From NCBI GenBank assembly GCA_902556205.1, contig CACDVH010000017.1, forward strand, positions 1 to 34,351: 34,351 bases of DNA, read 5' to 3'. The DNA comes from an uncultured Gammaproteobacteria bacterium. Lineage in GTDB: Bacteria > Pseudomonadota > Gammaproteobacteria > PS1 > Pseudothioglobaceae. The notes under the pieces are model-generated. The model was not told where the DNA came from. It saw nothing but the letters and a program-made list of their open reading frames with translations, and ran no database searches. This document shows positions 1-34,351 of the stretch, piece by piece. How positions within the stretch are numbered: the stretch's first letter is position 1; the number at the start of each line of letters is the position of its first letter. Made by a program: the position numbers and the translations under genes.

Positions 1-264
1 GAACTTGAAGATGCAATTCTTGAACTCGGCTTTGAGAGCGTTAATATATTTAGACCCAGTTTTTTAATTGGTCATGGTGGCAGACATAGGGCAATTTCGG
101 AGAAAATTTTGATGAAGGTTGCCAAAATATTTGATATTTTTTGTATTGGCTCTGCAAGAAAATATCGGAGTATTAACGCTCAAGTGTTAGCGAAAAAAAT
201 GGCCTCTACCTTAGATGCTGAACCAGGGGTTCATTACCTTTACTTTGATGACTTTGTGAACTAG
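1..264 (+). CDS. NAD(P)-binding protein, C-terminal fragment (HTATIP2/YbjT-like)
   Basis: The reading frame is open from the first base and stops at TAG 262-264, so only the last 87 codons are present and the start lies outside the window. The fragment contains the run NIFRPSFLIGHGGRHR followed by a helix. This resembles the C-terminal part of short Rossmann-fold proteins of the HTATIP2/YbjT type, where an FRPS-L-G-R segment follows the substrate pocket. That family binds NAD(P)H and is often annotated as an oxidoreductase or nucleoside-diphosphate-sugar epimerase; the substrate here is unknown. The nucleotide-binding GxxGxxG is in the missing part, so the assignment rests on one motif only. 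It ends 113 bases before aroC, with a separate promoter between them. Confidence 0.6.
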   Translation, partial: ELEDAILELGFESVNIFRPSFLIGHGGRHRAISEKILMKVAKIFDIFCIGSARKYRSINAQVLAKKMASTLDAEPGVHYLYFDDFVN

Positions 265-336
265 TTTTATTAGTTTTTCGCAGATCTGTGCTATTCAAAA
301 CCAAGTTTTAATAATATTAGATCTAAAATCTGTCAC

Positions 337-345
337 TGGTATAAT
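337..345 (+). promoter_or_regulatory. Extended -10 promoter for aroC
   Basis: TGG followed by a perfect TATAAT (340-345) forms an extended -10 element. The hexamer 17 bases upstream (TTAGAT, 317-322) is a poor -35, as is common when the TGn extension is present. The predicted start near 352 gives a leader of about 26 bases. No good Shine-Dalgarno sequence precedes the aroC ATG. Confidence 0.55.
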
Positions 346-377
346 GTGGGCCATCTAAATTAGTACATCAATCTTCA

Positions 378-1478
378 ATGTCAGGCAACTCATTCGGAAA
401 ACTATTTACTTTAACCACTGCTGGAGAGAGTCATGGTGATGCGCTCCTAGGAATTGTAGATGGATGTCCTCCAGGCATGAAACTTAGTGAAGAAGATCTT
501 CAAGGTGATCTTGATTTGAGAAAACCTGGTAGCTCAAGACACACCACCCAAAGACGCGAGTCAGATGCAGTGAAAATTGTATCTGGAACTTTTGGAGGGG
601 TAACTACAGGAACTCCTATTGGACTTCTGATTGAGAATAATGATCAAAGACCAAGGGACTACACTAAGATTGCTAATTCATTTAGGCCAGGTCATGCTGA
701 CTTTAGCTATCAACAAAAATATGGAATTAGGGATTACCGAGGTGGTGGTCGCTCTTCAGCCAGAGAGACTGCAATCAGAGTTGCTGCTGGAGGTATTGCA
801 AAAAAATACCTCAGTGAAAAGTTTGGTATACAAATTCGTGGCTATTTAGCTCAACTGGGGCCTATTTCTTTTGAAAAATTCGACTGGTGTGAAGTACACA
901 ATAACCCCTTCTTTTGTCCTGACTCTAATAAAGTTTCAGAGCTTGAAGAGTATATGGATAACCTTAGAAAGTCAGGTGACTCTATCGGAGCAAGAATCAA
1001 TATTGTTGCTAGTAACATGATTACTGGGCTAGGAGAGCCTATATTTGATAGGCTTGATGCGGATATTGCACATGCAATGATGAGTATCAATGCAGTCAAA
1101 GGTATTGAAATAGGAGCTGGATTTGAAGTTGTAAACCAAAAAGGTTCTGATCATAGAGATCTGATAACTCCAGAGGGCTTTAAATCAAACAACTCTGGCG
1201 GAATTTTAGGAGGTATAAGCTCTGGGCAAGATCTATTAATTTCAATTGCTTTGAAGCCAACCTCCAGCATTCGACTTCCAGCTGAGAGTATCGATACAAA
1301 AGGTCAATCCACTGAAATAAGCACAACTGGAAGGCATGATCCCTGTGTTGGTATTCGTGCGACCCCAATTGCAGAGGCAATGCTAGCTGTTACCCTGATG
1401 GATCATGCTCTAAGGAATCGCGCTCAAAATGCTGACGTCGAGTCAGTCACACCCCCTGTTCCTGCTTCTAAGCAGTAA
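378..1478 (+). CDS. aroC: Chorismate synthase
   Basis: This enzyme converts 5-enolpyruvylshikimate-3-phosphate to chorismate, the last common step of aromatic amino acid, folate and quinone synthesis, using reduced FMN. The 366-residue protein aligns along its whole length with gammaproteobacterial AroC. Visible family signatures include GESHG near residue 17, the RxGxSR-TTQRRE segment, [38 protein letters not shown], and the C-terminal KGRHDPC-like stretch (here TGRHDPC) followed by [17 protein letters not shown]. The ATG at 378 places the conserved N-terminus (SGNSFGKLF) exactly as in E. coli. The SulP gene follows after 24 bases and may be cotranscribed. Nothing is missing or unusual in the active-site segments. 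Confidence 0.97.
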
Positions 1479-1502
1479 GTTTAATTCAATCCAAAGGAAA
1501 TA

Positions 1503-3044
1503 ATGTTTAAGCTCATTCATAAGCGCGTGCCTAGTAACGCAAAAAATGATATTTTGTCAGGTCTTACTGTCGCACTTGCTCTTGTTCCAGAAGCTGTTGC
1601 TTTTGCACTTTTGGCAGGTTTAAATCCGCTTGTAGGGCTCTATGCAGCCTTTACAATTGGAATTGTTACATCCATTTTAGGAGGCAGGCCTGGAATGATC
1701 TCTGGAGCGACCGGTGCTATTGCTGTCGTTATTGGAACTTTGGTTGCGATTCATGGGGTTGAGTACTTGTTTGCTGCAGTTGTGCTCACTGGAATCATTC
1801 AAGTAGTCTTTGGCATTTTAAAAATGGGTAAATTTATTCGACTCGTTCCTCACCCAGTCTTTCTTGGCTTTGTAAACGGTCTTGCAATAGTGATCTTTTT
1901 ATCTCAGGTTAAGCAGTTTAAGGTTGAGGGTGAATGGATTACAGGTAGTCCGCTTGCTTTGATGCTAATTATTGTGGCTATCACAATGCTTATTATTCAT
2001 TTCTTACCAAAGCTTACAAGAGCAATACCCTCAACTTTGGTTGCAATTGTAATCGGAACTCTAGCAGTTCTCTTTCTTGGGTTAGATACAAGAACAGTAG
2101 GGGATATTGCACCGATTGGAGGAGTATTCCCTCCGTTTCATTTTCCTGACGTTCCCTTAAACTTTGAAACGCTTAGCATTGTCTTCCCTTATGCGATAGT
2201 CATGGCCTTAGTAGGCCTTATTGAAAGCTTATTAACTCTAAACCTGATTGATGACTTAACTGAGACGACTGGCCAGCCCAATCGTGAGTGCATAGGTCAA
2301 GGCGTTGCAAATACAGTGACAGGTTTATTTGGAGGAATGGGAGGCTGCGCAATGGTAGGACAAAGCCTCATTAATATTAAGTCAGGAGGCAGGGGAAGGC
2401 TATCGGGCATTGTTGCTTCACTGGTTCTGTTATTCTTTATCCTTTATCTTTCAAAGTACATTGAAATGATTCCAGTTGCTGTTCTTATTGGAGTCATGAT
2501 GATGGTTGTTATCGGAACCTTTGAATGGGGATCACTGAGGCTTTTTGGCAAGGTTCCACTTCCAGATATTGTGGTTGGCATTGCAGTCGCTGTAATTACA
2601 GTTTTGACTGATAATCTTGCGCTCGCAGTTATTGCAGGAGTAATTATGTCGGCATTATCGTTTGCTTGGGAGTCAGCTGGAAAGATTCATTCAGTTGAAG
2701 AATACGAATCAGAAGGCAAAAAAACCTACAGACTACATGGCGCCTTATTTTTTGCATCAATCAATACCTTCCATTCAATATTTAATCCAAAAGAAGACCC
2801 AGACAATGTATTTATCGATTTTGAAGACTCTCGAGTCATTGATCATTCAGCAATCCAAGCAATTGACAAACTTGCAGAGCGTTATCAGAAAGCTGGCAAA
2901 ACACTCCACTTAATGCATCTGAGTGAGGAGTGCCGATTACTCCTGAAGACAGCCCAGAATTTGGTTGAAGTGAATGTACTAGAAGACCCTCAGTACCATG
3001 TGGCTATCGACAAAGCAAAGGCTCGAATGGAAGGAAATTTTTAA
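1503..3044 (+). CDS. SulP/SLC26-family anion transporter with STAS domain
   Basis: This is a 513-residue inner-membrane transporter. Hydrophobic segments fill residues 15-390 and a cytoplasmic STAS domain occupies about 409-490. The N-terminal DILSGLTVALALVPEAVAFA and the following GLNPLVGLYAAF and ISGATGAIAVV are SulP signatures lining the anion site. The family moves sulfate, bicarbonate, chloride or dicarboxylates; the sequence does not say which. BicA-type bicarbonate uptake is one possibility and sulfate uptake another. A Shine-Dalgarno AAAGGA lies just upstream of the ATG. The gene sits 24 bases behind aroC and converges on the lipoprotein gene with a gap of only 12 bases and no visible terminator. 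Confidence 0.9.
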   Translation: MFKLIHKRVPSNAKNDILSGLTVALALVPEAVAFALLAGLNPLVGLYAAFTIGIVTSILGGRPGMISGATGAIAVVIGTLVAIHGVEYLFAAVVLTGIIQVVFGILKMGKFIRLVPHPVFLGFVNGLAIVIFLSQVKQFKVEGEWITGSPLALMLIIVAITMLIIHFLPKLTRAIPSTLVAIVIGTLAVLFLGLDTRTVGDIAPIGGVFPPFHFPDVPLNFETLSIVFPYAIVMALVGLIESLLTLNLIDDLTETTGQPNRECIGQGVANTVTGLFGGMGGCAMVGQSLINIKSGGRGRLSGIVASLVLLFFILYLSKYIEMIPVAVLIGVMMMVVIGTFEWGSLRLFGKVPLPDIVVGIAVAVITVLTDNLALAVIAGVIMSALSFAWESAGKIHSVEEYESEGKKTYRLHGALFFASINTFHSIFNPKEDPDNVFIDFEDSRVIDHSAIQAIDKLAERYQKAGKTLHLMHLSEECRLLLKTAQNLVEVNVLEDPQYHVAIDKAKARMEGNF

Positions 3045-3056
3045 CCTTAAATCTTA

Positions 3057-3722
3057 TTATTGAAAATTAACGTAAATTATAGGATTAATTTCGCTATAAA
3101 CGCTTCCAGAAGTGCCCTTAAACACTATTTCAGCCTCATCTCTTCGCTCTAATATTTTAGAAAAGTAAAGATATGGTTTTTCAGACACAAACACAGCCGT
3201 TGCATCAACTTGGACATTATTTCTGTTGTCACTTATAACTCTAAAATTAGTAGCATCTCCTGGCAATTCAAAACCAAGCATAAAGTTTATATCACTTAAT
3301 TCACTGTTGAGTGCATCAGCGTAATCAGTTGAATTTAAGCTGACTTCAATCTCACCATTATTCTCAATAAGAAGAACAGCTACTCTATTATTGTTTGCCA
3401 GATAATTTTGAAGATTATTAAGTGTTCCAATTGGAATTGTTGTTTCGATAACAAGTGTTTCTCCCCAATCCCCAGATGACTGAGAGAAGACAGAGTCTGG
3501 TGCAAGATATTTTTCAGCAATAGCACTAGCAGTCTCTAACTCGCCATCATCGTCACTATACATCGTAAAAGATGCTCTGACTGGCACCTCAAAGACTTCG
3601 CCTTCATTTGCAGCTTCAATATCTGTTGTATATAAAGTTACATCAAGCACACTAGGAGCACAAGAGGATAAAAATATAATAAATAAAAAAGAACCTAATA
3701 CATTGGCTAAATTAATTTTCAT
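3057..3722 (-). CDS. Predicted lipoprotein of unknown function
   Basis: The 221-residue protein starts with a short basic end, a hydrophobic stretch and the lipobox LSSC with Cys at position 21. It should therefore be cleaved by signal peptidase II and anchored to a membrane through a lipidated cysteine. The mature part is acidic, rich in beta-strand-like alternation and without a motif I recognise; no enzyme signature is visible. It lies 52 bases behind queE on the same strand, so it may be the last gene of a uvrB-queE-lipoprotein unit. However, a TGT-GATAAT extended -10-like sequence (minus strand, around 3755-3763) could start it separately. The function is unknown. Confidence 0.8.
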   Translation of the reverse strand: MKINLANVLGSFLFIIFLSSCAPSVLDVTLYTTDIEAANEGEVFEVPVRASFTMYSDDDGELETASAIAEKYLAPDSVFSQSSGDWGETLVIETTIPIGTLNNLQNYLANNNRVAVLLIENNGEIEVSLNSTDYADALNSELSDINFMLGFELPGDATNFRVISDNRNNVQVDATAVFVSEKPYLYFSKILERRDEAEIVFKGTSGSVYSEINPIIYVNFQ

Positions 3723-3774
3723 AAAGGCAGTTATTTAATTTAATGAAACTCAATATTATCACAAAAAGATTTGT

Positions 3775-4425
3775 CTATCTCCCCTTTTGGTCACCCCAGA
3801 GAAGCTTATGGAGCTGCACTTGAAGTCTTACGTTAAGTTTTTTTTCTAGAATCCAGTCAGCCAATTCAACGGGCTTCAAGCTCTCATAGACAGGTGAGAA
3901 TAAGATCTCAGACTCTACTTCATGATTATCTAATATCTCATTACACCAATCAAAATCAGATCTTGATGCTATGACAAACTTGAGCTGGTCTTTACTTTTT
4001 AAAATTGGAAGATTTTCATATCTATTTTGATGCACTTCAGTTGAGGAAGGCGTTTTAATATCCATCACAATTGACACTTTACTATTAACTGGAGTTATAT
4101 CAATACTTCCACTAGTCTCCATGGATACGTTGTAGCCGACATCAATCAGAGAGTCAAGGAGCTTTAAACAGTTGCTTTGAGCCATTGGCTCTCCTCCAGT
4201 AACACAAACATATTGAGCATTATATTGAGCAACCTCATCCAAAATATGCTGAATCGAAAGCGGATTATTTCCTTTAAAAGCATAGGCAGTGTCACAATAA
4301 TTACACCTCAATGGACAACCCGTCAATCGAACAAAGACCGTTGGAATTCCGACCTCCTTTGCCTCGCCTTGGAGTGAATAGAAGATTTCTGTAATATTTA
4401 GAGTAGTGTTATTTAAATTGTCCAT
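3775..4425 (-). CDS. queE: 7-carboxy-7-deazaguanine synthase (radical SAM)
   Basis: This radical SAM enzyme converts 6-carboxytetrahydropterin to 7-carboxy-7-deazaguanine in queuosine (preQ0) biosynthesis. The 216-residue protein has the CxxxCxxC cluster motif at Cys37, Cys41 and Cys44 ([10 protein letters not shown]), preceded by the family start [17 protein letters not shown]. It also has the glycine-rich VTGGEP SAM-binding segment around residue 95. The length fits the proteobacterial family. The ATG at 4425 overlaps the end of uvrB by 17 bases, suggesting coupled translation. No other queuosine genes are in the window. Confidence 0.93.
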
Positions 4426-6394
4426 CTTTCAAAAATTTAATTTGGTTTCTAATATCTGCTGCCTGCTCAAATTTTAATTCTTCTGCAAATTTATACATCT
4501 CTTTTTCAAGCCTTTTTAATTCTTTTGCAAGCTGAACAGGCGAGAGTTTAACTTGAACATTATCTGACACCGCCTCCTCAATATCTTCTGCAGAAAGATC
4601 GGTATCTAAAATATCGACAATCGGTTTTACAACTCCTTTTGGGGTTATCCCATGTTTTTCATTAAAGGATTGCTGTTTATCTCTTCTCGATGAGGTGACA
4701 TCTATCGCCCTTTGCATGGAGTTTGTGACTCTATCAGCATAGAGAATGACGCTGCCATTAATGTTTCTTGCCGCCCTTCCCATGGTCTGGATGAGAGATC
4801 TCTCAGATCTTAAAAACCCCTCTTTGTCAGCATCTAATATGGCTACTAATGAGACCTCAGGAATATCAAGACCCTCCCTTAAGAGGTTAATTCCAACCAA
4901 AACATCAAATACCCCTAGTCTCAGATCTCGAATAATTTCAACCCGCTCAACTGTATCAACATCAGAGTGAAGATACCTTACTTTGATATTATGATCATTC
5001 AAATACTCACTGAGCTGTTCCGACATTCTTTTTGTTAGGGTTGTAACAAGAACTCTTTCCTTAATTGCTACTCTCTTATTGATTTCAGATAATAGATCAT
5101 CAACTTGAGTCTCTACAGGCCTGACATCAATTTCAGGATCTAAAAGACCAGTTGGTCTTACGACCTGCTCAGCAACAACGGTTGAAACATCGAGCTCATA
5201 GTTTGCTGGAGTGGCAGAGACCAATATGCATTGATTTAACCTATCTGAAAACTCTTCAAACTTTAACGGCCTGTTATCAAGTGCAGAGGGCAAACGAAAA
5301 CCAAAGTCAACGAGCGTTGTCTTCCTGGCTCTATCTCCGTTATACATGGCACCGATTTGACTAACGGTAACGTGCGACTCATCCAGAATAACTAATGCGT
5401 CATCTGGCAAATAATCAAAAAGTGTAGGCGGAGCCTCCCCAGGTTTTCTCCCGGAGAGGTAACGTGAATAGTTTTCAATACCCGAGCAGTAACCAAGCTC
5501 TCTCATCATTTCCATATCCTGAACCACTCTTTGAGAGAGTCTCTGATCTTCCACTAATTTGTTTTGAGAGAGGAGCTCTTTTTTTCTAACTCCGAGCTCA
5601 ACCTTAATATCATCAAGCATATTTTGGATTGTGGATTCGGGAGTGACATAGTGGGTCTTTGGATAGATGGTTATCCTCTGGAGAGATTTAAGCTTTTCTC
5701 CAGTTAAAGGGTCGAACCAAGAAAGATTCTCAACCTCTTCATCAAACATCTCAATTCTAACAGCCCTCTCATCTGAGTCGGCGGGGAATATATCAATCAC
5801 CTCACCCTTGACTCTAAAATGTCCCCTAATAAGTGTCAGATCATTTCGGGTGTATTGCATCTTGGAGAGCGTCGCTAGAATTTCTCTTTGGTTAGTAAGT
5901 TCACCAACTGTTAAATGAAGCAGCATTTTCATATAGCTCTTAGGATCACCAAGACCGTAGATTGCTGAAACACTGGCAATAATGATAACGTCTTTTCTCT
6001 CTATAAGTGACTTGGTAGCCGAGAGTCTCATCTGCTCAATCTGCTCATTAATTGAAGCATCTTTTTCAATGTATGTATCTGAGGCTGGGACATATGCCTC
6101 AGGCTGATAGTAATCGTAATAGGAGACAAAGTATTCAACAGCATTTTCGGGAAAAAACTCCTTCATTTCACTATAAAGTTGAGCTGCTAAAGTCTTATTA
6201 GGCGCCATGATAAGGCTCGGCCTTTGGCTCTTCTCTATGACATTTGCTAAAGTAAAAGTTTTGCCTGAACCTGTCACCCCAACAAGGGTTTGGTATTTTT
6301 CGCCTGACTCAATTCCATCTAGTAATTTCTGAATTGCAGAAGGCTGATCACCCTTGGGTGAAAAATTTGATTTGAGCTGAAATTTTCTAGCCAT
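4409..6394 (-). CDS. uvrB: Excinuclease ABC subunit B
   Basis: UvrB is the damage-verification helicase of nucleotide excision repair; it is loaded by UvrA and recruits UvrC. The 661-residue protein is close to the usual 670. It shows the Walker A GVTGSGKT (residues 39-46), the beta-hairpin start [13 protein letters not shown] (91-103), DESH at 338-341, the helicase motifs ATPANYE and [13 protein letters not shown], and the QTMGRAARN motif VI. The C-terminal UVR domain (about 625-660, [21 protein letters not shown]) contacts UvrC. No LexA-type operator is evident in the 61-base divergent spacer upstream. All key motifs are intact. Confidence 0.97.
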
Positions 6395-6455
6395 GATTGG
6401 CAGTTTTTCATTAAAATTAAACCCTCAATTTTAAACCATTTAAAGAGTACAGTAA

Positions 6456-7631
6456 ATGTCAACAATCTTATCAAACCGAGTTCAAAAAGTTAAACCATCT
6501 GCTACCATGGCAGTCAGCGACAAAGCTAAAGAATTAAAATCGCAAGGTATCCAAATTGTGTCTATGGGTTCTGGAGAGCCTGACTTTGATACCCCAACGA
6601 ATATTCAAAAAGCTGCTATTAAAGCCATTGGTAATGGTGAAACTCGATACACAGCTGCTGACGGTACTCCAGAGCTTAAAAAAGCTATTTGTGAAAAATT
6701 TAAAAGAGAAAATGGTTTGGACTATTCTCTTAATGAAGTGATGGTTTCTTGTGGTGGAAAACAGGTCTTTTATAATTTGTGTCAAGCGATATTAAATACT
6801 GGCGATGAAGTAATCATTCCTTCTCCGTACTGGGTGTCTTATCCTGACATGGCCATTCTAGCTGATGCTACTCCTGTCTTTATTGAGACCGGAATAGATC
6901 AAGACTTTAAAATATCGCCTGAACAGCTTGAAGCAAGTATTTCGGCTAACACTAAACTCTTGGTATTAAATAGCCCGTCAAACCCTACTGGCTCTGTCTA
7001 CTCAAAGCCAGAGATTGCGGCGCTTGGTTCGGTTTTAGAGAAGTATCCTCATGTACTGACTATCAGTGATGATATTTATGAGCATATCCGATGGGGTGAT
7101 GATGACTTTGTAAACATTGCGATGGCTTGTCCAAATCTAAAAGATCGCGTTATTATATTGAATGGAGTCTCTAAGGCCTATGCAATGACTGGATGGAGAA
7201 TTGGTTATGCAGCGGGTCCAGAGTCAGTCATCAAAGCCATGAAGAAAATTCAAGGCCAGTCGACTTCAAACCCTAGCTCAATCTCTCAAGCGGCGGCACT
7301 AGAAGCTATTACTGGGGATCAGTCATTTATCACCATGATGGTTGAGGCTTTTGAGCGTCGCCATGACTTTCTAGTTGATAGTCTTAACGCAATAGATGGA
7401 ATTGAGTGTCCCAGATCAAAAGGTGCTTTCTATTCCTTCCCTAAGGTAGATGGCTTAATTAAAAGGTTAGGGCTAAAGGATGATGTCGAGTTCTCAACTT
7501 ATTGTCTTGAGAAATTAAGCTTAGCAGTGGTTCCTGGATCAGCCTTTGGGTCTCCTGGCTATGTTAGATTATCTTTTGCTACAAGTATGGATAATATTAA
7601 ACTCTCAGTTGAAAAATTAGCAAGCGTGTAA
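6456..7631 (+). CDS. Class I PLP aminotransferase, aspartate aminotransferase type
   Basis: This is a 391-residue fold-type I aminotransferase. Visible features are YTAADGTPELKKAI near residue 65, NSPSNPTG around 172-179 (substrate/PLP site), SDDIYEH with Asp205 and Tyr208, and NGVSKAYAMTGWRIGYAAGP with the PLP lysine at Lys240. The pattern fits the Ib subgroup of aspartate aminotransferases (Thermus and Rhizobium type) more than the E. coli AspC subgroup. The likely reaction is aspartate plus 2-oxoglutarate to oxaloacetate plus glutamate; some members also act on prephenate or other acids. An AAAGAG at 6442-6447 acts as a weak ribosome site and overlaps an inverted repeat TTTAAA-CCA-TTTAAA (6430-6444). 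It is divergent from uvrB. Confidence 0.9.
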   Translation: MSTILSNRVQKVKPSATMAVSDKAKELKSQGIQIVSMGSGEPDFDTPTNIQKAAIKAIGNGETRYTAADGTPELKKAICEKFKRENGLDYSLNEVMVSCGGKQVFYNLCQAILNTGDEVIIPSPYWVSYPDMAILADATPVFIETGIDQDFKISPEQLEASISANTKLLVLNSPSNPTGSVYSKPEIAALGSVLEKYPHVLTISDDIYEHIRWGDDDFVNIAMACPNLKDRVIILNGVSKAYAMTGWRIGYAAGPESVIKAMKKIQGQSTSNPSSISQAAALEAITGDQSFITMMVEAFERRHDFLVDSLNAIDGIECPRSKGAFYSFPKVDGLIKRLGLKDDVEFSTYCLEKLSLAVVPGSAFGSPGYVRLSFATSMDNIKLSVEKLASV

Positions 7632-7656
7632 ACAATCATTTGATTAATTTTTTTTC

Positions 7657-7683
7657 TTGACATCTAAAATTTCTTAATATAAC
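7657..7683 (+). promoter_or_regulatory. Sigma-70-type promoter for the aldehyde dehydrogenase gene
   Basis: A perfect -35 TTGACA (7657-7662) is followed after a 15-base spacer by TATAAC (7678-7683). The spacer is shorter than ideal. The start would fall near 7690, giving a leader of about 20 bases to the ATG at 7711. Confidence 0.5.
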
Positions 7684-7710
7684 CTCTACTTTTTGATAAG
7701 GAGAAATACA

Positions 7711-9138
7711 ATGCTTGATAAAAGAAAATTCTATATTAATGGTCAATGGGTTGATCCTTCTAAAAAAAATGACTTTGAGGTCATCAATCCCTCAGATGAA
7801 TCGGTATGCGCAATGATTTCTTTAGGTTCTCAAGCAGATACAGATGCAGCAGTTTCTGCCGCAAGATCAGCACTTCCTATGTGGTCAAACTCCTCTAAAG
7901 AAGACAGAGTTGCCTTATTGGAAAGACTTTATGCGATCTATCAAAGAAGAATGGATGAGATGGCTGAGGTTATCTCGATTGAAATGGGAGCGCCAATAGA
8001 CTTTTCTAAGGCTGCTCAGGCGCCCTCTGGAACAAATGCAATTGAGGACTTTCTTAATCAACTCAAAAAGTTTGAATTTGAAGAGCAGCTTGATGACTCA
8101 GACAATCAACTGATCTATGAACCTAAAGGGGTATGTGCACTCATTACTCCATGGAACTGGCCAATAAGCCAGGTTGCGCTGAAGGTAATTCCTGCTATTG
8201 CAGCTGGTTGCACTATGGTACTAAAACCATCAGAAATTGCCCCTCTAGATTCAATGTTGTTTGCTGAGATGCTGGAAGAGGCTGGATGTCCTGCTGGTGT
8301 TTTCAACCTTGTTAATGGCGATGGTGCTGGAGTTGGAAGTCAGCTAACCTCTCATCCTGATATTGACATGGTCTCTTTTACGGGCTCAACGAGAGCTGGC
8401 GCTCTGATCTCACACAACGCGGCTGACGACTTTAAGAGGGTTGGTTTAGAGCTTGGCGGAAAAGGTGCAAACATTATCTTCGCTGATGCTGATGAAAAAG
8501 CGGTTAAACGAGGTGTAAGACACTGCTTCAATAACACAGGTCAATCCTGTAACGCACCAACTAGAATGCTTGTAGAGAGATCTATTTATGACCAAGCTGT
8601 TGTAATTGCCAAAGAAACAGCTCTTTCCACTAAAACAGATATAGCCTCTAAAGAGGGCAAACACCTTGGACCCGTTGTCTCAAAACTTCAGTTCGATAAG
8701 ATCCAAGCCTTAATTCAAGCTGGAATAGACGAGAATGCAACTCTGGTGACCGGAGGAACTGGAAAGCCTGAAGGGCTCGAGACTGGTTATTTTATTAAGC
8801 CCACAATTTTTGCAGATGTCAATAATCAAATGACGATTGCACAAACTGAAATTTTTGGTCCAGTTCTCTCAATCATCCCTTTTGATACTGAAGAAGAGGC
8901 TATTGAAATCGCTAATGATACGCCCTATGGATTAACTAACTACGTACAAACACAGGACCAGGGAAGAGCAAAGAGAATGTCAAAGAAACTCCTTTCAGGA
9001 ACCGTAGAGCTCAATGGAAAAGGGGCTGCAAGTGGAGCTCCATTTGGGGGATTCAAGCACTCTGGGATTGGCCGAGAAGGTGGTGAACATGGCTTTACTG
9101 AGTTTGTTGAGGTCAAGGTAGTCACTGGCTGGAACTAG
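7711..9138 (+). CDS. NAD(P)-dependent aldehyde dehydrogenase
   Basis: This is a 475-residue ALDH-superfamily enzyme oxidising an unknown aldehyde to its acid. Numbered from the ATG at 7711, the oxyanion Asn is Asn149 (TPWNWP), the cofactor-binding Lys is Lys172 (LKPSE), the general base is Glu247 (LELGGK) and the nucleophile is Cys280 (GQSCNAPTR). FTGSTRAG (223-230) is the nucleotide-site glycine motif. I chose 7711 because AAGGAGA lies at 7698-7704, seven bases upstream; an in-frame TTG at 7693 would overlap that site and is unlikely. It has its own promoter and is followed after 14 bases by an M81-family gene, so the two are probably cotranscribed. The substrate cannot be read from the sequence. 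Confidence 0.92.
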   Translation: MLDKRKFYINGQWVDPSKKNDFEVINPSDESVCAMISLGSQADTDAAVSAARSALPMWSNSSKEDRVALLERLYAIYQRRMDEMAEVISIEMGAPIDFSKAAQAPSGTNAIEDFLNQLKKFEFEEQLDDSDNQLIYEPKGVCALITPWNWPISQVALKVIPAIAAGCTMVLKPSEIAPLDSMLFAEMLEEAGCPAGVFNLVNGDGAGVGSQLTSHPDIDMVSFTGSTRAGALISHNAADDFKRVGLELGGKGANIIFADADEKAVKRGVRHCFNNTGQSCNAPTRMLVERSIYDQAVVIAKETALSTKTDIASKEGKHLGPVVSKLQFDKIQALIQAGIDENATLVTGGTGKPEGLETGYFIKPTIFADVNNQMTIAQTEIFGPVLSIIPFDTEEEAIEIANDTPYGLTNYVQTQDQGRAKRMSKKLLSGTVELNGKGAASGAPFGGFKHSGIGREGGEHGFTEFVEVKVVTGWN

Positions 9139-9152
9139 TATCTAGGTGAGCG

Positions 9153-10553
9153 ATGGCTAAAAAAAATATAGCCATTGGTGGAATTAGCACTGAATGCAGT
9201 AGTTATTCTCCGTTATTTCAAAGTCAGGAAGACTTTAGAACCCTTCGTGGGCAAGAACTTCTTGATCTCGTTGACTTTCCATTTTCAGAATATAGCATTA
9301 ATGTGTCTCCATTATTCTTCAATAGATCGGTTCCCGGAGGCCCAATTGATCGAGAGTATTTCGATGAAATAAAACATCTATTCATTACTGAGATAAATGC
9401 ACACGAAAAGCTTGATGGTATTCTGCTCTTAATGCACGGAGCTATCTATGTTGAAGGTATAGATGATCCTGAAGGTGAATGGATAAGAGCAGTTAGAGAG
9501 GCAGTTGGTTTAGACTGCCTTATTTCAGTTAGCTTTGATCTTCATGGCCAAGTCACTGATAAAATCATCAAAAATATTGACGCTTTTGCCGCCTTTAAGA
9601 CTGCGCCTCATATTGATGTCAAGGATACATACAGGCGCTCTGCTTCGATGCTGGTTAGTGCAATCAATGAGAACTATCGCCCTGATGTAATATGGTCTTC
9701 AATTCCTGTTTTGGTTTCTGGAGAGATGTCGTCAACTTTTGTAGAGCCGTGTAAAACAATTTATCAAAGTCTTGAACAATTTAACGAAAAAAGAGAGATT
9801 CTTGATTGCAATCTTTTGGTAGGCTACGTTTGGGCTGATACTCAGAGAGCGACTGCCTCGTCAGTTGTCACTTGCACTAACAAAAAAATTGGAGCGAGGG
9901 CCTGCAAAACAATTGCTGAAACCTATTGGAACTCTAGAAAAGATTTAAAGTCTGACATGCAGACAGGCAGTATTGGTGAAGCTTTACTTTGGCTAAATAG
10001 TGAGTTTTCAATCATTGCTGACAGCGGTGACAACCCCACAGCAGGAGGTGTAGGTGATAGGGCCGATGTATTGCAAGCAATTCTTAAACATAATCATGAT
10101 GATTCATTATTTGCTGGAATAGCCTCAAAATCTGCCTATGATGAGCTCAAGAAAGGGAATGAGTTTAGTATAGGTGGCACCTTTGGCGGTGGCGGCCCAG
10201 TATTAAAGCTTAAAGCTGACAGTGTTTATTTTAAGAATCATTGCGCGGTAGTATGCGTCTCTAAAACTATCATAGTGATCTCGAAAACCAGAAGACCTTT
10301 TCATAATCTCAAAGACTTCACTGAATTAAATCTAGATCTGAGTAACTTTAAAATTTTAGTGGTTAAGTCAGGATACCTCTCTCCCGAATTGCAATCGCTC
10401 TCTGCAAGATCATTTTTAGCACTAACTGAGGGAGCTGTAAATCAAAACTTAGTGGGCATTGAAAATAAAAAACGTCACAAGAAAATATACCCTTTTCAAG
10501 ATTTTAATAATTTTATTCCGCGTGTCAGTGACGGCGAATCTATAGTCAGTTAA
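9153..10553 (+). CDS. M81-family metallopeptidase/amidohydrolase (MlrC-like)
   Basis: The 466-residue protein has the two-domain layout of MlrC, the microcystin-pathway hydrolase. The N-terminal domain begins IAIGGISTECSSYSP (Glu14, where relatives have HETN-type sequence). It continues with LLLMHGA (His95), SFDLHG (Asp129, His131) and the segment APHID. The C-terminal domain starts around the DSGDNPTAGGVGD motif (290-302) and includes GGTFGGGGPV. These acidic and histidine residues are the plausible metal ligands by family comparison. Members outside cyanotoxin degraders have mostly unknown peptide or amide substrates. AGGTGAG at 9144-9150 is the likely ribosome site. Its last 8 bases overlap the end of the convergent serine hydrolase gene. 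Confidence 0.87.
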   Translation: MAKKNIAIGGISTECSSYSPLFQSQEDFRTLRGQELLDLVDFPFSEYSINVSPLFFNRSVPGGPIDREYFDEIKHLFITEINAHEKLDGILLLMHGAIYVEGIDDPEGEWIRAVREAVGLDCLISVSFDLHGQVTDKIIKNIDAFAAFKTAPHIDVKDTYRRSASMLVSAINENYRPDVIWSSIPVLVSGEMSSTFVEPCKTIYQSLEQFNEKREILDCNLLVGYVWADTQRATASSVVTCTNKKIGARACKTIAETYWNSRKDLKSDMQTGSIGEALLWLNSEFSIIADSGDNPTAGGVGDRADVLQAILKHNHDDSLFAGIASKSAYDELKKGNEFSIGGTFGGGGPVLKLKADSVYFKNHCAVVCVSKTIIVISKTRRPFHNLKDFTELNLDLSNFKILVVKSGYLSPELQSLSARSFLALTEGAVNQNLVGIENKKRHKKIYPFQDFNNFIPRVSDGESIVS

Positions 10554-11646
10554 TTGCCTTTAAAATCTGACGAACAAAAAGCTGCTCATTCCACTGATTT
10601 GGACCTGACCCTACTCTAACAACAACAAGCTCTTTTGAAGGTATCACATAACATCTATTTGAGTTGTAACCCTCAAGTGAAAACATATCTTTTGGAAGAC
10701 CTGGCCATCTCGTTTCATGAGTATTCACCCAAAACGTGAAGCCATATTCTGGGTTTAATGTTTGTGAAGGCTTGGTTGCCTTATCAACCCAAATGCTAGG
10801 GATAATTTGATCATCACCCCACTTACCATTTTGCATCAACAAGTAGCCAAACCTAGCTAGCTCTCTTGCCGAAATATGAAGACCAACGTGGGCACTGGTA
10901 TGAGGACCTATGAATGGACCTCCTCCATGAACGTCCCAACTTGCATTCTCTATACCAATCCTAGAGAAAACTATATCTTGCATGTATTCATGCATCTCTC
11001 TTCTCATGATAATTTTGAAAAGAATCGATAAATGAGCTATCGCAGGATCGCTATAGTCCCAAAAAGTGCCTGGCTTTAAAACGAGCTTATCGGTTTTGTA
11101 GCCATATCGATTCTCTTGATACCCAAGTGCATGCTCAAATGGACCATTATTATCTCTAGGCGGGATTCCAAATACCAATTGATTTTCTCCCGGAATCCCA
11201 GAAGTCATACTCAGAAGATGGCCGATTGTAATTTTTTCTTTTCGCTTATCAGTTATCTTGAAAGATTCAGGCAGAAATGAGTACGCAAAGCTATCTAAAT
11301 TAACTTGAATATTATTAGGAAGTGTTCCATTTTTGCTTTCTTCTAAAAGCAGACCCCAAGCAATACCGGTAAATGACTTTGTACAAGACCATACATCGAA
11401 TCGACTTCCTGGGAGTGTCATGAAGCTGTAATGCTCTTTCACCAAAAGACCATCTTTAATAACAATGATCCCAGAGGCCACATTTTCAAAGAAAAGCTTG
11501 TACTCTTCGATTGCCTGGTTTAGCCGATCATAATTAATGTTGGATGCAGCTGATTTATCTATTTCTTTATCTAAAAACCGCCATCCACCCTCTGATTCTG
11601 GCAAAGGAAAATGCTGACTCACTTTAGAGTTTAAATTTTTCATCAA
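10546..11646 (-). CDS. Serine hydrolase of the beta-lactamase/penicillin-binding fold (class C type)
   Basis: The 366-residue protein shows the SxxK catalytic motif at Ser87-Lys90 (WSCTKSFTG), a YxN-like triad as Tyr198-Ser-Asp200 (DYSDPA) and LLSMTSG between them. These are typical of the beta-lactamase-related esterase/peptidase family (COG1680). No signal peptide is evident, so it is probably cytoplasmic and more likely an esterase or amidase such as a 6-aminohexanoate-dimer-hydrolase-like enzyme than a beta-lactamase. There are two adjacent ATG codons at the start; either may be used. It converges on the M81 gene with an 8-base overlap, which may be chance packing. The substrate is unknown. 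Confidence 0.88.
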   Translation of the reverse strand: MMKNLNSKVSQHFPLPESEGGWRFLDKEIDKSAASNINYDRLNQAIEEYKLFFENVASGIIVIKDGLLVKEHYSFMTLPGSRFDVWSCTKSFTGIAWGLLLEESKNGTLPNNIQVNLDSFAYSFLPESFKITDKRKEKITIGHLLSMTSGIPGENQLVFGIPPRDNNGPFEHALGYQENRYGYKTDKLVLKPGTFWDYSDPAIAHLSILFKIIMRREMHEYMQDIVFSRIGIENASWDVHGGGPFIGPHTSAHVGLHISARELARFGYLLMQNGKWGDDQIIPSIWVDKATKPSQTLNPEYGFTFWVNTHETRWPGLPKDMFSLEGYNSNRCYVIPSKELVVVRVGSGPNQWNEQLFVRQILKAIN

Positions 11647-11713
11647 GCAATTGTACTTGGAAAAAAATATCTAGTCTTAAGATAATTATTGAAGTTTATG
11701 GTAAGATTTAATT

Positions 11714-11739
11714 TATAGTAATTCCACAAAATAATTGTG
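11714..11739 (+). promoter_or_regulatory. Promoter and 5'-end stem-loop of the first small membrane protein gene
   Basis: A -10-like TATAGT (11714-11719) is followed by the inverted repeat CACAA-aataa-TTGTG (11725-11739), which begins at the predicted transcription start near 11726. The -35 is weak. The rest of the 132-base spacer from 11647 is AT-rich and also must hold the divergent hydrolase promoter. Confidence 0.35.
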
Positions 11740-11778
11740 TCTAAAAAAACTACTTAATTCAATATCATAGGAGAAATT

Positions 11779-12147
11779 ATGACTTTAACTTTAGTATATA
11801 GATTAAATGGATTGGTGGGTCTTTTATGGGCTGCATCAATGTGGTTTGGTAGTGAAATGATGGCAGCCTCTTACGGCTGGGAGGTTACCTCTCCAATGAT
11901 TACGATGTCTCAATTTTTAGCGGTGTCTTTCTTATTTATTGCTGTGATTTTTATTATGCTACCGAACTGGACTTCAGAGGAGCAACTAAAGAAAGCAACT
12001 ATCACTCTGATACTTCTTCAAATTATTGCAGTTGCACTTCAGGTCTTTCATCTTACATCAGGTGCCATTCCATCTGGAGGAATGCAGTACTTTGGTATCG
12101 GCTTAGGTATTTTATTCATTATTCTTTTCTACTGGAAATCAAGATAG
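11779..12147 (+). CDS. Small four-helix membrane protein, paralogue 1 (PNWTSE motif)
   Basis: The 122-residue protein has four hydrophobic segments (about 6-24, 40-60, 72-92, 100-118) and ends with a basic WKSR. The motif PNWTSEEQLK at residues 62-71 lies in the loop between segments 2 and 3. It is shared at the identical position with the next gene, so the two are tandem paralogues. A strong AGGAGA ribosome site precedes the ATG by six bases. A good intrinsic terminator follows, so it is a single-gene transcript. I do not recognise a characterised family; a function in the inner membrane is all that can be inferred. Confidence 0.85.
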   Translation: MTLTLVYRLNGLVGLLWAASMWFGSEMMAASYGWEVTSPMITMSQFLAVSFLFIAVIFIMLPNWTSEEQLKKATITLILLQIIAVALQVFHLTSGAIPSGGMQYFGIGLGILFIILFYWKSR

Positions 12148-12167
12148 CAATTTTCTCCAGTTGATAT

Positions 12168-12194
12168 AGGGGTCTATTATGACCCCTTTTTTTT
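12168..12194 (+). terminator. Intrinsic terminator after paralogue 1
   Basis: AGGGGTC (12168-12174) pairs with GACCCCT (12181-12187) around a six-base loop TATTAT and runs into eight T residues. This is a strong rho-independent terminator about 20 bases behind the stop codon. Confidence 0.9.
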
Positions 12195-12211
12195 GTTTTA
12201 AATATTCAGGG

Positions 12212-12256
12212 TATAATTTATTAACGCCACCACTTTTATAGGTGTCGTTATTTTTT
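12212..12256 (+). promoter_or_regulatory. Promoter and 5'-terminal stem-loop before paralogue 2
   Basis: A perfect TATAAT lies at 12212-12217. The expected start near 12224 coincides with the left arm of an imperfect inverted repeat, AACGCCACC (12223-12231), pairing with GGTGTCGTT (12241-12249) with one mismatch. The right arm is followed by A and six T residues (12251-12256). It could be a 5'-end stabilising hairpin or a leader attenuator; the AGGAGAG ribosome site lies outside it. Confidence 0.5.
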
Positions 12257-12273
12257 AACATAGGAGAGTTAAC

Positions 12274-12645
12274 ATGAGTTTATCTTTAATCTTTAGACTT
12301 CAAGCAGCTTTTGCTGCAATATGGGCACTTCAATTAATCTTTGTTCCAGGCATGGTATTTGCTCAATACCAATGGGGATATTCCGCAGAGCTAGTTGCTA
12401 TCGCGCAGGCAACTGGAACAGCTATGGCGGGTCTTGCTATTCTTGCATATGGTATACCTAACTGGACTAGTGAAGATCAACTAAAAGTAGCGGCAAAATC
12501 TTTGGGCACCATTGCAATTTTATTCTTAATTATGCAGCTATATCAAATCTTGATTTCAGGGATGGCTCCGGGTGGCGCTATGGACTGGGTTAGTACACTA
12601 GTTACAGCGCTATTTGCTGTTGGATTTTTCATGAAATCCAAATAA
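12274..12645 (+). CDS. Small four-helix membrane protein, paralogue 2 (PNWTSE motif)
   Basis: This 123-residue protein has the same length, helix spacing and start (M-[TS]-L-[TS]-L) as the gene at 11779. It carries PNWTSEDQLK at residues 62-71 and a basic end MKSK. Outside the motif the two sequences have diverged considerably, so the duplication is not recent. It has its own promoter, a strong AGGAGAG ribosome site and a very strong terminator, which suggests high and independent expression. It is an integral membrane protein of unknown function. Confidence 0.85.
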   Translation: MSLSLIFRLQAAFAAIWALQLIFVPGMVFAQYQWGYSAELVAIAQATGTAMAGLAILAYGIPNWTSEDQLKVAAKSLGTIAILFLIMQLYQILISGMAPGGAMDWVSTLVTALFAVGFFMKSK

Positions 12646-12666
12646 AAGATAAATTTTTTTTAACCT

Positions 12667-12695
12667 AAAAGGAGGTCATAATTGACCTCCTTTTT
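12667..12695 (+). terminator. Intrinsic terminator after paralogue 2
   Basis: AAAAGGAGGTCA (12667-12678) and TGACCTCCTTTT (12683-12694) form a perfect 12-pair stem with loop TAAT, ending in five T residues. Because it is A- and T-flanked it would also fold on the other strand. Part of its right arm, TTGACC (12682-12687), may double as a -35 element for the next gene. Confidence 0.93.
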
Positions 12696-12715
12696 GTTTA
12701 TATTATTCTTTAGCT

Positions 12716-13585
12716 ATGAATTCTAAGCAAATTCTTTTAGCTTTAATTGTTCCAATTACGTGGGGCTTAGGTTTTACCCTTGCTAAGATTGGTATGGAGC
12801 AGTTTTCAGCACTACTGATTATGTCAATACGTTTTGGTATTGCCGGACTCGTTCTTGTATGGTTTACAAAACCACCATGGGGTCATATGAGAGAAATATT
12901 TCTTGTAGCCCTCATAGGATCAACCATTCAATATGGTCTCACTTACAATGGATTAAAGGGTATTGATGCCTCGACTGCAGCAATTCTAGTTCAGCTTGAG
13001 GGTCCTATTCTGGCTCTAATGGGTGCCCTACTGTTGAAAGAAAAACTTGGATTAACAAGGACCTTAGGTATGGCTCTTGCATTTATAGGTGTACTTATAA
13101 TTGCTGGTGAACCAAGGCTTGATGGACATCTAAATAGTGTTGTTCTTTTGGTAGCAGGATCAGCTGTCTGGGCTATTGCTCAAATTATGATTAGCAGACT
13201 CAAAAACCTATCTGGAATAACTATTCTAGCCTGGGTTGCAATTATGGCAACTCCACAAATGCTTCTCGGTTCATTAATTATTGAGGATGGGCAATGGCAA
13301 GCGATTACATCTGCCAGTCTAGTAGATTGGTCGATTATTCTTTATCTTGCCCTCATTATGACCGTGGTTGGATACAGCGCTTGGTATCACCTATTGAGCA
13401 GTGTGGATGTCAGCGTAGTTTCTCCATTTCTGATGCTACTGCCAATCACCTCAATTGTTGCTGGAATAACTCTTCTTGATGAAAAACTCACTTTATCTAT
13501 GATTATTGGTGGGCTCTTGATTATGGCTGGAGTTGCCAGCACGCTAATCAATTGGCGCTGGCCAAAAAAACAAATCAATATTTAG
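12716..13585 (+). CDS. EamA/DMT-superfamily transporter
   Basis: The 289-residue protein has ten hydrophobic segments in two EamA repeats (about 5-135 and 142-280). Typical segments are ITWGLGFTLAKIGM at the start and VSVVSPFLMLLPITSIVAGI near the end. Members of the drug/metabolite transporter superfamily export amino acids or other metabolites; the substrate is not predictable. No Shine-Dalgarno sequence precedes the ATG. A TTGACC-16-TATTCT promoter-like pair (12682-12709) would place the transcript start at or near the ATG, so the mRNA may be leaderless. It converges on the 74-residue gene with 8 bases between the stops. Confidence 0.9.
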   Translation: MNSKQILLALIVPITWGLGFTLAKIGMEQFSALLIMSIRFGIAGLVLVWFTKPPWGHMREIFLVALIGSTIQYGLTYNGLKGIDASTAAILVQLEGPILALMGALLLKEKLGLTRTLGMALAFIGVLIIAGEPRLDGHLNSVVLLVAGSAVWAIAQIMISRLKNLSGITILAWVAIMATPQMLLGSLIIEDGQWQAITSASLVDWSIILYLALIMTVVGYSAWYHLLSSVDVSVVSPFLMLLPITSIVAGITLLDEKLTLSMIIGGLLIMAGVASTLINWRWPKKQINI

Positions 13586-13593
13586 AGATATTC

Positions 13594-13818
13594 CTATTTA
13601 TAAAAAGGATCTACCGACTCAAATTGAGAGGTAATTTTTCTAACCCATTTGGAGATTGCAATCCCTTTACTGAGCTGCATGGAATTGTTTTCGGATTGAA
13701 TATTCCTTTCTTTATTTCCATTAAGGGGAAGCTCCATCTGTTGTTGTAAAAAATTTGTTTCCTTATCTAAGTCCTTTCTTAACTCTTTAATCTTACTTAC
13801 GACACTCGTATCTGACAT
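13594..13818 (-). CDS. Small predicted coiled-coil protein
   Basis: This 74-residue protein begins MSDTSVVSKIKELRKDL. The start at 13818 is chosen because a strong ribosome site AGGAGTT lies six bases upstream (13825-13831 on this strand). A longer frame reaching 13920 would overlap the upstream gene and has no ribosome site. The first half is a charged heptad-like helix (KIKELRKDLDKETNFLQQQMEL), then a polar linker and a basic-hydrophobic end. It lies 40 bases behind the ribbon-helix-helix gene and is probably cotranscribed with it. I do not recognise the family; a partner protein of the regulator is one option. Confidence 0.65.
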   Translation of the reverse strand: MSDTSVVSKIKELRKDLDKETNFLQQQMELPLNGNKERNIQSENNSMQLSKGIAISKWVRKITSQFESVDPFYK

Positions 13819-13858
13819 TAATCTAACTCCTAAATAACAAAAAAATCTTAATCTGAAA

Positions 13859-14146
13859 TTAAGACTTACCCTTTGGAACTTTCTTTGAAGTTTTGTATTT
13901 ACTCTCCCACTTCTTATCAAGGTCCGATTTCGCTATATCCTTATAATCAATTCCACTGATTTCCTTGAACTCGGATATTGCATCTTCCATGGCAGTCTCA
14001 AAGACAACAGAAAGAGACATGCTGTAGCCAAAATCCTTAGCAGCAATCGAAGCGCCCTTAAACGCTTCAAAAACTGGCCTCCGAATCCTGACACTCACAA
14101 CACGTTTTTCATCTGCTTTCTGATTCTTTGTAACGTATTTACCCAT
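13859..14146 (-). CDS. Probable ribbon-helix-helix DNA-binding protein
   Basis: The 95-residue protein starts at the ATG 14146; the preceding codon is TTG and a start there is less likely. After a basic N-terminus comes RVVSVRIRRPVFEAFKGASIAAKDFGYSMS: a short beta strand with alternating basic residues, then two helices. This is the pattern of RHH repressors and ParG-like or antitoxin-like proteins. The C-terminal third is lysine-rich (KYKTSKKVPKGKS). Upstream are three GTATAC palindromes, one of which contains the likely -10 of this gene (minus-strand TATACT at 14178-14183), consistent with autoregulation. The RHH assignment is from sequence pattern only. Confidence 0.7.
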   Translation of the reverse strand: MGKYVTKNQKADEKRVVSVRIRRPVFEAFKGASIAAKDFGYSMSLSVVFETAMEDAISEFKEISGIDYKDIAKSDLDKKWESKYKTSKKVPKGKS

Positions 14147-14178
14147 CAAAAAATTATTTAAGTGAACTGCTGAAATCA

Positions 14179-14231
14179 GTATACACTTTTTGTATACTTA
14201 ATGTAGTTATATTTGTTTTCTTTTTGTATAC
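14179..14231. promoter_or_regulatory. Three GTATAC palindromes, probable operator array
   Basis: GTATAC occurs at 14179-14184, 14192-14197 and 14226-14231. The last two sit in an exact 12-base direct repeat CTTTTTGTATAC (14186-14197 and 14220-14231). The array lies between the divergent RHH gene and the hydrolase gene and overlaps the probable minus-strand -10. Tandem short palindromes are the usual operator form for RHH regulators. Confidence 0.6.
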
Positions 14232-14240
14232 ATAATAATA

Positions 14241-14268
14241 TTCATTTTAAAAAAGATAAAGCTATAAT
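14241..14268 (+). promoter_or_regulatory. Promoter for the alpha/beta hydrolase gene
   Basis: A perfect TATAAT (14263-14268) is preceded at 16 bases by a weak -35, TTCATT (14241-14246). The predicted start near 14275 gives a leader of about 30 bases. The GTATAC array lies immediately upstream, so the RHH protein could influence this promoter too. Confidence 0.45.
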
Positions 14269-14305
14269 TAATCTCGTTAAAAATTTAAAAAAGTAAAAAA
14301 GAGAA

Positions 14306-15163
14306 ATGCTTAATATCAGTTCTATTGAAAAATACATTGCATTAAGTGAAGCTAAGATCCATAAACTTCGACCTAACATTGAAAAGAAAATTTTATGGGC
14401 TCATAAGGCTGATCAAAAAACGCCTATAAGCCTAGTTTTTATCCATGGATTTTCAGCCACTAGAGCTGAACTAAGTCCAGTCATCGAACAGGTTGGACTG
14501 GCTTTAAAGGCAAATGTATTCTTTACAAGATTAACTGGCCATGGTCAAGACGGAGTAGAACTGAGTAATGCTACATTTGAGAACTGGATTTCAGACACCA
14601 AAGAGGCAATTAGTGTCGGTGAATTGATTGGTGATGAAGTTGTTCTTATTGGCTCATCCACAGGCTGTTCGCTGATTCATGCCCTCATAGAAGATCAGGT
14701 AAAGGTCAGGTCAGTTATTTATATTTCACCCAATTTTGGACCAAGCTCGTTTAGAGGTCACTTTCTCAGGGTGCCAGGTGCTAAATGGTTTATACCTCTT
14801 ATCTTAGGCAAAGAACACTCCTTTGTTGCAAAAAATTCTGAGCATGAAAGATGCTGGACTACTCACTATCCTACAGAAGCTCTTTTTGCAGTTAAGGACT
14901 CTGTGGTGGCTGCAAGCTTAGCCAATCATAAAAATATTAAGCTGCCCATGCTCTTCTGGTTTTCGGATAATGATAAAGTCGTCTCAGCCAAAGACACTCG
15001 AAAAGTCATTTCTAAAATGGGGCGAAATGTTGAAGTTTTTAATCCAATACTCTCACCAAATGATGATCCTTCAAAACACGGTGTTCTTGGTGACATTTTG
15101 AGCCCGACGAAAACCGCTCAGGGTGTCCGAAAAATCATTGAGTGGATTAAAAGAAATAACTAG
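14306..15163 (+). CDS. Alpha/beta-hydrolase-fold protein
   Basis: The 285-residue protein has the oxyanion-side motif FIHGFSATRAE (45-55), RLTGHG, and the nucleophile elbow GSSTG with Ser118. Asp221 or Asp223 (SDNDKVV) and His258 (KHGV) complete the predicted triad in the right order. The layout resembles carboxylesterase/lysophospholipase-like or serine aminopeptidase (S33)-type hydrolases. No signal peptide is seen, so it is probably cytoplasmic. It is preceded by a TATAAT and a GAGAA ribosome site. Its last 4 bases overlap the convergent dioxygenase gene. The substrate is unknown. Confidence 0.88.
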   Translation: MLNISSIEKYIALSEAKIHKLRPNIEKKILWAHKADQKTPISLVFIHGFSATRAELSPVIEQVGLALKANVFFTRLTGHGQDGVELSNATFENWISDTKEAISVGELIGDEVVLIGSSTGCSLIHALIEDQVKVRSVIYISPNFGPSSFRGHFLRVPGAKWFIPLILGKEHSFVAKNSEHERCWTTHYPTEALFAVKDSVVAASLANHKNIKLPMLFWFSDNDKVVSAKDTRKVISKMGRNVEVFNPILSPNDDPSKHGVLGDILSPTKTAQGVRKIIEWIKRNN

Positions 15164-15993
15164 TAATTACGTTTTTCTTTTGCTCCTTTATAGAGTATTT
15201 CAGATAAGTTTTCATTTGCAATCTTTCTTTGTGCAACTGTTCTTGGATCCATATTAAACCTGGGTCGATCTAGGAATATACCATCACCATCCTGTCTTTT
15301 TTGGCCTCTGACGTGAGTCCAAAGATTCCTGCCCACAATCTGTTTAATATTATTTGGCATATAAGATTGAAGCGAAAAACCAATTCTTCTTTGATTGCTA
15401 TTATTAGGCTGGGAGCCATGAATAACTGCGCCATGATGTATTGACATTTCTCCAGGCTTTAAAATAAGATCTACAGCCTTACTTTCATCAACGTCTTGAA
15501 TCACTTGGCCTCGGGTCAAGATATTATTTTCAGCAAACGTATCTTCATGAGTCTGAATATTTGTTTTATGACTTCCAGCAATCATTGTCATGCATCCAGT
15601 TTCTTTATTGCTTGGACTGAGCGCAATCCAAGGAGTTGGAAAGTCTAAGCTATCTAGGCCCATGTAGGTTGCATCCTGGTGCCAACTTACGTATTGCTTG
15701 GAAGATGGCTCCTTAATAAACATGACAGATGCCCAAAGTGAGATGTTAGGCCCAATCAAATCTTCAATTGCATCAACAATAATTGTGTTGTGAGCGAGCG
15801 AATCTAAAAAAGCAAATGAAAGATGAAGATTGTTTCTGCTTTCAGAATTTATCTCATGTGGAAACTCTTTTTCAACTTGCTCTAACTCATCCTTAATAGA
15901 CAAGGCTTCTTTCTCAGAAATGACCCTAATCGGAGAAATAAAACCCTGGTCATAGTATTGCTCAATCTGTTCTTTAGTAAGGACTCTAGGCAT
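15160..15993 (-). CDS. Phytanoyl-CoA dioxygenase (PhyH)-family Fe(II)/2-oxoglutarate oxygenase
   Basis: The 277-residue protein carries the iron-binding triad as His105-x-Asp107 (SWHQDATY) and His192 (HHGAVIHGSQPN). Arg202/Arg203 follow ten residues later as the probable 2-oxoglutarate anchor (NQRRIGFSLQSY). The YxxGF-like N-terminus (QYYDQGFI) and WIALSPSNKETGCM are typical of the PhyH family. Members hydroxylate varied small molecules, including ectoine, phosphonates and halogenated or lipid substrates; nothing here identifies the target. The intact metal triad argues for an active enzyme. Confidence 0.9.
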   Translation of the reverse strand: MPRVLTKEQIEQYYDQGFISPIRVISEKEALSIKDELEQVEKEFPHEINSESRNNLHLSFAFLDSLAHNTIIVDAIEDLIGPNISLWASVMFIKEPSSKQYVSWHQDATYMGLDSLDFPTPWIALSPSNKETGCMTMIAGSHKTNIQTHEDTFAENNILTRGQVIQDVDESKAVDLILKPGEMSIHHGAVIHGSQPNNSNQRRIGFSLQSYMPNNIKQIVGRNLWTHVRGQKRQDGDGIFLDRPRFNMDPRTVAQRKIANENLSEILYKGAKEKRNY

Positions 15994-16066
15994 TATTAGA
16001 TCAAACTACATAAAATTGTCATTTTATTATAATAATAAATCAATAACCATATTTTTTATATGAGTA

Positions 16067-16097
16067 TATACTGAGCTTAAACTTTAAACATTTAAAG
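16067..16097 (+). promoter_or_regulatory. -10 element and palindrome ahead of the DUF6356-like gene
   Basis: TATACT (16067-16072) is a likely -10. It is followed by the 7-2-7 palindrome CTTTAAACATTTAAAG (16082-16097), whose right arm runs into the AAAGAGAA ribosome site, so folding could mask translation. The palindrome resembles one at 17244-17259. The remaining spacer from 15994 is featureless AT-rich sequence. Confidence 0.4.
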
Positions 16098-16106
16098 AGA
16101 ATTGCA

Positions 16107-16307
16107 ATGACCAATTTATTTAACAAGCATCCTAATGAGGTTGGTGAAACTTATCTTCAACACCTCATAATTGCATGGAAGTATGGCTTAAGTTTATTTC
16201 AACTATTTATGATTGCAGTGATCCATGGATTATTCCCATTCATTTTTAAAAAAACAGTCAGTGATAAGATTATCAAGATGGGAGACGAATTAAAGAATAG
16301 AAACTAA
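16107..16307 (+). CDS. Small DUF6356-like protein
   Basis: The 66-residue protein reads as one compact domain with FNKHPNEVGETYLQHL, a hydrophobic helix and AVIHGLFPFIFKKTVSDKI. This pattern of HP-vgetY-eH followed by iHalfPf-f-ktaS matches my recollection of the short DUF6356 family found in marine and soil proteobacteria, sometimes labelled capsule-related. Its role is unknown. One helix (about 27-50) may associate with the membrane. AAAGAGAA is the ribosome site. Confidence 0.75.
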   Translation: MTNLFNKHPNEVGETYLQHLIIAWKYGLSLFQLFMIAVIHGLFPFIFKKTVSDKIIKMGDELKNRN

Positions 16308-16322
16308 ATTCGCTTAAAATTC

Positions 16323-16341
16323 ATGAATACTTCATTTTTTT
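16323..16341 (+). terminator. Weak candidate terminator after the DUF6356-like gene
   Basis: ATGAA (16323-16327) pairs with TTCAT (16331-16335) across a three-base loop and is followed by a run of T residues. The five-pair AT-rich stem is weak, so this is a tentative call. Confidence 0.3.
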
Positions 16342-16369
16342 AGTAAAAAGGTCATCTAAAATTTCGAAT

Positions 16370-16837
16370 ATGAAATCCTTACTTACTGCAATCTTAATTA
16401 TTATTTACAGTTCAACAACTCTAGCTGCAATGTCTCCTCGTTTTTACGAAACTGAGATCCTTGGTAATTGGGTATGCAAAGATGTATGGCCTGGATACTC
16501 AGCCTTTGAGATGATTCGATATAAGAAAGATGGAACCTGGAATAGCTTTGGTGAGCTTATTGTTGATTTCCCCGTGGAAGAAAATAAGGTTAAGGTTTTT
16601 TATAGTGCTTTAGGGTCTGGCGTTTGGGAAATCGAAGGTCAAAATTTAATCAGCATGATTAATACCATTGAAGTTAGAAATAGAAACCATCCATGGCTTG
16701 AAGAGTATTTTAGTTTGCAAGATGAATTTAAACTGAATGAAAAAAATTCTGAGGAAATTGTAGTTCTTGCTGATGATTATATTAACCTTCAGCCTTCATC
16801 AGGAAAGCCATACGAATGCTACAAGGTTGAGCTATAG
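16370..16837 (+). CDS. Secreted or periplasmic protein of unknown function
   Basis: The 155-residue protein starts with a classical signal peptide (MKSLLTAILIIIYSSTTLA, with cleavage likely after Ala19). The mature part has ILGNWVCKDVWPG near residue 30 and ends with a second cysteine in KPYECYKVEL. The two cysteines, exported, could form a disulfide bridge across a lipocalin-like or small beta-barrel domain. I do not recognise the family. No Shine-Dalgarno sequence is seen and a TAAAAT (16357-16362) lies just ahead of the ATG, so the transcript may have almost no leader. Its stop abuts the stop of the convergent gene. Confidence 0.75.
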   Translation: MKSLLTAILIIIYSSTTLAAMSPRFYETEILGNWVCKDVWPGYSAFEMIRYKKDGTWNSFGELIVDFPVEENKVKVFYSALGSGVWEIEGQNLISMINTIEVRNRNHPWLEEYFSLQDEFKLNEKNSEEIVVLADDYINLQPSSGKPYECYKVEL

Positions 16838-17188
16838 TTAATTCTCTCTCTGATTGTATTTTTTTGCGCTCCCCTTAGATAATTCAACAGGATATTTATT
16901 GCCATTTTGAATCAATTTCTCTTCGATTGCCCTCTCTAAATCAATCTCTAAAACACCACAAAAGCGAATGAGGTACATGGCAATATCAGCCACTTCACTT
17001 CGAATTGAATCGAGCTGTCTTTGATCTGGGGAATTTGACTCTTCAGGGGTAAGCCACTGAAAAATTTCAACAAGTTCAGAAGCCTCTACGCTGAGTGCCA
17101 TTGCTAAGTTTTTTGGAGTGTGGAACTGCTCCCAATCCCTTTCTGATGCAAAATTATTGAGCTGACTTTGTATTTTAGTTATATCCAT
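16838..17188 (-). CDS. MazG-like nucleotide pyrophosphohydrolase
   Basis: The 116-residue protein is an all-alpha NTP pyrophosphatase of the short MazG-like/dCTPase (RS21-C6) type. It shows the N-terminal FASERDWEQFHTPKNLAMALSVEASELVEIFQW and the second metal motif EVADIAMYLIRF, giving the ExxE and ExxD acidic pairs that bind Mg. Such enzymes hydrolyse dCTP or modified (d)NTPs to the monophosphate and clean the nucleotide pool. The length matches the family. It directly abuts the convergent secreted-protein gene. Confidence 0.9.
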   Translation of the reverse strand: MDITKIQSQLNNFASERDWEQFHTPKNLAMALSVEASELVEIFQWLTPEESNSPDQRQLDSIRSEVADIAMYLIRFCGVLEIDLERAIEEKLIQNGNKYPVELSKGSAKKYNQREN

Positions 17189-17230
17189 AATTTCTCTTTT
17201 GTATTACAACTATATGACAAAAAAATTCAG

Positions 17231-17259
17231 TATACTTACTACGCTTGAAATGTTTCAAG
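17231..17259 (+). promoter_or_regulatory. -10 element and palindrome before the small membrane protein gene
   Basis: TATACT (17231-17236), itself inside GTATAC, is followed by the 7-2-7 palindrome CTTGAAATGTTTCAAG (17244-17259), which begins at the predicted transcription start. Its reverse reading differs from the palindrome at 16082-16097 at only two symmetric positions. Confidence 0.4.
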
Positions 17260-17284
17260 TATTTACTAACTAAGAGGAGTTTTT

Positions 17285-17671
17285 ATGAGTATTCCAGTTC
17301 TTTGTCATGCTTTTTTAATTCTGTTTGGTGGCTTTTTTGCCATCCAATTAGCATTTAATTCACAAAAATTTGCAGAGTCGTCTCTTCGAATGGATTCACC
17401 ACAAGCGGGTTACGCATTGAAACCTGCTGGATTTATAATGTGCGGAGTTGTATTGATGTTAATTGCCACATTATTTGGGATAGGTGGGTTTACTGGCACA
17501 AAAGAATTATTAGCTGTAATGGCTGTTTTCTGCACGATGTCAGTTATCTTTAATGGAGGACAAGTTTTAAAGGTATTTCCAACCTTTGATGGGGCTGACC
17601 ATGATGTAAAAAATGCCATCAGACCATTAATACCACTAGTAGTAATTATCATTTATTTTGTAACATCTTAA
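17285..17671 (+). CDS. Small integral membrane protein of unknown function
   Basis: The 128-residue protein has four hydrophobic segments (about 3-23, 47-68, 76-96, 111-126) separated by short polar loops, one with KPAGFIM and one with FDGADHDVK. It resembles the genes at 11779 and 12274 in size and topology but lacks their PNWTSE motif and does not align obviously. A strong AAGAGGAG ribosome site precedes the ATG. The NTF2-like gene follows after 14 bases and shares the downstream terminator, so the two form a small operon. The function is unknown. Confidence 0.8.
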   Translation: MSIPVLCHAFLILFGGFFAIQLAFNSQKFAESSLRMDSPQAGYALKPAGFIMCGVVLMLIATLFGIGGFTGTKELLAVMAVFCTMSVIFNGGQVLKVFPTFDGADHDVKNAIRPLIPLVVIIIYFVTS

Positions 17672-17685
17672 CTTAAGGAGACATT

Positions 17686-18015
17686 ATGTCAGTATACGAA
17701 GCGCAAGAAGCAGCTAGAGAAGCTAATGATATGGAGGCTTATGCCGCAACCCTTCATGATGATTATCAATTTATCATGCACCTGGACAACTCGAAAAAAA
17801 ATAAAGAAGAGGCAATGGAAATGTTTACATTTATGATGAACAGTGATGATTTCGTCACACATGAATCTAGATGCCTATATGAAAGCAGCGAAGCTATGGT
17901 GACTCATGGTGTTATGAGTTTTCCAGATGGAACACGTGAGGCGGTTCTTGCTTTTCATGAAATAAAGGATGGACAAGTCATACGCATGGAGACTGGTGCA
18001 ACTCTTCTTCCTTAA
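17686..18015 (+). CDS. NTF2-like (SnoaL-type) small protein
   Basis: The 109-residue protein has the layout of a cone-shaped NTF2/SnoaL fold: N-terminal helix AREANDMEAYAATLHDDYQFIMH, helix KNKEEAMEMFTFMM, then strands ending with a conserved-looking AFHEIKDGQVIRMETG. The family includes ketosteroid-isomerase-like enzymes and non-enzymatic ligand-binding proteins. The functional class cannot be set from this sequence. AAGGAGA precedes the ATG. It lies 14 bases behind the membrane protein gene and ends at a clear terminator. Confidence 0.78.
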   Translation: MSVYEAQEAAREANDMEAYAATLHDDYQFIMHLDNSKKNKEEAMEMFTFMMNSDDFVTHESRCLYESSEAMVTHGVMSFPDGTREAVLAFHEIKDGQVIRMETGATLLP

Positions 18016-18034
18016 AAAAGAGTTTAGCCTATCA

Positions 18035-18062
18035 AAAAAAGGCGCTTTTTAGCGTCTTTTTT
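18035..18062 (+). terminator. Intrinsic terminator after the NTF2-like gene
   Basis: An A-tract plus GGCGC (to 18045) pairs with GCGTC plus a T-tract (18052-18062) around a six-base loop, with one G-U pair. It ends in six T residues and lies 20 bases behind the stop. Confidence 0.85.
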
Positions 18063-18097
18063 ATTCGATAGAATAAATTCTTAAGATTCATCTAGTA

Positions 18098-19351
18098 ATG
18101 AAACAAAATAATCTTTGGCAAGAAACCTCAGAAGAGAAAGCTACCTTTAAGTTGCTTGAAGGCACTGTGGAGTCAGATATAACTATTGTAGGTGGAGGCT
18201 ATACAGGCTGCTCTGCTGCATTAACTGCCGCCGAAAATGGTCTCTCAGTATCTCTTATTGATCAACAAATTGGATATGGTGGCTCAGGTCGAAATGTTGG
18301 CTTAGTGAATGCAGGCCTATGGCTACCTCCAGAAAAAGTGGAAGGAATTTTAGGTAAAAAAGACGGGGTCAAGCTGAATGAGGCACTCGCAAGTGCGCCA
18401 GATCTTGTGTTCAACCTAATCAATAAAAATAATATTAGCTGCAATGCTAATCGTGCAGGTACGCTCCATTGTGCGCATTCACAAAACGGTTTGAAAGACA
18501 TTAAAATTCGTCATCGCCAGCTTTCCGATCGAGGAGCTGAACTAAAATTGTTAGACGAAAATGAAACTGAGTTAGCAACTGGTTCATCCTCATTTCATGG
18601 ATCACTTCTAAATGAAAATGCGGGAACCATTAATCCACTAAGCTATTGCTTAGGTCTTGCGAGGGTTGCCCAATCCAAGGGGGCTCATATTTTTGAATCA
18701 TCTCTTGCAACCAAAATTGAATTTCAAAACGATTCTTGGATCACTTATACTGACAAAGGATCAATTAAATCGAAGAAACTTTTAATTGCTACAAATGCTT
18801 ATCTTAGTAATGTTTCAGGAATACCATCGTCAAAATATACTCCTGTTTATTATTTTCAAGCTGCGACTCAGCCTCTTTCAAAAGAGATCATAAAAGGCAT
18901 TTTGCCAAAAAGTCATGGATGCTGGGATACAGCAACTGTGATGTCATCTTTTCGAATTGATAAGCATAACCGCTTTATTATTGGAGGGATTGGGAATCTT
19001 GGCCAAAATATATCTAAAATTCATTCAAATTGGGCAAGAAGAAAGGCTTGCTCCTTGTACCCTTCTCTTAAAAATATTCCTTTTGATTATTTTTGGGGTG
19101 GTGAAATTTCAATGACAGATGATCATATTCCCAAAATATATCGTTTTGGAAAAAATGCCTATTCTATCTTTGGCTACTCAGGAAGAGGAATAGGCCCTGG
19201 AACTTACTTCGGAAAATCCATAGCTGAGGCTTTTGCAAATGAAAATGAAGACTCTCTCCCCTTAAAACCAACTAGTAACAATAATCAGAAGTTTTGCACA
19301 ATTAAAGGCAGTTTTATTGAGCTTGGAGCTAAAATAAACCATCTGGTTTGA
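18098..19351 (+). CDS. FAD-dependent oxidoreductase of the DAO family
   Basis: The 417-residue protein begins with an FAD-binding Rossmann motif VGGGYTG (31-37), the ribose-binding acid Asp55 (SLIDQQ) and GSGRNVGLVNAG, which are typical of the D-amino-acid-oxidase/PuuB group. The C-terminal FGYSGRGIGPGTYFGKSIAEA is the second FAD-contact segment. Such enzymes oxidise secondary or primary amines (gamma-glutamylputrescine, sarcosine, pipecolate, amino acids). The substrate is unknown. It converges with another member of the family, with 9 bases between stops. No ribosome site is seen and TAAGAT (18082-18087) is a -10 candidate, giving a leader of only a few bases. Confidence 0.9.
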   Translation: MKQNNLWQETSEEKATFKLLEGTVESDITIVGGGYTGCSAALTAAENGLSVSLIDQQIGYGGSGRNVGLVNAGLWLPPEKVEGILGKKDGVKLNEALASAPDLVFNLINKNNISCNANRAGTLHCAHSQNGLKDIKIRHRQLSDRGAELKLLDENETELATGSSSFHGSLLNENAGTINPLSYCLGLARVAQSKGAHIFESSLATKIEFQNDSWITYTDKGSIKSKKLLIATNAYLSNVSGIPSSKYTPVYYFQAATQPLSKEIIKGILPKSHGCWDTATVMSSFRIDKHNRFIIGGIGNLGQNISKIHSNWARRKACSLYPSLKNIPFDYFWGGEISMTDDHIPKIYRFGKNAYSIFGYSGRGIGPGTYFGKSIAEAFANENEDSLPLKPTSNNNQKFCTIKGSFIELGAKINHLV

Positions 19352-19360
19352 TCCCTGAAA

Positions 19361-20674
19361 TTATCTGTCCTTGCCAACGCCTTTAAATCTTTGTTTGGTG
19401 ACATACCATGCACCTAAATCCAATATCGGCTTTGGTGGGAGCCATTTGGCCTCTTCTATTGAAAGACAGTCACGGACCAGCCCTTCATCATTTCCACAAG
19501 CATAATCAGCCATAGCAAGGCCAAAAGCAGTACCCTTAGTGATACCTGAGCCATTGTAACATCCAGCATAATACAAATTATTTGATAACTTTTTAAAGAT
19601 ATTAGTTTTGTTTGCAGTTACGCCCTCTACACCAGAGTATAGATGCTCAAAATCTACATGGCTTAACTTAGGAAATCTATTGTTAAATGCTTGACGATGA
19701 ATCTCTTGCCTATTCTTAAGCTGCTTATCATCTAATAGATGATGATTACTGTATTCAGCGGTATTTCTTATTGAAATTCTTTTATCCTCAGTAAGTCTGA
19801 CAGTTGCACCGCCGCTATGAAGCGACAAAACACCCCAAGATGGCTCAGTACCAAGCAGTTCAACCTCTTCCTGGTTTAAAACTCGAGTAATACTTCCTGA
19901 CAGGGTAACACCAACCACTCTTTGTTTGAGCTTGCCATTAGCAATAGGCTCATAGTTACAAGCCATAATAATATTCTCAGCCTTCAAGATTGAACTGGGA
20001 GTTTTGATTGTGTTGACTCTACCCTGATCAATCTGCAAAACAGGTGAATTTTCATAGAGCTCCACATTACTTGGAAGGCTATCAGCTAGTCCAAAAACTA
20101 ATTTAGCAGGCTGAATTAGAGCTCCATTTTTAACTTTTACGCCCTTAAGGTACCAATTTGTTCCAAGCTCCATATTGATCTGATCTTTTGAAAGATTTGT
20201 ATGCTCAATTTCTCTCTTTTGAAGATAATCTTCAAACTGCTCACACTCCTCCGATGAGTTTTTATCGGCAGCCATGTGATAGATGCCTGAGTCTTTATAG
20301 TCGCATTCAATTTGACTATTCTCAATAATAGATTTAAGAGAGTTAAGGCCAGTCTGATTAATACGATCAATCCTTTGATAATGCTCTAGCTGACTCTTTT
20401 GATAGCCTCCAGAAAAGTGGCTATGGGCCACAGCATAACCTGAATTTCTTCCAGATGCATTTTGACCAATCTCTCTTGCTTCTAACAAAATAATTTTTTC
20501 ATTAGGATTTAGCTCTGCTAGTCTTCTAGCGCATGAGAGGCCTGTAAATCCAGCACCAATAATGACCCACCTAGCATCTAAATCAGTAGTCAGTCTCTTA
20601 CTTGGCTCTCTAGGATGAATTAAGTCAACCCAACCCTTAGTTTCTTGATCAAAGTTATGATGCATCTGCTTCAC
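19361..20674 (-). CDS. FAD-dependent oxidoreductase, possible L-pipecolate oxidase (AmaA-like)
   Basis: The 437-residue protein has the FAD motif IGAGFTG (39-45), Glu65 (LLEA), GQNASGRNSGYAVAH and a C-terminal GCYNGSGITKGTAFG. The group includes PuuB and Pseudomonas AmaA, which oxidises L-pipecolate to piperideine-6-carboxylate. I favour the AmaA role because of the neighbours: a saccharopine-dehydrogenase-family gene 7 bases upstream and a DpkA-type reductase divergent to both. That is inference from context, and gamma-glutamylputrescine or another amine remains possible. The start could be GTG 20674 or ATG 20665; neither has a strong ribosome site, suggesting coupling to the upstream gene. 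Confidence 0.85.
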   Translation of the reverse strand: MKQMHHNFDQETKGWVDLIHPREPSKRLTTDLDARWVIIGAGFTGLSCARRLAELNPNEKIILLEAREIGQNASGRNSGYAVAHSHFSGGYQKSQLEHYQRIDRINQTGLNSLKSIIENSQIECDYKDSGIYHMAADKNSSEECEQFEDYLQKREIEHTNLSKDQINMELGTNWYLKGVKVKNGALIQPAKLVFGLADSLPSNVELYENSPVLQIDQGRVNTIKTPSSILKAENIIMACNYEPIANGKLKQRVVGVTLSGSITRVLNQEEVELLGTEPSWGVLSLHSGGATVRLTEDKRISIRNTAEYSNHHLLDDKQLKNRQEIHRQAFNNRFPKLSHVDFEHLYSGVEGVTANKTNIFKKLSNNLYYAGCYNGSGITKGTAFGLAMADYACGNDEGLVRDCLSIEEAKWLPPKPILDLGAWYVTKQRFKGVGKDR

Positions 20675-20681
20675 AAAGTGA

Positions 20682-21836
20682 TTAATTCAAATGATCAATT
20701 AAGACAAAGTGATCGCTAATATCTTCAGCCTGATCTAACCATCGACTAACTAGCTTAGTCTGATGAGGTGCAGCAGTTACTCCAGAGGAAATTTCATTCC
20801 CAAGAACAGCCTCAACTGCAAGTGAAACTGAACACGAAACCAGCTGCGCCATAGCACTTCCATTGTCATTTCCAAGAGTATCCATAAGGTATTGCTTGTG
20901 CCACACCACCTCAGTGTCATTTTCAACTTTTAACTCAACGGTTAGAATAACGCGATCAACCTCTCCATCCGTATATGAATATCTATCCCATAAATCATCA
21001 CTGATTTCTTTTAAGCGAGCCTCTGCAATAGAAGCATCCAAAGTATCAACTTCTGAAAAAATGTCTCTCCATGCATTTTTCCAACCTTTGTATCTAAGGG
21101 TTCCTCTTACAAATTGCTTGATCTGGAGTCCGTCATCCATTTGGTATTGCTCTATAAATGGAAGAGAATCACGATTAGGATAAACCTCAAATTCATCCTC
21201 TCCCCACGGCATTGGGAGAGGATAAAGCTCTACTGACTCCCAGGGCTTTGTCACTGTATAAACATCTCCATTTCGAATACTTACAGAGGTTGACATCAAG
21301 GCCTTCAAAACTCCCAGAGGAGACCAGCTAAACTTGTAGCAAAAGTCGTTTGGTACATCACTAAGACCTCCACAATAACTCAGGAAGGAGTGTTCATTAT
21401 CTGCAGAAAATTTAGGTGAATTTTTGTATTCATCTACCAAGGCATGGGACATGCTATGATCAATTCCGGGGTCAAGCCCAACCTCATTCACAAAACACAA
21501 ATTTTTTTCTTTTGCTGCATCATTCAAAGCTCTCATTTCATCTGAGATATATGAGCTTGAAACGAAATGCGCATTGAGAGAAAGGCAAAGCTCTGCAACA
21601 GGAACATGAAAGTTGCCCGGAAGCATCGAAACAACTACATCCCCTGCAGCCACATTTTCCTCAACACTATGAAGTGAAAATGGAAAAACCTGATAATCTC
21701 CTTTCAGGTCAGATAAAGCTTTAATTGCTTTTTCAACAGTTCGGTTGTAAACCAATACTGTGTGTCCATTCTCAATTAGCATCTTTAAGCCTGGAATTGC
21801 TGAAAGTCCAGTTCCAAGCCAATGAATTTTTGCCAT
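20682..21836 (-). CDS. Saccharopine dehydrogenase-family protein (Lys9-like)
   Basis: The 384-residue protein has an N-terminal NAD(P)-binding domain (IHWLGTGLSAIPGLKML). It also has the hallmark NEVGLDPGIDHSMSHAL around residue 118 and SYCGGLSDVPNDFCYKFSWSPLGVLKA, both typical of glutamate-forming saccharopine dehydrogenases. The expected reaction is saccharopine to glutamate plus 2-aminoadipate semialdehyde, which cyclises to piperideine-6-carboxylate. Related proteins act as lysine 6-dehydrogenases or on other substrates, so the exact activity is open. GGAG lies seven bases ahead of the ATG. No lysine-ketoglutarate reductase domain is present in the window. Confidence 0.85.
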   Translation of the reverse strand: MAKIHWLGTGLSAIPGLKMLIENGHTVLVYNRTVEKAIKALSDLKGDYQVFPFSLHSVEENVAAGDVVVSMLPGNFHVPVAELCLSLNAHFVSSSYISDEMRALNDAAKEKNLCFVNEVGLDPGIDHSMSHALVDEYKNSPKFSADNEHSFLSYCGGLSDVPNDFCYKFSWSPLGVLKALMSTSVSIRNGDVYTVTKPWESVELYPLPMPWGEDEFEVYPNRDSLPFIEQYQMDDGLQIKQFVRGTLRYKGWKNAWRDIFSEVDTLDASIAEARLKEISDDLWDRYSYTDGEVDRVILTVELKVENDTEVVWHKQYLMDTLGNDNGSAMAQLVSCSVSLAVEAVLGNEISSGVTAAPHQTKLVSRWLDQAEDISDHFVLIDHLN

Positions 21837-22166
21837 TATTACTCCATAATTATTTAATTTACAAGATATATTTTTTACACTATTTCAAGGGTAAAGCTAT
21901 TATTGAATAATAAAAAATTAACTATTTATATTAATCTAAATTCTGTCATAGAAAGGTTTCCTCTTGGAAAAAAAGTTCAAACAAAGCATTTGTTTCACCA
22001 GATTAAACATGGCTATGGTTATTCTTGAAATTTTTATGCTGTGATTTTTAATTATCCAAAACATATCATCATTTTTTTGATACTTAGCTAATGAATTGCT
22101 TATACTTATCCTTTTAAACAATTAACTTTCCTAGAAAGCAATTTTTCGAATAAGAGGATTATTTTA
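21837..22166. other. 330-base divergent regulatory region without genes
   Basis: This very AT-rich spacer separates the saccharopine-dehydrogenase-like gene from dpkA. It holds a perfect inverted repeat AAACAAA-GCA-TTTGTTT (21979-21995), a smaller one TTTCC-TCTT-GGAAA, and the dpkA promoter at 22077-22106. It is by far the longest gene-free stretch in the window and probably carries operators for both directions. I see no convincing coding sequence in it. Confidence 0.6.
22077..22106 (+). promoter_or_regulatory. Sigma-70-type promoter for the dpkA-like gene
   Basis: TTGATA (22077-22082), an 18-base spacer and TATACT (22101-22106) form a good promoter. The start near 22113 gives a leader of about 54 bases, with AAGAGGATT as the ribosome site. 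Confidence 0.55.
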
Positions 22167-23171
22167 ATGACTTCAAAAACAACCGATCTTAGCCTTGATG
22201 AAATTTTTAATTTAGCTAAATCTGCCCTAATTAATAATGGTGCAAACGAAGAAAATGCTGATGCCGTTGCGTCAACAGTAACTAATGCCGAACGAGATGG
22301 CTCAGTTTCTCATGGTTTGTTTCGTATTCCTGGATATATTAAAGCCCTTCAAAGCAATAAAGTAGATGGATCCGCTGTGCCAGAAATTGAAGAGATTACG
22401 CCTGTAATATTAAGGTGTGATGCTCAAAATGGTTTTGCACCACTTGCACATAAATATGGTATCGAAAAATTAATTAATGCAGCAAATGCTTTCGGAATTG
22501 CAGGATTATCGATTCAACGCTGCCATCATTTTGCAGCACTATGGCCTGAGGTTGAGGCAATTAGTGATCAGGGGCTTGTTGGATTGACATCTGTTTCGTA
22601 TATGCCAGGAGTTGCTCCTTCTGGAGGAACAACTGCATTATTTGGAACAAATCCAATAGCATTCTCTTGGCCTAGACCTGGTAAGAATCCAATAGTCTTT
22701 GACATGGCCACTGCTTCAATGGCAAAAGGAGAAATTCAAATTGCTGCTAGGGATGGACACTCAGTCCCCCTAGGAACTGGACTTTCTCCATCAGGCGAAT
22801 TGACCACTGATGCATCAGAAATTGATAAAGGTGTATTACTCCCTTTTGGAGGTCATAAAGGTTCTGTCATTGCACTAATGATTGAATTATTATCAGGCCC
22901 ACTTGTAGGTGAAACTTTCTCTTATGAAACAAAGGAACGTGACAATGGAGATGGAGGTCCTGCTCAAGGAGGTCAGTTTATTCTTGCTATGTCACCAGAA
23001 ATTATTTCTGGAAAAGATACCTCTGCACAGACTGAAGATTTTCTAAAAAAATACAATGAAATAGAGGGCACACGTCTTCCCGGTGAAAGACGTCATGAAA
23101 ATAGGAAAGATCTTGGGAAAAGGCAAGTAAATAGTGCTTTAGTTAATACAATCAAAGAATTGATTATTTAA
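22167..23171 (+). CDS. dpkA: Ldh2-family cyclic imino acid reductase (DpkA-like)
   Basis: DpkA reduces delta1-piperideine-2-carboxylate to L-pipecolate and delta1-pyrroline-2-carboxylate to L-proline with NADPH. The 334-residue protein belongs to the malate/L-sulfolactate dehydrogenase-like (Ldh2) fold. Several stretches match Pseudomonas DpkA as I recall it: ERDGSVSHGLFRIPGY, RCHHFAALWPEVE, LFGTNPIAF, NPIVFDMAT-SMAKG-IQIAAR, LLPFGGHKGS and RLPGERR. These are more specific than the generic malate/lactate/ureidoglycolate members. Divergent partners with saccharopine-dehydrogenase-like and pipecolate-oxidase-like genes support a lysine/pipecolate role; use in hydroxyproline or proline metabolism is the main alternative. 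The gene is preceded by a good promoter. Confidence 0.82.
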   Translation: MTSKTTDLSLDEIFNLAKSALINNGANEENADAVASTVTNAERDGSVSHGLFRIPGYIKALQSNKVDGSAVPEIEEITPVILRCDAQNGFAPLAHKYGIEKLINAANAFGIAGLSIQRCHHFAALWPEVEAISDQGLVGLTSVSYMPGVAPSGGTTALFGTNPIAFSWPRPGKNPIVFDMATASMAKGEIQIAARDGHSVPLGTGLSPSGELTTDASEIDKGVLLPFGGHKGSVIALMIELLSGPLVGETFSYETKERDNGDGGPAQGGQFILAMSPEIISGKDTSAQTEDFLKKYNEIEGTRLPGERRHENRKDLGKRQVNSALVNTIKELII

Positions 23172-23190
23172 AAGTAGCATTCAAGACTGA

Positions 23191-24630
23191 TTAATTTTTG
23201 ACGACAAATAGGTCCATAAACTCATTGACAGCTGTGTTTTTAATTGTCTCATTATTGATACATAATGAGTAAATTTTGTTAGTTTGATCTGGTGAGTAAG
23301 TATTTTTAAGGCTATTAAGAAATTTCATTTCTAATAGTGGGATTCCCTCTTGACGACGCTGGCGATGCCCGATCGGGTATTCTACTTCAACTTTCTGAGT
23401 TTTAGTTCCATCATTAAAGAAGATCTGTACTGCGTTAGCAATAGATCTTTTATCTTCTGCTAGGTAGTCTTTTGAATATCTTTTATTTTCAATCAAAAAC
23501 ATCTTATCACGAAGCTCATCAATTAAAGGATTATCTTGATGAAAGCTATCTTCATAAAAGTCAGCGACCAAATCACCTTTGATTAATGCGACTGCAAGCA
23601 TATATTGCATACAATGATCACGGTCAGCAGGATTATCTAGGGTACCAGTTTTGTCAATAATTCTGAGTGCTGATTCATGGGTTGTGACCTCAATCTTTTC
23701 AATATTGTACAGCTTATCCTTAATTTCTGGATAAAGTAACACTGCACACTCTACCGCAGTTTGCGCATGGAATTCAGCTGGAAAGGATATCTTGAAAAGA
23801 ATATTCTCCATTACATAGGAGCCATATTGCCTTGAAAAACTAAACTCTCTACCTTTAAAACTTACATCATAGAAGCCCCAATCTGGTGCGCTCAGAACAG
23901 AAGGTAATCCCATCTCACCATTCATTGTCATCATAGATAAGCGAACTGCGCGCGATGTTGCATCACCTGCAGCCCATGATTTTCTTGAACCTGCATTAGG
24001 CGCATGCCTATAGGTTCGAAGTGAGGAGCCATCAACCCAGGCTTGAGATAATGCATCAATAATTTGGTCTCGATTACCACCTAACATATGAGTTGCTACG
24101 GCCGTACTCGCCACTCTTACAAGTAAAACATGATCCAAGCCCACTTTATTAAAGCTATTTTCAAGTGCAAGAATACCTTGAATTTCATGAGCTTTCACCA
24201 TGTATTCAAGAACATCTTGAATATTTAATGGTGATTTATGATTAGCAATATTCACACGCGAAATATAATCACTGAGCGCCATAATGGCACCTAAATTGTC
24301 TGATGGATGGCCCCATTCTTCGGCCAACCAAGTATCGTTAAAATCTAACCAGCGAACTATTGCTCCTATATCCCAAGCAGCCTTAACAGGATCAAGCTCA
24401 TATGACCTTCCAAATACTCTCGCACCATTTTCTACAGTTGTACCAGGAACTATTGGACCTAGATGTCTTGTACAGCTTGGAAATTTTAAAGCCATTAGAC
24501 CGCACCCTATAGTATCTATTAGGCAATTTCTAGCAGTGTTTAGAGCCTCCTCGGATTCAACTTTGTAGTCAATTACATAGTCTGCTATATCTTGCAGAAC
24601 TTGATCTGCAATTACTCTATCTGCTTTCAT
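23191..24630 (-). CDS. prpD: 2-methylcitrate dehydratase (MmgE/PrpD family)
   Basis: PrpD dehydrates 2-methylcitrate to 2-methylaconitate, the second step of the methylcitrate cycle for propionyl-CoA. The 479-residue length is close to the E. coli enzyme (483). Family features are the N-terminal ARNCLIDTIGCGLMAL, FGRSYELDPVKAAWDIGAIVRWLDFNDTW, EEWGHPSDNLGAI and SFPAEFHAQTAVECA. It lies 3 bases behind prpC with its own AGAGGAT ribosome site, so it is the last gene of the long minus-strand unit. MmgE/PrpD proteins include other dehydratases, but the prpB-prpC context makes this assignment firm. It converges on dpkA with 19 bases between stops. Confidence 0.95.
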   Translation of the reverse strand: MKADRVIADQVLQDIADYVIDYKVESEEALNTARNCLIDTIGCGLMALKFPSCTRHLGPIVPGTTVENGARVFGRSYELDPVKAAWDIGAIVRWLDFNDTWLAEEWGHPSDNLGAIMALSDYISRVNIANHKSPLNIQDVLEYMVKAHEIQGILALENSFNKVGLDHVLLVRVASTAVATHMLGGNRDQIIDALSQAWVDGSSLRTYRHAPNAGSRKSWAAGDATSRAVRLSMMTMNGEMGLPSVLSAPDWGFYDVSFKGREFSFSRQYGSYVMENILFKISFPAEFHAQTAVECAVLLYPEIKDKLYNIEKIEVTTHESALRIIDKTGTLDNPADRDHCMQYMLAVALIKGDLVADFYEDSFHQDNPLIDELRDKMFLIENKRYSKDYLAEDKRSIANAVQIFFNDGTKTQKVEVEYPIGHRQRRQEGIPLLEMKFLNSLKNTYSPDQTNKIYSLCINNETIKNTAVNEFMDLFVVKN

Positions 24631-24633
24631 GTG

Positions 24634-25761
24634 TTATCCTCTTTGCTCTATTGGTATGACTTTCTGAAGACTTGGCCCTATATAATCAGCGTTTGGTCTA
24701 ATTATACGATTGTTTTCCCTTTGTTCAAAAATATGAGCACACCAACCCGTTATTCTTGAGAGAACAAATATTGGGGTAAAAAGCTTGGTTGGAATTTTCA
24801 TGAACTCATAAGTTGAAGCGTGATAAAAATCAGCATTAGCAAATAGATTTTTCTCTCTGCGCATCACAGCCTCAACTCTCTCTGACACATTATATAAGTG
24901 CTTATCATTGACCTCTATGGATAATTTTTTTGACCACTCTTTTATAATCTCATTGCGTGGATCAGACTCCGTATAAACAGCGTGTCCAAAACCCATCACA
25001 AGTTGTTTTTGCGAGAGCATTTTAAGTAATTCCTCCTCTGCTATATCGGGATTATTCCACTGGGATAACATTGCACTTGCTGCTTCGTTAGCGCCTCCAT
25101 GTAGAGGGCCTCGTAAGGTTCCGATAGCGCTTGTAACGGCAGAATGAATATCTGATAGCGTTGAAGCGCAAACCCTTGCTGCAAAGGTGGAGGCATTAAA
25201 TTCATGTTCAGCGTATAAAATCAAAGAAACACTCATGACTTGGTTATGAAGTTCGCTAGCCTTTTGACCATGCAAAAGATGTAAAAAATGACCACCGATT
25301 GTGTCATCATCAGTTTCGGTATCAATCCTCTTTCCATGATGCGAATACTGATACCAATAGCTTAATATTGATGGAAAAGCACTTAACATTCGATCAGCAT
25401 GATCGGTTTGATTCAAGAAACTTTCTTCTTGCTCTAAATTACCTAAAACTGAACAGCCTGTCCTTAGAACATCCATTGGGTGAGCGGTTTTAGGAATGCA
25501 TTCAAGTGTACTTCTTATTTCGGGCTGCAATCCTCTTAATGATTTGAGTTTTTCTATATATTCTTTTAGTTCTTGGGAGTTAGGTAATTTCTTATGCAAC
25601 AAAAGAAAAGCGACCTCCTCAAAAGTTGTATTTTTCGCCAAATCAACTACATCATAACCACGATAAGTCAGACCAGAACCCGTTACACCCACTGTACATA
25701 TTGAAGTCTCTCCAGCGCTTTGCCCTCTAAGGCCAGCACCACCCATTTTTTTTCCACTCAT
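24634..25761 (-). CDS. prpC: 2-methylcitrate synthase
   Basis: PrpC condenses propionyl-CoA with oxaloacetate to 2-methylcitrate. The 375-residue protein has the typical N-terminus GGAGLRGQSAGETSICTVG followed by LTYRGYD. The citrate-synthase catalytic triad appears as His221 (LHGGANEAA), His260 (GFGHAVY) and Asp311 (ADFYHAS). The short length and N-terminal signature separate it from the house-keeping citrate synthase GltA. Its ATG overlaps the prpB stop codon by one base (TAATG), indicating translational coupling. Confidence 0.95.
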   Translation of the reverse strand: MSGKKMGGAGLRGQSAGETSICTVGVTGSGLTYRGYDVVDLAKNTTFEEVAFLLLHKKLPNSQELKEYIEKLKSLRGLQPEIRSTLECIPKTAHPMDVLRTGCSVLGNLEQEESFLNQTDHADRMLSAFPSILSYWYQYSHHGKRIDTETDDDTIGGHFLHLLHGQKASELHNQVMSVSLILYAEHEFNASTFAARVCASTLSDIHSAVTSAIGTLRGPLHGGANEAASAMLSQWNNPDIAEEELLKMLSQKQLVMGFGHAVYTESDPRNEIIKEWSKKLSIEVNDKHLYNVSERVEAVMRREKNLFANADFYHASTYEFMKIPTKLFTPIFVLSRITGWCAHIFEQRENNRIIRPNADYIGPSLQKVIPIEQRG

Positions 25762-26642
25762 TATTTATTCTCCTCTTTAAATAACCTATCAAGCTGTTGC
25801 TCATATTGATGATAGTTAAGAAAATCATATAACTCTTCCCTTGTTTGCATGTTATCTAAAACATTATGTTGATGACCATCCTCTAAGATATGCCTATAGA
25901 CATTAAGAGCTGCATTGCTCATGGCTCTGAAGGCACTAAGGGGATAGAGAACCATATCAACGCCAGCCTCTGAAAGCTCATCTTTGCTAAACAATGGCGT
26001 TTGACCAAATTCGGTAATATTTGCCAGAATTGGTACACTTAAGGAATCAGAAAACTCTCGATATTGCTCAATAGAATTTAATGCTTCAGGAAATATCATA
26101 TCAGCACCAGCTTCAGCGAATGCCTGAGCTTTTTCAATTGCTGATTGCATGCCCTCTATCGCCAAAGCATCAGTTCTTGCCATAATGACAAAATCTGAAT
26201 CTGTTTTAGCATCTACTGCGGCTTTAATTCGATCAATCATTTCATTGGTACTCACGATTGACTTATTAGGGCGATGGCCACAACGTTTTTGGGACACCTG
26301 ATCTTCAATATGAATAGCTGCAACATTGCTCTTTATCATTTCTTGAACACAACGAGCAATATTAAATGCTCCTCCCCAGCCAGTATCTGCATCTACCAAT
26401 AACGGTAGAGAAGTAACCTGTGTAATTCTTTTAGCATCTTCAAGAACATCGGCTAGAGATGTTATACCAAGATCTGGAACCCCAAGAGAGGAAGCAGCTA
26501 CCCCTCCACCTGACAAATAGATTGATTGGTGTCCAACTTTTTCAGCCATAATTGCACTGAAGGCGTTAACTGTACCCACAATTTGCAATGGCTTAGTTTC
26601 GTTAACTAAGTTTCTAAATTTCTTTCCACTACTCTCCATCAT
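25761..26642 (-). CDS. prpB: 2-methylisocitrate lyase
   Basis: PrpB splits 2-methylisocitrate into pyruvate and succinate, finishing the methylcitrate cycle. The 293-residue protein of the isocitrate-lyase/PEP-mutase family has the active-site loop KRCGHR at 119-124, the metal-site DADTGWG at 84-90, HIEDQ at 111-115 and MARTDA. The KRCGHR sequence marks the lyases rather than the mutases. It starts with two adjacent ATG codons and lies 33 bases behind the TetR regulator gene, without a visible promoter or terminator in between. Confidence 0.95.
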
Positions 26643-26675
26643 ACTTTTAGTCTCTCAATTGACCTAACACTTTTA

Positions 26676-27335
26676 CTATGGATTCAAACCTACGCTGCGA
26701 AGAACTAAATCTATGACCTGTTGTTTTTTTTCTTCAAACTCAGAATCTGTTAGTTTTTTTCCATTATTCAAAATCATGACTTGATAATCAAAGTCGGCGT
26801 AGTGTTGAGTAGTCGCCCAAATCATATAAAGAAGGGTATGTGCATCCCCTACATTAACAATTTTTTCTAGCTCAACCCATCTATTAATGGATTGAACACA
26901 AGAATCAACCCATTTTTTTAATTTTGAGGATAAGATCTCTTCCATTTCAGGAGCTCCACTTATAATCTCATTTGCCCAAACTTTTGATCCAAAAGGTCTC
27001 GTCCTTGACAAATCCATTTTAGCCCCAACATAATACCTAATGGCCTCCCTTGGCTCATCAAATGTATTAAATGTATCAGCAGCTTTCATCCAGTCAACCA
27101 ATATACTTTCGAGAACACATCGATAAAGATTCAATTTAGTATAAAAATAATAATGAATGTTTGATTTTGGGAGTTTTGCAGTATCTGCAATTTGTTTTGT
27201 AGTGGAACCTTTCAGGCCATGCTTTGCAAATACTTTTTCTGCAGCAGCTAAAATAATCAGCTCATTTTCTTCGCGAATAGTCTCCTTACTCCGGGGACTG
27301 CGACGTACTTTAGCTGCATCAGTTAAATTACCCAT
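26676..27335 (-). CDS. TetR-family regulator, RutR-like
   Basis: This 219-residue regulator has an N-terminal helix-turn-helix (about 44-65, STTKQIADTAKLPKSNIHYYF). The ligand domain matches E. coli RutR: the run MIWATTQHYADF (171-182) closely follows RutR's MIWASTQHYADF, which includes residues lining the uracil pocket (Trp173 and Gln177 here). RutR is a repressor released by uracil or thymine and binds TTGACCAnnTGGTCAA; a perfect copy lies at 30040-30055 ahead of preT. The gene sits between preA and prpB in the same transcript, so it is probably autoregulated and controls pyrimidine breakdown. AAGGA is its ribosome site. Confidence 0.88.
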   Translation of the reverse strand: MGNLTDAAKVRRSPRSKETIREENELIILAAAEKVFAKHGLKGSTTKQIADTAKLPKSNIHYYFYTKLNLYRCVLESILVDWMKAADTFNTFDEPREAIRYYVGAKMDLSRTRPFGSKVWANEIISGAPEMEEILSSKLKKWVDSCVQSINRWVELEKIVNVGDAHTLLYMIWATTQHYADFDYQVMILNNGKKLTDSEFEEKKQQVIDLVLRSVGLNP

Positions 27336-27353
27336 TCACTATCCTTCATTGAC

Positions 27354-28655
27354 TCATGAAACTTTCAAAGGATTATTTTCATGAGTGGTCCAATCAGCAG
27401 GCTCTGAAGTAATCACTTTCCCCGTTCTAGGATCCGTGCCACTTTCCATAGCAACCATTGTAATACAATCAACAATAGGGCAAACACTTACACAAAGATT
27501 ACACCCAACACATTCAGTATCATCGACTGTAAATACTCTATTGCCTTCATCATTGGAATAGTTAATTGCCTGATGGGAAGTATCTTCACAAACAATATGG
27601 CATCGCCCACATTTTATACACTTCTCTTGATCAATAACTGCCTTATCAACATGATTTAGATTTAAAAATTTCCAATCAGTAACCGATGGCACTGCTTTAC
27701 CAATAAGCTCATCCACTGAATTCATTCCTTTTTCATCTAAAAAGTTACTCAATCCAGTTTTCATATCTTCAACAATCTTAAAACCATAGACCATAGCGGC
27801 AGTACAAACCTGCACATTGCTGGCGCCTAGTGCCAAGAAATCTACTGCATCTTTCCAGGTGGTGACACCTCCAATACCAGATATTGGTAGATTTTTTGTT
27901 TTTTCATTTCGCGCAATTTCTGCAACCATATTGAGTGCAATTGGTTTGACTGCCTCACCGCAGTAACCTCCATGTGTGCCCATACCACCCGTAGTTGGAA
28001 ACATGGTTAAACTATCATAATCAACCCTCATAATTGAATTTATGGTATTGATTAATGACACTGCATCTGCACCGCCTTCAAGACATGCTTCAGCTGGGTA
28101 GATGACATCAGTAATATTTGGGGTAAGTTTTACAATGACAGGAACAGTTGCATATTTTTTACACCACTCAGTTGCTTGCTTGATATATTCAGGGACTTGT
28201 CCAACTGCTGCTCCCATTCCTCTCTCTGACATACCATGCGGACAACCAAAATTAAGCTCAAATCCATCAATACCTGTATCTTCGATAATAGGAATATGCT
28301 TTGCCCAGGACTCCTCATTCATTGGAAACATGACAGATGCAACTAAAGCTCTATCTGGCCAATCTCTTTTAACTTGGCGCATCTCCTTAAGATTGACTTG
28401 AAATGGTCGATCCGTAATTAACTCAATGTTATTAAAACCAATGACTCGACGATCATTACTCATCATTGTGCTGTATCTTGGGCCATTAACATTAACGATA
28501 TGAGGATCTTCACCCAAGGTTTTCCATGAAACCCCTCCCCAGCCTGCTTCAAAGGCACGATTAACATTATATGCCTTGTCAGTAGGTGGAGCTGAAGCCA
28601 ACCAAAAAGGATTGGGTGACTTTATTCCCAAAAAATTACTTGTTAAATCTGCCAT
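27354..28655 (-). CDS. preA: NAD-dependent dihydropyrimidine dehydrogenase, subunit PreA
   Basis: PreA is the catalytic subunit that reduces uracil or thymine to the 5,6-dihydro form, the first step of reductive pyrimidine breakdown. The 433-residue protein has an FMN barrel resembling dihydroorotate dehydrogenase, with the active-site Cys138 in NFGCPHGMSERGMG. A C-terminal ferredoxin domain carries two 4Fe-4S motifs (Cys346, 349, 352, 356 and Cys382, 385, 388, 392). The GCPHG sequence is closer to the eukaryotic enzyme's SCPHG than to E. coli PreA's SCPQM. It follows preT with one base between stop and start. Confidence 0.95.
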   Translation of the reverse strand: MADLTSNFLGIKSPNPFWLASAPPTDKAYNVNRAFEAGWGGVSWKTLGEDPHIVNVNGPRYSTMMSNDRRVIGFNNIELITDRPFQVNLKEMRQVKRDWPDRALVASVMFPMNEESWAKHIPIIEDTGIDGFELNFGCPHGMSERGMGAAVGQVPEYIKQATEWCKKYATVPVIVKLTPNITDVIYPAEACLEGGADAVSLINTINSIMRVDYDSLTMFPTTGGMGTHGGYCGEAVKPIALNMVAEIARNEKTKNLPISGIGGVTTWKDAVDFLALGASNVQVCTAAMVYGFKIVEDMKTGLSNFLDEKGMNSVDELIGKAVPSVTDWKFLNLNHVDKAVIDQEKCIKCGRCHIVCEDTSHQAINYSNDEGNRVFTVDDTECVGCNLCVSVCPIVDCITMVAMESGTDPRTGKVITSEPADWTTHENNPLKVS

Positions 28656-28656
28656 A

Positions 28657-30021
28657 TTATGCTCCTTGCGTTAGCGTTTCGTTTATTGAAATTGCTGCTA
28701 GTTTGCCATCTTGAACTGCTGAAACTGTTAGATTATCGCCATCAAGAATGCAATCTCCACCAGCCCAAACTTTAGTTAATGAAGTTTTACGATTCTTATC
28801 AACAACTATTCTTCCTTTTTCTAGCTCTAAGTTATTATCAGCCAAACCCTCGGTAACCAATTTCTGTCCAATTGCCTTAAACACAACATCTGCTTTCAAT
28901 GTAAGGCTTTCTCCAGTTGCCTTTATACTTCCATCGTTGTGTGATTTCATAACGTCAAATTCCATTGCAGAGACATTACTTTCATTAGATATCAGCTGTT
29001 TAGGTGATAAATGATACTGAATTTGAACATCATGCTTTTTTGCCAAAGCCTGCTCATATTCACTCGCTGCCATTGCATTCTTACCTCTTCTATAGGCAAT
29101 AGTAACTTGCTCAGCACCCAGTAATTTGCTTTGAACAGCAATGTCTATTGCTGTCATGCCTCCGCCAACAACAACAATATTTTTCCCAACCATAAGTTCA
29201 TCTTTATTGCTGGTTTGTCTCAAATTAGCTATATACTCAACCGCATCAATAACGCCCGAAATATTTTCATTGTCAAGATTTAGTTGATTGACCGTACCTA
29301 AGCCACACCCTAAAAATACAGCATCGAATTGCTTTTGAAGATCGTCAAGAGTGATTTGTTTTCCTAGCTCCATCCCAGTTTCAATATTTATGCCACCTAT
29401 ATCTAGAATGTAATCAAGCTCTTGTTGTGCAAAATCATGAGTAGATTTATAAGCTGCAATCCCATACTCATTCAAACCCCCTAATTTATCTTTAGCATCA
29501 TATACCGTTATATTGTGACCCAAGACTGATAGACGATGCGCACAAGATATTCCAGCAGGCCCTGCTCCAACAACCGCAATAGACTTTCCAGTATCTTTTT
29601 TTCTTGAAAATAACTTTACGCCATTATCTAATACTGAATCTGTTGCATATCTTTGCAATAATCCGATTTCAACTGGCTTATCTTCATGATCATTTCGAAC
29701 ACATGCTTGCTGACACAACTCCTCAGTTGGGCAGTCTCTAGCACACATCCCGCCAAAAATATTTTCAGATAAAATTTTCTCTGCTGCTCCCGTTAAATTA
29801 TCACTCCTGATACTTTGTATAAAACCTGGAACATCAATATCTGATGGGCAAGCCTTTGTGCAAGGAGCGTCATAGCAGAAATAGCATCGATCAGCTTCAA
29901 TTAATGCCTCTATTTGAGTTAATGGAGCATGAAGATCTGAAAAATTATCTTCAATCTCTTTTTTACTGAGGCGATGTGACTGAATATTCACTCCCTCACT
30001 TTTTAGTTTGTTATTACTCAT
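28657..30021 (-). CDS. preT: NAD-dependent dihydropyrimidine dehydrogenase, subunit PreT
   Basis: PreT passes electrons from NAD(P)H through FAD and Fe-S clusters to PreA. The 454-residue protein has an N-terminal cluster domain with Cys46, 49, 54, 58 and Cys93, 97, 103, 107, then the FAD motif VGAGPAG (151-157). The NAD motif VGGGMTAIDIA lies around residue 285, and AGGDC near the end. This is the GltD-like architecture of the N-terminal half of mammalian dihydropyrimidine dehydrogenase. A strong ribosome site GGAGG lies five bases ahead of the ATG. Directly upstream is a perfect RutR-type operator, so preT opens a regulated transcription unit. Confidence 0.95.
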   Translation of the reverse strand: MSNNKLKSEGVNIQSHRLSKKEIEDNFSDLHAPLTQIEALIEADRCYFCYDAPCTKACPSDIDVPGFIQSIRSDNLTGAAEKILSENIFGGMCARDCPTEELCQQACVRNDHEDKPVEIGLLQRYATDSVLDNGVKLFSRKKDTGKSIAVVGAGPAGISCAHRLSVLGHNITVYDAKDKLGGLNEYGIAAYKSTHDFAQQELDYILDIGGINIETGMELGKQITLDDLQKQFDAVFLGCGLGTVNQLNLDNENISGVIDAVEYIANLRQTSNKDELMVGKNIVVVGGGMTAIDIAVQSKLLGAEQVTIAYRRGKNAMAASEYEQALAKKHDVQIQYHLSPKQLISNESNVSAMEFDVMKSHNDGSIKATGESLTLKADVVFKAIGQKLVTEGLADNNLELEKGRIVVDKNRKTSLTKVWAGGDCILDGDNLTVSAVQDGKLAAISINETLTQGA

Positions 30022-30039
30022 ATTTCCTCCGAAAAATAT

Positions 30040-30055
30040 TTGACCATTTGGTCAA
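30040..30055. promoter_or_regulatory. Perfect RutR-type operator
   Basis: TTGACCATTTGGTCAA is an exact match to the RutR consensus TTGACCAnnTGGTCAA described for E. coli. It lies 18 bases upstream of the preT ATG and just downstream of a minus-strand -10-like TATAAA (30058-30063), so a bound repressor would cover the transcription start. A RutR-like gene is three genes downstream. Confidence 0.88.
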
Positions 30056-30057
30056 GT

Positions 30058-30063
30058 TTTATA
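30058..30063 (-). promoter_or_regulatory. -10 element for preT
   Basis: On the minus strand TATAAA precedes the RutR-type palindrome. No good -35 is seen in the AT-rich sequence upstream. The predicted start lies inside the operator. Confidence 0.4.
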
Positions 30064-30094
30064 TGTAGTTAAACAATTAAAAATTAATTAAATC

Positions 30095-31543
<1,449 letters not shown>

Positions 31544-31565
31544 CTACAAGAAATTAGATTTTATA

Positions 31566-32573
31566 TTATGATCCAAACGCAGCATTCCAGACATCGTGAG
31601 TCCAAGCTCCAGCTGGTTGTCCAGTAATTACTGGATCAGAATCACTACCAAGCAAAGTATCAACAGTACGCTGGTAATCGTCAACATTTAATTTACCGCC
31701 ATTTGCAGTAAGTTTATTAACCTCGCCCATCATACGACGTTGATGCTTTTCAGTTTGAGCACCACTCATATCATATTCAAGTACGATATCGGCAGCAGCA
31801 TCGGAATTACTTGAAGCCCACTCCCAACCCTTCATACTAGCACGAAGGAAACGCGCAGCTTTATCAACAAAGGCAGCATCGTTTAGATTTTCTTCTAATA
31901 CATATAAACCATCTTCAAGTGTTGATACACCTTGGTCTTCGTAGGAGAAAACAACTAGCTCATCGGCTGAAAGTCCGCCATCAATAACTTGCCAATATTC
32001 ATTGTAAGTCATGGTTGACACGCAATCGGCTTGCTTTTGAAGAATAGGCTCTATTCCCCAGCCTTGCTTCAATACTGTCACTCCACCTGCACTTCCATCA
32101 GTCGCCATATTAAGCTTACTCATCCAGCTCAGGAATGGATACTCATTACCATAGAACCAAACTCCTAGAGTCTTATCTGAGAAGTCAGAAGGCGAACTTA
32201 TGCCCGAATCTTTACGACATGTAAGCATCATTCCAGAGTTTTTAAATGGCTGTGCTATGTTGACAAGATTAAGTCCTTTTTCTCTAGAGGCCAAAGCTGC
32301 TGGCATCCATTCAATAAGAATATCTGCACCACCACCAGCGATAACTTGAGGAGGAGCAATATCTGGACCACCGGATTTAATCGTTACATCTAGTCCTTCA
32401 TCGTCATAGTAACCTTTTTCCAATGCAACATAATAGCCTGCAAATTGAGCCTGAGTTACCCACTTCGTTTGAAGGGTAAATTTATCACCTGCATGAGAAT
32501 TAAAGCTCATAGCTAGAAGCATAGTAGAGCAAATTGCAGCTAATATAGTTTTACTTTTATATATTTTCATCAT
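31566..32573 (-). CDS. NMT1/THI5-type ABC substrate-binding protein, probably for pyrimidines
   Basis: The 335-residue protein has a signal peptide (hydrophobic TILAAICSTMLLAMSF, cleavage near SHA-GD). It then has LQTKWVTQAQFAGYYVALEKGYYDDEGLDV, the signature of the NMT1/THI5 family that binds pyrimidines such as thiamine precursors, and GGADILIEWMPAAL. It delivers its ligand to the permeases encoded just upstream. Location beside dihydropyrimidinase and preTA suggests uracil, thymine or their dihydro forms, by context only. Two adjacent ATG codons occur; the second (32570) is better spaced from the AGGAG site. Confidence 0.9.
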   Translation of the reverse strand: MMKIYKSKTILAAICSTMLLAMSFNSHAGDKFTLQTKWVTQAQFAGYYVALEKGYYDDEGLDVTIKSGGPDIAPPQVIAGGGADILIEWMPAALASREKGLNLVNIAQPFKNSGMMLTCRKDSGISSPSDFSDKTLGVWFYGNEYPFLSWMSKLNMATDGSAGGVTVLKQGWGIEPILQKQADCVSTMTYNEYWQVIDGGLSADELVVFSYEDQGVSTLEDGLYVLEENLNDAAFVDKAARFLRASMKGWEWASSNSDAAADIVLEYDMSGAQTEKHQRRMMGEVNKLTANGGKLNVDDYQRTVDTLLGSDSDPVITGQPAGAWTHDVWNAAFGS

Positions 32574-32611
32574 TTCTCCTTTATTTTAAAAATAATAGTA
32601 CTCACTCTAAA

Positions 32612-33745
32612 TTAACTTTTTCGCATCGATGGATGCCAGAAAGTTAATTTTCTTTCCAAAAGAGCAAACACTCCATAAAACATCGAACCAGTAACAGCAG
32701 CAACCGCAATTGTTGCCCATACAATATCGATATTCATTCGGCCAACTTCTGCCGAAATTCTAAATCCCATTCCTACAATGGGTGTTCCAAAAAATTCTGC
32801 CACTATAGCTCCAATCATAGCGAAAGTTGAGTTAATTTTCAATGCGTTAAGAATAAATGGCATCGCATTTGGAAGACGCAAACTAAAAAGTTCTCGCCAG
32901 TAACTCGAAGCATAAGTGTGTAATAAATCTCGATCAATCCTATCAGTCTCGTTGAGACCACCTAAGGTATTTACCATCATTGGGAAAAAAGTCATTATGG
33001 CAACGACAGCTGCTTTGGACTGCCAATCAAATCCAAACCACATTACCATTATTGGAGCCATTCCAATAATTGGTATCGCGCTAAAGAAGTTTCCAATTGG
33101 AATTAATCCACGCCTTAAAAATGGAATTTTATCGGCTGCAATTGCAACAAGAAATCCTGTTCCACTTCCCATAATAAAACCAGGAATTGCAGAGCGAACA
33201 AAAGTTTGATAGAAATCTGCAAATAAAGTTGCGCCAAAACCATCAAATACTTGCCAAATAAGACTCGGTGCAGGTAACAATACCTGTGGAACGGACATAC
33301 CTATAGTAATAACCTCCCATAGAAAAAATATCCATACACCAAATAAAACGGGAATCACTATATTAAGAGAAAACGTTATTAATTTATTTTTTGCCTCTAA
33401 AGCTGATAGTTGAACTAAGTTATTCCACGTTAGAAACCACAATGCACTTACCAAAAACCAAGCATCTAGACCCATCACAACACCTTGATCGAATGAGTGT
33501 ATTAAATTTAATACAGACCAAGCCCCAGAAAATAAAGCTATAAAACAAATTGCTAAAAGAAGCAATCCTTGTTGACGAATGATAAAAAATAATAAACCGA
33601 CAGTTGCAATAGTCAGCACAATAATAGGATTAAGCTCATAAACATTAGTTGCGTCAAGCTGTAACCAAATAAATGAAGCGATTGAAAAAATAAGACATAG
33701 CAATCCACTTAAGGGACGCGAACTTATTATTGCCAGGAAATTCAT
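32612..33745 (-). CDS. ABC transporter permease with extended N-terminal membrane region
   Basis: The 377-residue protein has a typical BPD-type permease domain in its C-terminal part, including the EAA-like loop SSYWRELFSLRLPNAMPFILNAL that docks the ATPase and PQVLLPAPSLIWQVFDGF at its start. About 130 extra N-terminal residues form four or so additional hydrophobic segments not found in the usual 250-residue permease. It overlaps the upstream permease gene by 4 bases (ATGA), showing coupled translation. With that permease it probably forms the heterodimeric channel of the NMT1-type importer. Confidence 0.9.
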   Translation of the reverse strand: MNFLAIISSRPLSGLLCLIFSIASFIWLQLDATNVYELNPIIVLTIATVGLLFFIIRQQGLLLLAICFIALFSGAWSVLNLIHSFDQGVVMGLDAWFLVSALWFLTWNNLVQLSALEAKNKLITFSLNIVIPVLFGVWIFFLWEVITIGMSVPQVLLPAPSLIWQVFDGFGATLFADFYQTFVRSAIPGFIMGSGTGFLVAIAADKIPFLRRGLIPIGNFFSAIPIIGMAPIMVMWFGFDWQSKAAVVAIMTFFPMMVNTLGGLNETDRIDRDLLHTYASSYWRELFSLRLPNAMPFILNALKINSTFAMIGAIVAEFFGTPIVGMGFRISAEVGRMNIDIVWATIAVAAVTGSMFYGVFALLERKLTFWHPSMRKS

Positions 33746-34351
33746 ATTTGCAGCCCCATACGATTATTAACTGCGCGCTCCATTCTTCCAACGATAGTCA
33801 CTAGGGTTGCAGAAATCACTGAAGCAGTAATCAAAGCAGCCCAAATAAGATTCGTTTGGCCATAATATGAGCCAGATAATAGGCGAGCACCAAGACCTCC
33901 TTGAGCACCAGCAGGAAGCTCTGCTACAATTGCCCCAACAACGCTCAGAGCAATAGCTACTTTTAAACTGGCAAATAAATAAGGAATCGATGCAGGAAGG
34001 CGTAATTTCCAAAAAACCTCTGCTTTTGATGCTGAATAACTGCTCATAAGGTCTACCAAGATAATACTTGGTGACCTTAAACCTTTAACCATACCAACAA
34101 CCACAGGAAAAAAACAAAGATAGGTTGAGATCGTTGCTTTTGGAACTAAGCCAATAATACCCATTGAACCTAACACAACAACAATCATAGGAGCTATTGC
34201 AAGAATTGGAATAGTTTGTGATGCAATGATCCATGGCATTAAGGTTCGATCCAGTGCTGCCACATAAACAATACCTACAGACAACACAATACCAAGAAAG
34301 GTGCCCATTACAAAGCCAACCATCGAAGATGATAAAGTCACTCCAGAGTGA
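33742..34351 (-). CDS. ABC transporter permease, 5' end beyond the window
   Basis: The frame is open to the window edge, so the N-terminus is missing; a GTG at 34341 is in frame but is not likely to be the true start. The visible 203 codons span most of a BPD-type permease domain, with several membrane segments and the EAA loop SASKAEVFWKLRLPASIPYLFASL. The gene overlaps the next permease by 4 bases. The ATPase of the system is not in this window and is expected upstream (beyond 34351). Confidence 0.9.
   Translation of the reverse strand, partial: HSGVTLSSSMVGFVMGTFLGIVLSVGIVYVAALDRTLMPWIIASQTIPILAIAPMIVVVLGSMGIIGLVPKATISTYLCFFPVVVGMVKGLRSPSIILVDLMSSYSASKAEVFWKLRLPASIPYLFASLKVAIALSVVGAIVAELPAGAQGGLGARLLSGSYYGQTNLIWAALITASVISATLVTIVGRMERAVNNRMGLQI

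Follow-up and report, generated by a model that had tools for sequence, protein, structure and literature searches.

Why should genes of the methylcitrate cycle lie immediately behind genes of pyrimidine breakdown? The question is raised by six genes of the window, by which we mean the whole stretch of 34,351 nucleotides analysed here. The first-pass annotation had described preT, preA, a rutR-like gene, prpB, prpC and prpD as running on one strand with gaps of 1, 18, 33, -1 and 3 bases, and the open reading frames bear this out, placing all six on the minus strand between positions 23191 and 30021. The sequence suggests that preT-preA-rutR-prpBCD is probably a RutR-controlled catabolic operon, which would take the propionyl-CoA derived from thymine to pyruvate and succinate. 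Within this proposal, the gene identities, the operator, the conservation and the co-occurrence come from the sequence, whereas we infer co-transcription, the ligand, the sense of control and the flux.

Gene content of the locus

The product of preA (27354-28655), a subunit of dihydropyrimidine dehydrogenase, scored 682 bits against NF006183 (cut-off 335). The adjoining preT (28657-30021) encodes the NAD-side subunit, which passed no equivalog cut-off in the profile search and carries Fer4_20 and Pyr_redox_2 domains; an equivalog-level PreA beside a PreT with Fer4_20 and pyridine-nucleotide domains identifies the pair as PreTA. Directly upstream on the same strand is hydA (30095-31534), encoding dihydropyrimidinase, the next step of the pathway (TIGR02033, 595 bits, cut-off 393), and beyond it an ABC transporter (31566-34351, also minus strand) made up of an NMT1-type binding protein and two permeases (BPD_transp_1), the second of which is cut by the contig end. 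The substrate of this transporter is presumed to be a pyrimidine.

At the other end of the locus, prpB (25761-26642; methylisocitrate lyase; NF008455, 517 bits, cut-off 353), prpC (24634-25761; 2-methylcitrate synthase; NF009006, 621 bits, cut-off 550) and prpD (23191-24630; 2-methylcitrate dehydratase; TIGR02330, 817 bits, cut-off 458; NF006943, 825 bits, cut-off 575) all encode proteins above curated cut-offs, as in prpBCDE-type operons, and together identify a methylcitrate-cycle set. Unlike those operons, the set in the window lacks prpE and stands behind a RutR-like regulator. Neither prpE nor a dedicated prp regulator is among the six genes, no match to the prpE-like model NF007815 was found in the window's genome at E 1e-150 or better, and no PrpR-type regulator of the usual kind, whose absence from the vicinity had already been remarked upon, appeared among the ten proteins tested between 20682 and 32573. 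A conventional-looking set, GntR-prpB-prpC-acnD-prpF, occurs in another genome of the genus (G001). Were PrpC the sole citrate synthase, inducible expression would be less plausible, but this possibility was rejected, since the window's genome encodes a second citrate synthase elsewhere.

Regulator and putative operator

The regulator gene (26676-27335, minus strand) encodes a TetR-family protein whose N-terminal (TetR_N) and C-terminal (TetR_C_3, YcdC-like) domains both exceed their gathering scores. Its best model is the RutR equivalog TIGR03613, against which it scored 152 bits, below the cut-off of 368, and it is therefore named RutR-like and not RutR. Uracil-contact residues given for Escherichia coli RutR in PMC10891134 include W77, Y97, W167, Q171 and Q179. 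All five of these contacts, as checked, are kept in the regulator (W82, Y102, W173, Q177 and Q185) and are invariant in 13 relatives, and the DNA-contact residues of RutR are likewise conserved.

Upstream of preT lies an element that was absent from the first-pass annotation, the perfect palindrome TTGACCATTTGGTCAA at 30040-30055, 18 bases before the start codon. It matches exactly the RutR binding-site consensus, which we take to be TTGACCAnnTGGTCAA, and is a putative RutR operator; the site upstream of E. coli carA (carAB) differs from it by one base, 15 of 16 being identical. None of 100 shuffled versions of the window contained the palindrome, which is the sole site with 0-1 mismatches in the window's assembly. 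It precedes preT at 0-1 mismatch in nine of the ten congeneric genomes with preA, and with two mismatches in the remaining one (G011), although the relatives' copies differ from those of the window at about 30-44% of third codon positions. Genome-wide, 0-1 mismatch matches numbered 51 over 58 genomes against 53 for a reversed control pattern, so that only position and exactness are informative. Stretches around operator matches in relatives' non-preA genomes, taken from ten of them (G001, G005, G026, G032, G035, G040, G052, G027, G033 and G034), contained no pyrimidine genes by BLAST. In the stretches scanned, neither prpB nor mmsA nor the transporter is preceded by a second operator whose 14-base core has at most one mismatch; a recurrent match with two mismatches sits inside hydA. 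Outside the genus the palindrome half-site occurs in 10 of 78 PreA loci, ranking joint fifth of 4,096 and first of the 180 half-sites of the same composition (the next with 4), and each of the 11 palindrome sites there is no more than 180 bases away from where a rutR-, hydA-, aminotransferase- or transporter-like gene is predicted to start.

It might be argued that the palindrome has no role other than intrinsic termination of hydA and that the regulator acts elsewhere, as the palindrome was scored terminator-like on both strands, being one of eight such matches across the region (shuffles 4.9, sd 3.1), and at least five T come after it in all ten congeneric spacers. Its stem, however, has only three G-C pairs, its likeness to the carA site extends over all bases save one, and in other pyrimidine loci the same palindrome occurs without a run of five T after it in 12 of 14 stretches. 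For these reasons a terminator-only role is not favoured, and the conservation of the palindrome despite the third-position divergence, which is notable, also speaks against it; we hold it to be very improbable. The palindrome could nevertheless also weakly end transcription of hydA.

A different doubt concerns the link between the regulator and the prp genes. It can be supposed that prpBCD serves general disposal of propionyl-CoA (from 2-oxobutyrate, odd-chain fats or acrylate) from a promoter of its own, its adjacency to rutR being of little regulatory meaning. The 33 bases between rutR and prpB (26643-26675, minus strand) contain the prpB leader and no terminator-like match, in keeping with the earlier statement that no terminator is visible. 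Promoter-like matches across the region are at chance level (18, shuffles 23.2, sd 4.7), and include one consensus match, 9 of 12, at 26791-26763, which falls within rutR some 120 bases ahead of prpB; in three of the eight joined genomes, moreover, the gap is 163 bases long. Because of the longer gap and of this match, taken from a total at chance level, a promoter internal to the operon and preceding prpB may exist, but it is not favoured. The conserved part of the gap in relatives is the start of the prpB leader only, with no conserved block beyond it, and the conserved operator precedes preT; a separate prpB promoter, which the first-pass annotation had named as one of two findings that would overturn its proposal, thus appears not to be indicated.

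Conservation of the join and sources of propionyl-CoA

The comparison covered 29 congeneric genomes, 10 with preA and 19 without, many of them partial assemblies and from species that are not independent of one another. The gene order preTA-rutR-prpBCD, whose conservation in relatives had been put forward as a check, is kept at the junction in eight of the ten genomes with preA, where prpB directly follows rutR, and the two exceptions look derived: in G011 the same prp genes are present, unlinked from rutR and beside a prpE-like gene, and in G016 they have been lost from the locus, the prpB leader being retained as a scar. Since the order is kept in relatives as diverged at third positions as these, it exceeds chance. 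In the trees, G011 groups with G017 by its prp genes (96% support) and with G016 and G017 by its pre genes (94%), the remaining nodes being weak (38-77%). The groupings favour a relocation of the prp genes in G011, and independent joining in several lineages is unneeded. The lack of the join in G011 and G016, together with the score of the regulator below the RutR cut-off, constitute further points against the reading of the locus as a RutR-controlled operon.

As regards the general-disposal alternative, to which the separate location of the prp genes in G011, beside a prpE-like gene, lends some support, the distribution of the genes argues otherwise. All 10 congeneric genomes with preA have prpBC(D), against 2 of the 19 without it, and those two are the only ones with mmsB. 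No mmsB, which marks the valine route, was found at E 1e-60 in the ten preA genomes, and valine was accordingly rejected as the source of propionyl-CoA; none of the 29 genomes yielded a methylmalonyl-CoA mutase. Uptake of propionate is not favoured as a source either, the eight joined genomes being without a strong prpE-like match: they hold matches of only 582-594 bits, which are taken for acetate-CoA ligases, or none at E 1e-150 (G000 and G006). Matches of at least 739 bits occur in G001, G011 and G026, and G023 has an incomplete one of 624 bits, interrupted by a stop, all of them under the PrpE cut-off of 955. The other version of the prp genes, finally, lies outside the pyrimidine locus in all three congeneric genomes that hold it. 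We therefore regard general disposal as unlikely.

It is somewhat less unlikely that the operon serves mainly the use of uracil or cytosine as a nitrogen or carbon source, prpBCD cleaning up minor amounts of propionyl-CoA from occasional thymine. The reductive pyrimidine enzymes also handle uracil products, and the cluster of the relatives includes a cytosine deaminase (NF005748, 723 bits), which would feed uracil. Uracil, however, yields no propionyl-CoA, and by itself leaves the retention of prpBCD in most preA genomes unexplained. This explanation is close to that of a thymine operon and differs from it in weighting only, relative flux lying beyond the sequence.

Among the bacteria sampled, the arrangement is confined to this group of small-genome marine bacteria: the 78 PreA loci examined from beyond the genus had no prp gene near preA, nor did the surroundings of the class sample's 10 remaining PreA genes, and the join was found nowhere else in 369 class genomes. 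Proteobacterial Pyd clusters resemble the locus in joining preTA with hydA (59 of the best 80 PreA loci, which include two from this genus) and with a rutR-like gene (56 of the 80), and in having RutR-type palindromes near cluster genes, but differ in the absence of prp genes. E. coli shares the regulator family, the uracil contacts, a homologous PreTA and the near-identical carA operator, but there preTA lies between yeiS and mglC and neither rutR nor prp genes adjoin it; targets of E. coli RutR named in PMC6790063 are rut, carAB and others. The locus is likely a new combination of two known modules. In the open-licence literature, as represented by titles and the openings of abstracts, no operon joining RutR or pyrimidine genes with methylcitrate genes was found, and the join is likely undescribed so far.

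Proposed route and its meaning

Transcription would proceed from a promoter with the RutR operator between hydA and preT. When no pyrimidine base is present, the RutR-like repressor would keep the operon off, its own gene included; uracil or thymine would bind the repressor and release it from the DNA, turning on PreTA and PrpBCD together. Thymine would then be converted to dihydrothymine by PreTA, to ureidoisobutyrate by HydA and to 3-aminoisobutyrate by a beta-ureidopropionase, an omega-aminotransferase would yield methylmalonate semialdehyde and MmsA propionyl-CoA, and PrpC, PrpD, an aconitase and PrpB would take the latter to pyruvate and succinate. The first-pass annotation had spoken of a thymine-to-succinate unit, which stands for succinate and was incomplete as to the products, since the methylcitrate cycle yields pyruvate too.

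Relatives encode the intermediate steps that it had assumed, transaminase and mmsA, immediately upstream. Those with longer contigs carry an omega-aminotransferase (NF052567, 673 bits), mmsA (TIGR01722, 654-657 bits), a beta-ureidopropionase-like hydrolase and dihydropyrimidinase upstream on the same strand, the ABC transporter being followed by an ATPase, the hydrolase and mmsA. The nearest solved structures of the hydrolase are beta-ureidopropionases, and it passed no curated NCBIfam cut-off. Upstream mmsA was found in 7 of the 10 congeneric preA genomes, those with contigs reaching that far. In the window's genome hydA is present, the contig ends before the position of the hydrolase and mmsA, and no above-cut-off MMSDH was found in the assembly; in this species the hydrolase, the transaminase and mmsA presumably lie beyond the contig end.

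A precedent for the last part of the route exists in Cupriavidus necator, where, according to PMC6572756, propionyl-CoA made by MmsA from valine needs the methylcitrate genes, a methylcitrate mutant showing no growth on valine. The methylcitrate pathway disposes there of MmsA-made propionyl-CoA, as proposed here, whereas valine supplies it in C. necator, and the part of that paper drawn upon (PMC6572756) mentions no linkage to pyrimidine genes. Whether the methylcitrate cycle here goes as far as being a dedicated arm of thymine catabolism, with prpBCD devoid of its own regulator and prpE and placed under a uracil/thymine-sensing repressor, is to our judgement evenly poised; the island would in that case allow cells devoid of the valine route to turn DNA thymine into pyruvate, succinate and ammonium without methylmalonyl-CoA mutase.

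To our knowledge, the bacterial fate of the methyl-bearing carbon of thymine has been less studied than that of uracil. If the proposal is true, the operon gives a concrete answer, one base-sensing repressor governing both the start of the pathway and the methylcitrate cycle into which the propionyl-CoA from thymine passes, and the RutR-type regulon extends to propionyl-CoA disposal. The combination of operator, preTA, rutR and prpBCD would then be a genomic marker for the use of dissolved thymine as carbon without the B12-dependent mutase. It would also represent a regulatory capture whose history can still be seen: most species retain it, one has it unlinked and another has deleted it, leaving a scar.

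Arrangement and conservation of the six genes

The first-pass annotation tentatively joined pyrimidine breakdown and methylcitrate genes in one RutR-controlled thymine-to-succinate unit, and the positions of the open reading frames agree with the arrangement that it described: preT, preA, a rutR-like gene, prpB, prpC and prpD lie on the minus strand (23191-30021), separated by 1, 18, 33, -1 and 3 bases. PreA, PrpB, PrpC and PrpD exceeded curated family cut-offs in family scoring, and PreT was identified through its domains. On the same strand, 5' of preT, are found hydA (30095-31534) and, adjoining it, an NMT1-type ABC transporter (31566-34351, minus strand) that is cut by the contig end. The convergent neighbour (22167-23171) encodes an Ldh_2-family dehydrogenase. 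In G003 (L054:12808-13839) this Ldh_2-family gene is followed by a trans-3-hydroxy-L-proline dehydratase gene (NF047722, 597 bits, cut-off 550), an adjacency which suggests that 19361-23171 belongs to hydroxyproline breakdown. Elsewhere in the window, two adjoining genes for small membrane-like proteins (11779-12147 and 12274-12645), with 31% mutual identity and no Pfam match, are a tandem duplicate.

Among 58 genomes searched, 29 of them in the genus including that of the window, preA (E 1e-80 or better) was detected in 10 congeneric genomes and in G049. The order hydA-operator-preT-preA-rutR-prpB-prpC(-prpD) was kept in eight of those 10, namely G000 (the genome of the window), G002, G003, G006, whose contig stops within prpC, G008, G017, G022 and G028. 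As to the other two, G011 has an ldh2 gene directly after preTA-rutR and, on a separate contig whose start falls inside prpB, a prpE-like gene and a prpBCD set of 84-91% identity. In G016 no prp genes follow preTA-rutR; a different prpBCD, 54-62% identical to that of the window, lies near an Lrp-type gene. After rutR, the G016 sequence (L058:4585-4647) matches the G017 rutR-prpB leader through the ribosome-binding site and then diverges; since leader and ribosome-binding site persist without prp genes, we regard this stretch as a deletion scar. G011 groups with G017 in both the pre and the prp trees (94% and 96% support, respectively, with several other nodes at 38-77% and G016 having no row of the window's prp type in the prp tree), and because the two trees agree on this grouping, the joined state is probably ancestral.

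In the loci and genomes covered, the linkage was seen in this genus alone. A PreA alignment scan of 84,980 species genomes gave at least 590 confirmed stretches, and prp genes lay near preA in two of the best 80 (26 of these 80 loci being 20 kb or shorter), both of them congeneric, L106 being identical in sequence to G006:C106 and L107 overlapping G022:C41. In an even sample of 369 genomes of the class, 11 contained PreA, 117 PrpB and 18 a RutR-like protein, PreA occurring together with PrpB in nine and the RutR-like protein with PrpB in eight. Only in the genome of the window did either adjoin PrpB; in the other genomes they were on separate contigs or over 250 kb from each other. Mapping around the remaining 10 PreA genes revealed no prp gene, although some of these maps extend no more than a few kb on one side.

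Operator and regulator

The 73-base hydA-preT spacer contains the perfect palindrome TTGACCATTTGGTCAA (30040-30055), which we take to be a match to the RutR consensus. It gave no match in 100 shuffles of the window and is the sole site with 0-1 mismatches in its assembly. Over the 58 genomes, the pattern at 0-1 mismatches was not enriched as such (51 matches vs 53 for the reversed control), so that single matches elsewhere mean little, and exactness and position are what count. As E. coli controls, the carA upstream region gave TTGACCATTTGGTCCA, one mismatch from the operator, and the rutR-rutA region gave at best a 3-mismatch site, equalled in 26 of 200 shuffles. A palindrome built on the half-site TGACCA around two central bases was present in 10 of 78 PreA loci outside the genus; of 4,096 half-sites this one shares fifth place, and among the 180 of equal composition it ranks first (next, 4). 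For each of the 11 such sites, some of which fall within overlapping predicted ORFs, a gene resembling rutR, hydA, an aminotransferase gene or a transporter gene has its predicted start no more than 180 bases away. In the 10 congeneric preA genomes the best conserved spacer block is the palindrome (two mismatches in G011) with the bases just after it. Because a T run follows it in all 10, the palindrome may also serve as a weak terminator.

The regulator is a TetR_N plus TetR_C_3 protein whose nearest family is RutR, at a score under the RutR equivalog cut-off, and across 181 aligned positions it shares 36% identity with E. coli RutR. It keeps W77, Y97, W167, Q171 and Q179 (E. coli numbering), given as uracil contacts in an excerpt of PMC10891134, and, in the DNA-binding motif, the lysines K52 and K62. 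None of these seven residues varies when 13 relatives are aligned.

The rutR-prpB gap measures 31-40 bases in five of the eight joined genomes and 163 in three close relatives (G002, G008 and G022; L053:9691-9853, L055:10826-10988 and L060:7032-7194), where an A+T-rich insert makes it about 123 bases longer. Against a separate prpB promoter, the eight genomes share no conserved block in the gap past the start of the prpB leader, and the region has 18 promoter-like matches, below the 23.2 of shuffled sequence; in its favour, one such match is located within rutR, some 120 bases upstream of prpB. Given the unconserved gap and the low number of matches, read-through from preT is favoured but unproven.

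Propionyl-CoA routes in the genus

Further upstream, G028, G002 and G016 carry on the same strand genes for a Bmp-type binding protein, a two-domain ATPase, two permeases, cytosine deaminase, omega-aminotransferase, MmsA, a nitrilase-family hydrolase and the ABC transporter, and then hydA; G008 has the same order, its binding-protein gene reading as two pieces. G003 shows aminotransferase-mmsA-hydrolase-hydA without the transporter, and G006 has the middle portion of the cluster on another contig. Scores were taken from single representatives, G022 and G003 for MmsA (TIGR01722, 654 and 657 bits) and the hydrolase, and G028 for the rest, including the deaminase (NF005748, 723 bits) and the aminotransferase (NF052567, 673 bits). 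The nearest solved structures are omega-amino acid- and beta-alanine-pyruvate transaminases for the aminotransferase and, for the hydrolase, which passes no curated cut-off, a CG3027 protein and beta-ureidopropionases. The NMT1-type transporter and, in relatives, the Bmp-type importer beside cytosine deaminase probably both serve the uptake of pyrimidine bases or nucleosides. The gene for the propionyl-CoA-forming step, mmsA, is at this upstream position in seven of the 10 preA genomes (G002, G003, G006, G008, G016, G022 and G028), and in G000, G011 and G017 the contig stops short of it. The window is all of contig C17, and no MMSDH over the cut-off was found in its 1.65 Mb, 91.8% complete assembly.

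prpBC(D) was found in all 10 congeneric genomes with preA vs two of the 19 without it, G001 and G026 (Fisher 3.3e-6, a guide only, the species being related and many assemblies partial). The PrpD search covered all 29 genomes and that for citrate-synthase-type genes 19, so that in the others a set of the acnD type, as in G001, could have escaped. The prp genes of G001 and G026 are of the other version. That of G001 (L189:5892-12506) is a conventional-looking methylcitrate set, GntR-prpB-prpC-acnD-prpF (AcnD, TIGR02333, 1702 bits; PrpF, TIGR02334, 706 bits), unlike the RutR-linked prpBCD of the window, and in G026 prpBCD lies downstream of an AraC-type gene. Among congeneric genomes, mmsB of the valine route occurs only in these two, and methylmalonyl-CoA mutase in none of the 29. 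The thymine and valine routes thus seem to be paired each with its own methylcitrate set. In C. necator growing on valine, according to an excerpt of PMC6572756, the methylcitrate pathway handles MmsA-derived propionyl-CoA; there the source is valine, whereas here it would be thymine, the best-supported reading being that a RutR-controlled operon couples the first pyrimidine-reduction step to disposal of the propionyl-CoA that thymine yields.
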